Of a stretch of 64,000 nucleotides of DNA, positions 1 through 64,000 are shown piece by piece. This DNA is from Candidatus Woesearchaeota archaeon (GTDB taxonomy: Archaea > Nanobdellota > Nanobdellia > Woesearchaeales > ARS49). The notes below the pieces were generated by a model, which did no database searches, had not been told where the DNA came from, and saw nothing but the letters and a program-made list of their open reading frames with translations. The number at the start of each line of letters is the position of its first letter. The stretch's first letter is position 1. The stretch is from contig JASMHM010000002.1 in NCBI GenBank assembly GCA_030750765.1, positions 124,001-188,000 on the forward strand, given 5' to 3'. Made by a program: the position numbers and the translations under genes.

Positions 1-48
1 TAAAAAGGTTGGGAAGGGGTTTATAAAGACAGCGTCGATAACAAGATC

Positions 49-1893
49 ATGACAAAAAAGCGCTGGAGCGTTCGATCTATCGCGACACTGATGGGAATCA
101 CCATTGTCGGAGCGGCGGGATTATTCCTAGCAACTAGTGGTCTCGTCCAAAGAGCCACGCGACGTGCTCCTGTCCAACAAGCAGCACCACCCGCGCCTGC
201 CGAGAGAGAGCACGCCCTGTCTGAACCTGTCCAAACACACAGGGGAGAGGCAAGACTCACCCTAGAACAAGGAGGAATATATGACTTCATCTGGGACGAT
301 CCAAACAGAAAGCCACTCGGACCTAACGAGTTCCTAGACAATGGCTTCATCTACAAATTCGAACAGTTCTATAGTGGAGAGTGGACTAGCAAGCCTAAAG
401 GGATAATTGATTTAGGCGTGAACAACACACCTTACGAAGTGTCACCCGTCGTGACCGGCCTAGAATTGGAAGAAAGACTCAGCCCGCACAAGGTTCCAAA
501 ACAGGCAGTGATCAATTTTTGGGACAACATAAGCAATGTTGTTGGATTGAAACTCAAGGAAAAATTCAACACGCAAAGTTATGGCATCGCAAACTCCCGG
601 GCAACGGATACCGAGTTCTGGGAAACCTTTGCAGAAGTACTCAGATTAGCTAACGTCGCCTACAAACCCGTAACGCTAATGAGCAGCGCGTTCAGCACCG
701 ACCTACACCGCCGGGGCTGCAGAAGTCTAGATTGTGACACCATCGCAGAAGGTGGGGCTCACGTGGCAATGCGGTACGGTAGAAAGCTCGAGCTTTCCCT
801 ACAACCCGAGCACATGTTTGGAATAGCCACCAACAAAGAGGTAGAATTCACCGCCTTCCGCGAGGTGGAACACTCCACAAAACAGGTGCCAAAGGGAGAT
901 GGCACAGGTATGGTAGAATGGAAGGTCGAAACCCATACAGACCGGCCAAAAGATCTGCTCATCCAACACCAAGCATTTCACTTTGAGAACTGGTGCAGAG
1001 AAAATGGGTATCCTGCCATCGACCACAATCGCACGGTAACGTCCCGCAGAGGGCTATTCACACCCCTATCACAGAGAGACATCAAAGAAGTACAAGAAGC
1101 AGAAATTCGGAAAACAATATTCGTTGAGACCATGGATGCCGGAGACAAAGAAAAATCATTAGCCTTGCTTGAAGACTACATCACCTTCGCAGAGGGCTGC
1201 CAACAAAACCAAGTCATGCTCAGAGGATTAAGCGTTCTTGGTGCATGGTCAGAGCAAGCCATAGCAGACTACACCTATGCAAACAGTTCTTCCGAGTACA
1301 CAGCAGCATCACTAGAGAAAGTGTTACGCGCAGTGACCGCCTTTGAGGAAAAAGGAGGCGCGGCACTACACAACGCAAAACTTCACCATCAGAGAACAGA
1401 ACTTCGACTGGAGTACGTCCGTAACCCCAACGTTGCAACTTCGGTTAGCCGAGCAAGCGGGTACTTCGTAGATCGAGCATGGGCAAGTATTGAAACAAAC
1501 AAAACTCGAATGGTCGAACTCGACCGGAGAGGAAAGATAGGCCAGCTCATACACGAAGCAGCGATTAAGGGAAGCGACATCAACAGCAAAATGTTTGACC
1601 TGTACTGCGAGTACGTCTGCCGTCATGAACCAAAAAAGGCAGAACGCATCAAAGGCGGTCTGTTGCTAGGCGTAAAAGCATGGTATCAAACCTTGAACAA
1701 CTCACCACAAAACACGGAGAGACAAAAACGTGCGCACGCTATGATCTTGGAGAACGCTCGAAACATGGTAAACGGAGAAAAGTACTCAAAAGAGCCAAGC
1801 ATGTGGGAACCCTTGAAAGGATTTTTCGAACCTCTAGAACGCATGAGAAGCGCTTACCTTGCGTTGGGCAACAAGGGAAAGATGGTTGAGTAA
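49..1893 (+). CDS. Membrane-anchored protein of unknown function
   Basis: 614 residues. A basic N-terminus is followed by one hydrophobic segment at about residues 12-30 (ITIVGAAGLFLATSG), then a Pro/Ala-rich stretch (about 40-55) and a long soluble part with no motif I recognise. This suggests a single-pass protein with its body outside the membrane. A TATA-like GTTTATAAAG lies about 25 nt upstream of the ATG, so the start is probably leaderless. The following gene is on the same strand but has its own promoter. Function unknown. Confidence 0.8.
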   Translation: MTKKRWSVRSIATLMGITIVGAAGLFLATSGLVQRATRRAPVQQAAPPAPAEREHALSEPVQTHRGEARLTLEQGGIYDFIWDDPNRKPLGPNEFLDNGFIYKFEQFYSGEWTSKPKGIIDLGVNNTPYEVSPVVTGLELEERLSPHKVPKQAVINFWDNISNVVGLKLKEKFNTQSYGIANSRATDTEFWETFAEVLRLANVAYKPVTLMSSAFSTDLHRRGCRSLDCDTIAEGGAHVAMRYGRKLELSLQPEHMFGIATNKEVEFTAFREVEHSTKQVPKGDGTGMVEWKVETHTDRPKDLLIQHQAFHFENWCRENGYPAIDHNRTVTSRRGLFTPLSQRDIKEVQEAEIRKTIFVETMDAGDKEKSLALLEDYITFAEGCQQNQVMLRGLSVLGAWSEQAIADYTYANSSSEYTAASLEKVLRAVTAFEEKGGAALHNAKLHHQRTELRLEYVRNPNVATSVSRASGYFVDRAWASIETNKTRMVELDRRGKIGQLIHEAAIKGSDINSKMFDLYCEYVCRHEPKKAERIKGGLLLGVKAWYQTLNNSPQNTERQKRAHAMILENARNMVNGEKYSKEPSMWEPLKGFFEPLERMRSAYLALGNKGKMVE

Positions 1894-1924
1894 CTCTTAA
1901 GTACCTCCCCTCTAAACATAATCC

Positions 1925-2500
1925 ATGAGCGAGCAATGGATAGGTAACGAAGTCATCATGGACATGCACACGTTCTTAGACGTTGCCAACCAAACCTTGG
2001 CCAAGACCCATACCTTGTTCGAGCACCTTGATAATTTTGATAATCTGGTGGGCTGGGCGTTTGAAGAATGCGATGACGAGGATGTTAGAAACCTGATACT
2101 CGAGGTGAGCGCGGCCTTGATAGAACTGAAGGAAAAAATACAAACGGATGAAGTGGAGGACATCGCACTCATTGCAGAGACCAAAGAAAACATTCTAGCC
2201 TTAGAAGCATCAGTCAAGCAGAGAGAGTTTCACGTCGCAAAAAAGCTAAAGAAAAAGGTTGAGGGGGAAGCAATCCAGCACGATCGAGCAACACAACAAG
2301 AAATAAAAGACATCCATTCCTGTTTCATCAACATCATGCGCATCGTCAAGGCCTCAGGCTTGCTGGATCGCGAGACCACGGACAAACGACTATCATCAGT
2401 CATCCAGAATGTATATATGTTGTTGGGAACGTACGAAAACATATTCCGAGATCTCCTTCACAAAGAACAAGAACTGGAGAAGGTTTTTAAGCAAGACTAG
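1925..2500 (+). CDS. Helical, probably coiled-coil protein of unknown function
   Basis: 191 residues, rich in Glu, Lys, Leu and Ile, with long helical stretches (about 85-130 and 165-190) that suggest a coiled coil. No signal peptide or membrane segment. A TCTTAAGTA TATA-like element lies about 27 nt before the chosen ATG, which fits a leaderless start; a second ATG 33 nt downstream is the alternative. The next gene follows after 12 nt. No family recognised. Confidence 0.7.
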   Translation: MSEQWIGNEVIMDMHTFLDVANQTLAKTHTLFEHLDNFDNLVGWAFEECDDEDVRNLILEVSAALIELKEKIQTDEVEDIALIAETKENILALEASVKQREFHVAKKLKKKVEGEAIQHDRATQQEIKDIHSCFINIMRIVKASGLLDRETTDKRLSSVIQNVYMLLGTYENIFRDLLHKEQELEKVFKQD

Positions 2501-2512
2501 TTCTGCAAGTAC

Positions 2513-2959
2513 ATGGCCCTACAACCTTTACAGGAGCACGAAAAACCTTTCGTGGCAGCCAAGTTGGCAGAAAACTGGCAAGAGAGAGGCCTAAACTTTG
2601 ACCAAAGCTGGGCAGAAGAGTGCCTACAGCACGGCCATCGACGCACCATAGTTGGGGATGAGTTCTACACGTACAAAGTGAACAAGAAAATCTTAGGTAT
2701 GGTGAGTTTAGTAACCTTCGAAGGCGGCGTTGCAGAAATCCGAGATAGTATAGAGTTGACGGATAGTGGTGTTGTGCTGAAGAACCTACTCACCGAACTT
2801 ATTGAGGTAAGCAAGATGGGCGACGTACGAAAGTTATACTCCTTAGTGTTGAAGAACAACACGGCAATCTACACTGCGCTAGGCTTCAAAAAGGAAGGCG
2901 AGTTGTTAGATCACTTCAAAGAAGGTGAGGACCTCACCATCATGAGCCTACTTTTGTGA
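2513..2959 (+). CDS. GNAT-family N-acetyltransferase
   Basis: 148 residues. The central strand (KILGMVSLVTFEGGVAEI), a helix leading to KLYSLVLKNNTAIYTALGFK, and the ending GELLDHFKEGEDLTIMSLLL match the C-terminal half of the GNAT fold, where the asparagine and the A-L-GF motif contribute to acetyl-CoA binding. The substrate cannot be predicted. A TTTTTAAG element inside the end of the preceding gene lies about 27 nt upstream. The 3' end overlaps the convergent AbrB-like gene by 12 nt. Confidence 0.75.
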   Translation: MALQPLQEHEKPFVAAKLAENWQERGLNFDQSWAEECLQHGHRRTIVGDEFYTYKVNKKILGMVSLVTFEGGVAEIRDSIELTDSGVVLKNLLTELIEVSKMGDVRKLYSLVLKNNTAIYTALGFKKEGELLDHFKEGEDLTIMSLLL

Positions 2960-3142
2960 ACGTTTGATAATAATAGTATCTTTGTCTGGCACAGAGATGA
3001 ACAATTCTTCACCCTTCTTCAAGCCCAAACTTCTGATGATGTTGGCGTTAAAATACATTCCCAAGCGGTCTTTCGACACCTTGACAACAGTATGCTTGAT
3101 GGTAAGAGGACTATTTTGCACGACCACCAGAACGACCCCCAT
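2948..3142 (-). CDS. AbrB/SpoVT-like swapped-hairpin protein
   Basis: 64 residues. The segment VKVSKDRLGMYFNANIIRSL followed by GLKKGEELFISV and a final DTIIIKR strand is the AbrB/MazE/SpoVT swapped-hairpin pattern, usually a small dimeric DNA-binding protein. It could be an antitoxin, but no toxin gene is adjacent. An ATTTATATAG TATA-like site is near 3228-3237, about 90 nt upstream, leaving a leader of roughly 60 nt in which I see no supported gene. The start ATG is uncertain. Confidence 0.65.
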   Translation of the reverse strand: MGVVLVVVQNSPLTIKHTVVKVSKDRLGMYFNANIIRSLGLKKGEELFISVPDKDTIIIKRSQK

Positions 3143-3255
3143 CGCCCTTAACAGTCGTGCATATGATATAGAGATTGGTCAATGCGAACCACGAATCCTT
3201 CATAGAACAGGTGCCGTCTTTTTGACTATATAAATGTTTGGATTTTGATTGCACC

Positions 3256-3423
3256 TTAATAATATTGCCCGTACATATCATCTCTTTCATATTCGACTCG
3301 GGCCTTTACGTTATCCCACATCTCCCTTGCGTGCTGTCGCATCTCTCGAGGATCGGGATGGCCATCGAAGAATTTGTACGTGGCTCTCAAAATGTTCCCT
3401 CTGTCCTCCAGGTACAAACCAAT
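3256..3423 (-). other. In-frame coding tail after the TAG of the upstream MutS-like gene
   Basis: Translating past the TAG at 3424-3426 in the same frame gives 55 further codons before a TAA at 3256-3258, with protein-like composition (YLEDRGNILRATYKFFDGHP, then an acidic/basic helix ending DDMYGQYY). The part GNILRATYKFFDGHPD aligns with GRIEPTYAFHRSWPD near the C-terminus of the neighbouring MutS-like protein. So this is most simply the true C-terminus, separated by a nonsense codon, a read-through codon or a sequence error. No ATG is suitably placed for an independent gene. Confidence 0.65.
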
Positions 3424-4773
3424 CTACTCTTCCGGTACCTCCTTAGCCCTGAGGTAGTCCTCAAAAAGGATTAACTCAGGGTGCTTGAAGCGGAAACCAG
3501 AGTCCTCAGTGAGTGAGGAGGCGCGATGGTCTACGATAATCACCGGTCCGGGTGTTGCGGCCATCTCTTTGAGGAGCACTTTTTCTGCGCGAGCGGCTAT
3601 CTCTGGTTTTGCGGTATCCAAGAACTCATCAAGCAGAGCAAGAGTGTGCTCATCCCACATTTGAATATCCCGTCGTAAGGTATGGATCTCCGCGGATAGC
3701 GAACCATGGCCCCTCATGCTCTCCTTGTCATAGCTTAGGTAGAAGCTATCTGTTCTTGGCAAGTGGGCCTCATCACAGAACAAGACCAGGTTTGCCATGG
3801 CAATCCTGTGGTAGACACCAATGTTGGAAAGCAGTTCTGTCTTTCCTCCGCTGTGTGCCCCTCCCAAGATAATCTTATTGTCATCCGGACAGTATTCAAG
3901 ACTGAACAGCGTAGGATCGTCAATATCCGATGCTAAGGGTTCCGCATTGCGCACCATGAATCTGCCTTCGTCATTGAATGTAGGAAGGCAGACAGGCAAC
4001 CCCCATAGCTTTCTATTGCGGTAGCACAATGCTTGGGAGAAAAGGACGGTAAGCGGGTCCACAAAGTAATCATGTCTGGTCAGGAAATCGCGAATGCCTC
4101 TGCCGTGTTCATATTCCTTACCATATTGAAGTTCGTTATCTGCTAACTTCACCAAGCCTAATTCCATCACCTTCATGCCCTTGAGGGAAGTGTTTGCTAT
4201 GTATCTCTCTCCCGTTTGGAGGCGTGTGACTATCCGACTCGCCTTAGGTTCAAACGCGTGGCCATACCACGCATACGTCATGCCTTCCTCGTCGTCCTCA
4301 GTCAAGGCGTGGATGGCGTTCGCGAAAAGGTGCATTCGCTCGTCGCGCGCGAACTCTTGTTCTAGTGTAGTGTAGGCACGCATCATGCCAGGGTAGTGTT
4401 TCCGGACTGTCAGGATCGATGAGCGGTCGGGTCTGAGATCATCGGAGATCTGCGCCTTGTGAAATAGTAACGACCTCATAGCACTGAACACGTTGGTATT
4501 TTTTTGCTCGAACATGTCGAGAAAATACTCAATGCAAGCGCGTCTGGACGAATTGTCCCCCTCATAATTATTGAGCATCTTATTCAAGGTTTTGTGCCCA
4601 TGGGCGCTGCCATACCAATGATCGCTCTCGTGAGCGTTCATATGATCGCGTTTCCCTGCGTACCTTTGTTCAGTGCAACCTGCGCGGACCAAGTGACTAT
4701 AGTAGAATGTCGTCAGTGGCTCGAGCTTGTCTTCATTTTCGTGTTCAATGTTTAAATCATGAAACAAACGCAT
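3424..4773 (-). CDS. MutS-family ATPase-like protein (paralogue A), ending at an in-frame TAG
   Basis: 449 residues to the TAG. The C-terminal third carries a MutS-type ATPase core: Walker A GGAHSGGKTELL (about residue 305), the segment FCDEAHLPRTDSFYLSYDKE, then LALLDEFL as Walker B and IIVDHRASS near the end. No N-terminal mismatch-recognition domain is recognisable, so it is a short MutS-like ATPase, not a classical MutS. Its start overlaps the end of paralogue B by 17 nt, so the two are cotranscribed and may act as a heterodimer (inference). Coding continues in frame for 55 codons after the TAG, giving 505 residues, the same size as paralogue B once repaired. Confidence 0.8.
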   Translation of the reverse strand: MRLFHDLNIEHENEDKLEPLTTFYYSHLVRAGCTEQRYAGKRDHMNAHESDHWYGSAHGHKTLNKMLNNYEGDNSSRRACIEYFLDMFEQKNTNVFSAMRSLLFHKAQISDDLRPDRSSILTVRKHYPGMMRAYTTLEQEFARDERMHLFANAIHALTEDDEEGMTYAWYGHAFEPKASRIVTRLQTGERYIANTSLKGMKVMELGLVKLADNELQYGKEYEHGRGIRDFLTRHDYFVDPLTVLFSQALCYRNRKLWGLPVCLPTFNDEGRFMVRNAEPLASDIDDPTLFSLEYCPDDNKIILGGAHSGGKTELLSNIGVYHRIAMANLVLFCDEAHLPRTDSFYLSYDKESMRGHGSLSAEIHTLRRDIQMWDEHTLALLDEFLDTAKPEIAARAEKVLLKEMAATPGPVIIVDHRASSLTEDSGFRFKHPELILFEDYLRAKEVPEE

Positions 4774-5890
4774 ATGATCCTCCTAGCACGATAGGCCTCA
4801 ACCGCTCGTACCACTCCCAGTAGGGTTCCTTGTCCTTGTGATCGTACATTCTGTCCCTAGGATTGGAGAACGATAGATCCATTTGTTTTTCGGAATCCTC
4901 AAGAATTTGGTCGACATGCTCGACAAGTATTGATTCATCTGGCCAGGATCTATGGAAGGCGTAGGTTGGCTCAATTCTTCCATTTCTTCGTTCATAACCT
5001 GGCGAGAAGATGTTCCACTTTCTTTGGTTGATGTGTTTACCACGGTGTGTGATGATGAACAGGTGGGCTCCTGTTTTTCTCATGTCTTCAATCACCGCGG
5101 GCTCTAAAGGTTCTGCTGCTTCCTCGCTTGCGTGTTGAAGGAACTCATCTATGAAAAGTGCGTGGTGTGGCGTAAGATCATAGAGGTTTTCAGCTCGCAT
5201 TTTGAGCTCAGATTCCACCTTGCCCTTTCTGTGGCCTTGGTCTACTTTGAATGAATGCCAGACATGGGTCACGCGAGGAAGGATTACCTTTTCAGCGGGA
5301 AGCCATCTCCCTGACCAGCCTGCGATCAGATAGTGACCCATAGTCTCAAGCAGTAACGTTTTTCCTCCGCTATGCAATCCGTTGAGCAACACACGACGGC
5401 CCTCATCATAGCTTATATCACACGGTCTAGGGTCTGCACACAGGTAGATAGGTTCTGCCTGAATGAGAGCGTAATGATCATTGGAGAATTCTGCCTGGCA
5501 AACGGGCATGCCTGCCATATCTCGCTGGTGTGCCCAGAACGAATCCACGTAGAGTGTGGCGAGAGGGTTTAGTAGGGTCGTGAAGTTGCTTAAGGCAACA
5601 TTCTTCATGTATCGTACTAAGTCACTTGGCGACATGTTAATGTTTGTGTTGCTTCCGGCAGGGAGGCGGGAGGTCATAGAGGGTCCCTCTTTTCCTTTGT
5701 CCAAACCTATCCACACTCGGAAAACATCACTTCGGGTGCGGTTTTCATCTTCAAGTGTAGGCTCCATTTCTTGTACGACGTAATCAATCCCTCGATTGAG
5801 TGCTTCGTGACAGAACACCAAATCCTTTGCTTCTTGTGCTTTGTACATGCTCATGGCGGCATCTTCCAAAATGCCTCCCTTCTTGCGCAT
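4757..5890 (-). CDS. MutS-family ATPase-like protein (paralogue B), C-terminal part
   Basis: 377 residues from the first ATG, but the frame is open upstream to about 5950 and encodes PDEAITRYYGEAEQLLLK directly before that ATG. This joins the end of the 5940-6272 frame after a one-base shift. Motifs are Walker A NGLHSGGKTLLLET, the line PRVTHVWHSFKVDQG in the MutS signature position, Walker B ALFIDEFLQHA and IITHRGKHI. It resembles paralogue A along its whole length. The gene is probably the second part of a 504-residue protein. Confidence 0.75.
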   Translation of the reverse strand: MRKKGGILEDAAMSMYKAQEAKDLVFCHEALNRGIDYVVQEMEPTLEDENRTRSDVFRVWIGLDKGKEGPSMTSRLPAGSNTNINMSPSDLVRYMKNVALSNFTTLLNPLATLYVDSFWAHQRDMAGMPVCQAEFSNDHYALIQAEPIYLCADPRPCDISYDEGRRVLLNGLHSGGKTLLLETMGHYLIAGWSGRWLPAEKVILPRVTHVWHSFKVDQGHRKGKVESELKMRAENLYDLTPHHALFIDEFLQHASEEAAEPLEPAVIEDMRKTGAHLFIITHRGKHINQRKWNIFSPGYERRNGRIEPTYAFHRSWPDESILVEHVDQILEDSEKQMDLSFSNPRDRMYDHKDKEPYWEWYERLRPIVLGGSYAFVS

Positions 5891-5939
5891 TTTCAGGAGT
5901 AGCTGTTCTGCTTCGCCGTAATATCTTGTTATAGCCTCA

Positions 5940-6272
5940 TCAGGGGGTGGCCTCGTGCTCTCTTTGCCTTGTCGTCCATTCTATGATAAACTGTAGGGCG
6001 TCGAAATGTTTGTGCAAGTCCTTGGGACCGGCAATGTCATCCTTCAGCGCACGTGCCACCTCTTGTCTGTAGCGGACCCTGTCTTTAGCATGCAGTGGAC
6101 CAAAATTGTCCTTTTCCAAGAAGCAGGGACGGTGGTAGATGTTATCTCGTGGGTGGCTAAACACTCGGATGTCTTTATCGCAAAACTGGAGATATCGATC
6201 CCTTACCACGCTCTGATCAGGGAAGTCTTCCTGAACGAACATTGTCTCTCCTGGCAAGTCCGCTAAAAGCAT
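5940..6272 (-). CDS. MutS-like paralogue B, N-terminal part (frame ends at TGA in a C-rich run)
   Basis: 110 residues ending ...EHEATP at CCC-TGA (5940-5945). A +1 shift at this point continues into the frame of the downstream ATPase, giving a 504-residue product. The N-terminal segment has no motif I can name, but its length matches what paralogue A carries before its ATPase core. A TATA-like TTTTTAAA lies about 30-50 nt upstream. The alternatives are a programmed +1 frameshift, a true frameshift mutation, or a one-base sequencing error in the run of five Cs. Confidence 0.65.
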   Translation of the reverse strand: MLLADLPGETMFVQEDFPDQSVVRDRYLQFCDKDIRVFSHPRDNIYHRPCFLEKDNFGPLHAKDRVRYRQEVARALKDDIAGPKDLHKHFDALQFIIEWTTRQREHEATP

Positions 6273-6324
6273 AGGTCACCGACCTAGCCATTGCTTAAAA
6301 ACTTGCGCCCGGGTTTAAAAAGGG

Positions 6325-7050
6325 TTAATCGTGTCCGTGGCCGCCTAGGTAGATTTTCTTAATCTTTGGGTTCTTTAGAATCTTCTTGTCGCCGTGCAAT
6401 CCTACTTTGCCTTCTTCTAAAACATAGATGCGGTCTGCTAGTTTGACTGCTTGCTTTGCGTTTTGTTCAACAATCAGGAAAGAACAACCTTCTTTTCTGA
6501 TGTCTAGAACTTTTTGGAAGACTTCTTTCATTGCTTTGGGCGATAAGCCAAGGCTTGGCTCATCTAGTAACAATAATTGGGGGTCTTGCATTAAGCTTCT
6601 GCCGATGGCAAGCATCTGTTGCTGGCCTCCGGATAAGGTTCCGCCTAGCTGGCTGAGTCGTTCTTTTAGGATGGGGAAGTGTTTGAAGACTTCTTCCATG
6701 CGTTTTTTGAGTAAATCCTTTTCTTGGGTGAGGTAGCCGCCCATCTCTAAGTTTTCTCTTACCGTAAGCGTGGGGAAGACCTGTCTTCCTTGGGGTACGT
6801 AGCCAATGCCCATTTCTATGCGTTCGTGCGTAGGTAGTAAGGTGACATTCTTGTGTTTGTAGTTTATGCTTCCAGAGTAGATGTCGTTCAACGCAAAGAT
6901 ACTCTTTACTAAGGTGCTTTTTCCTGCACCATTAGGTCCGATGATAACAACTATCTCTCCAGGGTTGACATGAATGTCCACTCCTCGTAACACTTCTAGC
7001 TTGCCATATCCGCTTTTGAGTTTTTGTACGTCGATGAGTTTATTTGCCAA
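6325..7050 (-). CDS. livF: Branched-chain amino acid ABC transporter ATP-binding protein LivF
   Basis: 241 residues. A cytoplasmic ATPase that pairs with LivG to power import. Walker A GPNGAGKST (about 37-45), signature LSGGQQQ, Walker B LLLLDEPSLGLSP and the downstream IVEQNAKQAVKLADRIYVLE are typical of the LivF subfamily, and length is normal. Its start overlaps livG by 11 nt in the livH-M-G-F gene order. The substrate class rests on family membership; related systems also carry amides and other small molecules. Confidence 0.93.
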   Translation of the reverse strand: MANKLIDVQKLKSGYGKLEVLRGVDIHVNPGEIVVIIGPNGAGKSTLVKSIFALNDIYSGSINYKHKNVTLLPTHERIEMGIGYVPQGRQVFPTLTVRENLEMGGYLTQEKDLLKKRMEEVFKHFPILKERLSQLGGTLSGGQQQMLAIGRSLMQDPQLLLLDEPSLGLSPKAMKEVFQKVLDIRKEGCSFLIVEQNAKQAVKLADRIYVLEEGKVGLHGDKKILKNPKIKKIYLGGHGHD

Positions 7051-7726
7051 GATACGCCTCCAGCACTTTTGGATTGCTTCTTACTTGTTTGGGTGTGCCT
7101 TCCATTAACAACTTTCCTTCGTTCAAAACAATGACGTGGTCTGAGATGCTCATGACAAAATCCATGTCGTGTTCTATGAAGAGGACAGTTTTTCCTTCCT
7201 TTCTAAGATCTGTGAGAATCTTTTTCATCTCTTGGCGTATTTGCGGGTTCACGCCTGCGGTTGGCTCGTCCAACATCAAGAACGTGTGAGGTAGGAGCAT
7301 GGATCGGGCTAGTTCGAGCAACCTTCCTTGTCCGTAGGATAGTTCGCCGGCTATATGGTCTAGGAATCCTTGTAGGCGTACTTTGGAGAGGGCTATCTTA
7401 AGCTTGTCATCGGTTGTCTCTTGTGCTAGTTTGAGGTTATCGCGCACTGTCATGTTTTTGAACGTTCTCGTCATTTGGAATGTTCTAGATATCCCTTTTC
7501 TGGCTCGTTCGTGGACTTTTAGCGTAGTAATGTCTTCTCCGTTGAAACTTACCTTGCCTGCATCGCTTGGTAGTGTTCCACTGATCATGTTGAATAAAGT
7601 CGTTTTCCCTGCTCCGTTTGGTCCGATTAAGGCAGTTATTTTTCCTTTGGGAATCTTGATGGAGCAGTTGCTGACTGCGTGCACTCCACCGAAGCTTTTG
7701 CTCATGTTCTTTGCTTGGAGCATCAT
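7040..7726 (-). CDS. livG: Branched-chain amino acid ABC transporter ATP-binding protein LivG
   Basis: 228 residues. Second ATPase of the Liv transporter. Walker A IGPNGAGKTTLFN, signature LSYGQGRLLELARSM, Walker B LMLDEPTAGVNP and the switch histidine in FIEHDMDFVM are present. Slightly shorter than usual LivG because the loop before the signature is compact. Overlaps livM by 4 nt (ATGA type) and livF by 11 nt, indicating one transcript. Confidence 0.93.
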   Translation of the reverse strand: MMLQAKNMSKSFGGVHAVSNCSIKIPKGKITALIGPNGAGKTTLFNMISGTLPSDAGKVSFNGEDITTLKVHERARKGISRTFQMTRTFKNMTVRDNLKLAQETTDDKLKIALSKVRLQGFLDHIAGELSYGQGRLLELARSMLLPHTFLMLDEPTAGVNPQIRQEMKKILTDLRKEGKTVLFIEHDMDFVMSISDHVIVLNEGKLLMEGTPKQVRSNPKVLEAYLGK

Positions 7727-8571
7727 TCTAAGTCCACCTTCCCTAAGAGTCCTCGTGGTTTGTAGAGTACGATAAGCAATAGTAATAATGCAAATATCAT
7801 GGCGCGCATGGGCCCCACTAATGAGCTGGGGAAGCCGATGAATCGTAAGGGTTCTGGCAGTAATACAAGGATGAGTGCTCCTAGTATGCTTCCTTCTAGG
7901 CTTGCTAGCCCTCCAACAATAAGCATGCTGAGGAGTAAGATTAACTCGTTGATGCTGAAAACGCTAGGATCTATGAAGGTGATGTAGTGTGCGTAAAAGG
8001 CTCCTGCAAGGCCAGCAATGCCTGCGCTGATGGCTAGACAGAGTATTTTGTGCTTGAAGACATCCTTTCCTAGTGTTGCTGCTGCTACTTCATCATCTCG
8101 TACTGCTTGCAACACCCTTCCGGTTGGTGTGCTGACGAACCATTTTAGGATGAGGTAGACTACTAATACCAGGGCGAGTAGGCTTACCACGATCATGGTG
8201 TTGCTGCCCATCCTTTGGATGCCTGCAATGCCTAGGGCGCCTCTTGTCAGACTAATCCAGTTTCTTGCTATGCTTCCGCAAATGAACGTGAAGCCTAGTG
8301 TTGCCAGTGCTAAGTAATCCCCTCTTAGCTTTCCACAAGGTAATGCTAGTAGTGTTCCTGCTGCTGCAGCAAGGATGACTGCTAAGGGTATAGAGATTGC
8401 TAAGGGCATGTGTGGGCTAAGTATTGCAGTGACGTACGCACCTATACCAAAGAAGGCGATGTGGCCTAGGTTCAACAATCCTGTGTAGCCCACAGTAAGG
8501 TTCAAGCTTAATGTCAGTAATGCATACATGCCAAACATGATTCCTAGGTGGATGAAGTAAGCACTGATCAT
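7723..8571 (-). CDS. livM: Branched-chain amino acid ABC transporter permease LivM
   Basis: 282 residues with about eight hydrophobic segments. The N-terminal LNLTVGYTGLLNLGHIAFFG is the family hallmark, and GGLASLEGSILGALILVLLP near the C-terminus is the cytoplasmic loop that docks to the ATPases. Sits in the membrane with LivH. Overlaps livH by 4 nt. Confidence 0.92.
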   Translation of the reverse strand: MISAYFIHLGIMFGMYALLTLSLNLTVGYTGLLNLGHIAFFGIGAYVTAILSPHMPLAISIPLAVILAAAAGTLLALPCGKLRGDYLALATLGFTFICGSIARNWISLTRGALGIAGIQRMGSNTMIVVSLLALVLVVYLILKWFVSTPTGRVLQAVRDDEVAAATLGKDVFKHKILCLAISAGIAGLAGAFYAHYITFIDPSVFSINELILLLSMLIVGGLASLEGSILGALILVLLPEPLRFIGFPSSLVGPMRAMIFALLLLLIVLYKPRGLLGKVDLE

Positions 8572-9428
8572 GATTTGCCTCCGAACATACCTTTAGGTTT
8601 GAATAAGAGGAAGACGAATAATAGGGCGAATGCTATTGCGTCTTTGTAGCCACTAGGTAGCCACCAGATGCCTATGTTTTCTACTAAGCCTACGAATAAT
8701 GATCCTGCCACGCTTCCTGGCACAGAGCTCATGCCTCCGATGACTGCTCCGGTAAAGCCCTTGATGATCATGCTCGTGCCCATTTCTGGGAATAAATTTT
8801 GTTCTAGTCCTACAAGAATGCCTGCCACGCCTGCTAGTCCTGAGCCTATCATGAAGACGTAGGTGTACATTTTTTGTGGGTTGATGCCTACGGTTTGCGC
8901 CACCGCATTGTTGTCTGCTGTCGCACGCATCGCCTTACCTAGCTTTGTGTGCTTCATAAAGAAGTATAAGCCTATCAGTAGGAGGAAGACCATGGCGATG
9001 ATGATCACTTGTAGTTGTGTTATCCTTGCACCCCATACATCAAACACAGGATTGGTTATAGGGATGCTTTTGACGTCTGCACCTGCTACTGCGAGTATTG
9101 CAGAGTTCAATAGTATCATTAAGCCTATGCTTGCTATTAAGAGAACAGCTGCCGAGGCCTTTCTTTTTCTTAGAGGTCTGTACACTATCCAGTCAATGAC
9201 TGCTCCAAAGATGCTTGCAATGATTATGGTGAGGATGATGCTTAAAGGAAGTCCTAATCCTAGCTTGATTAGTAGGTAGAAGATGTAGGCTGCGAATGCT
9301 ACAACACTTCCATGAGCGAAGTGGACGAATTTTGTGACGTTGTATATCAGAGAGAAGCCTGTTGCGACAAGCGCGTAGATGCTGCCTATTATCAGCCCAT
9401 TCATGATGAGCTGCACTGCAACTGACAT
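8568..9428 (-). CDS. livH: Branched-chain amino acid ABC transporter permease LivH
   Basis: 286 residues, polytopic. GFSLIYNVTKFVHFAHGSVV is the LivH counterpart of the LivM signature, and GFTGAVIGGMSSVPGSVAGS is the coupling loop. First gene of the transporter operon: an AGGAGG SD-like site lies 14 nt before the ATG and a TTAAAA element about 30 nt upstream. The binding protein gene (11299-12486) lies 1.9 kb upstream on the same strand, separated by a pseudogene, a toxin-antitoxin pair and a cyclophilin gene. Confidence 0.92.
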   Translation of the reverse strand: MSVAVQLIMNGLIIGSIYALVATGFSLIYNVTKFVHFAHGSVVAFAAYIFYLLIKLGLGLPLSIILTIIIASIFGAVIDWIVYRPLRKRKASAAVLLIASIGLMILLNSAILAVAGADVKSIPITNPVFDVWGARITQLQVIIIAMVFLLLIGLYFFMKHTKLGKAMRATADNNAVAQTVGINPQKMYTYVFMIGSGLAGVAGILVGLEQNLFPEMGTSMIIKGFTGAVIGGMSSVPGSVAGSLFVGLVENIGIWWLPSGYKDAIAFALLFVFLLFKPKGMFGGKS

Positions 9429-9563
9429 ACTAGTCGTTTCGTCCTCCTGTTTTTAAGTGTTGCGCCAAACCTTTATGCCTCACTATATTCAGGACTATTC
9501 GTCTCGCGTTTGGTTCAGATGTCATAATACCGATCAAGCAATACTTTCTTCTCTGGTCACTAA

Positions 9564-9779
9564 TGTGGCTGCGGATGTGAACAGTCAACGAAAAAAGCAG
9601 CATGCACGCCACAAGACCGATTGGTTGAGGGCTGCCCAGAAAGACTGCACCAGGTGTGTGGCTTGTGGGATGGCGCAAAAATACAATGCATTAAGGCTCC
9701 TTGTGGTCAAACCTTTGATCATGAATGCTTAGCGTGTCAGAATCCGGATGTGCTTTGGTGGCAAGAAGGGGCTTGTTAG
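9564..9779 (+). pseudogene. Decayed Kazal-type inhibitor-like lipoprotein gene
   Basis: In the frame ending at the TAG at 9777-9779, 71 cysteine-rich codons follow a TAA at 9561-9563. CTPQDRLVEGCPERLHQVCG, then KIQCIKAPCGQTF, then HECLACQNPDVLWWQEGAC matches the Kazal-like domain of archaeal secreted proteins (C...CP...VCG...C...C...C..C...GxC). No start codon precedes it in frame. Just upstream, a different frame encodes a hydrophobic stretch (KQYFLLWSLM) that would make a lipoprotein signal peptide leading into the CGCGC run. So the start is lost and a frameshift separates signal from domain. It ends against the HEPN gene. Confidence 0.6.
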
Positions 9780-10156
9780 TGCGATACCATACCCTTTACT
9801 TCTTTCACCAAGATCGCGAACAATGATTTAGCCACACCTACGGCATACTCCACATCCTCATCTGTAGGCGCATACCCTTCGTAGTTTATGTTGTGACGCA
9901 AGTCTCGGAGATTGTAAAGAACATTTAGGGGCCTATTCACCTTCACATCCAGCTTGGTTAAGACCGTTAGTTGACTGGTGTGATCTTTTGATTTAATTCC
10001 TCGGTGGACAAGAACCGCGTCACCGAGCATACGAAAGCATTCGTAAATATTACGAACAATGGTGGCGTTTGATTGTGATGAAGTCTTGAGTGATAGCGTA
10101 AATTGCATGTCCCGTTCCGCAGCCGCAAGAATGCTTTGGGGCTTCCGACTAAGCAT
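9776..10156 (-). CDS. HEPN-domain protein, putative toxin of an MNT/HEPN pair
   Basis: 126 residues, helical. The segment YNLRDLRHNINYEGYAPTDE, with the Arg/His-rich R-x3-H motif, followed by helix VEYAVGVAKSLFAIL resembles the conserved end of HEPN proteins, whose RxH-type motif is the RNase or AMP-acceptor site in known pairs. The start codon overlaps the stop of the nucleotidyltransferase gene (TAATG), so translation is coupled. Toxin activity is inferred from pairing, not from a complete catalytic motif. Confidence 0.7.
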   Translation of the reverse strand: MLSRKPQSILAAAERDMQFTLSLKTSSQSNATIVRNIYECFRMLGDAVLVHRGIKSKDHTSQLTVLTKLDVKVNRPLNVLYNLRDLRHNINYEGYAPTDEDVEYAVGVAKSLFAILVKEVKGMVSH

Positions 10157-10734
10157 TAAGGACGAACCTCCAGAAAACCGTCAAGAACTATTCCATTTGC
10201 TATGTCCGCAAACAGATTTACATCCACATGTTTTCTTGAAAAGACGTGAAGCGTTACAGGGACGGAGGATCTATGACCTACCTTTATGTGTCCAAACGGA
10301 ATTGGTCGACGCGAAGAACCCTCAGACTCTACAGCAATGTCAATGTCGCTGTCGGTCGTGTCTTGACCTTTACGATAACTTCCGAAAAACACTATAGCTC
10401 TCGCTTGTGGATACTGTTGTTGAATATCAGGTAGAAGTCCCGATGCGTAAAGCTCGCTCAGATTAAAGGGAATTTTCAGAGTAGTATTGTATTCATGATC
10501 TAGGCTACACGTGATTCTCCACACCCTTCCCAAAACATCAATATTAAGAAAACCATCGGCCGCAAGCCGCGTCACCACACGGTTTGCCGTGGTTTTTGCG
10601 ATACGTACGGCTTCGGCAAGATCACTTAACCCTACCGGGTCCTCCGGATGTGCAAAAAACCAATATATCACTCTCAGAAGACTTTCCTCCTCAGATACAA
10701 AGGATCGGGTTCTTTTTCTTGATTTTCTCTTCAT
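10156..10734 (-). CDS. HTH-nucleotidyltransferase (MNT) antitoxin-type protein
   Basis: 192 residues. Residues about 15-75 form a winged-HTH (EESLLRVIYWFFAHPEDPV then AKTTANRVVTRLAADGFLNI). Residues about 110-135 hold the minimal nucleotidyltransferase motif VFFGSYRKGQDTTDSDIDIA, with GS and DxD intact. In known MNT/HEPN pairs the nucleotidyltransferase AMPylates the HEPN toxin. Fusion to an N-terminal HTH suggests it also binds its own promoter, where three 20-bp repeats lie (10740-10799). Confidence 0.85.
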   Translation of the reverse strand: MKRKSRKRTRSFVSEEESLLRVIYWFFAHPEDPVGLSDLAEAVRIAKTTANRVVTRLAADGFLNIDVLGRVWRITCSLDHEYNTTLKIPFNLSELYASGLLPDIQQQYPQARAIVFFGSYRKGQDTTDSDIDIAVESEGSSRRPIPFGHIKVGHRSSVPVTLHVFSRKHVDVNLFADIANGIVLDGFLEVRP

Positions 10735-10739
10735 ACCCT

Positions 10740-10799
10740 ATAGTAACCAAGAGAACTATATAAACTTTTCGGAAACCATATGAACTTTTAGAGAACCAT
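10740..10799. promoter_or_regulatory. Three tandem 20-bp repeats over the MNT/HEPN promoter
   Basis: Units at 10740-10759, 10760-10779 and 10780-10799. Read on the minus strand, each begins AT[GA]GTT and ends with AT-rich CAT/TAT; units one and two share 16 of 20 positions, and the third is more diverged. The TATA box TTTATATAG of the MNT gene straddles units two and three. A 20-bp period is about two helical turns, which suits a repressor binding one DNA face and covering the promoter; the HTH-MNT protein is the obvious candidate (inference). Confidence 0.6.
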
Positions 10800-11302
10800 T
10801 ATTGCAGGTAAGCCTTCACAATAACCACATCTTCTACTGGGCGGTCGCTTTGGGTTTCTACTTTACTAATCTTCTCAACAACATCCATACCCTTGACTAC
10901 CTTGCCGAAGACAGGATGTTTGGCGTCCAGATAGCCATTATCTACTAAGTTGATGAAGAACTGGCTTCCACCCGTGTTCGGGCCTGCATTGGCCATGCTG
11001 AGCGTGCCTGGCTCGTTACGGTTGTGGTCAGTAAATTCATCTTTGATTTTGTAGCCAGCGTCTCCTGTTCCGGTTCCTGTAGGGTCTCCACCTTGGATCA
11101 TGAAGTTAGGGATGATCCTATGGAAGATGACGCCACCATAGAAGCCTTCTTCTACAAGCTTCTTGAAATTGCCTGCAGTTACTGGCATGTCTGTAAAGAG
11201 TTCTACCTCGATGTCGCCGTGGTTGGTCTCTAGTATTACGTTTCCGGTCATAGTGTTACCTGCGCATGCGGTTAATAATAAAAGAAAAAATAATTTTTTC
11301 AT
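10799..11302 (-). CDS. Cyclophilin-type peptidyl-prolyl isomerase, lipoprotein
   Basis: 167 residues. Starts with a lipoprotein signal ([13 protein letters not shown], lipid-acceptor Cys13), then a compact cyclophilin domain: [34 protein letters not shown] and [17 protein letters not shown], retaining the catalytic Arg of FHR and the FFI motif. It would assist proline isomerisation of proteins outside the membrane. Overlaps the 3' end of the solute-binding protein gene by 4 nt and is probably cotranscribed with it. Confidence 0.92.
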
Positions 11303-12486
11303 TCGATCTTGACTACCTTTCCGTCTTGGATTTGCTGGATAGCAAAGTCAAGTATGGGATCGCCGAACTCGTCCATGGTGAGCTTACCGATAGCACCTTC
11401 CCAGTCTTTGGTGGCTGCTAGGGCATCTCTTACCTTTTCAGTGTCCTCGCCGTGTTCCTTCATGGCGTCTGCCACTAGGTAGAGTGCGTCTCTGGCTGCT
11501 GCTTGGTAGAAGGGGAAGGCAGGTTCGCCGTGCTTGGCTCGGTAGTCTGCCATCACTTTCTTTGCAATCTCGCCTTCTTCGTCAAAGGCTGCCTCTACGC
11601 CAGTTATGCCTTCAAACAATACAGCATGTTCCTTGACGATGTCTCTTCCGATCAACACTTCTGCTGTGAAGATGGCCACGTCAAACTTTAGCTGGTTTGC
11701 TTGCGTGATCACTTTTACTGCGCTTGCAGGGAACTGTGGCACGTAGTACAACACGTCAGGGTTTTTCTTTTTGAGCTTCAAGAGCGTTGTCTTGTAGTCA
11801 GTGTCCTCTGTGTTGTAGCTTTCTGCTGCCACGATCTCTCCGCCAAAGTCTATGAAGACCTCGTTGAACACTTTGTGTAGGCCTTGGGAGTAATCCGTGT
11901 TTGCTGATAGTATGGCTGCTTTTCTGAAGCCTAGGTCGTAGGCTGCTTGTGCTGCCACTCCGCCTGCAAAGGCATCAGAAGGTGCTGTTCTGAAGATGTA
12001 TTCTCCAGCGTTGCTGATGTCTGGGCTTGTTGCGGATGGAGAAATCATGATGACTCCTGCTTCCTCAACAATGGGTGCTGCGCCTAACGTTTCGCCAGAG
12101 CATACTCCGCCAAAGATTACTTTGACTTCGTCCACGTTGACTAGCTTGTTAGCTGCGGTTGCTCCGTCTTTAGGATTGCATTTTCCATCTTCTAGTATGA
12201 TGCGTACGTTCTTACCGTTGATACCACCTTCTGCGTTTAGTGTGTCAACGGCTATTAAGAGTTGTCTGGAGATGGGCTCGCCGTAGGCTGCTCCGTCTCC
12301 TGATAAGGGCATGATTGCGCCCATGACGATCTCTCCGCTAGAGGTAGGAGTTTCGACAGGTGTCTCTGCAGGTTCTTCGACCTTTACAGGTGTCTCAACC
12401 TCGAAGGGTGCGCCTGGCACGGCTTCTTGCGGCGTACCGCACGATGCTAGCAATAATATTCCGATTAGTAACCAAACCTTTTTCAT
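11299..12486 (-). CDS. livK: Branched-chain amino acid ABC transporter substrate-binding lipoprotein
   Basis: 395 residues from the chosen ATG. A lipoprotein signal ([16 protein letters not shown]) and a Pro/Glu-rich linker precede a type I periplasmic binding fold: [51 protein letters not shown] and [20 protein letters not shown]. The frame is open to 12555, but a TATA box CTTTATATATAAC lies about 25 nt before the ATG at 12486, and the signal peptide starts there. It probably serves the livHMGF permease downstream on the same strand. Confidence 0.9.
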
Positions 12487-12568
12487 GCTCGTGGGGAGTT
12501 TGAAGTTATATATAAAGATTGCTAGTAGAATAGAGATCGTTTTTAAACCGCCCACACATTAAGACTCC

Positions 12569-14437
12569 ATGTGCGGTATTATAGGGTTGTTTGCTCCAGG
12601 AGCAGAGAAGGCGGTTGCTAAGGCAGTGAAGGCCATGCATCGTGGCAAGGATGGAGAAGCCATGATGAAGCTGCATAACGGTGCTATCGGACATTGCTTG
12701 CATGCCATGACTGGTAAGGTCAAGCAGCCACTGAAAGGAAAGGGCGTGTTGGTGGCAAATTGCGAAATCTACAATTACAAAGAGTTAGGAGAAGGCAACG
12801 ACGCCCAAGTGTTGCTCAATGTTTTGGACAAAGAAGGCATTGACGGGTTGGACAAGCTTGATGGCGTGTACGCGTTTGCCTACATCACAGACAAAGAAGT
12901 GATTCTTGCTCGCGATTACTGGGGCGTCAAACCATTATACTACTCCACCAGGCCGTTTGCGTTTGCTTCTGAAAAGAATTTGTTAAAAGGATGCAGAGGG
13001 ATTAAAGCACTACACCCAAGACAACTACTCAAGTATGATGGGAAAACGATAAGCTTTGAAGCACGCAAGTCGCGCAAGGGAGAGGATAGCTTTGCCAACG
13101 CGGTCTTGAAAAGAGTGCCAGAACAACCCTTTGGTGTGATGCTGTCAGGCAACGACAGCTTCATGATAAGTAAAGTGTTACAAGACAACAACATCAAAGC
13201 AAAATACTACACGGTAGGCTTGGAGGGCAGCAAGGATATCGCTACTGCGGTAGAGTTTGCAAAAGTTAACGAACTCGACCACACCATCATACAGATCAGT
13301 CCTGAAGTCGTGAAGCGAACCTTACCCATAGTTTGCGATCTTGCAGAAAGCTCCCAACCACAAGAGGTAGAAAGCGCCTTAATTACGTTCTTGGCAACCG
13401 CACAAGCAGCAAAGAATGATTGCAAAGCAATGCTGTCCGGCATGGGAGCAGACGAAGTGTTAGGAAGTTATGAAAGACAGCAAGAAGGCGACACAAAAAA
13501 TGAAAGATTGTCCTTCTTGAGAAGACTCTTTGACACTAACTTGTACGCACAAGACGTGGTGAGCATGGTGAACGCCGTAGAAATCCGCCTACCCTTCCTA
13601 GACACGGGCTTTGTGAGCTCGTGCTTGGTGAACGCCACCACCAAAGAACAACTAGCTGAAGAAGTAGGTATCTCTTTGGTAAAAAGAACCGCACCACAAT
13701 ACGGCAGCGGCATAAGCAAAGTAATCAAGGACAAAAAAAAGTATCAAGCAACCTACGCACCACCCAATCTGAAGATTGCCGCACTGCTTTCTGGAGGAAA
13801 GGACTCTGTACATGCGTTGGACATCATGAAGAGTATGGGCTATGAAATTGGTTGTGCCATCACGCTACATTCTGAAAACAAGGATTCGTTCTTGTACCAC
13901 ACCCCCAACACGCATCTTGTAAAGTTACAAGCAGAAGCCATGAAGATTCCGTTGCTCGAACAGCAAACACGTGGCGAGCCAGATGCTGAGTTGGAAGATT
14001 TGAAAACTGCACTAGTACAGGCAAAGAAAGTGCACGACATCGAAGGCGTCGTTTGCGGAGCGTTGTTCTCACAATACCAACGAGACAGAATGGAAAGGGT
14101 TTGTGAAGAACTAGGATTGGTACTCTTTGCCCCATTGTGGCACAAGCCACAAGAGGCTCAATTGGTTGAAGTGCTAGACAAAGGTTATGAAGTAGTCATC
14201 GTTTCCACCGCAGCAGATGGGTTGGACAAGAGCTTTTTGGGAAAGCCATTAACAAAAGAAGATATTGATAGGTTAAAGCGAGTTCCTGGAGTAAACATCG
14301 CGGGTGAAGGTGGAGAATACGAAACGTTAGTAACGTTTGCTCCGTTTTTTGACAAGCGAATAGAGCTCGGAAAGACCACCATCAAAGAAGATAAGCATAC
14401 GAGTTTGCTCGTCGTGGAAGAAGCAGCATTGTCGTAA
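12569..14437 (+). CDS. Glutaminase / asparagine-synthase-like / diphthine-ammonia ligase (Dph6) fusion
   Basis: 622 residues in three parts. Residues 1-170 form a class II glutamine amidotransferase domain starting MCGIIGLF with nucleophile Cys2. Residues about 180-390 resemble asparagine synthase: GADE is kept, but the ATP-binding loop reads VMLSGNDSFM instead of the usual SGGxDS. Residues about 398-622 form a complete Dph6/MJ0570-type domain with ALLSGGKDSVHAL, VCGALFSQYQRDRMERVCEE and GEGGEYETLV. Dph6 amidates diphthine on elongation factor 2, normally using free ammonium. The fusion suggests glutamine-fed diphthamide synthesis (inference). Leaderless start about 27 nt after a TTTTTAAAC element. 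Confidence 0.88.
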   Translation: MCGIIGLFAPGAEKAVAKAVKAMHRGKDGEAMMKLHNGAIGHCLHAMTGKVKQPLKGKGVLVANCEIYNYKELGEGNDAQVLLNVLDKEGIDGLDKLDGVYAFAYITDKEVILARDYWGVKPLYYSTRPFAFASEKNLLKGCRGIKALHPRQLLKYDGKTISFEARKSRKGEDSFANAVLKRVPEQPFGVMLSGNDSFMISKVLQDNNIKAKYYTVGLEGSKDIATAVEFAKVNELDHTIIQISPEVVKRTLPIVCDLAESSQPQEVESALITFLATAQAAKNDCKAMLSGMGADEVLGSYERQQEGDTKNERLSFLRRLFDTNLYAQDVVSMVNAVEIRLPFLDTGFVSSCLVNATTKEQLAEEVGISLVKRTAPQYGSGISKVIKDKKKYQATYAPPNLKIAALLSGGKDSVHALDIMKSMGYEIGCAITLHSENKDSFLYHTPNTHLVKLQAEAMKIPLLEQQTRGEPDAELEDLKTALVQAKKVHDIEGVVCGALFSQYQRDRMERVCEELGLVLFAPLWHKPQEAQLVEVLDKGYEVVIVSTAADGLDKSFLGKPLTKEDIDRLKRVPGVNIAGEGGEYETLVTFAPFFDKRIELGKTTIKEDKHTSLLVVEEAALS

Positions 14438-14483
14438 ATCTTCCAGTATTTCTACCACAACGCATATAAACCAAAAGGTTTAA

Positions 14484-14499
14484 GATATCCTCGGATATC
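14484..14499. promoter_or_regulatory. 16-bp palindrome at the start of a toxin-antitoxin operon
   Basis: GATATCC-TC-GGATATC is a perfect 7-bp inverted repeat ending one base before the ATG of the DUF4258 gene. A TATA box CATATAAAC at about 14462-14470 puts the transcription start inside it, so bound protein would block initiation. The downstream antitoxin, with its AbrB-type domain, is the likely ligand (inference). Confidence 0.5.
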
Positions 14500-14500
14500 C

Positions 14501-14707
14501 ATGATTATATATACAAGACATGCCATCTACAAAAGAGATGCACTGGGTTTGGATAAGGCGGCAGTACGCCGCGTGATCCGCCAAGGCATGAAATGGATTA
14601 ATCATGGTGGAAAGTGGCACGCAAACATGGAGGGATTGGAGGTCGTCTTCCTCAAAAAGGGAGGAAGTATCACCGTGATTACGTTGTACCTCGCTTGGAA
14701 AAAATGA
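14501..14707 (+). CDS. DUF4258-type RelE-like protein, putative toxin
   Basis: 68 residues. IYTRHAIYKRDALGLDKAAV, then VIRQGMKWINHGGKWHANM and a C-terminal strand GSITVITLYLAWKK fit the DUF4258 family, small RelE/HicA-like proteins that usually precede a YgiT-type antitoxin. Ends in an ATGA overlap with the antitoxin gene. Toxin activity is inferred from the arrangement. Confidence 0.75.
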   Translation: MIIYTRHAIYKRDALGLDKAAVRRVIRQGMKWINHGGKWHANMEGLEVVFLKKGGSITVITLYLAWKK

Positions 14708-15030
14708 AAACGTGTATTTTTTGCGGAGGAGGAATCAAAAGGCAAAAGGTCGCATACGCAGAGTTCGGTGTTCCTCTAGGTCGTTTTGACGCATTCGTCT
14801 GTCAAAAATGCGGCGAAGAATTCTTTGATGAGGCCACCGCGGACAAGATTCAGGCTGCCTCAAAGAAGGCGGGCTTGTTTGGACTCGGTAGGAAAGTGAA
14901 AATCGCAGAGTTGGGCAACAGCTTTGCAGTACGTATTCCTAAGGATCTTGCAAAACTCATTAAGCTGAAGAAAGGACAAGAAGTCAGCATTACTCCTGAT
15001 GGAAAAAAAGCGTTCCGTATCGAGGTTTAG
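14704..15030 (+). CDS. YgiT-type zinc-finger/AbrB antitoxin
   Basis: 108 residues from the ATG overlapping the toxin stop; the frame is open further upstream inside the toxin gene. The N-terminus has two CxxC pairs (CIFCGGGI and FVCQKCGEEFF), the YgiT/MqsA zinc domain that sequesters the toxin. The C-terminus (KIAELGNSFAVRIPKDLAKL then LKKGQEVSITP) is an AbrB/SpoVT DNA-binding hairpin. This is a hybrid of MqsA-type zinc domain and AbrB-type DNA binder. The last bases overlap the antisense eL41 gene. Confidence 0.82.
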   Translation: MKTCIFCGGGIKRQKVAYAEFGVPLGRFDAFVCQKCGEEFFDEATADKIQAASKKAGLFGLGRKVKIAELGNSFAVRIPKDLAKLIKLKKGQEVSITPDGKKAFRIEV

Positions 15031-15137
15031 CTTGATGCTCTAGCACGGCGCTTTCGCCGCTCTTTCTTGATGCGCTTCCGTTGCCACTTCCATCGCATCT
15101 GCCTCTTCTTTTTCCAACGTCGAGAACTACGCTTCAC
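15027..15137 (-). CDS. rpl41e: Ribosomal protein eL41 (GTG start)
   Basis: 36 residues, almost all Arg, Lys and Trp: a KRSSRRWKKKRQ segment followed by MRWKWQRKRIKKERRKRRAR. This matches archaeal L41e, whose typical form begins MKRRPRKWKKK then MRWKW. The matching start is a GTG at 15135-15137; an internal ATG would remove 13 residues. A TTTATAAAC TATA box at about 15160-15168 lies 25-30 nt upstream. The 3' end overlaps the end of the convergent antitoxin gene by 4 nt. Confidence 0.85.
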   Translation of the reverse strand: MKRSSRRWKKKRQMRWKWQRKRIKKERRKRRARASS

Positions 15138-15169
15138 TGCTATAAAAGAAAGTGGGCCGTTTATAAAGC

Positions 15170-16981
15170 TTATGCTTGGAAAGTAAGTGTGCTCAGATCT
15201 GCCTTGGAAGCAGCCTGTACAAGCTTCTTAAGATCTGCAGGTTTGGCTCCTGCCACGTTGATGGTTTTCAGAACTCCACCGTCGACATGCTTTTGGAAGG
15301 CTGCCTGTAATTTTAGAGAATGGTCTGGACCAAGAACATCATTCGTCACAAACATGCTTTGGACTTTCTTCGGAACACCTGTAAGTGGCTTGTTCAAGGC
15401 TTTTGCTAAAAGAGTGAGGTCAAAGGCGTTGTTGTCTCGCAATAACTGATCCAGTATAGGATGGACTTCTAGTAATGGATGTTCTTCCCCAACAACTCTG
15501 ACGGCATAACTGAAGGCTTCGATGCTTGGTGCAGTGCCAGTAATTCCTTCAACACCTGTTGGCAGGATGGCTAGTAGTGTATCATTTCTTCGAGATTTGC
15601 CTTCTTTTTGGGAGGGGAAGCCGCCTCGTTGTTTGGCCAACTCTAAACTCATCTTTTCGGATTCTTCTCGTAGGAACTTTGCTAGTTGTTCTCCAAAGCT
15701 GATAGCCTTGGGACTGCTGTAGGGTATGTCTAGTTTGGCTAGCATGTCTGCAAAGCCCGTCACACCAATACCAATGCGTCTGTGACCTTTAGTAACGTGT
15801 TCTGTCTCGGGAATGTCGTACGCGTTAATGTCAATAACATTATCTAGTAATCTGACTGCCACTCTGACTGTTCGTTTGAGTTTGTTCCAGTCGGGCTTGC
15901 CTTCTTTGATCATGATGCTTAAGTTGATGCTTCCGGTAGGTAGGGCTTGGTAGGCTTCTAGTGGTTGTCCCATAGAGATGGGTTGGTCGTTGAACGCAAT
16001 GCCTAATCCATTGGCTGCATGCTCCAAAACGTGATCGTACAATTCCTCAGCATTTGCCTTGATTACTTTCTTAGATTTTGGACTCACTACCTCAAACTCT
16101 TCGTTCTTTTGTACGGCTTCTAAGAATGCCGGACTCAGACTAATGTAGGATTGGAAGGTTTCTAGGACGTTCTTGCAGTATTCTCTACTGTCAGGATGGT
16201 GTATGCTTAAGGTGGCAGTATTTCTTTTCTCACCGGTAACCACGTTGGTTGTAGTGTCATAGATGGTTGCCCAGGAGAGTGGTCCGGTTGCGCTGCGTTG
16301 GCTGCCTTTGATGCTTGCTCCTGCAGGTCGTACCATGGTGAAGTTCATGCCCGTGCTTGCTCCTGTTTTGTGTAGTGTTACTAGATCTCTTGCAGTTTTC
16401 ATGATGCTGTTTAGATCATCATCTACTGGAAGAGCGTAAAGCTGGCAAGCGTGGTTGCTTAACCCCACACTGGAGAGGATGTGTCTGCTTGGAAGGAATT
16501 CTAGCTTGGACATGACTGCGTAAAAGTCTTCTTCTGCTTTTCTTGCGCTACCAAACTCTTTGTCTGGGATGGAGAGGGTCTTTGCAACCCTTTTGAACAA
16601 CCTTCCGGGTGTTTCTGTGACTCTGCCTTGGTCGTTTCTTTGTAATAATCCGTTGGCAAGTGCTTCCATGGCTCCTCCAGCAAGATTGAGATCATTCCTG
16701 ATGCCCGCATAGGTCTTGAACTCGACTTTTTGGTCTCTTTTATGCTGTGCGTAAGCTTCTAGTGCCTTTTTGTTCTTTATAAGCACTTTTTGTACTACAT
16801 CCCTGATCTGGGCTGTCGTGGGAACAAGGCCTGAACAGGCCTTTTCTAGTGCTGTAGTTACCTGTTGGGCGGTTTTCTTCCCACTGCCATCTACAGCGTT
16901 CTCAATACTTAAAACGAGCTTTTCGGCCTCAAACGGCACTATCTCTCCATCTCGCTTTTTTACGAGTACCAACCTTCCCAT
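15170..16981 (-). CDS. Ribonucleotide reductase large-subunit homologue lacking catalytic cysteines
   Basis: 603 residues. An ATP-cone at about residues 3-90 (VKKRDGEIVPFEAEKLVLSI) precedes an RNR barrel: HACQLYALPVDDDLNSI, TGASTGMNF, RLLDNVIDINAYDIPETE and GVTGFADMLAKLDIPY. The finger loop that normally reads NPCGEQ...CNLGSINL is reduced here to QALPTGSINLS, removing the thiyl-radical cysteine, its neighbouring glutamate and the second redox cysteine. The C-terminus has no CxxC tail. It is probably inactive in reduction and may be regulatory, or scavenge nucleotides (inference). Leaderless start about 27 nt from TTTATAATA. Confidence 0.85.
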   Translation of the reverse strand: MGRLVLVKKRDGEIVPFEAEKLVLSIENAVDGSGKKTAQQVTTALEKACSGLVPTTAQIRDVVQKVLIKNKKALEAYAQHKRDQKVEFKTYAGIRNDLNLAGGAMEALANGLLQRNDQGRVTETPGRLFKRVAKTLSIPDKEFGSARKAEEDFYAVMSKLEFLPSRHILSSVGLSNHACQLYALPVDDDLNSIMKTARDLVTLHKTGASTGMNFTMVRPAGASIKGSQRSATGPLSWATIYDTTTNVVTGEKRNTATLSIHHPDSREYCKNVLETFQSYISLSPAFLEAVQKNEEFEVVSPKSKKVIKANAEELYDHVLEHAANGLGIAFNDQPISMGQPLEAYQALPTGSINLSIMIKEGKPDWNKLKRTVRVAVRLLDNVIDINAYDIPETEHVTKGHRRIGIGVTGFADMLAKLDIPYSSPKAISFGEQLAKFLREESEKMSLELAKQRGGFPSQKEGKSRRNDTLLAILPTGVEGITGTAPSIEAFSYAVRVVGEEHPLLEVHPILDQLLRDNNAFDLTLLAKALNKPLTGVPKKVQSMFVTNDVLGPDHSLKLQAAFQKHVDGGVLKTINVAGAKPADLKKLVQAASKADLSTLTFQA

Positions 16982-17075
16982 CTACTTTTTGAGACATCCG
17001 AGTATTATAAACTTTTCTCATCAGAATAGAAAGCTTTATATAAACGAGGCGCTGATTTTCGAGTTGGTGAGCACT

Positions 17076-17339
17076 ATGGAAGAATCAAAAGGTGTTGCAT
17101 TAGCAATATTAGGCATTGTGGCCGTTGTGGCGGTATTTGGACTTGTTTTGCTGTTTACTAGTGAAAAAACAGGGAACGCGTGGTCTGACATTGTGGCAGA
17201 CTGCGAAGGCGAGGCAGCCGAGGGCAGATTCAGCCGTTACTGCGATGATATATTAGGCGCAGACAACGTTAACCGCGTCAATCAGGAAGCCCGTGGAGTA
17301 GCACCCTCTCAATATGGGGACAACTACGGATATTACTGA
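17076..17339 (+). CDS. Small single-pass membrane protein
   Basis: 87 residues. Hydrophobic segment at about 7-28 (VALAILGIVAVVAVFGLVLL), then a short acidic exterior part with two cysteines and a Tyr/Gly-rich end. The frame is open far upstream, but a CTTTATATAAAC TATA box at 17033-17043 and the membrane start fix the ATG at 17076. The stop overlaps the start of the next gene, suggesting a two-gene unit. Function unknown. Confidence 0.7.
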   Translation: MEESKGVALAILGIVAVVAVFGLVLLFTSEKTGNAWSDIVADCEGEAAEGRFSRYCDDILGADNVNRVNQEARGVAPSQYGDNYGYY

Positions 17340-17632
17340 TGGATAAACTACTTCTTTCTGTTTTTTTTGGTGTTGTTATTGTAGCAGGGGTGGGAGCACT
17401 CTCAATAATCGAATCAAGCAATACGGGAGCTTTCTATCCCAAACTGTACACTAAGTATATTTCTTGTCATTACGTTGAGGAGGACCAGTTTGGTCCTTGT
17501 GTGAGAATAGAGAAGCAATCAGGCCCTCGTTGCGATCCAGAACCTACCGGCATGTTGAGAAATTATGATGGTGAGAATCTGAACTGGGGACAAAGACCTT
17601 GTACTCCCGCATATGGTACGGATAGGTTCTAG
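17339..17632 (+). CDS. Small secreted or membrane-anchored cysteine-containing protein
   Basis: 97 residues. N-terminal hydrophobic stretch (LLLSVFFGVVIVAGVGALSI), then an extracellular part with four cysteines (ISCHY, GPCVRI, PRCDPE, RPCTPAY), which suggests disulfide bonds. Its ATG overlaps the preceding TGA by one base, so the pair is translationally coupled. It may be processed at about residue 20-25. No family recognised. Confidence 0.7.
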   Translation: MDKLLLSVFFGVVIVAGVGALSIIESSNTGAFYPKLYTKYISCHYVEEDQFGPCVRIEKQSGPRCDPEPTGMLRNYDGENLNWGQRPCTPAYGTDRF

Positions 17633-17634
17633 AA

Positions 17635-18012
17635 CTATTCTTGGACAGCTTTAGATTCTTCAGCTTCCCGTTTAGCCTTGTCTGCGAACCACTTTTCGCC
17701 TACAGGTTCATTGTCAAGATACCAGTTAGTATGCCATCTTTCAACTCCGTACTGAATCATAGAGCTGTTTCCTGTGCCGTCTACAACGGGCTCCCATTTT
17801 CCCTCTGAAATTGGGTCAAGTGAATCCTTCCAAGGGTCTTCATCGTGTGTTTCGATTCTTACGGTATTTACTTCATTTCCTTGAACGTCCACTTGGGTGC
17901 GCCACGCGCGTCTGATGTTGCTTCCTGGACCTCTCATCGCCAATTTGCCAGTGTCTACTTTTTTGCCATCAACAGTTCTGTACTGAGTCTGCGTTTCGCG
18001 ATCGTTGTTCAT
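17635..18012 (-). CDS. C-terminal part of a frameshifted secreted protein
   Basis: 125 residues from its first ATG, but the same frame is open and protein-like upstream to about 18215: KELYERAKKVTKTDTGTTHT, then GFPRLDYARPQGAFHYGPFG and GNDGWGPGDYVLIMNNDRET. It meets the signal-peptide frame of the next entry after a one-base shift. The whole would be about 218 residues, extracellular, rich in Trp, Asp and Gly. No family recognised. No promoter or ribosome site lies before the annotated ATG. Confidence 0.55.
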   Translation of the reverse strand: MNNDRETQTQYRTVDGKKVDTGKLAMRGPGSNIRRAWRTQVDVQGNEVNTVRIETHDEDPWKDSLDPISEGKWEPVVDGTGNSSMIQYGVERWHTNWYLDNEPVGEKWFADKAKREAEESKAVQE

Positions 18013-18182
18013 TATGAGAACATAATCTCCAGGACCCCATCCATCGTTGCCTTCGTCATGATATTCAGCGTGTTCTACTCGTTTCCAACCAAAGGGCCCA
18101 TAATGAAACGCGCCTTGCGGACGTGCGTAATCAAGCCTTGGAAAACCACTAATTGTATGGGTTGTGCCTGTATCAGTTTTTG

Positions 18183-18335
18183 TTACTTTTTTCGCGCGCT
18201 CGTATAATTCTTTATCTTTGCAGCCATAGCTTGGGGTGCGGGACCTTCTGCGTATTTTGAATCCTCTGCCTTAGCAGGTAGTATGGATAATAACGTTGCG
18301 CCGACGGTTGCAAGAACAGAAAGTACAAGTCTCAT
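18183..18335 (-). CDS. N-terminal signal-peptide part of the same frameshifted secreted protein
   Basis: 50 residues: a clear signal peptide MRLVLSVLATVGATLLSILP with an AKA-E cleavage site, then EDSKYAEGPAPQAMAAK. After that the frame runs IKNYTSARKK and stops. Inserting one A in the AAA run at 18217-18219 continues it as KDKELYERAKKV into the downstream frame, a smooth protein. A CATTTTTAAG element 27 nt upstream supports the ATG at 18335. Single-base loss (real or sequencing error) is the simplest reading. Confidence 0.6.
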   Translation of the reverse strand: MRLVLSVLATVGATLLSILPAKAEDSKYAEGPAPQAMAAKIKNYTSARKK

Positions 18336-18396
18336 GCTTAGATAAATCGACAGGCGACTTAAAAATGTTAGGTTTTTGTTACTTAAAAGGGACGCT

Positions 18397-18990
18397 TTAT
18401 CTCGCATCCAACAGTACGACATCCTCATCAGTCCCTTCAGCCATTCTTGCCCTGTCAAAGATTTCCTTCTGTATCTTGAGGAAAGGAGTAGATTGGAAGG
18501 GTCCTGGTTGGTGGACGATAACGTGATTGTCATCATAGCCTACTACAGGAAGGAAATGGCCCAAAAAGCCTTCCTTGCCTGCTATAACGTTCCAGTCTAC
18601 AAGAACGATAGGTATGCTTGTCTTGGTGACCTTTGCTAGAAGATCATGGAGAGGTAATTTTTCTTCTTTTATCCCAACGCCAAGAGCGCGGCATTGACCT
18701 GCGAGCGCTTTCAACTTCTCCTGCGCGTTGTTCATGTCTGCATGCTCTTTGTAGTAGGCATTGTCGTGTACCGCTCCTAATTTTGTCGTGAAAAATTCTA
18801 CCTTGCATCCTAGTTCTGCTGCGGCTTTTGCTAAACCAATTGTCCAGGTGATGCCACTTGCTTCTATCTCTGCTGCTTGTTGAATTTTTTGTAAAGAAAC
18901 TTCTTTTCCAAAATAGTTTAGCACCATTTGCAGAGCTGTCGGTCCGCAATCGTTGGCTTTATTTTCCAAAAAGGGTACGTTAATCTTCAT
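18397..18990 (-). CDS. C39-like (papain-fold) peptidase family protein
   Basis: 197 residues. NDCGPTALQMVLNYFGKEVS holds the C39 catalytic cysteine motif (CGP), and HFLPVVGYDDNHVIVHQPGP supplies the His/Asp part of the triad. These domains cleave double-glycine leaders or act as general peptidases; without an ABC exporter fused or nearby, the substrate is unknown. No signal peptide, so cytoplasmic. It overlaps the ferredoxin gene by 11 nt and is the last gene of the cobalamin adenosyltransferase operon. Confidence 0.82.
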   Translation of the reverse strand: MKINVPFLENKANDCGPTALQMVLNYFGKEVSLQKIQQAAEIEASGITWTIGLAKAAAELGCKVEFFTTKLGAVHDNAYYKEHADMNNAQEKLKALAGQCRALGVGIKEEKLPLHDLLAKVTKTSIPIVLVDWNVIAGKEGFLGHFLPVVGYDDNHVIVHQPGPFQSTPFLKIQKEIFDRARMAEGTDEDVVLLDAR

Positions 18991-19219
18991 CGTTCACATG
19001 GATGCATTCTACTGGGCAAGAGTCTGCTGCGTTTTGGTTCTCATCAACATCTTTGTCTTGTATTTGACGTGTCTCTTTGATACCTTCGTCTACGTCTTCT
19101 TTTTTGCAGTCGATGAGGTCTGCATTTCCATCATCACTCATCTCCCAGAAATCGGGTGCAACAGCCGCGCAAGCACCACACCCTATACATTTCCAGCGCT
19201 CATGCATCAAGATGCGCAT
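18980..19219 (-). CDS. Ferredoxin, single [4Fe-4S] type
   Basis: 79 residues. WKCIGCGACAAVAPDFWEM gives three ligands (CxxCxxC) and DSCPVECI the fourth; the place of the fourth cysteine in the first motif is alanine, so one cluster only. A strongly acidic insert separates the halves. It could supply electrons for cobalamin or ribonucleotide reduction nearby (inference from context). It starts immediately after the TAG of the small zinc-protein gene. Confidence 0.88.
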   Translation of the reverse strand: MRILMHERWKCIGCGACAAVAPDFWEMSDDGNADLIDCKKEDVDEGIKETRQIQDKDVDENQNAADSCPVECIHVNDED

Positions 19220-19345
19220 CTAGACCTCTTCGTAGTCTTCAGCGCAACTTTGCTGGCAATTTTCGCATAGGTTTACCACTACACCTTCCGGGTTCTTCAT
19301 CTTGTAAGGAGCCCCTTCAATGTTGCATATTTCGCAGCTATTCAT
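19220..19345 (-). CDS. Small CxxC zinc-ribbon-like protein
   Basis: 41 residues with SCEICN at the start and LCENCQQSC later: two CxxC pairs about 23 residues apart, which suit one zinc site. Its ATG lies inside the end of the cobalamin adenosyltransferase gene, and its TAG abuts the ferredoxin ATG, so it is embedded in an overlapping operon and very likely translated. Function unknown; a metal-binding adaptor is plausible. Confidence 0.65.
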   Translation of the reverse strand: MNSCEICNIEGAPYKMKNPEGVVVNLCENCQQSCAEDYEEV

Positions 19346-19856
19346 ACGTTACCCCCACGTCGCCCTTGTTTGAGGCCCGTGCTAGTATGAATAATAATGT
19401 ACTGAGCCTATTTAAGTATTGTGGAGTTTGACCTCTAAAACCTGCACTCCACACAATGCGTTCTGCACGTCTACAAATGGTCCTTGCTAGGTGCAAAAAG
19501 CTTGCTTGTTGGCTCCCTCCAGGGAGGATAAACCCTGTTTGTTTGGGAAGTTTTGCTTCGTAAAAATCAATGTATTCTTCTAGTTCCGCAACATGCTTGA
19601 GTTCGAGGACGGGCGTCTCTACCTTGATGTTTGGGCCCTTTGCCATCTCTGCTTGTGCATGGAAGAGTCTATGTTGGGTGAGTTCTAACACTTTTTGGAT
19701 GTGCTTGTCTTTGGCAAAGCTGGCCGCCACTCCGATGGCAGAGTTCAACTCATCAATTGTGCCTACGGCATGGATGATAGGATCTTGTTTCTTCACCCTT
19801 TTACCACCGTACAAGGATGTTGTGCCTTCGTCTCCGGTTCTTGTGTAGAGTGTCAT
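19338..19856 (-). CDS. Cob(I)alamin adenosyltransferase, PduO/MMAB type
   Basis: 172 residues. MTLYTRTGDEGTTSLYGGKR is the ATP-binding N-terminus, followed by AVGTIDELNSAIG, CRRAERIVW and YLNRLSTLLFILAR, all standard for PduO-type enzymes. It transfers adenosyl from ATP to cob(I)alamin to make adenosylcobalamin, the cofactor needed by the class II ribonucleotide reductase encoded 1.3 kb away. The frame is open 60 codons further upstream, but the conserved start is at 19856, overlapping the previous stop (ATGA). Confidence 0.92.
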   Translation of the reverse strand: MTLYTRTGDEGTTSLYGGKRVKKQDPIIHAVGTIDELNSAIGVAASFAKDKHIQKVLELTQHRLFHAQAEMAKGPNIKVETPVLELKHVAELEEYIDFYEAKLPKQTGFILPGGSQQASFLHLARTICRRAERIVWSAGFRGQTPQYLNRLSTLLFILARASNKGDVGVTYE

Positions 19857-20479
19857 CTCTCGCCCCCAAAAAAGGGAAGATCTCTTTCGGTTAGTAACTC
19901 TTTGAGCTTGCCACGATATTTTCGCGTGGTGATGTTCATAGACACAAGAATGTTTGCGGATGTTTGCCACCTGACTAAAAAAGGATACTGGTCTTTTTTG
20001 GTGTGTACTTGCTCTGGCACGAACAAGAACCATGGCATAAGCGGATTACTTATTCCATACGCATCTCGCACCACCAGCCTTGCGTTTGAGGAATCTTCTA
20101 GGTATTGCTTGGTTGGAGGGCCTCCGAACACTGCGTCCGCACATACGTACATACTATTGACGATCGCCAATGCCTGTAACCCGTAGGCAGGCTCGCCGTG
20201 CTTACGAATTTGTAACCCCAAACCATCCTCTCTTACCAGGTGTTCGGGCGACAACATCCGCGGGCGTCGCACATTGTTTCCTCCGCAACCAAATTTTCGG
20301 ATCCGCGACACCACGTAAGCTTTGGCCGCCCACGCAGCTAGGTAGTCAAAATCACGAGGGGCCTCAAAAGCTCCTTCTCCTTCTAACTCCGTAAGCATGT
20401 GATCCCAAGGCATTCTCTGGGGGGTACTTAAGAAGTCTCTTAGGTTCCTTGCGGTGCGGAAATGAGGTTCCATCGACAT
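19853..20479 (-). CDS. Protein of unknown function upstream of cobalamin adenosyltransferase
   Basis: 208 residues from the ATG at 20479; the frame is open to 20575 inside the previous gene. A TTTTAAAG element about 30 nt upstream favours 20479 (or 20473). The segment NPLMPWFLFVPEQVH resembles YVPWVLFSPADRV in the neighbouring protein at 20514-21146, so the two may be diverged relatives. No catalytic motif recognised. Coupled by ATGA to the adenosyltransferase gene. Confidence 0.65.
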   Translation of the reverse strand: MSMEPHFRTARNLRDFLSTPQRMPWDHMLTELEGEGAFEAPRDFDYLAAWAAKAYVVSRIRKFGCGGNNVRRPRMLSPEHLVREDGLGLQIRKHGEPAYGLQALAIVNSMYVCADAVFGGPPTKQYLEDSSNARLVVRDAYGISNPLMPWFLFVPEQVHTKKDQYPFLVRWQTSANILVSMNITTRKYRGKLKELLTERDLPFFGGER

Positions 20480-20513
20480 AGAATAACCATCTACAGACGC
20501 TTTAAAAGGGGGG

Positions 20514-21146
20514 CTATCGATCCATGTCCAGCGGTATGCCCGTCTCACGGCAGCTACATTCCAGGCCAATCTCAAAAACTCCCTGTTCGATAGCCATAGG
20601 AATCACTATGTGACCGTTTTGTTCTGCCTCTTCTCGCAGGATTTGACCGCCCATTTGACGCACACGGTCTGCGGGCGAGAACAAAACCCACGGGACATAT
20701 TCTTGATGTGGTGCAAATGACTCACGGTAGCCCTCTAACACGTTCTGCGCATGGGGCCTTCGCAAGTATCCTGGTCCTGAGCCAGATTTTGCCTCTCCAG
20801 CAAACACAAAACCGTCTGCCTTGAACAGGGCATCCACCTCAAGATTGAGATTTGTTTTTACTTCCTTTAGTAGCGCCCCTCTAGCATGGTGAGGTAGTTG
20901 TAGGTACCTTTCTGTGCCGTTCATGGGCACATCCCATTCTACCTTTGCTGCAGTGATGCTGTCGATGACCTGACAGAGATAGATTTCTGCTGCCGCACCC
21001 TTTACGTGGGAGAAGGGGCGAGCAGTCACATGATAGTTATGGTCATAGAGGTAGTTTATGATATCATCCCAGTCTGGTCCAGGAGCAAAAAGACAAGCTC
21101 CGCGAACAATCAACACAGTATCTTGTAAAGATGGCGCATAACTCAT
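20514..21146 (-). CDS. Putative PD-(D/E)XK-fold protein
   Basis: 210 residues. NLEVDALFKADGFVFAGEAK fits the core of PD-(D/E)XK nucleases (E-V-D, hydrophobic strand, then E-x-K), followed by VPWVLFSPADRVR, a common strand/helix after the lysine in such folds. The signature is short and the call tentative; it could act on DNA or be a structural relative. Leaderless start about 25 nt from a TTTTATAC element. It heads the gene series that runs through cobalamin adenosyltransferase. Confidence 0.55.
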   Translation of the reverse strand: MSYAPSLQDTVLIVRGACLFAPGPDWDDIINYLYDHNYHVTARPFSHVKGAAAEIYLCQVIDSITAAKVEWDVPMNGTERYLQLPHHARGALLKEVKTNLNLEVDALFKADGFVFAGEAKSGSGPGYLRRPHAQNVLEGYRESFAPHQEYVPWVLFSPADRVRQMGGQILREEAEQNGHIVIPMAIEQGVFEIGLECSCRETGIPLDMDR

Positions 21147-21178
21147 AACACTAAACAGGCGTAGAGAGTATAAAAGTG

Positions 21179-24139
21179 TTAACTACAGCCTATACTGTTG
21201 CCGCAGTTCAAGCATTTGTAGCAGGAACCATTGCGTATGGTGATGTGGCCGCAGCCTGGACAGGATGGTGCGTCGCCCATCATGCCAGATAATTGGTTAT
21301 CTAAAGCATCAGTGGGTTTTTCTGCTTTCTCCTTTTTCCCGGGTTGGTCTGCTTGTTTGGGTGCTTCAGGTTGGGTGTGTAGGAAGTCTGTTCTTCCAAG
21401 ATAGTCCTTACCTAGCAACCTGAATACGAAATCTACCATGCTAGTGCACGTGCGAATGTTTTTGTGGTCGGTCAACCCCATAGGTTCAAACCTTTGGAAG
21501 GTGAACTTGTTGACGTACTTGTCTAGCGGAACACCATGTTGTAATCCTATGCTTACGGCGATGGCAAAGCAGTTCATCAAGCTCCGTAAGGTGGCACCTT
21601 GCTTGTACAAGTCCAAGAACACTTCTCCTAACCTTCCGTCTTCGTACTCTCCGGTGCGGACGAACACTTTTTGGCCTGCCACTCTGTAACCGTACGTTTT
21701 GCCGGTGCGTTCTTGCGGCAGGTGTTCTTGTTTGCCACGACTGATGGCTACTTCTTCTGTTGTTGTTACGGATTGTAAGGGTTGGGATGCTTTGCAGCCG
21801 TCTCGGTACAGGGCAATAGCTTTGACACCGGTCTTCCAGGCTTCTATGTAGCAAGTGTAGATGTCTTCTATGGTTGCTTCGTTAGGTAAGTTGACGGTTT
21901 TACTAATAGCCCCAGATAAGAAGGGTTGGGTGGCTGCCATCATGCGCACGTGTCCTAGTGCTTGGATGAAGCGCTGTCCATCTCCGCACTTGTTTGCACA
22001 ATCAAACACGGCATAATGGTCTTGGTGGACGTGTGGTGCTCCTTCGATGGTTTGGGAGCCGCCCACGTACATGGTGGCTTCTTGGATTTGGGCGTCGGAA
22101 AGTCCCTTATCTTTGAGTGCTTTCACATTGAGGTGGGGCGTCCACTCATCTAATGATTTCATTTTTGCTACATACTCTTGGGCTTCTTTGATCTCACCGT
22201 CTGTGTAGCCAAGTTCTTTTAGTTGTTCTGGGCCGATGTGCGGCGCCTGTTCTAGGGTGCCGTGACCGAGTATGTATTCTATGATGTCTTTGGTTTGTTC
22301 TTCTGTGTATCCTAAATTGGCAAGGGCCATGCTGATGCTCTTGTTGACTATCTTGAAGTGTCCGCCGCCTGCGAGTTTTTTCCATTTGACTAAACTAAAT
22401 TCTGGCTCAACCCCTGTGGTGTCACAATCCATGAGGAGTGCGATAGTTCCGGTAGGTGCTAAGACGGTTGTCTGGGCGTTTCTGTAGCCGTGCTTCTCGC
22501 CCATGGTGACTGCAAGATCCCAGTCTTCTCTGGATGCCTTGAGCAGGTCTTCTGGGCAGATTTTGACGTCGATGGCGTAGGCTGCATCTCGATGCTTACG
22601 CATGACGTTCATGAAAGGTTCTTTGTTCTTTTCGTACCCTGCAAAGGCTCCTACTGCTGAGGCGAGTTCTGCGCTGGTGGAGTAAGCCACCCCACACATT
22701 ATGGCGGTCAAAGCAGACGCGATGGTTCTTCCTGCGTCCGAATCATACGGTACGCCATTAACCATGAGGTACGTGCCTAGGTTTGCATATCCTAATCCTA
22801 GCGGCCTGTAGTCGTGGCTTTTCTCGGCTATCGTTTTGGTAGGATAGCTTCCGAGGTCTACCAGTATTTCTTGTGCTATTAGTATCAGTCTTGCTGCGTG
22901 TCTGTACGCTTCAACATCCAACCTTCCCTTTTGGTCGGTAAATTTCATAATATTCAAGCTGGCCAGGTTGCACGAGCTGTCGTCTAAGAACATAAATTCT
23001 GAGCAAGGGTTGGAGGCGTTGATCCTGTCCGTGTTGGGGCAGGTGTGCCATTCATTAATCGTAGTGTCAAATTGTATTCCTGGATCTGCGCATTGCCAGC
23101 ACGAATCACATATGGTGTTGAAGAGTTCCTTTGCTCGGAATTCTTTCACTTTGTTTCCCGTGGTCCTTTCTACCGTGTGCCAGGTGCTGTCGCTTAAGAC
23201 CGCTTTCATGAAATCGTTTGTGACGCGTACACTGTTGTTGCTGTTCTGTCCGGAGACGGTGGCGTATGCCTCTCCGTTGAAGTCTGATGGGTAACCAGAT
23301 GCGATCAGTGCTTTGGCTTTCTTTTCTTCGTTGGCCTTCCAGGTAACGAATTCTTGTATCTCTGGGTGGTCAACGTTGAGCACGACCATCTTTGCTGCTC
23401 GTCTTGTCGTGCCGCCACTTTTGATTGAGCCTGCTCCTTTGTCAAAGACTTCTAAGAAGCTCATTAATCCGGAACTTTGTCCGCCTCCAGATAAGAGCTC
23501 TCCTGCTCCTCTGAGTTTGGAAAAGTTTGTTCCGGTGCCAGATCCATACTTGAATAGTCTTGCTTCTGTTTTTAGGAGTTCGAAAATATCGCTAAGATCA
23601 TCGCCTAGGGCTTGGATAAAGCACGCGCTGCACTGTGGTCGCGTGTAGGCGTCGGTGATGCTCACGATTTTCTCTTTGTCAGCATCCCACGCAAAGTTCT
23701 CACTATGTCCTTTGATGCCGTACTCATGGTATAATCCGCAATTGAACCATACCGGGCTGTTGAAGGCGGCTTTTTGGTTGATTAAGATGTGTAGTAGTTC
23801 GTTCTCAAAGGTTTGCGCGTCTTCTTTGCTGTTGAAGTAGTTGTTTTCTTCTCCGAACGTGCGTATGGTGTGGGCCACTCTCCAGGTGACTTGCTTGGCG
23901 CTGGTCTCTGCGCCTCCGTTGACGCCTGCCTTTCGGCAGTACTTGCTGGAGAGAATGTCTGTGGCGAGTTGTGACCAAGATTTTGGTACTTCTATGTCTT
24001 TCATCTCGAAAACCACCGTACCATCAGGTTCCGTGATTACTGTGGAGCGCTTAACGTACTCTAGTTCCTCAAACGGGTTGGGGGTTGCTAGTAGTGGTTT
24101 AACTCGTATTCCTTGCTTAGATCTTAATCTTTGGTCCAT
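21179..24139 (-). CDS. nrdJ: Adenosylcobalamin-dependent (class II) ribonucleotide reductase NrdJ
   Basis: 986 residues. Reduces ribonucleotides to deoxyribonucleotides using a cobalamin-derived thiyl radical. NAFNSPVWFNCG-type entry, PQCSACFIQALGDDLSDIF (first redox Cys), YGSGTGTNFSKLRG, then NPCSEFMFLDDSSCNLASLN with the radical Cys, Glu and second redox Cys, and ATQPFLSGAISKTVNLPNEA are all present. The end has a zinc ribbon (CPGCGHI and CYKCLNCG) plus a final Cys. No intein. The ATG overlaps the end of nrdR by 23 nt. Confidence 0.95.
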   Translation of the reverse strand: MDQRLRSKQGIRVKPLLATPNPFEELEYVKRSTVITEPDGTVVFEMKDIEVPKSWSQLATDILSSKYCRKAGVNGGAETSAKQVTWRVAHTIRTFGEENNYFNSKEDAQTFENELLHILINQKAAFNSPVWFNCGLYHEYGIKGHSENFAWDADKEKIVSITDAYTRPQCSACFIQALGDDLSDIFELLKTEARLFKYGSGTGTNFSKLRGAGELLSGGGQSSGLMSFLEVFDKGAGSIKSGGTTRRAAKMVVLNVDHPEIQEFVTWKANEEKKAKALIASGYPSDFNGEAYATVSGQNSNNSVRVTNDFMKAVLSDSTWHTVERTTGNKVKEFRAKELFNTICDSCWQCADPGIQFDTTINEWHTCPNTDRINASNPCSEFMFLDDSSCNLASLNIMKFTDQKGRLDVEAYRHAARLILIAQEILVDLGSYPTKTIAEKSHDYRPLGLGYANLGTYLMVNGVPYDSDAGRTIASALTAIMCGVAYSTSAELASAVGAFAGYEKNKEPFMNVMRKHRDAAYAIDVKICPEDLLKASREDWDLAVTMGEKHGYRNAQTTVLAPTGTIALLMDCDTTGVEPEFSLVKWKKLAGGGHFKIVNKSISMALANLGYTEEQTKDIIEYILGHGTLEQAPHIGPEQLKELGYTDGEIKEAQEYVAKMKSLDEWTPHLNVKALKDKGLSDAQIQEATMYVGGSQTIEGAPHVHQDHYAVFDCANKCGDGQRFIQALGHVRMMAATQPFLSGAISKTVNLPNEATIEDIYTCYIEAWKTGVKAIALYRDGCKASQPLQSVTTTEEVAISRGKQEHLPQERTGKTYGYRVAGQKVFVRTGEYEDGRLGEVFLDLYKQGATLRSLMNCFAIAVSIGLQHGVPLDKYVNKFTFQRFEPMGLTDHKNIRTCTSMVDFVFRLLGKDYLGRTDFLHTQPEAPKQADQPGKKEKAEKPTDALDNQLSGMMGDAPSCPGCGHITIRNGSCYKCLNCGNSIGCS

Positions 24140-24581
24140 TCTTTAACTCCGTGATTGTGCTGACGAACTGAGTGGGATCTTTGAACTTCTTGTAGACCGA
24201 GGCAAAGCGTACGTACGCGACCTCGTCAAGACTTCTCAGTTCTTCCATCACTAATTCACCTACTGTCTTGCTTTTGATTTGGGCTTTGTTCATGGCTAAG
24301 ATCTTGCTTTCTATACGATCGGTAGCCTTGTCAATGCGTTCTTGATTGATCCCTCTTTTTTCTAGGGCTAACTCCATTCCTTTGAGTATTTTGGATCGGT
24401 CAAAGAGCTCTCTTTCTGCTCCTTTCTTGACGATGAAAACGTCGGTTCTGACGATGCGTTCGTAGGTGGTCCAGCGTTTTTTGCAGGTGAGGCACTCTCG
24501 ACGACGTCTTGTTTCGTTGTCCGGGGTTCGTCTGCTCTCTAGAACTTTTGTTTTTTCCTTGAGGCAGTACGGACAGCGCAT
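24117..24581 (-). CDS. nrdR: Transcriptional repressor NrdR
   Basis: 154 residues. Zinc ribbon MRCPYC...CLTCKKRWTTYERI at the N-terminus, then an ATP-cone (VKKGAERELFDRSKILKGME) that senses ATP/dATP. NrdR is mainly bacterial; here it is translationally overlapped with nrdJ, so it probably controls its own operon. A TATA box ACTATATAAGG near 24661-24669 gives a leader of about 55-60 nt, in which a partly palindromic 16-bp site lies. Confidence 0.93.
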   Translation of the reverse strand: MRCPYCLKEKTKVLESRRTPDNETRRRRECLTCKKRWTTYERIVRTDVFIVKKGAERELFDRSKILKGMELALEKRGINQERIDKATDRIESKILAMNKAQIKSKTVGELVMEELRSLDEVAYVRFASVYKKFKDPTQFVSTITELKNGPKIKI

Positions 24582-24603
24582 TTTGTTGTTTTTATCGTCG
24601 TAA

Positions 24604-24619
24604 ACACCACATATGGAGT
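24604..24619. promoter_or_regulatory. Possible NrdR-box-like partial palindrome
   Basis: ACACCACATATGGAGT pairs at 6 of 8 symmetric positions and has the length and ACAC...GT frame of the bacterial NrdR box. It lies about 20-35 nt downstream of the predicted nrdR transcription start. Only one copy is convincing, whereas bacterial operators are usually tandem, so this is a weak call. Confidence 0.25.
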
Positions 24620-24737
24620 ATTTGGTTGTCTCGACGACACTAGACAGGTCGGCATAACTTCCTTATATAGTTTCCGATTTTCAAAAGATGTAATCGTTGA
24701 GCGCAACAATTTTAAAGCTCTCACTAGTTAGCACCTT

Positions 24738-25346
24738 ATGAAAGGCGACATCAAGCCCATCGTCGGGACAGCGCTCCACAAGATTCTAGGGGTGCACGTC
24801 TCAGAGCTAGAACAAGACGTGAGCGACAAATTGAATAAGCCCTTGCTCCCCACACCCATCGATACCAATCTTCCCTATCGTGAGGCCAAACAACAATTCC
24901 GTAAAGTGTTCTTGACCGCTTTGATACAAAGACATCTTGGCAACATCAGCGAGGTGGCAGACATTGCCGGCGTGAAGCGAGAGACCGTCCATAGACTGAT
25001 CAAGCAGTTGAAGATCGAAGTGGATAGTTTGCGCAGCCACCCTGCCAAAACGTATGAACGCGACACCCTAGTGCAGGATGTTGTGGAAAAGTCTATTAGA
25101 AAATACGAGCCAGCACTAAACCCTGCTAAAGTCAGAATGCTCTATGACAACGTGCCAGACATTAGCAGGCAGCTAGTCAAGGAATTGCCAGAAGAGTGGG
25201 ATCTTGAACATGCAGAAGCCGAATGGGAAAAGGTCTTCTTTGCTAAAACACTCAACGAGCACGACCACAACGTGAGCAGAACAGCGAGAGCGTTGAAGAT
25301 ACGGTATGAAACATTACATAGGAAGCTTAAAGCTCTAGGAATGTAA
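24738..25346 (+). CDS. Protein with two Fis-type helix-turn-helix domains
   Basis: 202 residues. Residues about 50-95 (FLTALIQRHLGNISEVADIA then VKRETVHRLIKQLKI) and 160-202 (FFAKTLNEHDHNVSRTARAL then KIRYETLHRKLKALGM) each match the Fis/NtrC C-terminal HTH. Two such domains in one chain, without an AAA+ or receiver domain, suggest a DNA-looping or nucleoid-type regulator. Fis-type HTHs are typical of bacteria, so transfer is possible. Leaderless start 25-30 nt after a TTTTAAAG element; divergent from nrdR. Confidence 0.75.
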   Translation: MKGDIKPIVGTALHKILGVHVSELEQDVSDKLNKPLLPTPIDTNLPYREAKQQFRKVFLTALIQRHLGNISEVADIAGVKRETVHRLIKQLKIEVDSLRSHPAKTYERDTLVQDVVEKSIRKYEPALNPAKVRMLYDNVPDISRQLVKELPEEWDLEHAEAEWEKVFFAKTLNEHDHNVSRTARALKIRYETLHRKLKALGM

Positions 25347-25354
25347 GGAAGGCC

Positions 25355-25513
25355 TTAGCCCTTTCCCACACCCTCTATTTTTTCCTGAACCGCTTGGACC
25401 TCCTTGTCCAATTGTTCCTTATATTCCTTCAACATATTTACCTTTTCTTCCTTTGTGAGGAAACTTCTCTCTCCGCACGCATACTGTTCACATAGTTTTT
25501 GGTAACACTTCAT
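25355..25513 (-). CDS. Small DUF5320-like coiled-coil protein
   Basis: 52 residues. A short Cys-containing head (MKCYQKLCEQYACGERSF) precedes the helix TKEEKVNMLKEYKEQLDKEV, which resembles the end of the DUF5320 family, often found beside archaeal metal or redox regulators. Divergent from the PadR-like gene with three shared operator-like palindromes between them. A minus-strand TATA (GCTTATATACA, 25549-25558) lies about 35-40 nt before the ATG. Confidence 0.6.
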   Translation of the reverse strand: MKCYQKLCEQYACGERSFLTKEEKVNMLKEYKEQLDKEVQAVQEKIEGVGKG

Positions 25514-25529
25514 GTGTACCACCCCCTAC

Positions 25530-25589
25530 TATCGGGTATACGATAGATGTATATAAGCTTATCGGTTATGCGATATTGGTTATGCGATA
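25530..25589. promoter_or_regulatory. Three TATCG-N6-CGATA operator palindromes between divergent genes
   Basis: Copies at 25530-25545 (TATCGGGTATACGATA), 25560-25575 (TATCGGTTATGCGATA) and 25574-25589 (TATTGGTTATGCGATA, one arm imperfect). They surround the TATA boxes of both the DUF5320-like gene and the PadR-like gene. This is the classic layout for an autoregulating PadR-type repressor that also controls its divergent neighbour. Confidence 0.7.
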
Positions 25590-25629
25590 TACCCAAAACG
25601 TTTATATACGTGAAATCTCTTCCAGAGGT

Positions 25630-25926
25630 ATGAAGAAATGCTGCGACATGAAAGGCATGCTCAGTTTTATTTGTCTACGCTTGATCAGCAAGCAAGCAAT
25701 GTCCGGGGAAGACATCAGGAAAGCACTAGAGCAAAGAAAAGGGACACGACCTAGCCCCGGCACCATCTACCCCGTACTGAAAAGCTTACAAGAGAGTGGC
25801 TGGATCATCATCATAAGCAAAGGTAAAGAGAAAAAGTACGAGTTAACCACCAAAGGAAGGCTAGCCGTCAAAGAAGCCACCAGGAAATTTGTAAGGATGT
25901 TTTGTGACATGAAAGGCGAGTTTTAG
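25630..25926 (+). CDS. PadR-family winged-helix transcriptional regulator
   Basis: 98 residues. CLRLISKQAMSGEDIRKALE, then SPGTIYPVLKSLQESGWIII and KYELTTKGRLAVKEA are the PadR winged helix. The N-terminal cysteines (KKCCDMKGM) and the Cys near the C-terminus (MFCDMKGEF) flank the domain with a repeated C-DMKG motif, which might bind a metal or sense redox state (inference). The ATG at 25630 sits about 25 nt after the TATA TTTATATACG with AGAGGT just before it; the longer frame would start inside the operator. Confidence 0.82.
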   Translation: MKKCCDMKGMLSFICLRLISKQAMSGEDIRKALEQRKGTRPSPGTIYPVLKSLQESGWIIIISKGKEKKYELTTKGRLAVKEATRKFVRMFCDMKGEF

Positions 25927-25960
25927 AAAGGTTTAAGAATAACTCAACCACAACACCGTA

Positions 25961-26347
25961 ATGTCTCGAGTTGCAGTATTAGGCACAGACCCAAGAAAGG
26001 TAGCCAGTCTTGTTGCAGCCCTCAAAGCGGCAACCAACGCACCGGACGAGGTGGTAAGTGGCGACTACAAATCCGGCCCACAAGATTTTTTTGAGAAGCA
26101 TGCTGACAGCTCAAAACCTGCAGAACCACAAGTAGGGCAAAGTATTGCCAAAATAGATGTTGCGGTGATGTACCTCAACGGAAGGAATGCAGAGGCTGCC
26201 GCAACCGTGGTGGAAGAGGCAAGAACGTTAGAGATAAAGATTGCTTACGTCGCCACCCAGGGCAAGACAGACGCCAACGGAGAGAAAGCCACCTATCTTA
26301 AGGGCACACCAACAAACATGGCCAAGCAAGTAGTAGGCCTGCTATAG
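25961..26347 (+). CDS. Protein of unknown function, Rossmann-like start
   Basis: 128 residues. Starts SRVAVLGTDPRKVASLVAAL and later has KIDVAVMYLNGRN and IKIAYVATQG, alternating strands and helices that suggest a flavodoxin or receiver-like alpha/beta fold without a recognisable active site. The next gene is also receiver-like, so the two may work together (inference). Leaderless; a GGTTTAAG element lies about 27 nt upstream. Confidence 0.65.
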   Translation: MSRVAVLGTDPRKVASLVAALKAATNAPDEVVSGDYKSGPQDFFEKHADSSKPAEPQVGQSIAKIDVAVMYLNGRNAEAAATVVEEARTLEIKIAYVATQGKTDANGEKATYLKGTPTNMAKQVVGLL

Positions 26348-26389
26348 ACACGCCCTCAAGCTTATAAAGCGCTTGGGAATAGAAAGAGA

Positions 26390-27106
26390 ATGCCAAAAAT
26401 ACTTGTTGTAGAGGCCGATCAAGGCGCCAATAATCTCCTAAGCAGCGCACTTTCTTTGGTAGGTGACGTCACCTCGGCTTTCAGCGTAACAGAAGCAAAT
26501 CCTCAAGTATCCAGGAATGACATAGTCATCACCAATTACCACCTTACAGACGGCAAAGGAAGCGATATTATCATGGAAGCAGTAACATACGGTGTGCCGT
26601 ACTTCCTGACCTCCGGAGACGGATTCGACATGATTGATCAAAATCCTGATTTGGGAGCTCACATCTTATGCAAGCCCTTTGCCATGAGCGACCTTCAGAA
26701 ATTGGTAGCACACCGAATAGGAAATTTTGACAAATTCTACACATCCACCTTGCCGGTTGTGATGAGCTACACGCCAGAAACAGATGACCAACACCAAGCA
26801 AAGGTTGTCGTTGAAAATGCAGGCCTGGCAAGAGTGATTCCCGCCTCAGCAAACGATCGTTGGACAGGATTCGTAGATAGAATTGCTAAAACCCACATAC
26901 CCCTCGCAGCCATCGTCTCCCACGCGAAAGATAAGGGCAATGCACAGCTAGCCGAGAACGTAGCACAAGAATGCCGCGTACCCTACATCTTACTTTCTGA
27001 AAAACCCGTTGAAGGATACGAAGTCAACACATGCGCCTTCCCACCCGGCCCAGACCTCGCCCAAGCTTTGGGAGAGAAACTCGCCCCTGTAGAGGCGCCT
27101 TTCTGA
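26390..27106 (+). CDS. Receiver-like domain protein lacking the phospho-acceptor aspartate
   Basis: 238 residues. The first 110 residues look like a response-regulator receiver: KILVVEADQGANNLLSSALS, then DIVITNYHLTDGKGSDII, where the usual LLD...LPD phospho-acceptor position is Asn, and ILCKPFAMSDLQKLV with the conserved Lys-Pro. The rest is a second alpha/beta region (about 120-238) of unknown type. It is probably a pseudo-receiver used for protein contacts. TATA CTTATAAAG about 27 nt before the ATG. No histidine kinase in the window. Confidence 0.65.
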   Translation: MPKILVVEADQGANNLLSSALSLVGDVTSAFSVTEANPQVSRNDIVITNYHLTDGKGSDIIMEAVTYGVPYFLTSGDGFDMIDQNPDLGAHILCKPFAMSDLQKLVAHRIGNFDKFYTSTLPVVMSYTPETDDQHQAKVVVENAGLARVIPASANDRWTGFVDRIAKTHIPLAAIVSHAKDKGNAQLAENVAQECRVPYILLSEKPVEGYEVNTCAFPPGPDLAQALGEKLAPVEAPF

Positions 27107-27140
27107 ATACACTTAAAAACTCCGTCTCCTTAGCACGTTT

Positions 27141-29477
27141 ATGACAACATTCTTCCTCATAGACACCCACTACACCATCGAAGCAGGCAAAGCAATCATC
27201 CACCTGTATGGAAGGGATGAGAAAGGAAAGCCAATAACGCTCAAGGACGAAAATTTCCAACCCTACTTCTATGTTCTTACTAAAGATCCAAAAGCCCTAG
27301 AAAAGTTGAAAGAAGAAGATTATCATGTCGTGAAAGTAGAGAAAGAAAAGAAATTGTTGTTAGAAAAGCCCGTAACCGCCTACAAAGTCACCGTCAACCT
27401 TCCCACCGCAGTACCCGTACTCAGAGAGTTAGCAAAAGAGGTTGGCGACACACTAGAAGATGACGTTCTCTTCACCAGACGATACTTGATAGACAAAGGA
27501 CTCACCCCACTAGAGCTCGTACAAGCAGAAGTTGAAAACGACACCATCAAAAGCATCAAACCAGCACAGGGAGAGTACAAACCCAAAGCATTAGCGTTTG
27601 ACATCGAAACCTACACGCCACCCGGAAGGATGGAGATAGACTATGACAACCCCATCATCATGATAGCGTTGTACGCTCCCGATTACAAAAAAGTGGTCAC
27701 GTGGAAAAAAGCCAAAGGAGCAGAAGTGCTAGACAGTGAGAAATCAATGCTCGAACGTTTCGTCACCCTAATAAAAGAATACGATCCAGACATACTCACC
27801 GGGTACAACAGCGACGGCTTTGACTTGCCCTACTTGCTGGCAAGATGCAAAAAATTGAAAGTAGAGCTAGCAATAGGCAAAGACAACTCCAGCCCGATAG
27901 CAAAAGGAAGAACCCGACAAGAAGCAAGAATCATCGGCATAGCACATGTAGACCTGTACAAGTTCATAAGAAGGGTTCTAGGAAGAACTATGAAAACCCA
28001 AAGCTTCAGCCTAGACGCAGTAAGCAAAGAACTCTTGGGGAAAGGAAAGAAGGATGTTGACATAGCCAGCATAGGCACTGCATGGAATGCAGGAAAGATA
28101 GACAAGTTTGTTGAGTACAACCTCCACGACACCAAACTCACGTACGACTTAATGCACAAAGTGTGGCCGTCCTTGTTAGAGATGACCAAAATAGTAGGGT
28201 TACCTTTGTTTGACGCATCAAGACTAAGCTTCTCCCAATTCGTAGAATGGTATCTTATGAAGAAAGCGTTCAGCATGAATGAATTGTTTCCTGCAAAACC
28301 CGGCTACAAAGAACAAACAAGAAGAATGGGACAAAGAGCACAAGGAGGGTACGTGTTTGAACCAGAACCCGGCGTGTACGACAACATTGCGGTCTACGAT
28401 TATAGAAGTTTGTACCCCAGCATCATAGTGTCGCACAACATCAGCCCTGGAACTGTCAACTGCGCCTGCTGCAAAGGAAAAATACCCGAACACGACATGC
28501 ACTTTTGCAAGAAAAAACAAGGCTTCATCAGCGGCACCATCAAAGAACTACTCGATTACAGAACAAACATCAAAAAAGAAAGCCAAAAGAAAAAAGATGT
28601 CGTCCTAGAAGCAAGATCATACGCACTTAAAGTGTTGCTCAACAGCTTCTACGGCTATCTAGGCTTTGCCATGGCCAGATGGTACTCTGCACAGTGCGTA
28701 GAAGCGATAACCGCCTACGCAAGACATTACGTGAAGGACGTCATCGCCAAAGCAGAACAACAAGGCTTCACCGTCCGCTACGGAGACACAGACTCCTGCA
28801 TGATAGAGTTGGGCAAAAAAACCACCAAGGACGCAAAAAAGTTCTTAGACCTTGTTAACAAAGACCTACCCGACCCCATGGAGTTAGAATTAGAAGACGT
28901 CTTCCCCGCCGGCATCTGGGTGGCCACCAAAAGCAGCACTACAGGAGCCAAGAAAAGGTATGCGTTGCTAGACAAAGAAGGCAACCTAACCATAAAAGGA
29001 TTTGAGAGCGTGAGAAGGAACGCAGCAGTCATCGCAAGAAAAGTTCAACAAGAACTCCTCATGATAGTGTTGAAAGACAGAAACGAAAAGAAAGCGGTCA
29101 AACTAGTCAAAGATACAGTAGAAAAATTAAGAAAGAACAAGCTGCCCGTAGAGGAAGTCGTGATCAAAACACAAATACAAAAAAATCTCGACAAGTACGA
29201 AAGCATAGGACCACACGTCGCAGCAGGAAAGTTAATGGAAAAGAAAGGCATGACGGTGAAGAAAGGAACCTTAGTTGCGTACATCGTCAAAAAAGGTGAA
29301 GGAAAGATCAGAGACCGAGTAGAATTGGCCGAAGACGCCAAACAAAGCCAATATGACGGCGAATACTACATCTCCCATAGCGTCATCCCCGCAGTAGAAA
29401 ACATTCTTCATGTGCTTGGCGTGAGCCCAGAAAGCATCACAGAAGCAACGCAACAGACAAGTCTGAAAGGGTTCTAA
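27141..29477 (+). CDS. polB: DNA polymerase family B (archaeal PolB)
   Basis: 778 residues, the usual length, no intein. 3'-5' exonuclease motifs FDIETYTPPG (about 152), YNSDGFDLPYLLAR and YNLHDTKLTYDL, polymerase motifs A (YDYRSLYPSIIVSHN), B (KVLLNSFYGYLGFA) and C (YGDTDSCMI, about 547) are intact. It is expected to be a main replicative or repair polymerase. Its promoter ACACTTAAAAAC lies about 28 nt before the ATG. The last 4 nt overlap the convergent gene. Confidence 0.96.
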   Translation: MTTFFLIDTHYTIEAGKAIIHLYGRDEKGKPITLKDENFQPYFYVLTKDPKALEKLKEEDYHVVKVEKEKKLLLEKPVTAYKVTVNLPTAVPVLRELAKEVGDTLEDDVLFTRRYLIDKGLTPLELVQAEVENDTIKSIKPAQGEYKPKALAFDIETYTPPGRMEIDYDNPIIMIALYAPDYKKVVTWKKAKGAEVLDSEKSMLERFVTLIKEYDPDILTGYNSDGFDLPYLLARCKKLKVELAIGKDNSSPIAKGRTRQEARIIGIAHVDLYKFIRRVLGRTMKTQSFSLDAVSKELLGKGKKDVDIASIGTAWNAGKIDKFVEYNLHDTKLTYDLMHKVWPSLLEMTKIVGLPLFDASRLSFSQFVEWYLMKKAFSMNELFPAKPGYKEQTRRMGQRAQGGYVFEPEPGVYDNIAVYDYRSLYPSIIVSHNISPGTVNCACCKGKIPEHDMHFCKKKQGFISGTIKELLDYRTNIKKESQKKKDVVLEARSYALKVLLNSFYGYLGFAMARWYSAQCVEAITAYARHYVKDVIAKAEQQGFTVRYGDTDSCMIELGKKTTKDAKKFLDLVNKDLPDPMELELEDVFPAGIWVATKSSTTGAKKRYALLDKEGNLTIKGFESVRRNAAVIARKVQQELLMIVLKDRNEKKAVKLVKDTVEKLRKNKLPVEEVVIKTQIQKNLDKYESIGPHVAAGKLMEKKGMTVKKGTLVAYIVKKGEGKIRDRVELAEDAKQSQYDGEYYISHSVIPAVENILHVLGVSPESITEATQQTSLKGF

Positions 29478-29839
29478 TCTTGCACTAAGAAATCCTGCGC
29501 CGCCGAAAGGTAGGTCACGAGCAGCAATCCGTTTTCATACTTCATTGTTGCTATGATGTCGTGCTCCAAAGCATCATCTCCAAAACCGTCATCCTCTCCT
29601 CCGGACTCTTCAAAGATGCCTAGTTCTAGATGACCAAAAATTTGAGCCTCTTCAGCCGGAGCATATTTTCGACCTCCCACCAAGTTACCCACCACGAGGT
29701 CGTTCACTCTGGCCAAAACCTCCAAACCTTGGTGCTTAAGAATAAGAATTGCCGGGCTCAAGGCAAATCCTTCGCTCGCAGCATCTACTTTAGTGTCCCC
29801 CTCACAGAAACAACGATAAAAACTGGAATACCATAACAT
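29474..29839 (-). CDS. Protein of unknown function
   Basis: 121 residues, acidic in the second half (EESGGEDDGFGDDALEHD), no membrane segment. ILKHQGLEVLARVNDLVVGN suggests a beta-rich domain. Convergent with and overlapping the end of polB by 4 nt. A CTTTTTATTACG TATA-like element about 28 nt before the ATG supports expression. No family recognised. Confidence 0.6.
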   Translation of the reverse strand: MLWYSSFYRCFCEGDTKVDAASEGFALSPAILILKHQGLEVLARVNDLVVGNLVGGRKYAPAEEAQIFGHLELGIFEESGGEDDGFGDDALEHDIIATMKYENGLLLVTYLSAAQDFLVQD

Positions 29840-29871
29840 GCAGCAAAATGAAGAAACACGTAATAAAAAGG

Positions 29872-30984
29872 TTACGTAAGCAAAACAAACTCACCATTTC
29901 TCACAGTCTTGATCACTAAAGGTTTTGCAACCTCTCCATACTCGTCAAACGTGGTCGTGCCAGAGACGCCCGCATAATCCTTGACAGCGTACAGGTAGTC
30001 CCGCATGCAGTCACTCTCTCCCTTGCAGGCTCGCAATGCCTTGCCCACCAGCATGGCGCCATCGTAAGCAAGCGCATCAAAGGCCGCAGCCTTCTCACCA
30101 TATTTTGCCTCGTACTTGGCCTGGAAGGTTGCAACAACAGGATCTCCACTATCAGGATCAAACGCAGGATTGGTATACAAAACGCCTTCAGCGTGCTTGC
30201 CAGCAACCGTTAGCATTTCAGGCACCTCAAAGCCAAGTGTGCCCACGATGGGAACATCCCACTCCATCTCTCGTACCTGCTTCACCACCATCTCAGCTTG
30301 CTGTCCGCCAACGTACAAAACATCAGGGTCTCCTTGTTGTGCCTTGAGTACAGGCGTTCGGTAGTCTATCTCGCCTTTGTCATAGGGTTGGGAGGTGAGC
30401 ACCTTGCCACCGAGTGCTTCGAATCGTTTAGTAAATGCATCTCGATACCCCACACCGTTATCTTGGTTGATGAAAAGAATGGCTGCTTTTCGCTTTCCAA
30501 GCACGTTGTAGGTATGCTCCGCCATCTGGACACCGTGAGGTCCTCCAGACACTCTGTTGCGGAAGATGTAGTCTCCCGCGTCCTTCAATGCAGGCACAGA
30601 GCTTACAGTAGCCATCATGACCATTTTGTTTTCTTCAGCTATAGGAGCTACCGCCATCGCTGAGCTTGAACAGGTAGGGCCGATGAGTGCGTGGATGTGG
30701 TCAACAGCAACCAATTTTTGGTAGGCAGCAATGCCTGTTGGAGGATCACACTTACCATCATCATGCAAGACCCGAATCTTAACTCCAGGTTCAAGGTTCA
30801 AGTCCTCAACAGCAAGATCGATACCTTGTCGGACACGATTAGCAATAGACGCAACATCACTCGTCAACGCTTGTATGCTCCCTATAGTGTATACTTCTTC
30901 TGTTTGATTGTTGATGCTTGTGCCGATCAACCATACGAGAAAAATTAGGATAATAATGAGGGATGTCCATCCTTTCCATTTCAT
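29872..30984 (-). CDS. Second Liv-type amino acid-binding protein, membrane-anchored
   Basis: 370 residues. An N-terminal transmembrane anchor (SLIIILIFLVWLIGTSI) without a lipobox precedes a type I binding fold: IGSIQALTSDVASIANRVRQ, DDGKCDPPTGIAAYQKLV, GPTCSSSAMAVAPIAEENK and VLYVGGQQAEMVVKQVREME. It parallels the lipoprotein at 11299-12486 across its length, but no permease or ATPase genes are adjacent. It may feed the livHMGF transporter with another ligand or act as a sensor (inference). Confidence 0.87.
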   Translation of the reverse strand: MKWKGWTSLIIILIFLVWLIGTSINNQTEEVYTIGSIQALTSDVASIANRVRQGIDLAVEDLNLEPGVKIRVLHDDGKCDPPTGIAAYQKLVAVDHIHALIGPTCSSSAMAVAPIAEENKMVMMATVSSVPALKDAGDYIFRNRVSGGPHGVQMAEHTYNVLGKRKAAILFINQDNGVGYRDAFTKRFEALGGKVLTSQPYDKGEIDYRTPVLKAQQGDPDVLYVGGQQAEMVVKQVREMEWDVPIVGTLGFEVPEMLTVAGKHAEGVLYTNPAFDPDSGDPVVATFQAKYEAKYGEKAAAFDALAYDGAMLVGKALRACKGESDCMRDYLYAVKDYAGVSGTTTFDEYGEVAKPLVIKTVRNGEFVLLT

Positions 30985-31031
30985 AACATCTCAAAAGCTG
31001 CCAAGCCATTAATAGGTTGGTATATGCGAAA

Positions 31032-31976
31032 CTATTCTACCGTGACGCTTCCGGTCATGCTTGGGTGGAGGCCACATACGTAGTCGAATGTGCCTAGCTC
31101 ATCCTGCAACGAGTCATCTGCCACCACGGTAAAGGTGCTTCCAGGAGTGATGGTCGGACTGTCCACGCCTACGTCTGCGCTCACCACGGTGTGCGGAACA
31201 GTGTCCTCGTTGACCCATTCTATCGTGGTACCTGGAGAAATAGTCAGTGAGGACGGGATGAACTTGAAGTCTTTGATAGTGACGGTGACTTTGTTCCCAC
31301 CCGCAGGCGTGCCACCAAGATCTACATCGAGGTCCAGATCAAGATCTAAATCCAGGTCTAAGTCATCTCCCCCATTGGGTGCAGGGCTCTGGGAAGTGTC
31401 TGGAGCTACACCATCAAGACCGTCGAAATCATCAAAGTTGAAAGAGTCCAGATCGAAGTCGTCCTCCAATCCTCCAAGGTCTAGACCATCGTCCAATCCC
31501 AAGCCAAGGTCGGACTCTAGATCATCACTTAGCTCCGGTATCGGCTCCTCAATAGGGATGGGATCCTGGGCCTCAGGAATCTCTTCTTGCGTCACCAAAG
31601 GCGTGGTGCTTAGCTCATCATCACTGATCGTGCCTAAAGGCAGATCATCGCTCTGTGCTTCATCCACTGGCGTAAACGTGTCAGGAGTCTCAAACGTGGC
31701 GGTAGATTCTTCGCTCAAATGCTCATCAAATGGCCTGTCTTGCAATTCAAGTTCTGGAGCACTCGAAAACATCATCATCGTGAAGAAAATACCCGCTCCA
31801 GCAAACAGCAAGCATACGATAAGCAAGCTCAGGAGTATCGCAAGAGTATGATTGGGCTTGAGCGCTTTGGCAATGTCTGCCTCGGGATAGTATTGGGCCA
31901 GAAAGGTTTTGAGCTGGTCTGGAGTGTAGCCTTCCTTCAAGCGAGCGGCGATATACTCCTTCAGCTGGTCCCCCAT
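31032..31976 (-). CDS. Membrane-anchored cupredoxin (plastocyanin-like)
   Basis: 314 residues. Residues 1-40 form a small helical cytoplasmic domain, 44-68 a membrane helix (ILLSLLIVCLLFAGAGIFF), then an approximately 140-residue acidic linker with a DLDLDLDLDLDVDL run, and a C-terminal cupredoxin (KVTVTIKDFKFIPSSLTISP...). Type 1 copper ligands are visible: His in VPHTVV, and Cys, His and Met in VCGLHPSMTG. It should carry electrons outside the membrane. Start is leaderless from a TTTTATAC element. Confidence 0.88.
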   Translation of the reverse strand: MGDQLKEYIAARLKEGYTPDQLKTFLAQYYPEADIAKALKPNHTLAILLSLLIVCLLFAGAGIFFTMMMFSSAPELELQDRPFDEHLSEESTATFETPDTFTPVDEAQSDDLPLGTISDDELSTTPLVTQEEIPEAQDPIPIEEPIPELSDDLESDLGLGLDDGLDLGGLEDDFDLDSFNFDDFDGLDGVAPDTSQSPAPNGGDDLDLDLDLDLDLDVDLGGTPAGGNKVTVTIKDFKFIPSSLTISPGTTIEWVNEDTVPHTVVSADVGVDSPTITPGSTFTVVADDSLQDELGTFDYVCGLHPSMTGSVTVE

Positions 31977-32024
31977 GGAGCAAAACCAAGACTTCCAGTA
32001 TAAAATGGTTTCTTTTATAAAAAG

Positions 32025-32049
32025 AAAAAAATCCTCGCCTAAGCGAGGA
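32025..32049 (-). terminator. Intrinsic-type terminator at the end of the SD-gene cassette
   Basis: On the minus strand TCCTCGC-TTAG-GCGAGGA forms a perfect 7-bp stem with a 4-nt loop and is followed by seven Ts. The stop codon of the preceding gene lies in the loop. Confidence 0.75.
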
Positions 32050-32455
32050 ATTCTTGTACTAACATCTTACGCGTGTACTCACAGTGGACTGCACGGTGTT
32101 CTAGAACATCAGCGTACATGTCACCCTTCTCTGGGTTGGTGTAAGGCACGTTGATGCATCCTTCCTGGTAGCCAGCTTCCTTCAATGTGGGAATGGCTCC
32201 TTCTTGAGCGGTAGTGTGCAACTCTCCTTGTGCGTTCACAAACGCAACAGTTCCGTTGTTGTAATCATACGCACCTATGATGCAATCACCATTATGGTTA
32301 GTTATTACGTACTCTGGAACGATATACTCTCTAGTGGGTGTCTCTATGTGATCTCCTGCAAGACAGACAGTTTCTAAATCAACCTCTTCGACTTTGGGTG
32401 CCACTATGTCACCATGTATCAACCAAGGGTTGTAGTGTTTTACTTTTTGTTTCAT
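32039..32455 (-). CDS. Unknown protein, tandem paralogue 2
   Basis: 138 residues from the ATG at 32455, 9 nt after GGAGG; a longer frame to 32470 exists. It shares the core LETVCLAGD-IETP, the I-G-x-YDYN...VAFV strand, LHTTAQ and VPYTNPE...VLEH with the gene just upstream, so the two are tandem duplicates. No membrane segment. Two or three cysteines conserved in the pair (VCLAGD). Function unknown; the setting resembles a small mobile-element or plasmid-like cassette. Confidence 0.7.
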   Translation of the reverse strand: MKQKVKHYNPWLIHGDIVAPKVEEVDLETVCLAGDHIETPTREYIVPEYVITNHNGDCIIGAYDYNNGTVAFVNAQGELHTTAQEGAIPTLKEAGYQEGCINVPYTNPEKGDMYADVLEHRAVHCEYTRKMLVQEFLA

Positions 32456-32850
32456 TCTAAAATCCTCCATTTAGTATTCTTGGCAAGATGTTCTAACACT
32501 TCAGCGCGCTTGTCGCCTTCGGTTTCTCCATCGGTGTACGGTACCCTAATTGTTGCCTTTTGATAGCCCGCATCTTCTAATTTAGCCACAGCGTCATCTT
32601 GCGCAGTAACGTGGAATTCCCCGTTAGCCTTCACAAACGCGACCATTCCCTTGTTGTAGTCATACTTACCTATGATGCCCTGCCCATCGTGGTTGGCTTC
32701 TACTTTCTTCGGAACGGCATACGCAGTACCTGGTGTCTCTATACAATCTCCTGCAAGACAGACAGTTTCTAACTCAACATCCTGGACTTCCGGAACCCCT
32801 ATGTTGCGGTCCCTTATCCCTGGGTTGTAAAATAGTAATCGTGTTTTCAT
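32452..32850 (-). CDS. Unknown protein, tandem paralogue 1
   Basis: 132 residues. Paralogue of the following gene: VELETVCLAGDCIETPGTAY, IIGKYDYNKGMVAFVKANGE, FHVTAQ and VPYTDGETEG...EVLEH. Its SD region GGAGGATTTTCGAATG is nearly identical to that of paralogue 2 (GGAGGATTTTAGAATG), so the duplication included the ribosome site. The stop overlaps the next start by 4 nt. Function unknown. Confidence 0.7.
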   Translation of the reverse strand: MKTRLLFYNPGIRDRNIGVPEVQDVELETVCLAGDCIETPGTAYAVPKKVEANHDGQGIIGKYDYNKGMVAFVKANGEFHVTAQDDAVAKLEDAGYQKATIRVPYTDGETEGDKRAEVLEHLAKNTKWRILE

Positions 32851-32877
32851 TCGAAAATCCTCCTTTTAGTATAAAGG

Positions 32878-32896
32878 GAGGCAGGGTTGCTGCCTC
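32878..32896 (-). terminator. Hairpin between SD-cassette genes
   Basis: Minus strand GAGGCAG-CAACC-CTGCCTC, a 7-bp stem followed by CCTTTAT. It sits between the 32899-33225 gene and the SD of paralogue 1, so it could be a partial terminator or a processing/stability element. Confidence 0.5.
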
Positions 32897-32898
32897 GC

Positions 32899-33225
32899 CT
32901 ATTGTTGGTACTCCTTCAAAGCCTGCTCCTTCTGGTACTGGTGCTCTTTTTTCTCCTGAATTTCCAGGTCTATGTTATGATTGATCCAATTGACCATTCC
33001 ACACAGATACACAACAGTACAAGTACTAAACCCTACAGGAAAGTTGTACTTCTGCATCTCATCAGGAACTAATTCAGCGTATTGCTGTATGATGACTCCT
33101 AACGTGATAGGTAACGCGTTAGCCAACGCAAAAGTACCCATGTTTCCCACAAAGTCGTTGAACTTTTGATAGAGTCCTCTCGGCTCAAAGTCTTCCAATG
33201 TTTCGTCTATGTTTTGATTGTTCAT
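32899..33225 (-). CDS. Small membrane protein of unknown function
   Basis: 108 residues from the ATG at 33225, preceded by a strong SD (AGGTGA, 5 nt). Two hydrophobic segments (about 30-50 FALANALPITLGVIIQQYA and 68-85 FSTCTVVYLCGMVNWI) are flanked by a charged, Gln/Glu-rich tail (EIQEKKEHQYQKEQALKEYQ). Other starts 6-9 nt upstream are possible. Hairpins flank the gene on both sides. Size and layout suggest a holin-like or accessory membrane protein, but this is only an impression. Confidence 0.6.
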   Translation of the reverse strand: MNNQNIDETLEDFEPRGLYQKFNDFVGNMGTFALANALPITLGVIIQQYAELVPDEMQKYNFPVGFSTCTVVYLCGMVNWINHNIDLEIQEKKEHQYQKEQALKEYQQ

Positions 33226-33245
33226 CTTCATCACCTAAAGAAAGA

Positions 33246-33261
33246 GGGGCTTGGAAGCCCC
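33246..33261 (-). terminator. Hairpin terminator between SD-cassette genes
   Basis: GGGGCT-TCCA-AGCCCC on the minus strand, followed by TCTTTCTTT. It lies just before the SD of the 32899-33225 gene and after the 33293-33469 gene. Confidence 0.55.
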
Positions 33262-33292
33262 ATAGATCCTTAGTTTATACAATATATATTTA

Positions 33293-33469
33293 CTATTCCT
33301 GTAAGCACTGTTCAAGATACCGTTCGTACATTTGATCGATTTCTTTGTCGCGTTGCAGTCTGCAGTCCATCTGTCGTTGATAGATTTGGCGTTCTTGCCG
33401 TTTATACTCGACAAAGTGCAGCACGTTGTCTACTAAGTCATACAGTTTTTGCACTCGTTGGTTTACCAT
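33293..33469 (-). CDS. Small charged coiled-coil protein
   Basis: 58 residues from the ATG at 33469, which follows AGGTGAGCAAA (SD). The sequence is one long amphipathic helix rich in Gln, Arg, Glu and Tyr (RVQKLYDLVDNVLHFVEYKR, then RQMDCRLQRDKEIDQMYERY). The longer frame to 33595 runs through the promoter and into the opposite gene and is unlikely. A TTAAATATATATTATA stretch upstream provides the TATA box. First gene of the SD cassette. Function unknown. Confidence 0.55.
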   Translation of the reverse strand: MVNQRVQKLYDLVDNVLHFVEYKRQERQIYQRQMDCRLQRDKEIDQMYERYLEQCLQE

Positions 33470-33550
33470 TTTGCTCACCTCAAGGATAGGAAGGGTTAGA
33501 GAGCCATATACTGTCTGTTCATATAATATATATTTAAGAAAGATTTTTAT

Positions 33551-33562
33551 ACTCTTAAGAGT
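33551..33562. promoter_or_regulatory. 12-bp palindrome at the AbrB-PhoU gene start
   Basis: ACTCTTAAGAGT is perfectly self-complementary and lies between the TATA box (TTTTTATA, 33543-33550) and the ATG at 33575. It is a candidate autoregulatory site for the AbrB domain encoded just downstream. Confidence 0.4.
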
Positions 33563-33574
33563 AAAAACCATAAA

Positions 33575-34429
33575 ATGGCAAGAAAACTCGTCCAACTAGG
33601 GCCCACCAGTCTCGCTATGACCCTACCTAAAAAATGGGTGGACCGCTTCAACCTTTCCTCAGGAGATGAGGTCACTGTTGAAGAAAAGGATACTTGGTTG
33701 GTGGTGAGCACAGAAGCAAAGACAAGCACGGAAACTACCGTCTTTGACTTTGAAGGATTGAAAAATAAAGCGATGAACCTATTGCTCAGCGCAGCCTACA
33801 AACAGGGGCTCACAGACATAACCTTGATCAATCTTACCAAAACACAAAAGAAGGACGTGCAACATGCACTATCCTCCTACATAGGGTTAGAAAAACTGGA
33901 CACCGGACCGTCGAGTATGCGCTTGGTGGATGTAAGCAGGCCCGCAGAAGAACTCATAGACAAGGCCCAGCAACAGATGATGTGGAAGCTATTGAATATG
34001 TTTGATGAGACCATCAATGGCATGAAACCTGACGATTTGCACCAGCTAGACATGGAAGTTAATCGATTGAGTTGGTTTCTGCAGCGTTCCATAGCCGTTT
34101 TTTACGCAAGAAGTCAAGAATTGTTCATGATGTTTGAGGAAGCAGGCATTCTTGAAGCGTTGGGCGACACACTCAAGACCTACAACAGGAATGTAAAAAC
34201 AAAGCCAAAAGCGCATAAAGTGCTGCTAGGAGAACTCAAGAAAGCAGTTGAGGACTTGCAAGCGTTCCGTTCCAAGCCAAGCATGGAGCGGATGCTGTCC
34301 ACAAGAGACAGCATCAAGAAAATTAAGTTAAAGGTGAGAGGCCATCCCCTTGCACAGATTGCGCAGACAGTGGATGACCTCCTCGAGTCAGTGGTTGCGT
34401 TGAAGATTACCGAGCTAAGTTCTGCTTGA
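33575..34429 (+). CDS. AbrB-PhoU domain regulator
   Basis: 284 residues. Residues 1-45 are an AbrB/SpoVT swapped hairpin (RKLVQLGPTSLAMTLPKKWV, then FNLSSGDEVTVEE). The rest is a helical PhoU-type domain (AEELIDKAQQQMMWKLLNMF; MEVNRLSWFLQRSIAVFYAR). Such archaeal proteins are regarded as phosphate-uptake regulators or metal-linked transcription factors. No pst genes are in the window, so its target is unknown. Confidence 0.85.
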   Translation: MARKLVQLGPTSLAMTLPKKWVDRFNLSSGDEVTVEEKDTWLVVSTEAKTSTETTVFDFEGLKNKAMNLLLSAAYKQGLTDITLINLTKTQKKDVQHALSSYIGLEKLDTGPSSMRLVDVSRPAEELIDKAQQQMMWKLLNMFDETINGMKPDDLHQLDMEVNRLSWFLQRSIAVFYARSQELFMMFEEAGILEALGDTLKTYNRNVKTKPKAHKVLLGELKKAVEDLQAFRSKPSMERMLSTRDSIKKIKLKVRGHPLAQIAQTVDDLLESVVALKITELSSA

Positions 34430-34466
34430 TCTTCTTCTGTCTTGCGACAAGATCGAAATGGATCTC

Positions 34467-34895
34467 TTACAATTCCAGCCTATAACACACTTCCTCAGGT
34501 CCTTCTAGATCTTCATTGATCCAGGCAATCTCTACCTTTGTACCCTCAACCTTCATGCCCACCTTGTTGTAGCCCCACAAGTCCTTGCGGTCCTCGCTTT
34601 GGTCGCGCTGGTGGCGCGTGATGATCTTAAGACTATTACATTCTGTGAAGTCCTTCTCACCTAGCTTTCTGTGGTAGACGGCCACCCAGTCAGTCCACTC
34701 TACACCGTGACGTTGGAATTTGTGGTAGTGCTGGTGCCAGCGTGCTCCAACAATGTCATGCTCGTCTGTGCGTACGTAGCAGACATCTTGGACCACTGCC
34801 CTGCTTTTCTCTACTGTGTCTCCCCACTCTTGCGGTTGTAGAAGCGGTTCTATTCCTTCTGCGAGTATGCAGATTTTCTTCATTTTTTCGTCCAT
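34467..34895 (-). CDS. Protein of unknown function
   Basis: 142 residues, rich in Trp, His and charged residues (GARWHQHYHKFQRHGVEWTD, VAVYHRKLGEKDF). No membrane segment. A GGAGAT ribosome site precedes the ATG, partly inside a CTAGAG-GGGA-CTCTAG hairpin that could modulate translation. A TATA candidate (GCGTATATATTTG) lies about 75 nt upstream. No family recognised. Confidence 0.6.
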   Translation of the reverse strand: MDEKMKKICILAEGIEPLLQPQEWGDTVEKSRAVVQDVCYVRTDEHDIVGARWHQHYHKFQRHGVEWTDWVAVYHRKLGEKDFTECNSLKIITRHQRDQSEDRKDLWGYNKVGMKVEGTKVEIAWINEDLEGPEEVCYRLEL

Positions 34896-35149
34896 TGTTA
34901 TCTCCTAGAGTCCCCTCTAGAAGAATACAAAAGGAAACAACACCCATAACGGTTAGTATGAACAAATATATACGCAAAACACGAACAAAACGTGTGACCT
35001 CCTTCCTGGACTAAAGTCCGGGGCTTCCAGGAAACATCTGGAACAGTTCCTGCTTCATAGACTGACTTGCCCCGAAGGGTAGAGGTCCGGTCTCCACAGG
35101 CGTGAATTCGGGCAAGTCCTGCCCTACTAAAATAATAAGTATCTACGTA

Positions 35150-35269
35150 ATGTTTTTGGGAGCAATTTCAGCATTCCTGTTTATCCTAGTTTTTTTGCCA
35201 TTGGATTCATTCTCGGTTAATATCTCACATCTTCCATCACCTCTAAACACCGTAAGCGTTACTCCCTAA
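35150..35269 (+). CDS. Possible small hydrophobic peptide
   Basis: 39 codons starting MFLGAISAFLFILVFLPLDS, one membrane-type helix followed by a short polar tail. It lies between the hairpins of the IS-like stretch. No clear SD or TATA at the right distance, so it may be chance. Confidence 0.25.
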   Translation: MFLGAISAFLFILVFLPLDSFSVNISHLPSPLNTVSVTP

Positions 35270-35319
35270 TAAGCGCTACGCGACCATGTCCAGTGTCCAG
35301 CGGTTATCGACGAGAAAAA

Positions 35320-35334
35320 CCGGAAATATTCCGG
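35320..35334. repeat. CCGGAA-N3-TTCCGG hairpin, copy 1
   Basis: Perfect 6-bp stem with a 3-nt loop. The same stem occurs at 38674-38688 with another loop. Both copies lie upstream of TATA boxes. Confidence 0.5.
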
Positions 35335-35469
35335 AAATCGCGATTCATCCCACGCACTAAAGTGCGGAGATTTCTCACTTAGAAAGGCTTAAATACTCAC
35401 CACTTGTCTTAGCCGTATGCGAGTTGATTGTCTTCATTGAGGCTCAAAAACTTCTTCTAACTAGACCAT

Positions 35470-35541
35470 GGTGGCTGTGGCGTAATGGTAGCGTAGAGGC
35501 TTGTGGAGCCTCTGGCCCGGGTTCGATTCCCGGCAGCCGCC
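35470..35541 (+). tRNA. tRNA-His (GTG)
   Basis: Cloverleaf with anticodon loop CTTGTGGA on a GAGGC/GCCTC stem and T-arm GGGTTCGATTCCC. The acceptor stem pairs GGTGGCTG with CAGCCGCC, including the extra G(-1):C73 pair that marks tRNA-His. CCA is not encoded. A TATA-like GGCTTAAATACTC lies about 75 nt upstream. hisS starts 13 nt after the 3' end. Confidence 0.93.
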
Positions 35542-35554
35542 CTCGAGGTGCACA

Positions 35555-36799
35555 ATGCCCAAAGGAATGAAGGATTATTATCCAGAGGAAAAAGCAGTAC
35601 GCGAAAAGATGTACGCGACCTTCAAAGCCAGGGCTAAGGCCTACGGATTCCAAGAGGTAGAGATGCCAGTCATGGAAACCATAGAGAATCTTACTGCAAA
35701 AAGCGGGCCAGACAAGAAATCCCAAATATTTGTGCTAGAGAAAAGAAGCAACGAACAGCTAGGGTTGAGATTTGATCTAACCATACCCATGACAAGATTG
35801 TTTGTGGCCAAGCAAAAAGAATTGCCCAAACCCGTAAAATGGTTCTGCGTAGACAAGAACTGGAGGTATGAAGCTCCACAAAAAGGAAGATTAAGAGAGT
35901 TCTACCAGTTTGGCGTAGAAGTGTTTGGTTCAGAAAGTCCACGAGTGGACGCAGAAGTGATCAATCTGGTTATTGATTGCATGCAAGCCTTTGGCATAAC
36001 AGAAAAAGACGTTGTCATGAAAGTCAACAGCAGAAAATTGTTAGAAGGGTTGTTGCAAGCATTTGTTCCTCCAAAGAAAATGGTGGAAGTCATAAGAGCT
36101 ATAGACCAAGCAGAGGGTAAAGAAGAAGGCACGCTCAAACAAGCACTCAAAGATATTGGGGTAGAGAATGATGAGATCATCAAACTAGCAAGCATCAAAG
36201 GAACCATGCAAGAAGTTGCATCCCAAATAGAAAATTGTGACATTACTGAAGAAGGAAAGGAAGAGTTAGAAAAAATGAAGCAAGCCTGTGCTTTGATACC
36301 CAAAGAATGGGTAGAAGTCAATCTAGGCCTTGCAAGAGGACTAGACTACTACACCGGCATCGTCTTCGAAGCGTTTGACAAAGCAGGAGACCTACGAGCG
36401 CTAGCAGGAGGCGGCAGGTATGATGCCCTAACCACCTTACTAGGAGGCGAAGACACTCCAGCTACCGGATTTGGGTTTGGCATACTACCATTTAGCATTT
36501 ACTTAGAAGAAAAAGGATTACTACCAAACACCGGCTTTGTCATCGAATACTTTGTAGCACCAGTAGACGAAGCAGTCGTTCCCGAAGCATTCAGAATAGC
36601 AGAAAAACTACGCAAAAAGTTCAACGTGGAAGTGGATCTCTCTGGAAGGAAGCTCGGCAAACAGTTTGAATATGCTGCAAGCATCGGTGCTAAAAAGATC
36701 ATCGTTGTAGGCAGCAGAGATCTTGAGAAAGGTTTAGTCACAGTAAGAGATCTTGCCAAAGGCAAGGAAGAACAAGTCAAGGTTGACGACCTAGGATAG
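35555..36799 (+). CDS. hisS: Histidyl-tRNA synthetase
   Basis: 414 residues from the ATG at 35555; the frame is open 18 codons into the tRNA gene, but MPKGMKDYYPEE is the usual HisRS start. Class II motif 2 region (KWFCVDKNWRYEAPQKGRLR EF split), the His-A loop LARGLDYYTGIVFEA and AGGGRYDALTTLLGG are intact, followed by the anticodon-binding domain (VEVDLSGRKLGKQFEYAASI). Charges tRNA-His, encoded directly upstream on what must be the same primary transcript. Confidence 0.94.
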   Translation: MPKGMKDYYPEEKAVREKMYATFKARAKAYGFQEVEMPVMETIENLTAKSGPDKKSQIFVLEKRSNEQLGLRFDLTIPMTRLFVAKQKELPKPVKWFCVDKNWRYEAPQKGRLREFYQFGVEVFGSESPRVDAEVINLVIDCMQAFGITEKDVVMKVNSRKLLEGLLQAFVPPKKMVEVIRAIDQAEGKEEGTLKQALKDIGVENDEIIKLASIKGTMQEVASQIENCDITEEGKEELEKMKQACALIPKEWVEVNLGLARGLDYYTGIVFEAFDKAGDLRALAGGGRYDALTTLLGGEDTPATGFGFGILPFSIYLEEKGLLPNTGFVIEYFVAPVDEAVVPEAFRIAEKLRKKFNVEVDLSGRKLGKQFEYAASIGAKKIIVVGSRDLEKGLVTVRDLAKGKEEQVKVDDLG

Positions 36800-36834
36800 T
36801 ACAATTTTATAAGGCATCCAAGACCAAAACGTCC

Positions 36835-37413
36835 ATGCGAGTATATTTCGGATCACTCATACGACCTACAGAGCAGGGAGACCAAGCCGCGGTAATTACC
36901 GAAGTAGACGGAGAACGCAAATTCTACAGGGAAGAGCCTGGCAGCGATGATTTTATTCGCCTTACCGAGATATACGACGATAAAGAACCAGTCATACGCG
37001 TGTACACAGGTGTAAGACGCGGAATGCTAGAACATATTGGCCAAAAAAGATCCACCTGGCAACCTGACCAAGCACCCACCATGAAGGCAATTGACGCCTT
37101 GGTTTCTGCTAGCACTCCCCCTCCAACGTTCGTGGGAGGCCACATTAAGGACGAATATCGCGGAGATCACACCTTACTCGTGTTTGAAGCAGGAACTCAG
37201 TATGCAATCATCCACGGCCCACAAGGAGGCGGGCTAGTACGCGGTGCAAGCTTTGCAAGATCCGACATGGTCCGCGCTTACCTGGGTGTTGATGCATCCA
37301 AAGTAGAAGGATTCTCAGGTGTTTTCCCAGTAGCCAGAATGTCGCTGACCGCCTTGGATGGCGAACTTGTTAACCCCTCCTTTGAAAAAAGGATTCCTGC
37401 TGATCTAGCCTAA
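36835..37413 (+). CDS. Protein of unknown function
   Basis: 192 residues, no membrane segment, alternating beta strands (RVYFGSLIRPTEQGDQAAVI, THTLLVFEAGTQYAIIHGPQ-type). The glycine-rich IIHGPQGGGLVRGASFARSD could be a ligand-binding loop. I compared it with archaeal IMP cyclohydrolase PurO and found no convincing match. TATA TTTTATAAGG about 25-30 nt before the ATG, hence leaderless. Confidence 0.6.
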   Translation: MRVYFGSLIRPTEQGDQAAVITEVDGERKFYREEPGSDDFIRLTEIYDDKEPVIRVYTGVRRGMLEHIGQKRSTWQPDQAPTMKAIDALVSASTPPPTFVGGHIKDEYRGDHTLLVFEAGTQYAIIHGPQGGGLVRGASFARSDMVRAYLGVDASKVEGFSGVFPVARMSLTALDGELVNPSFEKRIPADLA

Positions 37414-37480
37414 CCAAACTCTTTTTCCACAAACGAGTTTTTCCCAAAATGTTTATTAACGATGCTCTATTTCTGGTCGC

Positions 37481-37918
37481 ATGCGGGATGAACCAGAGCA
37501 CGAGGTCTTTGGAAGGGATATTGCTTTTGAGGATATTAGGGAAATCAAAAGGGTCTTCCAGCCTTCAATGTTGAACTCTTCAAGCTTCTTTAATCCTGCC
37601 CCCATGAGAGAAGCGGTCCGCGAACTTTGTGGATGGGGCTCACAAAAGATTTGGGTTTATTTTAGAAATATGGGCATTAATATTGAATCCAAAGACAGAA
37701 AGGAAAATTGGTGGGATACCTTTAAAGACTTCTCAGGGAGAGTGCAACATTTTCCAGCAGGTTCTGAGTTGGAGTATTGGTATGGGCCGTCTGGAAACGC
37801 ATCTTCCTCTCCTGAATTCAACGAAGACAGTCCCCCATATCAGGCGTTTGTAAGACTGTTTGACAAGGCTATCCAAGGATTTTCGTGTTTTGTGTCAATG
37901 ACGATCCGAACACCGTGA
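37481..37918 (+). CDS. N-terminal part of a frameshifted protein of unknown function
   Basis: 145 residues. Leaderless (GTTTATTAAC about 28 nt upstream). The frame is smooth to DKAIQGF (about 37880), after which it runs SCFVSMTIRTP and stops. One extra T in the TTTT run at 37880-37883 would continue it as FVFCVNDDPNTVNFSS into the next frame. No family recognised; the protein is rich in Phe, Trp and Asn. Confidence 0.55.
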   Translation: MRDEPEHEVFGRDIAFEDIREIKRVFQPSMLNSSSFFNPAPMREAVRELCGWGSQKIWVYFRNMGINIESKDRKENWWDTFKDFSGRVQHFPAGSELEYWYGPSGNASSSPEFNEDSPPYQAFVRLFDKAIQGFSCFVSMTIRTP

Positions 37919-38268
37919 ATTTTTCTTCTATAAGAAACAATTATGAAACTGTGAAACCAGGAGAACCATTTTTTCATGACAACAAAACTTTGTGGGTAGG
38001 AGATTCAGATGTTTTTGTGGATTCTGCTAGAATATTTCACCAGGCAGTGGATAGAATGGGAAGAACTGACTACGGTGTTGATAAACCCAAAGATTGGGGA
38101 GTGCAAAGAAGAGAGGTCAGGATTGTTTGCCCACATAGAGGCGCCCTAGTAGGAAGCTTGTATGGAACCGACAGTGTGACCTTTATGGTCGATAATTCTT
38201 CCATGGAAGAGATGGTCCGCAAACAGACAGAAAGAAGAGCCCACATTAGAAGTATTCGTTCTGCGTAG
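37885..38268 (+). CDS. C-terminal part of the same frameshifted protein
   Basis: 127 residues from a start inside the overlap, lacking its own promoter or SD. It reads FCVNDDPNTVNFSSIRNNYE..., then TLWVGDSDVFVDSARIFHQA and a basic end. Joined to the preceding frame it would give a protein of about 262 residues. The shared stretch and absence of a start signal argue for one gene. Confidence 0.5.
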   Translation: MFCVNDDPNTVNFSSIRNNYETVKPGEPFFHDNKTLWVGDSDVFVDSARIFHQAVDRMGRTDYGVDKPKDWGVQRREVRIVCPHRGALVGSLYGTDSVTFMVDNSSMEEMVRKQTERRAHIRSIRSA

Positions 38269-38379
38269 TAATCAGCATCCCGCAAAAGAAGCAGTTCTTA
38301 GTCTCGAGAGTTTCTAGTTAAAAAATTAGATGTTGTTTAGTGGGGTTTTAAAGTAATCCCTCAATTGCAGTTAGAGAAA

Positions 38380-38652
38380 ATGAAGGATATTAGCCAGCCC
38401 GTGGAACATTTAGAATCATTGGCACAACAGTTTGAGTTACCTGGTGGTAAAGAGGCCCTCACATCTGCTGTACAATACATGCAAGATCTGATGGGCGTGC
38501 AAGGTAATTTTACTAGATACTCTATTTCTGTTGAGCACGATGATAACGGATTAAGCGCCATGTCAATGCAGATCTTCTTCATGACGGACTCACCTGATGG
38601 CGAGGGCCAGACTGAGGATTCTGTGCATCAGAACGTTTACAAAAGAGAGTAA
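38380..38652 (+). CDS. Small acidic protein of unknown function
   Basis: 90 residues from the ATG at 38380; a TTG 15 nt upstream is less likely. GTTTTAAAG at about 38345-38353 gives a leaderless start. Features: a helix ESLAQQFELPGGKEALTSAV, then strands with acidic loops (SVEHDDNGLSAMSMQIFF). No family recognised. Confidence 0.55.
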   Translation: MKDISQPVEHLESLAQQFELPGGKEALTSAVQYMQDLMGVQGNFTRYSISVEHDDNGLSAMSMQIFFMTDSPDGEGQTEDSVHQNVYKRE

Positions 38653-38673
38653 ACAATCAAGTGATTATTTACT

Positions 38674-38688
38674 CCGGAAATCTTCCGG
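38674..38688. repeat. CCGGAA-N3-TTCCGG hairpin, copy 2
   Basis: Perfect 6-bp stem with loop ATC, about 15-20 nt upstream of the TATA box CATATAAAG that serves the 38734 gene. Same stem as at 35320-35334. Confidence 0.5.
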
Positions 38689-38733
38689 ATGAAATGCGCA
38701 ACGCATATAAAGGGTAAAACCAAGAAGACATGT

Positions 38734-39030
38734 ATGGAACATCGTGAAAGCATGTGGCACTACACCTTCTATTTTTCATTAGGCGTGCTAGCAGTGTGGA
38801 CTATCTTGAAGGTAGTAGGCGTCATTAACTCTCCCGCATGGCTGGAGACAGGGATTCCTGCCGCAGGGGTCATCCTGGCAGGACTCTCCATGTACCAAAA
38901 TCTCTTGGACAAAATGCACGGTAACGAATTCAAAATTCTGGCAGTAAAACTACAGTTGGAACGACTGTCCCTCGATCATGTCAAGCTCAGGAATTACTGC
39001 CAAAAGGGTTTCAGCAGTTTGAAAAGATAG
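38734..39030 (+). CDS. Small membrane protein with two helices
   Basis: 98 residues from the ATG at 38734, about 27 nt after a CATATAAAGG TATA box; the longer frame includes the promoter. Two hydrophobic segments (YTFYFSLGVLAVWTILKVVG and GIPAAGVILAGLSMYQ) with a basic C-terminal tail. Function unknown. Confidence 0.65.
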   Translation: MEHRESMWHYTFYFSLGVLAVWTILKVVGVINSPAWLETGIPAAGVILAGLSMYQNLLDKMHGNEFKILAVKLQLERLSLDHVKLRNYCQKGFSSLKR

Positions 39031-39066
39031 TCACTTCTTGAACTCTTCATAAAGAAAAGAAAAATA

Positions 39067-39080
39067 GAGGCTTAAGCCTC
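39067..39080 (-). terminator. Terminator hairpin between convergent genes (ftsZ side)
   Basis: GAGGCTTAAGCCTC is a perfect palindrome; on the minus strand it is followed by TATTTTTCTTTTC, so it would end ftsZ transcripts. It lies 16 nt after the ftsZ stop codon. Confidence 0.65.
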
Positions 39081-39095
39081 GTATGGGTGGTGTCA

Positions 39096-40163
39096 TCACA
39101 ACATATCTATGCCCAATTCGTCACTAAACACTTTAGTGCGGGGCGTTGCCTGACTGGGGTTTGCCTTGCCAAGAATCCAAGGACTCTTCACTCCGGTGAC
39201 TATCGTCATCACCATGAGTTTGGACTTCATCTCTTCCATGATTCTGGCTCCCCAGATCACGTTAGAGTCTTCATCCATTTTGGCAGTTACTAACTCTCCC
39301 ACCGTGTTGATCTCGTCAAGGGTTAGATCTGGACCGCCAACAACCTGGATCAGCGCACCGGTAGCTCCGGTGTACTCGATATCCAAGAGCGGATTACTCA
39401 AAGCACCTTTCACTGCTTCTTCCACTCTGTTGTTTGTGTCACTAACGCCTACACCAATGGCTGCCACTCCACCGTTTGTCATGATTGCCTTGACATCTGC
39501 GTAGTCAAGGTTGACCAAACTAGGTATGGCTATGGTTTCGACGATTCCCTTAATCATTGTTGCAACCAACTCGTTTGCTACGGCAAAGGCTTGTTGTACT
39601 GGTAAGTTACCAGCTATCTTTACCAAGCGGTTGTTGTCCACAACAATCACCGTGTCTGCAACGTTTCTCAACTGTTGTAGACCAAATTCGGCTTTGTCAA
39701 TGCGTGCTCGTTCAATGTTGAACGGCATGGTCACCGTGCCAATAACGATAGCACCGTTTTCCTTCACTACTTGCGCAATCACTGGGGCTGCGCCAGTTCC
39801 GGTTCCACCTCCCATTCCCGCACATACAAATACCATATCACTCCCACGTAACACCTCTCGTAGCTGCATTAAGCTCTCTTGCGCAGCTTCTGTTCCCTTG
39901 TTGGGAAAACCGCCGCACCCAAGACCGCGGGTGATCTCTCTGCCGAGTAGAATTTTCTTATCAGCTTCTGTAATGTCCAAGTGTTGCTTGTCTGTGTTGC
40001 ACGCGATGACTTCTGCACCACGAATGCCTTTCTTATACAACCAACTGATCATATTGTTACCGCCGCCTCCGACGCCAACCACTTTAATGTTTGCATGACC
40101 GAATTCGGTCGCTTCTTGAGCTTGCTGCTCCTGTTCTAACGCATTTTCAACTATTAGATCCAT
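39096..40163 (-). CDS. ftsZ: Cell division protein FtsZ
   Basis: 355 residues. Tubulin-like GTPase that forms the division ring. VGVGGGGNNMISWLYK, the signature CAGMGGGTGTGAAPVIA (about 115-130), NNRLVKIAG and NLDYADVKAIMTNGGVAAIG are canonical. The C-terminus ends FSDELGIDML, the short conserved tail that binds SepF-type anchors; archaeal SepF is encoded at 45695. Strong SD (GGAGGAATC) before the ATG and a structured leader of about 155 nt. Confidence 0.96.
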   Translation of the reverse strand: MDLIVENALEQEQQAQEATEFGHANIKVVGVGGGGNNMISWLYKKGIRGAEVIACNTDKQHLDITEADKKILLGREITRGLGCGGFPNKGTEAAQESLMQLREVLRGSDMVFVCAGMGGGTGTGAAPVIAQVVKENGAIVIGTVTMPFNIERARIDKAEFGLQQLRNVADTVIVVDNNRLVKIAGNLPVQQAFAVANELVATMIKGIVETIAIPSLVNLDYADVKAIMTNGGVAAIGVGVSDTNNRVEEAVKGALSNPLLDIEYTGATGALIQVVGGPDLTLDEINTVGELVTAKMDEDSNVIWGARIMEEMKSKLMVMTIVTGVKSPWILGKANPSQATPRTKVFSDELGIDML

Positions 40164-40340
40164 GCTCTGATTCCTCCTCTTTTATGAGCGTAAAAAGGGC
40201 TCTCCAGTTTTGGATGGGGGTTTGGTAGAAACAACGTGGAGAGCCTGTGAGCATCAATTGCGTCTTGCGACGCAATGTCACTAGTATAGTAGTGTGGTAA
40301 TATCACACTTCCGTATACTGATGTATGGGATGACCCCACC
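40164..40340 (-). promoter_or_regulatory. Structured 5' leader of ftsZ
   Basis: TATA box (TTTAAATATG on the minus strand, about 40341-40350) predicts a transcript start near 40320 and a leader of about 155 nt. It contains three stems: GTGTG/CACAC (40292-40308), ATTGCGTC-loop-GACGCAAT (40257-40276) and GGCTCTCCA/TGGAGAGCC (40198-40245). The stretch 40350-40450 between this promoter and the divergent gene shows no supported feature. Confidence 0.5.
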
Positions 40341-40488
40341 CATATTTAAACGTTTCTATTTTTAAGCAAAACACCAGGGATCATGTTCTAGTGGCAGTAA
40401 ACTGACCTTAGCCGCCAGATGTAGTGCTCCGTCAGGTGACAAGGAGGTACAAAATTTTATATACAGCGAGCATCTTCCCACACCTAGT

Positions 40489-40884
40489 ATGGTTATCTTG
40501 TTTGATCGCTTCAACCTGCCGCCCAACGTGTTCGAGTTAATCTTTGCTACAGAACAGCAGATTATCGTCGCGAAAGAATTGGTCAAGTACATTATAGGGA
40601 ACAAGGGTGAAATAACAAAAACAGAGATGAGTGTTTTTGCCACTAAACTCCACGACGGAGATTACGAAGCCGTTCTTGACCGCGGACAGTACAAAGGGAA
40701 AGAAGTCAAGCTAAGTTACAACAAACGCCAGTTCTATGATAGGATATTAACGCCCATGAAAGCCATGGGTCTTGTAGAGTATGACTTATACAAAAAGACG
40801 TACAAAATTAGTGTACACTTCCAATCAGACATGATGAAGATAGGCATCATGTGGAAGGAAGAGTTAAGAAGACTAGGTGTCTAG
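40489..40884 (+). CDS. Putative winged-helix protein
   Basis: 131 residues. AKELVKYIIGNKGEITKTEM, then YNKRQFYDRILTPMKAMGLV and a final strand pair YDLYKKTYKISVHF resemble an archaeal winged helix with a C-terminal dimer helix. No second domain. TATA TTTTATATACAG about 27-32 nt upstream. DNA binding is inferred from the fold pattern only. Confidence 0.55.
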   Translation: MVILFDRFNLPPNVFELIFATEQQIIVAKELVKYIIGNKGEITKTEMSVFATKLHDGDYEAVLDRGQYKGKEVKLSYNKRQFYDRILTPMKAMGLVEYDLYKKTYKISVHFQSDMMKIGIMWKEELRRLGV

Positions 40885-41036
40885 GCCTCGTCTTCCGGTT
40901 CCCAATCTTCTTCTCCGGGCATGATCATCACCCCGAGGATAGAATAAGAGCATAGTATTTATGTTTTATGGATCCGGAAGGTTTTCCAAGTTACAGGCGA
41001 AAAACATATAAAGGATAAAAACATCATATGTTTAAC

Positions 41037-41234
41037 ATGGAGTTAAACAAAGGTACGGCACGAAAGCTTGGCGGCAGCCTAGTTGTGGCCATCCCCTCTG
41101 GAGTGGTACGTCAGGAAAGCATACATCCTGGAGACCAGATAACCTTCACAGTCAAGAAGCAAAAAAAGAGTTTCCGTGGCGTGCTCAAGGGAATCTCGGA
41201 CTTCAAAGAAGAGGACAAGTTCTTCCATGACTAA
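41037..41234 (+). CDS. VapB-type AbrB antitoxin
   Basis: 65 residues from the ATG at 41037 (another ATG 9 nt upstream). NKGTARKLGGSLVVAIPSGV then IHPGDQITFTVKKQKKSF is the AbrB/MazE hairpin that binds operator DNA and holds the toxin. The TATA box CATATAAAGG at about 41005-41013 places transcription start near 41035, favouring this leaderless ATG. Overlaps the toxin gene by 8 nt. Confidence 0.75.
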   Translation: MELNKGTARKLGGSLVVAIPSGVVRQESIHPGDQITFTVKKQKKSFRGVLKGISDFKEEDKFFHD

Positions 41235-41619
41235 TATAGTTGTGGACGCGTACACGTGGATCCATTACTGCAGAGATGGTAAGTACGCAGAGATCATCGA
41301 AACATACCTGCTCAAAAACACCTGTTTCACCTCTAGTATTACTGTGGCGGAGAGCGTGAGTAAAGTGCTCCGAGAGGGAGAAAGCCCTCGGCCACTGATA
41401 GAAGCTATCCATGCACTGTCGCAGGCGGTGCCTTTCGACGAGGCGCTCGCCGAGGAAACAGGAAGATTCCATACTAGTATGAGGAAAAAAAGAAAGCATT
41501 TTGGTCTAGCAGATGCAGCACTGTACTGTACTGCCAAAGGGCTTAAGGCACGCATTCTTACGAACGATCATCATTTTGCTGAGTTTAAAGAAACAATACT
41601 TCTAGAGAAAGAAAAATAA
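41227..41619 (+). CDS. VapC-type PIN-domain toxin
   Basis: 130 residues. PIN nuclease acidic residues: D in NIVVDAYTWIHY, E in ITVAESVSKVL, D in HFGLADAALYCTA and the terminal ND in ILTNDHHFAEF. Such toxins cleave RNA, often tRNA. The start ATG at 41227 lies in the end of the antitoxin gene; an upstream start in the same frame would overlap it fully. A complete VapBC pair. Confidence 0.85.
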   Translation: MTNIVVDAYTWIHYCRDGKYAEIIETYLLKNTCFTSSITVAESVSKVLREGESPRPLIEAIHALSQAVPFDEALAEETGRFHTSMRKKRKHFGLADAALYCTAKGLKARILTNDHHFAEFKETILLEKEK

Positions 41620-41625
41620 GAAGGG

Positions 41626-41640
41626 AAGGCTTTACGCCTT
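41626..41640. terminator. Hairpin at the convergent end of vapC and a DUF5679 gene
   Basis: AAGGC-TTTAC-GCCTT, 5-bp stem. On the minus strand it is followed by CCCTTCTTATTTTTC, so it can terminate the small zinc-protein gene whose stop codon lies in it. Confidence 0.45.
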
Positions 41641-41787
41641 ACCCAAAATTTTATACATCGTGCAATCGCACTTTGTGCAGACGCCCTTTGCGGCCTTCAT
41701 TTTGACTTTTCCCTTCATAATTACTTCCTTAACGTCTTTCATCTTGCGATTAGTCTTGCATCGCATGCATCTTCCTTCAACATCCAT
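41632..41787 (-). CDS. DUF5679-like small zinc-ribbon protein
   Basis: 51 residues. GRCMRCKTNRKMKDVKEVIM, a basic middle and GVCTKCDCTMYKILGK give two CxxC pairs in the layout of DUF5679, a widespread archaeal small zinc protein of unknown role. An AGGTGG ribosome site lies 8 nt before the ATG. The alternative of a chance frame is unlikely given the cysteine pattern. Confidence 0.8.
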   Translation of the reverse strand: MDVEGRCMRCKTNRKMKDVKEVIMKGKVKMKAAKGVCTKCDCTMYKILGKA

Positions 41788-41869
41788 AGATATCCACCTC
41801 AAGACTTAACCAAGACTAAGACTATTTAAAATTAACGCTTATTTAAGGCATGTAAAGACTTCGTAAGTC

Positions 41870-42229
41870 TTACTCTCGCCCCGATCTACCTATTGGCAAA
41901 TCGTCCTTACTCTCAGCGAGAGAATGCCACTCAACGCTAGCTCTTGAAGGAGCACCCACGCTGACTGCTAACGTTTCAATCTTTGCATGGAGCTGTTCCC
42001 ATTCAGAAGGATGGCTCGTTCCTTGGATTTGTAGGTAGGTACCTCCACGACATTCCTCAACTCTAGCCTCAACACCCGAAGGCGTCATAGGCACATCCCC
42101 ATCCCACGGCAATCGTCGACCATAATTACAACCCGTTGGTCCCTTAGTCCCATAAACATCACCTAATGCCACGTCTGGGAATACAACGTTCTGCATGGAA
42201 AAAGCAACTTGTTCTGGCTTAAGGATCAT
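41870..42229 (-). CDS. Protein of unknown function
   Basis: 119 residues, no membrane segment; Gly/Pro-rich middle (GTKGPTGCNYGRRLPWDGDV) and strand-like YLQIQGTSHPSEWEQLHAKI. TTTTTTAAG about 25 nt before the ATG suggests a leaderless start. No family recognised. Confidence 0.55.
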   Translation of the reverse strand: MILKPEQVAFSMQNVVFPDVALGDVYGTKGPTGCNYGRRLPWDGDVPMTPSGVEARVEECRGGTYLQIQGTSHPSEWEQLHAKIETLAVSVGAPSRASVEWHSLAESKDDLPIGRSGRE

Positions 42230-42263
42230 AAGATCTCTCTGCCTTGCTGGCTTAAAAAACTAA

Positions 42264-42833
42264 CTACTCAGGACTGTTAACGAACACGTTGTGCTTTTCC
42301 TCGCCCCAAAGTTCGCTGAGTACGCGTTTCACAACTATCTTTTGTGGGTCAGGCATTAAGTGTACTCTTGAGCGTAGGTCAGCAAAGTTGGCGAACTCTT
42401 TCTCGTCTCTTTCTTGGATGATGGCCCACATGTGCTTTTTCCCTAGTCCTGGAAGTAGCTCTAACTGGTGCATTCTGGTAGTCAAAGGTTGTGCTGTGTT
42501 GAAGAAGCTCACAAACCGTTCTTGACCTTTGCTGACCATGTCTTGGACTACAAATTCTACCTCTTTTCTACCACTTGCGGTAAGCTTTTCAGAGTCTAGC
42601 TTGCCAACTATGTGCTGTACTTTGTCGCGTTTGCCCTCTCCAAGATAGATCTCTTCTAGAGGTTGTAAGAAAGCATCCTTCTTTGCGGTCAACTCTAGGA
42701 GTGTAAAATGTTTCTTACCTATAGCTTGGATTATGGCTTGTTTTCTATGACTAGGTGTAGGATCGTTGGGGTAGCCGTTCGGCAAGAAGTCTAGTACTAT
42801 AGCCGTTTCTTCCCTCGCTGATTTCTCTTCCAT
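42264..42833 (-). CDS. DUF655 family protein (archaeal RNA-associated)
   Basis: 189 residues. ETAIVLDFLPNGYPNDPTPS, FTLLELTAKKDAFLQPLEEI, then LELLPGLGKKHMWAIIQERD (a helix-hairpin-helix) match DUF655, which in many archaea lies after rpl21e-rpoF and before ksgA. Here two genes on mixed strands separate it from rpoF. The helix-hairpin-helix suggests nucleic acid binding, perhaps in rRNA maturation (inference). Confidence 0.88.
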   Translation of the reverse strand: MEEKSAREETAIVLDFLPNGYPNDPTPSHRKQAIIQAIGKKHFTLLELTAKKDAFLQPLEEIYLGEGKRDKVQHIVGKLDSEKLTASGRKEVEFVVQDMVSKGQERFVSFFNTAQPLTTRMHQLELLPGLGKKHMWAIIQERDEKEFANFADLRSRVHLMPDPQKIVVKRVLSELWGEEKHNVFVNSPE

Positions 42834-42892
42834 ACCCCTTACTCCTATTCATGTTGTTATTCAAGAGTCATAGTCGAAGCTTGTATATAAAT

Positions 42893-43435
42893 ATGTCGAT
42901 GGAAATGGAGGGGTTAATAAAGGCGCGGTCACTTGCCCATACTATGTCTTCCACCATACGCTTGACCACGCAACATCATTCCACTCTTGACCAAGAGACT
43001 CGATTGGTGGCGGTGAAGGAGGTCGTAGACATCACCCAAGATTGGGGAACAGTATTGTTCAAGCCAGAAGGATTGTTTATCAACAGGCGCCCTTGCGATT
43101 TTGCCGTGATTGCCCACGAAAAGCGGGTGAAGGCACCAGGATTTGTGGACGTACCCTTGCTCAAGGCGAAGGGCGACGACCTTGTCTCTGCCGCTCTGGC
43201 ATGTGAGCCAGACCACCAACGAACAGGGGCGGAAGTATTCTTGGTGCGCTCTCCTGGAAATCCCCGCCCACAAGTGTACTCGCGACAGGAAAAATGCGGC
43301 AATGCTTCTTACAAACCTCTCACCCTTCTTCATTCTACCATAGAACAACTGTGTGCTAAGAGACCTTCGTTGGAAGCAGACTTGCGCGCGGTTGCACCTC
43401 TAGGCCACGAGGTAGACTTTATCCAGTATGTCTGA
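42893..43435 (+). CDS. Protein of unknown function inserted between rpl21e-operon genes
   Basis: 180 residues if started at 42893; ATGs at 42905 and 42944 are alternatives, and the TATA box (TGTATATAAAT, about 42881-42891) would favour one of the later ones. LVAVKEVVDITQDWGTVLFK and FVDVPLLKAKGDDLVSAALA look like a compact alpha/beta protein. Its 3' end overlaps the convergent PIN-like gene by 36 nt. No family recognised. Confidence 0.55.
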   Translation: MSMEMEGLIKARSLAHTMSSTIRLTTQHHSTLDQETRLVAVKEVVDITQDWGTVLFKPEGLFINRRPCDFAVIAHEKRVKAPGFVDVPLLKAKGDDLVSAALACEPDHQRTGAEVFLVRSPGNPRPQVYSRQEKCGNASYKPLTLLHSTIEQLCAKRPSLEADLRAVAPLGHEVDFIQYV

Positions 43436-44461
43436 CGTGTGCACATACACGTTGACACCATGTCTTCTTCGTAATTCAATCGCAATCTCTCTCAAACCGG
43501 CATCGTTGGAGAGTATGATGGTTTGCCTTGAGCCTCTTTGAAGTGCGCGAGCCAACAGGTACAGATCTGCGCCTTGCTTCATGGCACCCCATGTTTCCTT
43601 TGTCGGTCCATGACTCTGCTCCCAAAGGCCGTGGATGATCTTTTCTTGTTCAGGAGTCAGCGTGACCTGTAGCTCAGTAGAAAGTCGCTGTAGTTCTTGG
43701 ACAAACCATCGTTTGTCCCTGATTCTCCACCCTTGGTGTTCCATCTCCTTTTTCACCCTGCCAAGCAGCACTAGTTTTCTTGGTTGAAAATCAAGCGTGA
43801 ACTTGGTTGTGTCTTTCTTTTGCATGGACTCTTGACAACGGTCCATGAGTACGTTGGCGAAGTCAGTGTCCAAGAGAAACTCTACGTCCTCTCCAACGCC
43901 CCACTGCTCAAAGTCCTCCCCAAAGCTTAAGGATATGTTTATTGGTGTATCCGGGTTGTTGGCTAGGCCTTCGTATGCCATCTCCAAGGCCTCCTGAATG
44001 GTGGACAATAAGAAGAGTTCTTTCTGTGCATGCGCGAGCAGCGTGTTAAGGTTGTTGGAACGCTCAAGTTTGGTGAGAGTCTTGTCGGTGAGCGTGACTT
44101 TGAGCTCTGGAATGCTTGGTTGTGAGGCCCAAGGTCCTTCGTCAAGATCCTTGGCGGTTGATCGCAGCATTGCCACCTCCTCTTTGATGACCTCCTTTGA
44201 GGCCCAACTGTTTGCGAGCGTTATCACGTTAGCCAAGAACCTTTTTTGTTTCCTGGAGGGGGTTGCACCCACGGACGCCCACATAATGCTGACGGTTTTA
44301 AACTCAGTTTCTATCCCCGAATCAAAAGTCGCACCCCCCTTTGTCAGAGCATTTGTCAGCTTTCCTCTGAGGACACGCATGACGCCCACGCGTGCTCCGA
44401 TTTCCTGGGTGACCTCTTCTAATGCAATTGTGATGAGGTTGTATTTTTTGGTGTCTACCAC
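43400..44461 (-). CDS. Helical protein with C-terminal PIN-like nuclease domain
   Basis: 353 residues. The first 200 are helical with no known motif. The last 150 look PIN-like: RKLVLLGRVKKEMEHQGW, then KQGADLYLLARALQRGSRQT and ILSNDAGLREIAIELRRRHG, the usual acid-rich strand order of PIN folds. It would be an RNase in the rpl21e-rpoF operon, consistent with a role in RNA metabolism (inference). It lies 25 nt after rpoF. Confidence 0.6.
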   Translation of the reverse strand: MVDTKKYNLITIALEEVTQEIGARVGVMRVLRGKLTNALTKGGATFDSGIETEFKTVSIMWASVGATPSRKQKRFLANVITLANSWASKEVIKEEVAMLRSTAKDLDEGPWASQPSIPELKVTLTDKTLTKLERSNNLNTLLAHAQKELFLLSTIQEALEMAYEGLANNPDTPINISLSFGEDFEQWGVGEDVEFLLDTDFANVLMDRCQESMQKKDTTKFTLDFQPRKLVLLGRVKKEMEHQGWRIRDKRWFVQELQRLSTELQVTLTPEQEKIIHGLWEQSHGPTKETWGAMKQGADLYLLARALQRGSRQTIILSNDAGLREIAIELRRRHGVNVYVHTSDILDKVYLVA

Positions 44462-44486
44462 TTAGAGGGGGCAGATTGAGAACTAC

Positions 44487-44831
44487 TTAAGTTTTTGGTT
44501 TTACCGCGACGACTGCCTCAGCAATCTTTTGGGTGTGCTCTTTAGAAAAGGTTACATTGTAGCAAGATAATACTACTTTTACTTGTTCGGGTGTTAAAGG
44601 ACAAGAATCAATAATTTTGTGTGCAAACACATCCTTCCATCTAGGAATGCCTATCTTTTCTAAACTTTCAATCAACGTGTTTGCTTCTTTCACGCTGAGC
44701 AGACAGGTCTCTGCGTGCTCTAGTGTTTTTTGTGCTCTGAAATTCAGCTCGCCATTCTTTTGCACCTTTTCTAGTGCTTCGCGTACGAAGGGCAGGCTTA
44801 CTGGATTTTCGCTAATTATTTGATCTTTCAT
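44487..44831 (-). CDS. rpoF: RNA polymerase subunit Rpo4/RpoF
   Basis: 114 residues. SLPFVREALEKVQKNGELNF, then AQKTLEHAETCLLSVKEANT and CPLTPEQVKVVLSCYNVTFS match archaeal Rpo4, which forms the stalk with Rpo7. Overlaps rpl21e by 4 nt, the standard archaeal arrangement. No Rpo7 gene in the window. Confidence 0.88.
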   Translation of the reverse strand: MKDQIISENPVSLPFVREALEKVQKNGELNFRAQKTLEHAETCLLSVKEANTLIESLEKIGIPRWKDVFAHKIIDSCPLTPEQVKVVLSCYNVTFSKEHTQKIAEAVVAVKPKT

Positions 44832-45118
44832 GCTTTCCTCAAATGTACTGGGTGAACGATTAACATTTTTGGCTTGTTCAAGTCCTTAACAGCAACAGTG
44901 TAGCACTTTCCTCGCTTGCCATTAACTGTGCCTATTCTTCCATGGAATCTTCGGTGGTACAAGCTTCCTTGTACTGCAGGTTCTGCTTTTAACACCACTC
45001 TGTCGCCAACTTTGAAGTCGGCGAAGAATCTGGCGATGCTTATCTTTCCTCGTTCTCTCACATGCTTTCTCAAGATGTGTCGAGTTTTTCTGCGAGATCC
45101 GCCTGTGCGGTTAACCAT
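44828..45118 (-). CDS. rpl21e: Ribosomal protein eL21
   Basis: 96 residues, normal length. NRTGGSRRKTRHILRKHVRE, then FKVGDRVVLKAEPAVQGSLY and HGRIGTVNGKRGKCYTVAVK are typical of L21e. First gene of an operon with rpoF. A CTTTATAAAC TATA box lies about 25 nt before the ATG. Confidence 0.95.
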   Translation of the reverse strand: MVNRTGGSRRKTRHILRKHVRERGKISIARFFADFKVGDRVVLKAEPAVQGSLYHRRFHGRIGTVNGKRGKCYTVAVKDLNKPKMLIVHPVHLRKA

Positions 45119-45150
45119 GTACTCATAAAAAGCGAGCGTGTTTATAAAGC

Positions 45151-45561
45151 TTACCTACTGGTCAATCTGCGTACAGCACTGCTTTCTGGTGGCGGATACC
45201 ATTCCCCAGATCCTAGTCTTCGCTGGGTGAAGTTGCTTTCTTTCTCTATAACTTCCATACGCTGAGTGTACGCACTCGCCTTTTGTAGTCGTGCAGCCTT
45301 GTACTCATAGGGTTTGAAGGAAGATTCTGCAGGGTCTGTGGTGTTACTCTTCACTCCGAGATCCTTATAGATATACCTGTACGACCCTCTATTGTCAATG
45401 CCATAATAAGGAGTTCCCATTTGGTTGACATTCTTGCCACCCTTAGCTCTGCTGAACGTGTCCCAGAACACAAACTGGCCTTCTGTCTCTGAGATCGTGA
45501 CGAATAATAACCCCATGCTGGCGATGGCTATCATGCCAAACACGGCCATCAACTGTTTCAT
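45151..45561 (-). CDS. Membrane-anchored extracytoplasmic protein of unknown function
   Basis: 136 residues from the ATG at 45561; the frame is open 7 codons more. One hydrophobic segment (LMAVFGMIAIASMGLLFVTI) leads to a Tyr/Arg-rich exterior part (GTPYYGIDNRGSYRYIYKDL). CTATTATATAGG about 25 nt upstream supports the chosen start. It is divergent from sepF, with about 135 bp between them. No family recognised. Confidence 0.6.
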   Translation of the reverse strand: MKQLMAVFGMIAIASMGLLFVTISETEGQFVFWDTFSRAKGGKNVNQMGTPYYGIDNRGSYRYIYKDLGVKSNTTDPAESSFKPYEYKAARLQKASAYTQRMEVIEKESNFTQRRLGSGEWYPPPESSAVRRLTSR

Positions 45562-45694
45562 GCCAGTTTTTGAGGCCTCCACCTATATAATAGTTATCAC
45601 TCGTATACTCTAACCCCCAGGTTCGGGAATACAAAAAATTTATATAGCAAGGAGATTACTACCACACAAACAGAACACTTTCGGAGGGTACACA

Positions 45695-46102
45695 ATGGGC
45701 ATTTTTGACAGTTTAAAAGACAAACTCGGGGGAAGCAATTTCGACGAGCTGGAAGCAGAAGAAGAATACTTAGAATTAGACAACGCAGGAGCAATTGACA
45801 AAGGTAAGATCACGGTTCACCCGTTTCTCTTAGAAGAATTTGATGACATTAAGGGAGTTCTTGACAGCTTACGAGCAGGACAGACTATTGCGCTCGTAAA
45901 CATCAAGCCTCTCAAGGATAGAGATCTTGTAGAGTTGAAAAGAGCCATCAACAAGCTCAAGAAAACCACTGACGCTATCGAAGGAGAGATTGCAGGCTTT
46001 GGAGAGGACTACATCGTTGTCACGCCAAGCTTCGCAACAATCCATCGAAGTTCTAAGCAAGTCAAAACTGTGAAAGAAGACGACACGGTTGCTGCTGAAT
46101 AA
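45695..46102 (+). CDS. sepF: Archaeal SepF cell-division protein
   Basis: 135 residues. Starts MGIFDSLKDKLGG, a short amphipathic membrane-binding helix, then an acidic linker and the SepF core KITVHPFLLEEFDDIKGVLD, AGQTIALVNIKPLKDRDLVE and FGEDYIVVTPSFATIH. In archaea SepF anchors FtsZ to the membrane; ftsZ is 5.5 kb away. SD GGAGGG nine bases before the ATG. Confidence 0.92.
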   Translation: MGIFDSLKDKLGGSNFDELEAEEEYLELDNAGAIDKGKITVHPFLLEEFDDIKGVLDSLRAGQTIALVNIKPLKDRDLVELKRAINKLKKTTDAIEGEIAGFGEDYIVVTPSFATIHRSSKQVKTVKEDDTVAAE

Positions 46103-48790
46103 TTATTCGTGATACTGATCTGCGATAGCTGCTGCTAATTTTGGACGAGTCTGCTTTAGCTGTTCTCGCAAGTTTGTACTTCGAAGGCCAGTTTGCGATG
46201 CCAGTGCCGCATCACCTAGATCAAAATCCTTAAAGTCCCAAATCTTGAGTCTCTGCTCCCAGATCGCGCTTTCCTGAGGACCTAACCCTGCAGATTTGTA
46301 CAAATCAGAGCGGTTGATATCGTGAATTTCGTCGTCAGTTAGTGTGGTGGCTAGGGGCCCAACAGAACCTCTTACTCCAAACAACAAGCACAACAGTTTT
46401 CTGTTGGTCAGATACTGCTGTGAATCTCCTGGCCTTGCCAATCTGCCAAAGCACCTTAAGGCATATTCCTTGTTTGCTTCCTGAAAACCACCTAGGATTC
46501 CCCCCATAGGTCGGTTATCGGTGAATACGTGCAGATCTCGAGCGTCTTGCTTTGTGAAAAAATACGTAGCCTTCTGACTAAGAGCATGGTCCATAGCTTC
46601 TAGGGCGCGTCTGCGACCTTGCTGTCCTTGGAATCTGCCGTTGGTACGATACTGCCACTCCTTTGTTTTTCCAGGACACGCAAAATCAACCAGCGCATAC
46701 AAAGAGTTGTCAAAGACCTCCCTCAGCTCACGTTCCAGTAAGGTAGACAAGGATTTTTGGGTGACCTGCACTGCAAATTCGTCCCAAGTGCAACTCTTCT
46801 TGTTCTTAAAATCACGCAGATGCTTGGCAAGACGGAGCCTGTAGAAGCGATCGGTTAGCGGAACACCACCTTCCTCATCTTTGAGGTCGGGGGCGTTTTC
46901 CTCAAAGATCGCACCAAACTCACGAATGACCTCCACACGCAACTTACGACAGGCTATGCCATACTCAATCGCGTATGCCTCGGGGTTTTCTATCTCAGGC
47001 CGCCCATCGAGGTGCCATTCCAGAGCAGTCTTTTGACTCTTGCTGAGGGTGACCCGCGTAAGCATTTCCTCGGCCATGCTGACGTGCTCCCCTAAGTGCT
47101 GAGAGCCTGTGGAAGCGTGACTAGGAAAGAGTGTGCTATCATTATCAGTGATGCGTACGAGCATGGCGACGATTTGTCGGTGTCGATCGTTGAGCTGGAT
47201 ACTTGAATAGAAGGGGCTGTTCAATTTTCGTATTGAACCTGCACCTTTCGACCGCGATGAAGAGGTTGCTATCGCTCGCTTGCCTAGCGAAGTAGGGAGG
47301 CATTCAAACACTTTATCTGTGATTTCGTAATGTTCAAACAGCATGCCCTCCATATGACCGAAGGCTATGCGTTGGCAAGCACCCCCACTCATCAGTCGAT
47401 CATGCTCTTGTTCAGGGAGCAACACATCAGGCAATGCAAAGCATACCATGTCTCGGACGCCCCCATCAAAAACTTCGCGCAGGTAGTACTGGCATGCGGC
47501 ATCTAAATCGACATACCTCAACTGTCGTACAAACTGCTCCCAGTCCCATCCTTTTTGTTCTCGAACATCATCAAGAAGCACCCCCAATCGCACGCCAAAG
47601 TAACGGTCAGCGATAGTTCCTTTCTGACCTTTCCGGGTCTCTCTAGCTGCAGCCATGGGATGTTTTTCATAGGCATCTCGATGAGCCTGTATTGCCGAAA
47701 CCCTCAGTTTGTGGACAATAACCTGCATCGGCGCATCAAGTTGCAAGTCCTCGGTTTCCAAGTACTCGTCCAGACTAACGCGTAAATCTGTCGTCAAGGA
47801 CAAATCATTCACAAAATGTTCAACACTGGTCAAGTGTTCGATCATTTTTGTCCTTGCCGAATCGAACTTTCCAGGAAAGATCTTGCTGTCATTGTCGGTT
47901 ATCAACTTCAGAAGATGGTAAAATTTTCGAGACCGCAACGACAGCTCAAGATATTGCTTTTGAAAGGCAGTATTGGTCACATTGATGCTATGCGGTACTG
48001 CGCCAAGCTCATGGGACCATTCCAAGAATAGTGATCGGTAACCCCTCGCGGCTTTTTGCATTTCTCCAAGAACCTCGTACGAAATCTCATAGTGATGGAA
48101 CTTTACCATACTTTCCATAGCACTCATAGAACGCTGTAGACACATATCGTCATCAATTCTGCCGCGAGCATGATTAACGAGAGCTGCGACGGTGTCAAGC
48201 CCCTTCTCGGTTTTTGCAGCTATTTCTTCATAAGATATGCCAGTAAGCCAAAGATCGAAGACCTTTCTTTCCTCTCCACTAATACGGCGAACCTTGCTGG
48301 CAAATTTTCTCATGGCTTTAGGAACCCTTGAAGGACTCACTCCTCGAAACACTCTTTCAAAGGCCAAATCCGAAAGATTGATATGGTTTGTTCTGAGATT
48401 GTGCATAGCAGCATTGATTCTTTCCCCATATTCATGCATGATTGCGGTCTGCACAGGCCCTAGAGATGTGTCAGAAAGGAATATGGCCTCAGAGATTTCA
48501 TGCGTGGGTCTCGCTTTACGCCCATCCCTGCCTAACGTGGCGCGCTTATGATCAATTATCTTGTTGTCCAACGACCTTGACAGGAAAGTACCCACCTGCG
48601 GGATATCGCTGTCTTTACCATCGTGCAACCGCTTCATAAAGGTCATGAGAAGATCTTGTGGGATGTCCTCCGCGTCAATTGGCGGGATACCTCGTCTCCG
48701 AGCTAACCGGTAGAGATATCCCGTGATGGCAAGCCCACCCACGGTAGTTGTGGGATCATGAAAGTGCTCAATCATCTGACTGAGCTTCAT
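46103..48790 (-). CDS. Giant sigma-70-like protein with a duplicated C-terminal module
   Basis: 895 residues from the ATG at 48790; the frame is open to 48961, but that overlaps the ZPR1 gene, so 48790 or a GTG at 48817 is likelier. Numbering by the open frame (952): sigma region 2-like segment about 78-145 (DAEDIPQDLLMTFMKRL; TFLSRSLDNKIIDHKR), then a region 4-like HTH about 225-270 (SGEERKVFDLWLTGISYEEI; LDTVAALVNHARGRI). Residues about 289-512 and 543-764 are two copies of one module (HYEI; ITDNDS; KLRV; DRYFGVRL/DRFYRLRL; REVFD). A last helical region follows. Archaea normally use TBP/TFB, so a sigma-like DNA-binding protein is striking. Its partner is unknown. Confidence 0.7.
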   Translation of the reverse strand: MKLSQMIEHFHDPTTTVGGLAITGYLYRLARRRGIPPIDAEDIPQDLLMTFMKRLHDGKDSDIPQVGTFLSRSLDNKIIDHKRATLGRDGRKARPTHEISEAIFLSDTSLGPVQTAIMHEYGERINAAMHNLRTNHINLSDLAFERVFRGVSPSRVPKAMRKFASKVRRISGEERKVFDLWLTGISYEEIAAKTEKGLDTVAALVNHARGRIDDDMCLQRSMSAMESMVKFHHYEISYEVLGEMQKAARGYRSLFLEWSHELGAVPHSINVTNTAFQKQYLELSLRSRKFYHLLKLITDNDSKIFPGKFDSARTKMIEHLTSVEHFVNDLSLTTDLRVSLDEYLETEDLQLDAPMQVIVHKLRVSAIQAHRDAYEKHPMAAARETRKGQKGTIADRYFGVRLGVLLDDVREQKGWDWEQFVRQLRYVDLDAACQYYLREVFDGGVRDMVCFALPDVLLPEQEHDRLMSGGACQRIAFGHMEGMLFEHYEITDKVFECLPTSLGKRAIATSSSRSKGAGSIRKLNSPFYSSIQLNDRHRQIVAMLVRITDNDSTLFPSHASTGSQHLGEHVSMAEEMLTRVTLSKSQKTALEWHLDGRPEIENPEAYAIEYGIACRKLRVEVIREFGAIFEENAPDLKDEEGGVPLTDRFYRLRLAKHLRDFKNKKSCTWDEFAVQVTQKSLSTLLERELREVFDNSLYALVDFACPGKTKEWQYRTNGRFQGQQGRRRALEAMDHALSQKATYFFTKQDARDLHVFTDNRPMGGILGGFQEANKEYALRCFGRLARPGDSQQYLTNRKLLCLLFGVRGSVGPLATTLTDDEIHDINRSDLYKSAGLGPQESAIWEQRLKIWDFKDFDLGDAALASQTGLRSTNLREQLKQTRPKLAAAIADQYHE

Positions 48791-48905
48791 CTCCAAATGT
48801 CCAATTTCACCACCCACGATCCCAAGATTATACCGCCTCAGCTTAAAAACATTTGGGGAATGGGCTTGCCAAACCTTTTTATACTGAATTTCTTCTTTAG
48901 AGGGA

Positions 48906-49424
48906 ATGGAAACAGTCAAAGACCAACCTTGCATGATGTGCATGGACAAGAAAGGGCTCACCTTGACGCAGGATGAGACAGAGGTTCCCTATTTTGGCAA
49001 GGTTTTCGTGTTTTCCATGAGTTGCAGCAAATGCAAGTACAGCAAATCAGATATTGAGGTAGAAAAGCAACGCGAAGGAGCCAAATACACGTTTGAGGTG
49101 GCAAGCAAAGAAGATCTCAAGGTTAGAGTTATCCGAAGCAGCGAAGGAAGTGTGGATATTCCTCGCATAGGAAGCATAGAACCTGGCGAGAACGCAGAAG
49201 GGTTTGTGAGCAACGTTGAAGGGGTGTTGCAACGCTTTCAAAAACAAGTAGAACACCTACGAGACAGTGCAGACGATATTAAGGACAGGAAAAAAGCAAA
49301 GAACCTGTTGAAGAAAATACAAAAAGTGTTGTGGGGAGAGGAAAGCATCACTATTTCTATCAAAGACAAAAGTGGAAATTCAGCCATTGTTTCTGACAAA
49401 GCAAAAGTTGAGAAAGTTAAATAG
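48906..49424 (+). CDS. ZPR1 zinc-finger protein
   Basis: 172 residues, a single ZPR1 module as in other archaea. CMMCMDKKGLTLTQDETEVP then FGKVFVFSMSCSKCKYSKSD is the four-cysteine zinc finger, followed by the beta-rich half (RVIRSSEGSVDIPRIGSIEP). In eukaryotes ZPR1 assists eEF1A folding; the archaeal role is not settled. TATA CTTTTTATAC about 27 nt before the ATG; divergent from the sigma-like gene. Confidence 0.9.
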   Translation: METVKDQPCMMCMDKKGLTLTQDETEVPYFGKVFVFSMSCSKCKYSKSDIEVEKQREGAKYTFEVASKEDLKVRVIRSSEGSVDIPRIGSIEPGENAEGFVSNVEGVLQRFQKQVEHLRDSADDIKDRKKAKNLLKKIQKVLWGEESITISIKDKSGNSAIVSDKAKVEKVK

Positions 49425-49947
49425 GCAAAAACATACCATACACTACAGAAAACGCGGTTCCAGTTGCAATTTCTTTCTTGGCACAGCCTAACATGTAACC
49501 GTTGGCAACGCTAGCCTTTAGCTGAGGGGCCAAGTGTTTCTGCTCGATGGTTCGCATGGCCTTTTGATCGCTATCCCCAGGCATGATCAAAAGACTAGGA
49601 GGTTTGGCCACGCTGGCGCACCTCCATCTGACATCGTGTTTACCAATAAAGCGATCTTCCGAGGGAAGAAGGTACCCTGCAAGCTTTGTGCTAGTATTAG
49701 GATCGACCTGCTCCTGGATGTTACAAAAAAGTACCGTACGCACACAATATCTTTTCTCGCCAATAATATAGCCTTGGCAGTGACCTCTCATACTCTTGAT
49801 GTAGAAATCCAAATCTTCCTTCATGCCGAGGACGGGTCCGCTCATGGGAAGGATGCCTACGTGTTTATCATCTGCGAGCCAGCGACCCTCTTCATCCATA
49901 GTTACCTCAAGGAGACGCTCGGTACTACGCGGGCTTGATACTGCCAT
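49417..49947 (-). CDS. Unknown protein, paralogue of the next gene
   Basis: 176 residues from the ATG at 49947. The end VANGYMLGCAKKEIATGTAF...VVYGMFLP resembles EANGFAVGAEARQNCEHSYV...TFGTFVP in the gene at 49982-50488, so these neighbours are probably diverged duplicates. Leaderless with CTTTATAAGG about 25 nt upstream. Overlaps the end of ZPR1 by 8 nt. No family recognised. Confidence 0.6.
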   Translation of the reverse strand: MAVSSPRSTERLLEVTMDEEGRWLADDKHVGILPMSGPVLGMKEDLDFYIKSMRGHCQGYIIGEKRYCVRTVLFCNIQEQVDPNTSTKLAGYLLPSEDRFIGKHDVRWRCASVAKPPSLLIMPGDSDQKAMRTIEQKHLAPQLKASVANGYMLGCAKKEIATGTAFSVVYGMFLPI

Positions 49948-49981
49948 CAAGTATTAACTAATACTCCCCTTATAAAGGTTG

Positions 49982-50488
49982 TCATCCCCTCCAGGGGACA
50001 AATGTTCCAAAAGTGACGGCTACGTAACTATGTTCGCAATTCTGTCGAGCCTCGGCACCCACTGCGAAACCATTGGCCTCGCTACAGGCATACATTCGCT
50101 GAGCTCGCGCATCCAAAGAGATGGATAACTCTTCCCTATCTTGGATAGGCCGCTTTGCAATCTCTGTGGCGTGCACGTCCACACAGAACAACTCTTTTTT
50201 GCCTTGTCGGAAAGTTTCATCACGAGGCGTGACCTCGCCAACATAAGGCAGCACTCTTCTTTCCCAAGGAGAGAGCTCTTCAAGATGCTCCTCAGCGATA
50301 CAGGGTTGCACGGCCACGATTCGATCGCCGTTGATTTCTTCTACAGAAGAGGCGATCCAACCAGGAACAGAACCTATAGGTTCATTCTCTTTCCGCAAGG
50401 AAGGCAACCCAACAGCTTCAACGTGAACTGGCTTATTTTCTTGGTACCAAAACACCCCAAAACCATCTAGTGCAACGACTCCACTCAT
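49982..50488 (-). CDS. Unknown protein, paralogue of the previous gene
   Basis: 168 residues, no membrane segment; starts MSGVVALDGFGVFWYQENKP. C-terminal similarity to the 49417 gene as described there. Leaderless with GCTTTATAAGTC about 25 nt upstream. No family recognised. Confidence 0.6.
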   Translation of the reverse strand: MSGVVALDGFGVFWYQENKPVHVEAVGLPSLRKENEPIGSVPGWIASSVEEINGDRIVAVQPCIAEEHLEELSPWERRVLPYVGEVTPRDETFRQGKKELFCVDVHATEIAKRPIQDREELSISLDARAQRMYACSEANGFAVGAEARQNCEHSYVAVTFGTFVPWRG

Positions 50489-50519
50489 AAAAGAAAGACC
50501 TAGAGAAGACTTATAAAGC

Positions 50520-51740
50520 TTACGCGAGGATTCCGTAGCCGATCAATCTCCATCGTTGACCAAGATTTCTAGAAATTGCCATCCTACTTCCCTTATCAGC
50601 ACAGACAGGTCTGCGTAAAGCAACCTTAACCTTTCCTTTACCTAATTCCTTAACATGACCTACTGTAGCCGTGCTGTTCACGTTAAGCATTAGTAATTCT
50701 CCAATCTTGATAGGGTCGATAACCAATCCATCCTTGGCTCCGACAGTGCGTTCTAGTAAATGTGTCTCTAAGGTTGCGTCATTCCACACAGGAGGAAGCT
50801 TTCCTTTCAAGCCTACAACGGTTCCTGCAAGTTTATCACTCTTCACCACGCTCGGGTCGAGCATCGTAAGGCACGCAAAACTACCCCCAGGCACTGCGGT
50901 TTTGGCTGTCTCTCCACCCGCCATCAAAGCAGTCACTTTGCTCGTTAGGGGCTTCCAGACTTGCATGTTCTTTTCCTCAACATTGTAACCAGGAAGTATT
51001 TCTATCTCATCTCCATCCTTCAAACTGCCCTGTCTGAGCACACCACCAAGAACGCCTCCTTGCATTTTGTCGGGTTTTGTTCCCGGCTTGTTGATGTCAA
51101 AGCTTCTAGCCACAAACATCAAAGGCGGCTTGCTCTTGTCGTGCTTTGGTAGCGGGATGGCAAGGATTGCTTCAATTAACGCGTCAACGTTGATGTTGTG
51201 CAATGCGCTAATAGGAATTATAGGTGCTTTCTTGTATTCTGTCTTGGAAAGGAATTCTTGTATCTCTTTGTGGTGTTGGGTTGCTTTCTTCTCATCCACC
51301 AAATCAATCTTGTTCTGTACCACAATCACGTTTTTTTGTCCCATGATCTCTAGTGCTTTAACATGTTCTTGGGTTTGCGGTTGCGGACAGGATTCTGTGG
51401 CGCTCACCAAAAGTAAGGCACAATCCATAATGTTTGCTCCTGATAGCATGGTTGCCATCAAGCTTTCGTGTCCTGGTGCGTCAACCAAACTTGCAATCCT
51501 CGATACCTTCCCTTTCTTACCGCAAGCGCACTTTTCCGAGATGCTGAATCGTTCGACCCCTTTGCAGGCCCCACATTCGTAGAAAGACACATCTGCATAT
51601 CCCAAACGGATAGTGATTCCACGCTTTACCTCTTCACTGTGGGTGTCTGCCCATCTGCCAGATAAGGATTGTACTAGCGTAGTCTTTCCATGGTCCACAT
51701 GGCCTACTAATCCTATTGTAAACTCGGGTTGGTCAGTCAC
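50520..51740 (-). CDS. eif2g: Translation initiation factor aIF2 gamma subunit (GTG start)
   Basis: 406 residues. GTPase that brings Met-tRNAi to the ribosome. G1 GLVGHVDHGKTT, zinc knuckle CGACKG...CACGKKG, G3 LVDAPGHESLMATML, G4 VQNKIDLV, and the domain 2-3 pattern are present. The frame is open to 51797, but GTG at 51740 gives the normal N-terminus (TDQPEFTIGLV) and is about 25 nt downstream of GCTTTATAAACC, so it is a leaderless GTG start. Confidence 0.93.
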   Translation of the reverse strand: MTDQPEFTIGLVGHVDHGKTTLVQSLSGRWADTHSEEVKRGITIRLGYADVSFYECGACKGVERFSISEKCACGKKGKVSRIASLVDAPGHESLMATMLSGANIMDCALLLVSATESCPQPQTQEHVKALEIMGQKNVIVVQNKIDLVDEKKATQHHKEIQEFLSKTEYKKAPIIPISALHNINVDALIEAILAIPLPKHDKSKPPLMFVARSFDINKPGTKPDKMQGGVLGGVLRQGSLKDGDEIEILPGYNVEEKNMQVWKPLTSKVTALMAGGETAKTAVPGGSFACLTMLDPSVVKSDKLAGTVVGLKGKLPPVWNDATLETHLLERTVGAKDGLVIDPIKIGELLMLNVNSTATVGHVKELGKGKVKVALRRPVCADKGSRMAISRNLGQRWRLIGYGILA

Positions 51741-51826
51741 ATATGTATGGGGCGAGAGCGGTTTATAAAGCTTGTTCCCCGCAAAAAGGAAAGACATATA
51801 AAGAAGTGTTACAAAGCTTGTAAATT

Positions 51827-52183
51827 ATGGGGAAACTATTAGGATACATCATCCTTGGCATCGTACTTATCGGTGCGCTCTCCTACTTTTTGGCAACCCA
51901 ACCAGGCGAGCATGACGAGTTTGCCAAGTGCATCACAGAAAATGACGCCACCATGTTTGGAGCATACTGGTGCCCGCACTGTACCGCACAAAAGGAGATG
52001 TTTGGAAAAAGTGTCAAATTACTCAACTACGTAGAATGCAGCCTACCCAACAGAGGAGGCGAGACAGAGGTGTGTAAGGTAGCCAACATCGAAAGCTACC
52101 CCACCTGGGAAATTAAAGGGGTACGCCATCCAGGCACCCAACAACTCAGCACGTTATCACACCTGACAGGATGCCCACTATGA
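51827..52183 (+). CDS. Membrane-anchored thioredoxin-like protein (WCPHC)
   Basis: 118 residues. A membrane helix (LLGYIILGIVLIGALSYFLA) precedes a small thioredoxin fold: MFGAYWCPHCTAQKEMF with the redox CxxC, then SYPTWEIKG (the cis-Pro-like site) and a C-terminal TGC. It resembles the thioredoxin half of VKOR-linked proteins, so it probably makes or reshuffles disulfides outside the membrane. Overlaps the rhodanese gene by 4 nt. Confidence 0.82.
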   Translation: MGKLLGYIILGIVLIGALSYFLATQPGEHDEFAKCITENDATMFGAYWCPHCTAQKEMFGKSVKLLNYVECSLPNRGGETEVCKVANIESYPTWEIKGVRHPGTQQLSTLSHLTGCPL

Positions 52184-52770
52184 ACGCAAAAATTATTGTC
52201 ATAGCATTTATCGCAGGATTACTAGGCGGATTCTTAGTCAACCAGTTTGACAGCGATAGTTATGAAGATCGCGTTGCAGAATGGTATGCTGCAGAAACCG
52301 CAGTCTCTGTGAGCCCGCACCACATCAGAAAGCACATGGCAAAAGGCGATCAATCATTCATCCTAGTCGATCTTCGCTCACCTATGGAATACGAGGCAGA
52401 GCACATTCGTGGAGCGATAAACATTCCTGCGTACAAAGATCCAGACACAAGCGCTTACGGAGACGTAGAACGCATCGTGAGCTCCTTCAAAGCCCTACCT
52501 AAAGATAAAGAAGTGATTGTGTATTGTTACAGCATTCCATGCATGACCGGTCGAAAGATAGGCAATCTTCTTGCAGAGAATGGCGTCTATGTGAAACATC
52601 TTGGCGTAGGATGGAACGAGTGGCGATACTTCTGGACGATGTGGAACCACCCACACGAATGGAACAACACCCATGTTGAGGACTATCTTTGGACAGGAAC
52701 AGAACCTGGCGACGCCATGGTGAATGTTACTGACACTAGCTGCCCTATCGAAGGACCACTAGGTTGTTAA
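52180..52770 (+). CDS. Membrane-anchored rhodanese-domain protein
   Basis: 196 residues from the ATG overlapping the previous stop; another ATG lies 9 nt upstream. One N-terminal membrane helix (IIVIAFIAGLLGGFLV), then a rhodanese domain: ILVDLRSPMEYEAEHIRGAI, DKEVIVYCYSIPCMTGRKIG with the active Cys, and VKHLGVGWNEW. The C-terminus has further cysteines (TSCPIEGPLGC). It may handle sulfur or work with the thioredoxin neighbour in redox chemistry (inference). Confidence 0.82.
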   Translation: MNAKIIVIAFIAGLLGGFLVNQFDSDSYEDRVAEWYAAETAVSVSPHHIRKHMAKGDQSFILVDLRSPMEYEAEHIRGAINIPAYKDPDTSAYGDVERIVSSFKALPKDKEVIVYCYSIPCMTGRKIGNLLAENGVYVKHLGVGWNEWRYFWTMWNHPHEWNNTHVEDYLWTGTEPGDAMVNVTDTSCPIEGPLGC

Positions 52771-54062
52771 GGTAGCACTTGCAGTTTCCCACCACAAGCG
52801 AACACCATATCTGATATTTTCTTTACCAACTCGTCAAGAATCTCTTGAGTATCTGCTTCTGCCACTAGACGCACTAACTCTTCTGTGGTGGACTTGCGGA
52901 ATAAGAACCAAAAGTTTTTGTCCTTGTGCCAGATGCCCCATTCTTCTTCCTTTGTTCCATACTCTTTCTCCATGGCAGCTATCGCTTGCTCTCGGTTAAC
53001 CTCAAAATTGATCTCATGGCTTTTCGGAGGCATAGGATACCTTTTGATAAGCTGGCTGACAGGTTTGTCGATGAGACGGAGTAGGTGTACGATGGCTAAG
53101 TCTGCACTATCCTCACCGTTCATGCTTTTGAAATAGAAGTGTCCAGACAGTTCAGCGCCAAACACCGCTCCTGTCTCTTTCATGGCTTTTTTGATGTAGA
53201 TGTGGCCTACTTGACAATAATGGATCTTGATACCTTTGCTTTCTAAGATTTGCGTTACCACCGCACTCAGGTTGGGCGTTAAGACAACGATGTCTCCCTT
53301 CTTTGCGATAGAGAGTGCTAGCATCAAGGCAGTGTGGTCTCCCACTATCTTGTCCCCTAACTCATCCACCAAGCATAATCTGTCACAGTCACTATCGTAC
53401 GCAACGCCAAACAACGCTTTGTCTTTGAGGACTTGCTTTCGTAGCCCTGATAGTGGATCTATCAAAGGGTTGGGGTCACGATAAGGGAACAACCCGTCCA
53501 TGGTGTAGTACAAGAAGGTAGGGTCTGCGATGCGTTGTAAGAAGGGTGTTGCGGTGAGACTGGCCATACCATTCCCACAGTCCACCACGATTTTCTTGTT
53601 AGAAGGTATGCCTTCCTTGTTTAAGGCTGTAACATATTCACGCACAAAGGAACCTTCGGAGATGGTTCCTGGAGAGGCGTCTGGCCATTGACTAGATTGG
53701 GTTAAGGCTTTGATGCCGGGAATGTCATCCACGTGTGCCAAATCTTTCAACACCATCTTCACCCCGTTGAACTCTTTGCCTAGATGGGAAGCAGTGATCA
53801 TGGCTGCAGCACCGTGTTGGGTGGCAAAATAAGCTACAGGAGTGGAGCAGAGTCCCATGTCCACAACATCAGCCCCTTGGGCTAGTGCTCCCGCAATGAA
53901 TGCTTTGCTGAGGCTTTCGCTGCTTCTTCTGCAGTCACGGCCTACGTAGACCTTAGTTAGCTTGTAGAGGAGGACAAAGGCGCGACCTATCTTTTCAAAC
54001 AACACCTCATCGAGCTCTTGCGGGTACAAGCCTCTAACATCATAAGATCTAAAAGGATCCAT
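52767..54062 (-). CDS. Phosphomannomutase/phosphoglucomutase family enzyme
   Basis: 431 residues from the ATG at 54062. FRSYDVRGLYPQEL, the phosphoserine loop ITASHLGKEFNGVKMV, the metal-binding loop AYDSDCDRLCLVDE and AELSGHFYFK are present. It interconverts hexose 1- and 6-phosphates for sugar-nucleotide synthesis; whether mannose, glucose or glucosamine is preferred cannot be read. TASHLG differs from the common TASHNP. CTTTAATAC about 26 nt upstream. Confidence 0.88.
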   Translation of the reverse strand: MDPFRSYDVRGLYPQELDEVLFEKIGRAFVLLYKLTKVYVGRDCRRSSESLSKAFIAGALAQGADVVDMGLCSTPVAYFATQHGAAAMITASHLGKEFNGVKMVLKDLAHVDDIPGIKALTQSSQWPDASPGTISEGSFVREYVTALNKEGIPSNKKIVVDCGNGMASLTATPFLQRIADPTFLYYTMDGLFPYRDPNPLIDPLSGLRKQVLKDKALFGVAYDSDCDRLCLVDELGDKIVGDHTALMLALSIAKKGDIVVLTPNLSAVVTQILESKGIKIHYCQVGHIYIKKAMKETGAVFGAELSGHFYFKSMNGEDSADLAIVHLLRLIDKPVSQLIKRYPMPPKSHEINFEVNREQAIAAMEKEYGTKEEEWGIWHKDKNFWFLFRKSTTEELVRLVAEADTQEILDELVKKISDMVFACGGKLQVLP

Positions 54063-54094
54063 TGTGAACAAGCCGGGCTTCCAGTATTAAAGTG

Positions 54095-54634
54095 TTATGG
54101 ACGCGGTTTCTTTACTTTAGATGAGGGAGCGTGGTGGACATAGACATGTGCTCGTTTTATATGACCATGCGCAACCTCCCATTGGAGCGCTATAAGTCTT
54201 AGGATGCGTTGGCCAGACCGGAACATGCGTATGAAGAAGCGTTCGCTCTCTCCTGCAACACGAATAGCTTCTATCTCTCTTGCTATCCTCACTTCCCTGA
54301 TGAGTAAGGCTTCATGTACCACTTTTTGTCCTTCTTCTGCCATCCTTGTGACTCCTGCCACTGTTTCGTAGGCGGCAAAGGCCCAGTAGAAGGGGAAGAC
54401 TGCTAAGAGATCGATCCAGTACAAGCGAACGAACACTTTCATGCTTCTCACTCTAGTCCACTTGAAGAGAAGGTCGATGATGAAAATAGTGATGACGAAG
54501 TAATCAAAATAACGCAAGTAGTGCTCATAGGCGTGCAAGTCCCAGATGAAAGAGGAAACGATTTCTATACCCAGCAAGATGACCACGTACGGGATTGCCT
54601 TATCGACAATCTTCTCAATCCACTCTAGCTTCAT
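54095..54634 (-). CDS. Voltage-sensor-like membrane protein without a pore domain
   Basis: 179 residues, four hydrophobic segments in the first 120. YFDYFVITIFIIDLLFKWTR, then VRLYWIDLLAVFPFYWAF recall S2 and S3 of K+-channel voltage sensors, and a following basic amphipathic stretch (IREVRIAREIEAIRV, then RFFIRMFRSGQRILRLIAL) could be an S4-like helix. There is no P-loop or selectivity filter. A C-terminal basic tail is cytoplasmic. Leaderless, about 28 nt after ATTTATATAG. Confidence 0.55.
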   Translation of the reverse strand: MKLEWIEKIVDKAIPYVVILLGIEIVSSFIWDLHAYEHYLRYFDYFVITIFIIDLLFKWTRVRSMKVFVRLYWIDLLAVFPFYWAFAAYETVAGVTRMAEEGQKVVHEALLIREVRIAREIEAIRVAGESERFFIRMFRSGQRILRLIALQWEVAHGHIKRAHVYVHHAPSSKVKKPRP

Positions 54635-54672
54635 AACAAGAACGCAGAACTCTTTCTATATAAATACTCCAC

Positions 54673-54825
54673 ATGAGATACGGAGCTATAGTTTCAGCCA
54701 AAGGGATCCCAGCAACAAAACCCACCACCGAACATAACCCTGTCTTAACACCCTCAAAAAGGGGACAAGCTGTTTTTTTACGATGGGGAAGAGCGAAAAG
54801 AAGTCTCCAAACCTTAGGTTTTTAA
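54673..54825 (+). CDS. Possible small basic protein
   Basis: 50 codons starting MRYGAIVSAKGIPATKPTTE and ending WGRAKRSLQTLGF. The only TATA box nearby (54658-54667) is positioned for the divergent membrane-protein gene and too close to this ATG, and there is no SD. Composition is protein-like, but it may be chance. Confidence 0.22.
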   Translation: MRYGAIVSAKGIPATKPTTEHNPVLTPSKRGQAVFLRWGRAKRSLQTLGF

Positions 54826-54847
54826 GTCTTCCCCCCATTATTAACTC

Positions 54848-55195
54848 ATGAGTGATAGACTATATCAGGCAAGCGTTCGTAGTAAGAACGGTTCGCCGGT
54901 AAATCCTGTAAACATCTTCCTCTCTGCATCTAGCAGAAGTGACGCTAAGACACGTCTTGCAAGACTACCCTGGGCAGAACACGCACAGTCAAGTGTGGGA
55001 GACCGTGTTTCCAAAGAACAACAAGAATTCCTAGAAGAGACATGGGAAGATACTCATTTTGTCGGAAACCGAAGCGTACCCGCATGGTGTAAAAATACAC
55101 AATTCTACGCGTACCTAGAGGAAAGGCAAGAAAACTTCAGACCGTCCACCAAAAGACGCAACCGACACAATACTCCCAAGTTTAACATGGCATAG
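54848..55195 (+). CDS. Protein of unknown function
   Basis: 115 residues, basic, no membrane segment (NIFLSASSRSDAKTRLARLP; TWEDTHFVGNRSVPAWCKNT). Leaderless with GGTTTTTAAG about 28 nt upstream. Overlaps the end of the convergent gene by 14 nt. No family recognised. Confidence 0.55.
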   Translation: MSDRLYQASVRSKNGSPVNPVNIFLSASSRSDAKTRLARLPWAEHAQSSVGDRVSKEQQEFLEETWEDTHFVGNRSVPAWCKNTQFYAYLEERQENFRPSTKRRNRHNTPKFNMA

Positions 55196-55646
55196 GAGTA
55201 CTGCTGGCAGATCTATACACCGGAGCGAACTCAGCCACAGGTTCATCGCTTGGTTGCCAGAATTTTCTAACAGGAGCATGATACTCTACGACCAGCTTAT
55301 GCGCACGCCAGCTAGGAAGTCGTGCAACCTTGGCCATTAACTCAACCGACTCTCCAACCTCAAACACGCCAAATCTGAACCCGGGCATACAAGTACGAGA
55401 CAAGAGATAATCAAATCGTGGATCGATAGCAATAGCCGGGCCCACTATCAATTCACCAACATCGATATTCGGAATATTCATATGCTCCAAACCTTTTAGA
55501 GAAGCATGTTGCCATTCACCAGGGATCTCGTTAAGATGGAGTTCTGCCCAACCACCATCATCGCAAGCAGGATTCGCGATTTCGCACGAAGACACGTCCC
55601 ACGCACTACGGATGTACGCAATATGATCAGCAAGTCTCACACGCAT
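55182..55646 (-). CDS. Protein of unknown function
   Basis: 154 residues. Strand-rich with LHLNEIPGEWQHASLKGLEH and GFRFGVFEVGESVELMAKVA, and cysteines at EIANPACDD and RTCMPG. No membrane segment. ATTTAAAAAC about 26 nt upstream makes it leaderless. No family recognised. Confidence 0.55.
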   Translation of the reverse strand: MRVRLADHIAYIRSAWDVSSCEIANPACDDGGWAELHLNEIPGEWQHASLKGLEHMNIPNIDVGELIVGPAIAIDPRFDYLLSRTCMPGFRFGVFEVGESVELMAKVARLPSWRAHKLVVEYHAPVRKFWQPSDEPVAEFAPVYRSASSTPMPC

Positions 55647-55713
55647 GACTCTTAGAGAAAAATAGGGTTTTTAAATGTATGCGCTTAAGTCTAACACCAT
55701 AAGAGAATGAATT

Positions 55714-56094
55714 TCACCCAAAAATAGCCTTCAACGTCCATAACGCTATCAACACCCATACTGCAAAGCTAATCCAGCACAGCCCTTGTATGCGACGCTT
55801 AACAATGCTGTCTGCTAGCGCAAGAATATCCTTGCCATGCGGTGCCACGGCTAACCCCATTAATGCAGCGGTGAAGAACATTACTGCAGATACCTGGACG
55901 ATAGACATAGATTGAAAGATGTAGTAGCCAAGAACGATTGCCAAAACAGCATACACAAACATGATCGTGTTCTTTTGTTGCACGTACAATGGCTTAACCA
56001 TCTTCATCCAACCACTAGGGTTGATCATGATCAACACAAGCTTCACAAGAATGATGACCGCAAACACGGTCGCGATGATCTCCAAAGGCGTCAC
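55714..56094 (-). CDS. Small integral membrane protein, about four helices
   Basis: 126 residues, hydrophobic segments at about 5-25 (IIATVFAVIILVKLVLIMIN), 45-60, 66-86 and 106-124 (CWISFAVWVLIALWTLKAI). No conserved charged residues inside helices and no motif I recognise. Probably monocistronic. Confidence 0.7.
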   Translation of the reverse strand: MTPLEIIATVFAVIILVKLVLIMINPSGWMKMVKPLYVQQKNTIMFVYAVLAIVLGYYIFQSMSIVQVSAVMFFTAALMGLAVAPHGKDILALADSIVKRRIQGLCWISFAVWVLIALWTLKAIFG

Positions 56095-56140
56095 ATTCTA
56101 CAAAACAACCATTCTAGTATATATATGTTACGCCGCGCAC

Positions 56141-56671
56141 CTATTGCAGAGAAAAATGGCTCACAATTTTTTTGGCCACCTGTTTGGGCGTAAGATTCGT
56201 GTTGTCAACAACCAAACTATTCGAGAGCGGGATAGCCTCATTCATGGTCCATTTGGTTAGGAGTTTTTGCAAACCTTTCACCGTGGATATCTTTTTGGTG
56301 GCCTTCCTATCATGTAAGACCACACGCCTTTTGAGCTCAGCGTTAGAGCAGGTTAACTGCACCCAGCACGGTTGAATGGTGTTCTTCTTTTGTAACGTAC
56401 GAATATCTCGGATAGGATGATCCTCCCCCTTTACATACACAAATGTGCTGACAACACCCTCAACCTTGTTCCTGGCTGCAGCAGCAATCATAATTGTACG
56501 CATATTGGTAACCACCTCCCAAAAATCTCCCACAGAGGGAACCAGCAAACTATCTACTAGATCAAACACTAAGTGGTTATGGAAGAGCTTGAATTTGGTA
56601 ATTTTGGCAACCTCCCTTGCTACGGTAAGCTTGCCCACACCTGGCGGTCCGTAAATAGTGACGAGTTTCAT
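56141..56671 (-). CDS. Small P-loop kinase-like protein
   Basis: 176 residues. KLVTIYGPPGVGKLTVAREV is the Walker A motif; LFHNHLVFDLVDSLL and a later LVVDNTNLTPKQVAKKIV resemble the nucleotide or shikimate kinase-like family of small AAA/P-loop proteins. Walker A ends GKL instead of GKS/T, which may weaken phosphate binding. Substrate unknown. It lies 35 nt downstream of the tRNA-Ser gene. Confidence 0.72.
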   Translation of the reverse strand: MKLVTIYGPPGVGKLTVAREVAKITKFKLFHNHLVFDLVDSLLVPSVGDFWEVVTNMRTIMIAAAARNKVEGVVSTFVYVKGEDHPIRDIRTLQKKNTIQPCWVQLTCSNAELKRRVVLHDRKATKKISTVKGLQKLLTKWTMNEAIPLSNSLVVDNTNLTPKQVAKKIVSHFSLQ

Positions 56672-56706
56672 GAAGAGAGATCAAATAGGCAAGTATATTA
56701 ATATTA

Positions 56707-56816
56707 CGCCAGCGGCAGGATTTGAACCTGCACGTCCCGAAGGACAGCGGTTCTCCGACCTCGAGCAAAGCCCAAGGTTTCAAGACCGCCGCGTTACCGG
56801 ATTCCGCCACACTGGC
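56707..56816 (-). tRNA. tRNA-Ser (TGA) with a 26-nt intron
   Basis: Acceptor GCCAGTG pairs with CGCTGGC, discriminator base G, T-arm CAGGTTCAAATCCTG and a long variable arm (TGTCC-TTCG-GGACG) show a class II tRNA, and G73 with anticodon TGA points to serine. The anticodon stem GCGGT/ACCGC is interrupted after A37 by an intron at about 56753-56778 that folds into ACCTTGGGC/GCTCGAGGT, in keeping with a bulge-helix-bulge site. CCA not encoded. Confidence 0.88.
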
Positions 56817-56881
56817 ATGACATTACAAAGGACTTCTCTCTTTATAAAAACAGCGGGTAATGCACACTCACCAGACAAAAG

Positions 56882-57178
56882 TCACCATTGCGTGGAGGGG
56901 TTTCCGTCAATGCACCTTTTCACGTACAAAACATTGTCAGAACCATCTGAAAGCACCATCCTTCTGTTTGCAATGCCTTCAGTCTTCAAGTGAGTCATGT
57001 TCTCACCAAATTCAGTTCCCGATAAGTGTATGCCAAAATTCTCTAACCTGTTTCTGACGTCTCTCCCAGGTTCCCAGTAAAAATTCAAAGCGCCGAAAAC
57101 TTCCCTATGCGTCTCACTCAACATCCTGCCTAGAGACTCTGTGCATTTATAAATATTCACAAAAAACATCCAAGTCAT
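56882..57178 (-). CDS. Small protein of unknown function
   Basis: 98 residues from the ATG at 57178; a TTG 27 nt upstream is the alternative. TWMFFVNIYKCTESLGRMLS is followed by a soluble part (TEFGENMTHLKTEGIANRRM). It may contact the membrane at the N-terminus. AGTTATAAGG lies about 45 nt upstream. No family recognised. Confidence 0.5.
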   Translation of the reverse strand: MTWMFFVNIYKCTESLGRMLSETHREVFGALNFYWEPGRDVRNRLENFGIHLSGTEFGENMTHLKTEGIANRRMVLSDGSDNVLYVKRCIDGNPSTQW

Positions 57179-57248
57179 GCCCGCAAGTACTACAGTCAAA
57201 GGCAAAACCTGACATCGCCCTTATAACTAAAAACCGACTCAATCCGCG

Positions 57249-57596
57249 ATGGGATCAGAGAAATACCCAAAGATCATCGTGCATTTTGAAGAAAGGAATT
57301 TCAAAAAAGGTGATAGAGTGAGGGCCCATTTTAATGGGGGGTGGTTTCCGGGCATCGTTGTTAAAAAATATCAGAAAAGAACAGAAGGCCCCCATTACGT
57401 TTTAATCAGAACAGACACAAGAGTTGATGACGATCCTGATGCGCTCTTAGATGGCTTCGGGTTAGAAGGACGAGTTGGAGAATCAAAGACACACTTCGAA
57501 CACGAATCCCTTGGGGGAGATGAAAGATACAACAGGACATACAAACGAGAAATGACTGCAAAAGAAAAGAGCGCGTTTGATTTCGTTCCGTTCTAA
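57249..57596 (+). CDS. Tudor/SH3-like barrel protein
   Basis: 115 residues. FKKGDRVRAHFNGGWFPGIV then VKKYQKRTEGPHYVLIRTDT is the pattern of small Tudor/Agenet or SH3-like barrels (GDxVxA...W..G.V). The remainder is charged, ending VPF. The short distance to the divergent promoter suggests leaderless expression. Ligand unknown. Confidence 0.6.
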   Translation: MGSEKYPKIIVHFEERNFKKGDRVRAHFNGGWFPGIVVKKYQKRTEGPHYVLIRTDTRVDDDPDALLDGFGLEGRVGESKTHFEHESLGGDERYNRTYKREMTAKEKSAFDFVPF

Positions 57597-57602
57597 GCGC
57601 CA

Positions 57603-57998
57603 CTAAAAAAATCTGGGAAAAAAACGACCAAGCCTGCGCTCGATAGTGCTGCGAATCTCTTCTGCAGCATCCAATTCTTCAATACAAAAATTGGACCGAG
57701 CTCTTGCACGCTTCAGAACCGTACCCACCGTTTCCTTATACTGATCCAAAGCAGAGGCCAATCGCAAAACTGACGTACCCGTACCTATGACACGCTCGTT
57801 ATAATAACGATCAAGCAAGGCCTCCACTTTTGCCCAATTTTCCAATTCAGCGTATAGCTTGACCACGGTAAGAAAGCGATGGAATTTTTCTTCCTTTTGC
57901 CTGTCCAACTCCTCAACCAACACCAAGCAAGCATCATTATCCTTGCCCACCAAATTATTTGCTGCAGTTACCTTTCTTTGCCACTCTTCATTCTTCAT
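57603..57998 (-). CDS. Helical protein of unknown function
   Basis: 131 residues from the ATG at 57998, which follows GGTGAG (SD); a GTG 6 nt upstream is also possible. All-helical (VEELDRQKEEKFHRFLTVVK, LENWAKVEALLDRYYNERV), recalling TPR-like hairpins, and a basic Phe-rich end (RRLGRFFPRFF). No family recognised. Confidence 0.55.
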   Translation of the reverse strand: MKNEEWQRKVTAANNLVGKDNDACLVLVEELDRQKEEKFHRFLTVVKLYAELENWAKVEALLDRYYNERVIGTGTSVLRLASALDQYKETVGTVLKRARARSNFCIEELDAAEEIRSTIERRLGRFFPRFF

Positions 57999-58123
57999 AA
58001 ACACTCACCAGAACTAGCACATATAATAATTGCTGTTACCAAGGCGAACCTTTATAAACAAAGCACTGAAAATAAGACTACGAATACTGGGCATACACTG
58101 CCCATTACCAACCGTGAGGTTGC

Positions 58124-58729
58124 ATGGCAATATACGATGTGCCGATTGGCGAGTTACTCACCAAGACGGCAGAGGAATTGAAAAGCGTGAAGGAACTGAC
58201 TCCACCAGAGTGGAGTGTCTTTGCTAAAACAGGGCAAAATAAAACGCGACCACCCATGAATCCTGACTGGTGGTATGTACGCGCAGCGAGCATTCTCAGA
58301 AAGGTAGCAATCAGAGGACCTATCGGTACCAGCAAGCTACGAACTCTATACGGCGGAAGAAAGCGAAGAGGATACAAACAACAACACTTTGTTCGTGCCT
58401 CTGGAAGCGTCATCCGCGCTATTCTCAAACAACTAGACGCTGCAGGTCTCACCAAAACAGAGGCTAAGAAGATTCGCAGAGGAAGAGAGCTCACACCACA
58501 AGGCATGGCCTTGTTGGATAAAGTTTCTGTAGGCATCATGAAGCAGAAGAACATCGTGCTTCCACCAAAAAAGAAAGACGACGTTAAACCTATCAAGAAA
58601 AAAGCTGCGAAGAAAGCAAAAAAGACCAAAAAGATTGCTAAAGAAGCACCAAAAGAGCCCAAGCCAGCAGCAAAACCAAAAGCCGAACCCAAGGCTGAAC
58701 CAAAAGAGGAGAAAGATGGCAAGGCATAA
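58124..58729 (+). CDS. rps19e: Ribosomal protein eS19 with a long Lys/Ala/Pro tail
   Basis: 201 residues. The eS19 core (about 1-148) has PPEWSVFAKTGQNKTRPPMN, DWWYVRAASILRKVAIRGPI and SKLRTLYGGRKRRGYK. A further 50 residues are low complexity (KKAAKKAKKTKKIAKEAPKE, then PKPAAKPKAEPKAEPKEEK), which typical archaeal eS19 lacks. The eL39 ATG lies inside the last codons, so the two are coupled. Confidence 0.93.
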   Translation: MAIYDVPIGELLTKTAEELKSVKELTPPEWSVFAKTGQNKTRPPMNPDWWYVRAASILRKVAIRGPIGTSKLRTLYGGRKRRGYKQQHFVRASGSVIRAILKQLDAAGLTKTEAKKIRRGRELTPQGMALLDKVSVGIMKQKNIVLPPKKKDDVKPIKKKAAKKAKKTKKIAKEAPKEPKPAAKPKAEPKAEPKEEKDGKA

Positions 58730-58889
58730 ACACCCCTCCCGGAAAAAAAGACTAGCCAAAGCAGCCAGACAGACACGATGGGCTCCGTTCTGGACCGTGC
58801 CTAAGAAGTACGGCAAGGGAAGAATGGTGCACATGGGACGACACACTACCGTGAAAAGAAGCTGGAGGCGGCGTAAGCTGAAAGCATGA
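58716..58889 (+). CDS. rpl39e: Ribosomal protein eL39
   Basis: 57 residues. RHKHPSRKKRLAKAARQTRW, then PFWTVPKKYGKGRM and VKRSWRRRKLKA are characteristic of eL39. The frame extends upstream through eS19, but MARHKH is the natural start, overlapping the eS19 end by 14 nt. Lies in the usual archaeal order before eL31. Confidence 0.94.
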   Translation: MARHKHPSRKKRLAKAARQTRWAPFWTVPKKYGKGRMVHMGRHTTVKRSWRRRKLKA

Positions 58890-59467
58890 TGGAACGAACA
58901 TATATTATTCCTTTACGACGAGAGTGGCTGAAGGCACCACGCTACAAGCGAGCGAAAAAGGCAGTCACCGCTCTGAAAGAATTCATCCAAAGACACATGA
59001 AGAAAGAAACTGTCAAAATCGGCAAGGCCCTCAACCACGCACTATGGGAGAGAGGGATCAAGAACCCACCACACAAAATCAAAGTGAACTGCAAGACAGA
59101 AGACGATCACTGCCTTGTAGAGTTACACGGTCACAAATTCCCAGAAAAGAAGCAAGAAGAAGTAAAGAAAGGACTTGCTGACAAGCTTGGTTTGACAAAG
59201 AAGGACGATAAGAAAGTAGAAAAACCTGCGGCACCAGCTAAGGACGCAAAATCTGAAGCTAAACCTGCAGAGACTGCTAAGGAAACAAAGCCTGCCCCTA
59301 AAGAAGTAAAACCTGAAAGCAAACCCACTCCAAAGGCTGACAAGCCTGCACCAAAAGCAAAGCCAGAAAGTAAACCTGCTAAGAAAGAAAAAACAGAAAA
59401 GGAAGCCATCCAAGACAGTTTTGATTCTGCCAAAAAACTTAACGAACTAACAAATAACGCTAAGTGA
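58886..59467 (+). CDS. rpl31e: Ribosomal protein eL31 with a long Lys/Pro/Ala tail
   Basis: 193 residues. The eL31 core (about 1-88) has MERTYIIPLRREWLKAPRYK, RAKKAVTALKEFIQRHMKKE and KIGKALNHALWERGIKNPPH. It is followed by about 100 residues of Lys/Pro/Ala/Glu repeats (KPAAPAKDAKSEAKPAETAK and similar), then a short helix QDSFDSAKKLNELTNNAK. Typical eL31 is about 90 residues. Start overlaps eL39 (ATGATG). Confidence 0.93.
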   Translation: MMERTYIIPLRREWLKAPRYKRAKKAVTALKEFIQRHMKKETVKIGKALNHALWERGIKNPPHKIKVNCKTEDDHCLVELHGHKFPEKKQEEVKKGLADKLGLTKKDDKKVEKPAAPAKDAKSEAKPAETAKETKPAPKEVKPESKPTPKADKPAPKAKPESKPAKKEKTEKEAIQDSFDSAKKLNELTNNAK

Positions 59468-60712
59468 TTAAAATTCTGAAAGACCTTTTTGTGAAGGCTT
59501 GACAGGTGTCTGTTCTTCTGCAGAGGGCTTGCACTCCCAACCCTCAATTTGTGGCTCGCCAAACACACCATCATACCCTGGCTTGAACGGAATCTTTTGT
59601 TCGCGAGTCGCAACTATAAGTCTTGCTAATCCTTTGTCAAAGCGTTCTAACGTTTCTTGTGGCGTGTCTAACAAGATCTTAAATTCGTTGCCAAACTTTT
59701 TGATGCACTGTGCGTAGACTTCCTGCACTTTCTTCGTTTGAAGACCGTTACCATGATAGGCAGCAATCAGTTCTGCTAACGGAATGAGCTTGATGTACGG
59801 TTTTCCCTGTCCTTTCTCTCTTGTTGCCAGATCCTCTACTCGGTGAGCAACACCTATAGTCATTTGTTTGCCACATTTAGGACAAAGATTGTTTATTTTG
59901 ATGCTTTCTGCAGGATGCATGCAAACATCACACTTTCGATGACCGTCAAAGTGATACTTCCCTTCTTCTGGAAAGAACTCTATGGTTTTCACCACGTGAT
60001 TGTCGCGCACTGCTCTGATAACATCATCGTACGTGAGTTTTTTGACATCAAACACCGTAGCCTCTCTTCCTAGCTTCCAAGGCCAGTGAGAGTGCGCATC
60101 GCTAAACGAAAGTATGGTTTTATTGTCTAACTCTGGAAACCGCCAATTCATCTCTGGATCAGAACTTAGTCCGGTCTCTATCGCATGGACGTTCTTGCTT
60201 TGGTCCTCAAAGCAATCTTTGAACGAATCATAGCCAGACATGCTCCCGAACATGCTAAACCATGGCGTCCAAACATGCGCAGGGATGACTTCTATGTCTT
60301 TGCTGATGCTCTTCATGGATTCAACAAATTGTGCGCAAGAAACTTTGAAAATAGGCCTTCCATCATAATCAATCCTGCCCCATTTCAAGCACTGGTCTTG
60401 TACTTGCTTGGCCACCGCAAGAGTTGGAGACCATACAACAACATGGACTCTTCTTCCTTTCCCTTTGTCTGTGTAGATTAAGCTAATCTCGGTGGTGAGC
60501 ATGAAATGCATGCCATGCGCTTTGTAGATTCCCCCATCTTCTTGCAATTCTGCCTTGATCTCTTCATACCATTCGGGATGCTGGAAGTCTCCTGTCCCTA
60601 AAAGCTGGATTCCCTTCATTGCACCGTATTTTGCGAGGTTTTTAAGCGTGATATACTTAGAGGTGGCTCTAGAGAACCGAGAATGTATGTGAAGGTCGGA
60701 AATGACGTGCAT
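59468..60712 (-). CDS. PHP-domain phosphoesterase-like protein
   Basis: 414 residues from the ATG at 60712. VISDLHIHSRFSRATSKYIT supplies the PHP HxH metal site, with IPAHVWTPWFSMFGS, SFSDAHSHWPWKLGREA and a zinc ribbon (CDVCMHPAESI...LCPKCGKQM). It belongs to the conserved archaeal/bacterial group annotated as PHP proteins next to or fused with UvrD-type helicases. Leaderless from the palindromic TATA at 60732-60743. Confidence 0.87.
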   Translation of the reverse strand: MHVISDLHIHSRFSRATSKYITLKNLAKYGAMKGIQLLGTGDFQHPEWYEEIKAELQEDGGIYKAHGMHFMLTTEISLIYTDKGKGRRVHVVVWSPTLAVAKQVQDQCLKWGRIDYDGRPIFKVSCAQFVESMKSISKDIEVIPAHVWTPWFSMFGSMSGYDSFKDCFEDQSKNVHAIETGLSSDPEMNWRFPELDNKTILSFSDAHSHWPWKLGREATVFDVKKLTYDDVIRAVRDNHVVKTIEFFPEEGKYHFDGHRKCDVCMHPAESIKINNLCPKCGKQMTIGVAHRVEDLATREKGQGKPYIKLIPLAELIAAYHGNGLQTKKVQEVYAQCIKKFGNEFKILLDTPQETLERFDKGLARLIVATREQKIPFKPGYDGVFGEPQIEGWECKPSAEEQTPVKPSQKGLSEF

Positions 60713-60731
60713 ACAAAAGCAGAACTGCCAA

Positions 60732-60743
60732 GATTTATAAATC
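60732..60743. promoter_or_regulatory. Perfectly palindromic TATA box shared by two divergent leaderless genes
   Basis: GATTTATAAATC is a 12-bp perfect palindrome. Its centre is exactly 25.5 nt from the A of the ATG at 60712 (minus) and 25.5 nt from the A of the ATG at 60763 (plus). No other TATA candidate lies in the 50-bp gap, so one box seems to serve both directions. Confidence 0.65.
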
Positions 60744-60762
60744 ATGCCTTACCAGCCATGCC

Positions 60763-61128
60763 ATGCGTGTGTCACAGAGCCTAGATATTGGGGAAGAGAA
60801 GGACAAGAAAGACGCGAAAGAACAAGAAGAAACAGCCAAACAGGCAACTGAGGCTGAAGAAAACGTGAAAATCAAGCCTACCACCCAAGAAAAGGTGAAG
60901 GCCTACCATGACGCGCATACTGAATTAGAAAGCATCCCAAAAGTGGATTTTGAGAAGGGAAAACAGCCAGAAGCACCAAAAAAGGAGTTGCCTGGCTTTG
61001 TTTATGCTATTTTATTGATAGTCATCGTTGCAGCACTCATCTGGGCGCTGTACGAACCCGTTACTGCTCCGGCAGTGCAGAAGAATGCGACTCAGCTGGC
61101 TCAGATTCTGGAGACTGGACTGGTATAG
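60763..61128 (+). CDS. Charged protein with one C-terminal membrane segment
   Basis: 121 residues. About 75 residues of Glu/Lys/Ala/Gln-rich sequence (KDKKDAKEQEETAKQATEAE), then a membrane helix (FVYAILLIVIVAALIWALY) and a short exterior tail. A tail-anchored-type topology is possible. Function unknown. Its 3' part overlaps the convergent gene by 68 nt. Confidence 0.6.
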   Translation: MRVSQSLDIGEEKDKKDAKEQEETAKQATEAEENVKIKPTTQEKVKAYHDAHTELESIPKVDFEKGKQPEAPKKELPGFVYAILLIVIVAALIWALYEPVTAPAVQKNATQLAQILETGLV

Positions 61129-61387
61129 TTCGTAAATCATCTACTGAAGAAGCTGGTTCGTGATAAGAGCGACCCATCTTATTGAATTGGGCGACGAGGG
61201 TTGTAGGATCCGTTTTTGATGTGCACTTCCAGACACCCTGATACATATGTCCCTCTTCATATTCTGTTGCTTGAACATCTCCTCCAAGCAAATCCTCAAG
61301 CTTTTTCAATCTACTTTCCACTTCATCGGCGTCGAAACTTGTCAGGGAAATCATGGGTTTGAGGAAAAACGTGTACGTCTGTGTCAT
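61061..61387 (-). CDS. Small protein of unknown function
   Basis: 108 residues from the ATG at 61387. TFFLKPMISLTSFDADEVES suggests a ferredoxin-like alpha/beta fold; the C-terminal third is Ser/Pro/Glu-rich and probably disordered. GTTTAAAAATC about 28 nt upstream supports the start. No family recognised. Confidence 0.55.
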   Translation of the reverse strand: MTQTYTFFLKPMISLTSFDADEVESRLKKLEDLLGGDVQATEYEEGHMYQGVWKCTSKTDPTTLVAQFNKMGRSYHEPASSVDDLRTIPVQSPESEPAESHSSALPEQ

Positions 61388-61458
61388 AGCATATAGAGAC
61401 ACCGCAGATTTTTAAACCTTATGTTGTTTTTATATACTCAGCGGCGTTCACAGATAGC

Positions 61459-61818
61459 ATGAGAAAGACGATACAAAATAGACTTGACGAGATCACAGAG
61501 CACGGCGTCCCGTACATAAACACACAGTTGGAGGGTTTCCCTATGCGCAGCAGAAGAGGAAAACTGCATCGCCGCTTTGAGTGTGGCAGTGTTGAGATCG
61601 CTTGTGAAGAGATTGAGAATCATTTCGCGAATTTACCCCCGTCGTTTGCAGAAGCATTATCAAGCGCATGCGGGAGCGCCATACAACCAGAAGGATTTGT
61701 TAAAGAAGATGAGATCGACCAAAGTGCTATTGAAGAGCACTACCTTTTTGATCGCAGCACGCTTACCGTTCACTACTTCGTCCTGCCAAAGCTCTCGCAG
61801 GTTTTGGAACTCTTGTAA
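61459..61818 (+). CDS. Protein of unknown function
   Basis: 119 residues, no membrane segment, helical N-terminus and FECGSVEIACEEIENHFANL. Leaderless about 25-28 nt after TTTTTATATAC. No family recognised. Confidence 0.55.
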   Translation: MRKTIQNRLDEITEHGVPYINTQLEGFPMRSRRGKLHRRFECGSVEIACEEIENHFANLPPSFAEALSSACGSAIQPEGFVKEDEIDQSAIEEHYLFDRSTLTVHYFVLPKLSQVLELL

Positions 61819-61865
61819 GATATAAAGAGTCCTGGACAATCGCGTCAAAGTCCAGAATCTGCGCC

Positions 61866-62090
61866 TCATACAACAGGCCCACGGATTAGGGGCACGATAT
61901 CCTCTTTTGCCTCTGATACCTCATACCCTTGTAGCTTTGGCGCATACTGTTGAAAAACGGTGGTTTCCACCTGCCAAGCATACGCCCCTGCTGACTCTCT
62001 AAGATCGATTACCTCTGCGTCTTCTGGGAGCACGTCTAGAAGGTCCTCCAACTCCTGATCGTGCAAGGGCTTAAGCCACACGTAGGGCAC
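61866..62090 (-). CDS. Small protein downstream of the subtilase
   Basis: 74 residues, acidic (LHDQELEDLLDVLPEDAEVI). Its start overlaps the end of the subtilase gene by 20 nt, so it is probably cotranscribed and might regulate the protease. The sequence gives no direct support for that role. Confidence 0.5.
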   Translation of the reverse strand: MPYVWLKPLHDQELEDLLDVLPEDAEVIDLRESAGAYAWQVETTVFQQYAPKLQGYEVSEAKEDIVPLIRGPVV

Positions 62091-63165
62091 GGGCCACCTC
62101 CTGTGCTTGCACTAGTCCATGACCGTACTCCTTGACATCTCCTAACGGAAGGGCAGTGTCTGCTATGCTTCGGTAGGGGCGTTGTAGGCTGTGGGCCAAA
62201 GCTAGCACTCCTGCAACATGAGGGGTTGCCATGCTCGTGCCGCTCATGTAGGCATAACCATTCTTCAAGTATGCGCTAACAATGTTAACACCTGGGGCAG
62301 ATAGCTGTACTCGGTCGTTTCTGTTAGAAAAAGAAGCGTGATGGTTGTGGACGTCTACTGCGGCGCTGCTCCACACGCCTTCATAACTCGCAGGATAGGT
62401 GTAGACTTCTTTGCCGTCATTGCCTGCTGCAGCCACCACTTGCACCCCTTTGTTGATGGCGTACTCTATGGCACGTCTTTCAAAGGGGCTGTCTCTCGTA
62501 CTGCCCAGACTCATGCTGATGATGTTGGCTCCTTGCTTGACTGCCCATTCAATGCCTCGGATGATGTCCACCTCGCTTCCTGTACCTTCGTCGTTCAACA
62601 CTTTTCCTGCTATGAACCGTGCTCCTGGCGCAACTCCGGTGCGTTGGCCACATACTGTTCCTGCTACGTGCGTTCCATGACCTATTCTGTCGGTTTCTTT
62701 ACCGCCAACAAAGCTTTTGCCTCCTTCATATGTTGCTAGCTCTCTGTGTGTTGTTATTCCTGTATCTAGTATTGCTACTAACGTGCCTTCTCCTCGTGTT
62801 TGTTGGTGTGCTTGCGGTACTCCTATTTGTTTGAGGTTGGGGAGTATGGGTTCTGATGTTTTGTTGTGGAAGGTGTAGGGTATGAAGATGGATTTTGCCA
62901 TGGCTGCAGCAACAGGGAACCTTGCTAGGCACGTGCTTAATAGTTTTGCATCTAGTGCGTGCATCTTGAAGGCGTATGCTTTGCTGCTTTTCAACTTGTG
63001 GCCCTTTAACGGAGTCAATCCCTTTACGATGTCTGCTAGCCAGTAGTCCATGATGATGTAGTTTTGGCCTTGCCAGTGGTCCAAGTTGAAGGCTTTCAAA
63101 GAGTGAACAATTCCTTCGTATTCGTCTTTGAATCCTGAGAGTGCTTTTTCTAGTGCTTCAAGCAT
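62071..63165 (-). CDS. Subtilisin-like (S8) serine protease
   Basis: 364 residues. An N-terminal part (about 1-105) resembles an I9-type propeptide. The catalytic core has Asp in VAILDTGITTH, His in GHGTHVAGTV, AAAGNDGKE with the oxyanion Asn, and Ser in SGTSMATPHVAGVLA. There is no signal peptide, so it may act inside the cell or be exported by an unusual route. Leaderless from GCATATAAAACG about 27 nt upstream. Confidence 0.92.
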   Translation of the reverse strand: MLEALEKALSGFKDEYEGIVHSLKAFNLDHWQGQNYIIMDYWLADIVKGLTPLKGHKLKSSKAYAFKMHALDAKLLSTCLARFPVAAAMAKSIFIPYTFHNKTSEPILPNLKQIGVPQAHQQTRGEGTLVAILDTGITTHRELATYEGGKSFVGGKETDRIGHGTHVAGTVCGQRTGVAPGARFIAGKVLNDEGTGSEVDIIRGIEWAVKQGANIISMSLGSTRDSPFERRAIEYAINKGVQVVAAAGNDGKEVYTYPASYEGVWSSAAVDVHNHHASFSNRNDRVQLSAPGVNIVSAYLKNGYAYMSGTSMATPHVAGVLALAHSLQRPYRSIADTALPLGDVKEYGHGLVQAQEVARALRVA

Positions 63166-63195
63166 AGAAAAAAATCACAAAAAACGTTTTATATG

Positions 63196-63250
63196 CGCTC
63201 TCGTGCAAAAACCGGAGGATTTTCGGTCGATAGATATTTATGCGAGAGCG
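63196..63250. repeat. Inverted repeat between the subtilase and phosphatase-fragment promoters
   Basis: CGCTCTCG (63196-63203) and CGAGAGCG (63243-63250) are perfect 8-bp arms, 39 nt apart, with an inner ACCG...CGGT pair. The TATA box of the subtilase is next to the left arm. Could be an operator or a transcript fold. Confidence 0.4.
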
Positions 63251-63263
63251 TCATTGACTTAGT

Positions 63264-63368
63264 ATGAAGATCTTGTTCATCTACAATCAGGGCTTGCATC
63301 GTAGTAAGACCGCTGCGTTAGTGTTGAAGGAAAAGATGAAATCACTTGAGCCAGTCATACGGAAGTAG
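63264..63368 (+). pseudogene. Truncated low-molecular-weight phosphatase fragment
   Basis: 34 codons: KILFIYNQGLHRSKTAALVL followed by a short basic helix and TAG. The pattern matches the N-terminus of small tyrosine phosphatase-like proteins (KVLFICNQGxxRSxTA), but the catalytic Cys is replaced by Tyr (FIYNQ) and about 70-110 residues of the fold are missing. It ends one base before the vapC stop codon, which suggests loss of the 3' part when the toxin-antitoxin pair arrived. Confidence 0.55.
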
Positions 63369-63752
63369 TTACAAGAAAACGACTCCAGGCAGGCCTTTGA
63401 AATGTGGATCTCCCGAAACCATCTTACCACCAAGAGAGGCATGTATCGCAAGTAACAAAGCGTCCATGAGTCCAAAATCCTTCATGTGCTTTCTTCGTTC
63501 ATGCCTCATCCGAGCACCTTCAATCCACGTAGAGGCAACGATAGGCATAACAGTAGACCTAGAGTTTACCACATGCAAAATTTGATCAAAATTTGCATCG
63601 TGGCGTTCTGACCAATCCCATAACTCTGCAAAAGAGAGCTCAGCCGTATAGATGACGTTTGCTTTGTTATCCAACAACGACTTCACTTTTGCCCCTTGAG
63701 CAGAGCCCAAAAAATACTCAATCCACGCATGCGTGTCCATAAGAACGTTCAA
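63369..63752 (-). CDS. VapC-type PIN-domain toxin
   Basis: 127 residues. D5 in VLMDTHAWIEYF, E in AELSFAELWDW, D in DFGLMDALLLAIH and D in MVSGDPHFKGL are the PIN acidic residues. Overlaps the antitoxin gene by 4 nt. Completes the second VapBC pair of the window. Confidence 0.88.
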   Translation of the reverse strand: MNVLMDTHAWIEYFLGSAQGAKVKSLLDNKANVIYTAELSFAELWDWSERHDANFDQILHVVNSRSTVMPIVASTWIEGARMRHERRKHMKDFGLMDALLLAIHASLGGKMVSGDPHFKGLPGVVFL

Positions 63753-63946
63753 GGTAGATTCCTCTCAAGACGGTCTTCTCGAACAAAAACCTTGGCACCT
63801 GCAAACAGTCCAAAACCGTCTACTTTGTCTTTTTTTGTTAGCGCAAACTCTACCTTATCTCCAACTGACAACCCCAATCTGCTTGCGGCTTCGTCTGGAA
63901 CTATGACTGCTTTAGAACCGCCCCATTTCTTTATTTCTGCTTCCAT
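63749..63946 (-). CDS. VapB-type AbrB antitoxin
   Basis: 65 residues from the ATG at 63946, preceded by AGAGGTGAT (SD); the frame is open 5 more codons. EIKKWGGSKAVIVPDEAASR, then GLSVGDKVEFALT is the AbrB/MazE hairpin, and the tail VFVREDRLERNLP is the usual toxin-binding strand. Confidence 0.8.
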   Translation of the reverse strand: MEAEIKKWGGSKAVIVPDEAASRLGLSVGDKVEFALTKKDKVDGFGLFAGAKVFVREDRLERNLP

Positions 63947-64000
63947 GATATCACCTCTCAATGATACTAGTGAGATAATTCTGTTATATTTAAATGTTTC

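Follow-up and report, generated by a model that had tools for sequence, protein, structure and literature searches.

The reverse strand of the analysed window, a stretch of 64,000 nucleotides from a woesearchaeal contig, encodes an 895-aa sigma-like protein, P0001 (46103..48790, stop included), that is a true member of the sigma-70 superfamily. Its sigma part is ECF-like, made up of regions 2 and 4 only, and is followed by a long tail that is, by profile comparison, a conserved unit common to sigma-like proteins from three families. Sigma-70 itself was already known in this lineage, and the shared tail is the new part: as far as our tools show, a partly duplicated tail of helix-turn-helix (HTH) units and DUF4046-like repeats on two kinds of sigma is undescribed in the open-access literature. 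Present on both kinds and related to repeats that stand behind other heads, the tail offers a concrete domain for study. From the sequence comparisons and the structural model, P0001 is best read as a resident chromosomal, fast-evolving, promoter-selective factor, predicted to dock on polymerase by region 2 and to contact DNA through region 4 and the tail, a reading to which we give about an even chance (roughly 0.5).

The sigma part of P0001

The open frame covers 46103-48961 on the reverse strand, and the ATG at 48790 is its likely start, which gives 895 residues. Counted from this ATG, the segments that a sequence-only reading of the window had compared with sigma regions 2 and 4 (numbered there as residues 78-145 and 225-270) are residues 21-88 and 168-213. 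P0001 is a real protein, because the same order of parts recurs at 25-27% identity in a relative from the same genus (genome G001, Candidatus Woesearchaeota archaeon ARS49, contig NYZT01000021.1; L034:5162-8995, 1278 aa) and in one from another family (genome G083; L101:5109-7301, 731 aa). A scan of genome contigs for homologues with P0001 alone gave no match, and an alignment was required to detect the relatives. EF-hand, AMMECR1, endosulfine and neuropeptide matches were sub-threshold and were set aside as chance.

Region 2 was found as three helices at residues 22-92 (48515..48727, reverse strand; helices 22-32, 37-56 and 66-92 in the model), where Pfam PF04542 (Sigma70_r2) matched residues 26-84 with 27.0 bits, above its cut-off of 24. 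Region 4, an HTH at residues 165-213 (48152..48298, reverse strand), was placed by the span of TIGR02937, the s4 profile and fold superposition; Pfam PF08281 alone was weak here, scoring 12.1 bits, under its cut-off. TIGR02937 (sigma70-ECF) covered both regions, residues 26-212, with an E-value of 5.2e-9 and 35.9 bits, which does not reach the curated cut-off of 42.9; the G083 relative reaches it with 56.8 bits. A profile of archaeal ECFs, made from 15 proteins of ECF size encoded in genomes of this order, matched residues 24-216, and its region 4 portion alone matched the HTH at 178-212. Region 3 (Sigma70_r3) gave no Pfam match in P0001, and the model consists of region 2, a linker and region 4.

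In the AlphaFold2 model of residues 1-235, pLDDT values were mostly 84-94 for the helices of region 2 and mostly 86-97 for those of region 4. The PDB chains closest to this model were ECF sigmas. Most of the ten best belonged to M. tuberculosis initiation complexes, with ECF or related sigmas, free or bound to an anti-sigma, filling the rest of the top 20. The model superposed on region 4 of sigma-E bound to -35 DNA at 1.1 A over 58 columns. Because the alignment used for the model contained ECF sigmas picked by profile, the fold match supports the ancestry without being independent proof of it, and it is the profile scores that carry the proof. These results uphold the sigma-70 ancestry proposed from the letters alone and speak for the region 4-like HTH, and the suggested comparison with sigma-70 profiles and structures returned ECF sigmas.

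The bacterial ECF sigmas (TIGR02937; M. tuberculosis SigH, SigE and SigL; E. coli sigma-E) have, like P0001 as read here, regions 2 and 4 and neither 1.1 nor 3; they also share the AED..Q(D/E) motif and are its best fold matches. P0001 differs from them in its archaeal host with TBP and TFB, its longer linker, its tail of about 680 residues and its sub-threshold curated score. No anti-sigma is known for it either, and the genes adjoining it, sepF and a ZPR1-like gene, include no obvious candidate. Some ECF sigmas reportedly carry a regulatory domain fused at the C terminus, for example SigJ/ECF41, with a SnoaL-like domain, and ECF42, with TPRs. In these the sigma part is likewise N-terminal and a large C-terminal domain tunes activity, whereas the tail of P0001 appears to be made of partly duplicated HTH and DUF4046-like repeats and is not SnoaL-like or TPR by Pfam.

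The C-terminal tail and its relatives

Two copies of a module of 220-240 residues follow region 4. Copy 1 occupies residues 223-466 (47393..48124, reverse strand; 81 bits with the family profile), and copy 2 occupies residues 477-714 (46649..47362, reverse strand), where an ITDND segment is followed by a probable HTH and then by a DUF4046-like repeat. The sequence-only reading had described such a duplication, and local alignment of the two copies, which are 29% identical, confirmed it with a score of 212, compared with a mean of 32 (SD 5.2) and a maximum of 61 for 1000 shuffled sequences (z about 35). The relatives in G001 and G083 each appear to be single-copy, so the doubling looks specific to P0001.

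The DUF4046-like helical repeat, with the pattern 'NS..A...A.P...K.W.F...W.G..G', lies within and after copy 2 at residues 678-741 (46568..46759, reverse strand; 22.4 bits with the repeat profile). The C-terminal domain, residues 715-895 (46106..46648, reverse strand), has conserved NRKLL..LF and W..R...W motifs (alignments A3 and A6) and includes a sigma4-like HTH at residues 849-894 (46109..46246, reverse strand). This terminal HTH falls on region 4 when the tail profile is aligned to the ECF profile by hhalign (E 0.006), and in L115 the equivalent HTH is recognised by Pfam Sigma70_r4_2. Each copy of the module probably holds a sigma4-like HTH as well; the copies alone give no score, and the assignment comes through the G032 protein, whose segment LSEEERIYLEKYIELKSYKAVSKELSVPLYRIEQ matches the sigma4 profile weakly (8.1 bits) and is placed by hhalign opposite LSKSQKTALEWHLDGR...YGIACRKLRVEVI in P0001. 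The tail therefore appears, from these profile matches, to combine HTH units, the last of them sigma4-like, with a DUF4046-like helical repeat that is also found behind other heads. Given this composition it is probably a DNA-reading or partner-binding array, and the module that had previously been called unknown is thereby placed in part.

Neither P0001 nor its pieces matched DUF4046 (PF13255) at the gathering cut-off, and the link to this family runs through the repeat profile built here, at 22 bits. The repeat 'NS..A...AYP...K.W.F...W.G..G' is present in the P0001 tail and in L102, L103, L116 and L117. In the P0001 tail this helical repeat lies between the HTHs; it is located behind HTH heads in L102 and L116, and in L117 (5622-6815) the repeat type reaches PF13255 with an E-value of 2.8e-14. 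The Pfam model was positive in only 3 of the 288 genomes of the order and so lacks the breadth needed to map the repeat, and no paper on DUF4046 was found in the open-access literature. In the archaeal proteins encoded at L117:5622-6818, L116:5994-7553 and L103:5786-7087, an HTH or another kind of head precedes three to five clean repeats of the DUF4046 type. The tail was also modelled (pLDDT 77, pTM 0.68), and a fold search with this model returned nothing confident. Single sigma4 domains recurred in this search at a probability of 0.44-0.66, a weak sign of HTHs, and the top-ranked matches, farnesyl pyrophosphate synthases, were rejected as helical-bundle noise (probability <=0.04).

The phyletic search that had been proposed for the repeat, once run, yielded relatives in G001, G083 and G032. 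A profile of P0001 and G001 detected the G083 protein with an E-value of 1.9e-37, and with G083 added the profile detected the G032 protein with an E-value of 5.7e-7, before that protein had entered the profile. The G032 protein (999 aa) contains sigma regions 2, 3 and 4, with regions 3 and 4 above the Pfam cut-offs and region 2 under, and has a further HTH of sigma4 type towards its C terminus (Sigma70_r4_2, residues 765-801). Its tail is homologous to that of P0001 over the whole stretch that begins with the ITDND segment and ends at the final residue (355 columns, hhalign E 6.9e-7). The tail is fused to an ECF-like sigma in P0001, G001 and G083 and to a sigma2-3-4 protein in G032. The sigma part of the G001 copy is too degenerate for Pfam detection, and the full-length MAFFT alignments A1, A5 and A7, which misplace the sigma parts of the relatives, were not used for conclusions on them.

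The G001 protein has about 640 extra residues N-terminal of the sigma part (L034:7080-8995), absent from P0001 and with no Pfam or NCBIfam match. Near the sigma-like gene of G083, L101:3052-4170 and 7485-8549 encode secreted-looking proteins of similar size with no Pfam match, which are possible targets, and a response-regulator-like protein is encoded at L101:1228-1755.

The locus, the host genome and sigma-70 in the phylum

The host genome is woesearchaeal (1.14 Mb, 98.7% complete) and encodes TBP, TFB (L118:2630-3553, 307 aa, identified by eye) and an archaeal RNA polymerase with one Rpo1N. P0001 lies between a convergent sepF (45695..46102, forward strand; Pfam SepF, 37.9 bits), which has the same position in G001, and a divergent ZPR1-like zinc-finger gene (48906..49424, forward strand; Pfam jr-ZPR1 and Zn_ribbon_ZPR1). 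Further genes nearby encode Rpb4, for which the Pfam match is weak, and L21e and aIF2-gamma (both by eye). The gene has the same nearest neighbours in its own genome and in G001, in other words in both species of the genus, where the chromosomal site is stable. The position at sepF is kept in these two species only and not family-wide; in the other genera of the family the gene is absent there, and the sepF-ZPR1 interval holds different genes or is empty.

ECF sigma factors are a bacterial hallmark, which might suggest that a bacterial contaminant had been binned with the archaeon. This is extremely improbable, because archaeal genes flank the gene on both sides on a single 226-kb contig, the same neighbours are found in an independently assembled woesearchaeal relative, and mis-binning of woesearchaeal sigmas is reported as excluded in the available text of PMC8204110. 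A second suggestion, already raised in the sequence-only reading, is that P0001 serves a virus or mobile element integrated in the archaeon, and its patchy distribution, its fast divergence and the changing content of the sepF-ZPR1 interval in other genera would agree with this. The suggestion is nevertheless improbable: the site, among sepF, Rpb4, L21e and the ZPR1-like gene, is the same in both species of the genus, the neighbours are core genes in G000, G001 and G032 (PolB, diphthine synthase and a Nop5-like protein, by eye), and searches of viral contigs (IMG/VR), phages and plasmids turned up no relative of P0001 as a whole or of the tail.

Between the window and G001, sepF is 94% identical and the sigma-like protein 25-27%. 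The idea that such fast divergence is peculiar to the P0001 gene was rejected, as its neighbours at 42851-43435 and 43400-44461 are equally diverged, with 22-29% identity to their sister-species counterparts compared with 87-95% for housekeeping neighbours. Neither of these two neighbours has a Pfam match, and the final stretch of the 43400-44461 product resembles a PIN-type nuclease (by eye).

Sigma70_r2 was matched in 102 of the 288 genomes of the order at E <= 0.001 and in 123 of the 371 genomes of the phylum at E <= 1e-4, with no match in the four archaeal control genomes in either search. Open frames at the order-wide matches ranged from 166 to 1763 codons (median 427, among the matches listed). 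Both ECF-type and RpoD-type sigmas are abundant in the order, and many are canonical (for example L038, L120 DDAEDVVQDVFFKAF). The view that sigma-like proteins are only sporadic in archaea is therefore wrong for this lineage. The available text of Castelle et al. 2021 (PMC8204110) already names woesearchaeal sigma-70 (fam00359), stating that they are common among Woesearchaeota, that mis-binning had been excluded and that no anti-sigma factor was found in DPANN; since this was briefly stated there, a sigma factor in a woesearchaeal archaeon is not new. P0001 shares the lineage and superfamily of fam00359, for which that text reports no anti-sigma, and differs in that fam00359 is named there in a few sentences, with no architecture of the P0001 type described.

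One genome of the order, G096, encodes a 1741-aa protein (L035:2316-7541) that ends in a canonical RpoD-type sigma of 260 residues, and the roughly 1480 residues before it look repetitive by eye. Further RpoD-type sigmas of the order likewise have long N-terminal extensions.

Predicted role in transcription

To our knowledge, sigma and TBP/TFB are held to be two mutually exclusive routes of transcription start. As about one third of the sampled genomes of the phylum have Sigma70_r2 genes, and as the host here also has TBP and TFB, the lineage is a natural test of whether sigma can act on an archaeal polymerase.

The bacterial partner of region 2.2 is the clamp coiled coil of beta'. The AEDIPQD segment of P0001 at residues 40-46 (48653..48673, reverse strand) aligns at region 2.2, which we take to be the position of the clamp-docking motif for bacterial RNA polymerase. 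D42 is D in 21 of the 23 aligned sequences, Q45 is Q in 15 of the 23, and P0001 keeps the clamp-docking residues D42, Q45 and D46 (AED..QD). Because this motif is kept and the clamp coiled coil is present in archaeal polymerase, polymerase docking by region 2 is favoured. In the promoter-selective factor, region 2 would bind the archaeal RNA polymerase at its clamp coiled coil, region 4 and the additional HTHs of the tail would contact upstream DNA, and the polymerase would thereby be held at a limited number of promoters. We know of no counterpart in archaeal polymerase of the bacterial flap-tip helix, which holds region 4, so the long tail may make up for a DNA affinity that region 4 would not have by itself. 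In archaea, TFE binds the polymerase at its clamp coiled coil (PMC7289017).

Several findings count against this reading. The region 4 Pfam and TIGR02937 scores are below cut-offs, the Rpo1N clamp coiled coil of the host looks ordinary archaeal by eye, without sign of sigma adaptation, the sigma part in G001 is degenerate, and Pro44 of P0001 is absent from the other 22 aligned sequences. P0001 may instead be a sigma-derived DNA-binding regulator that no longer touches RNA polymerase and works as an activator or repressor beside TBP and TFB, with the sigma part kept as an HTH and DNA-binding helices and the tail adding HTHs. This is a real possibility, if one short of an even chance. The weak region 4 and Pro44 speak for it, as does the G001 sigma domain, whose invisibility to Pfam would fit a lost polymerase-binding role; so do L102, L116 and L117, in which repeats resembling the tail follow an ordinary HTH or another head, and the fast divergence (27%, compared with 94% for sepF). 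However, the D..Q(D/E) clamp motif is retained, region 2 in sigmas binds single-strand DNA and polymerase, and many fully canonical sigmas occur in the same order. The earlier proposal, that a protein derived from sigma has become a large regulator, comes close to the best reading.

In a stronger form of the favoured reading, which is possible but doubtful, P0001 would initiate on the archaeal polymerase from promoters of its own and with no need of TBP/TFB, the repeated HTHs of the tail replacing the flap-tip contact; if this were true, woesearchaea would run two initiation systems with one polymerase. Archaeal TFB is comparable as an initiation factor with HTH-bearing DNA-binding domains, and the sigma profile weakly matches a TFB-size frame in every genome of the family, which in the host genome is read as TFB. 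In contrast to TFB, P0001 has no Zn ribbon or cyclin folds, and the host has a separate TFB.

The region 2.2 clamp motif of RpoD-type sigmas has its glutamine in most of those read from other families, and not in L046, L047 and L050 (G004, G014 and G015), which belong to the family of P0001.
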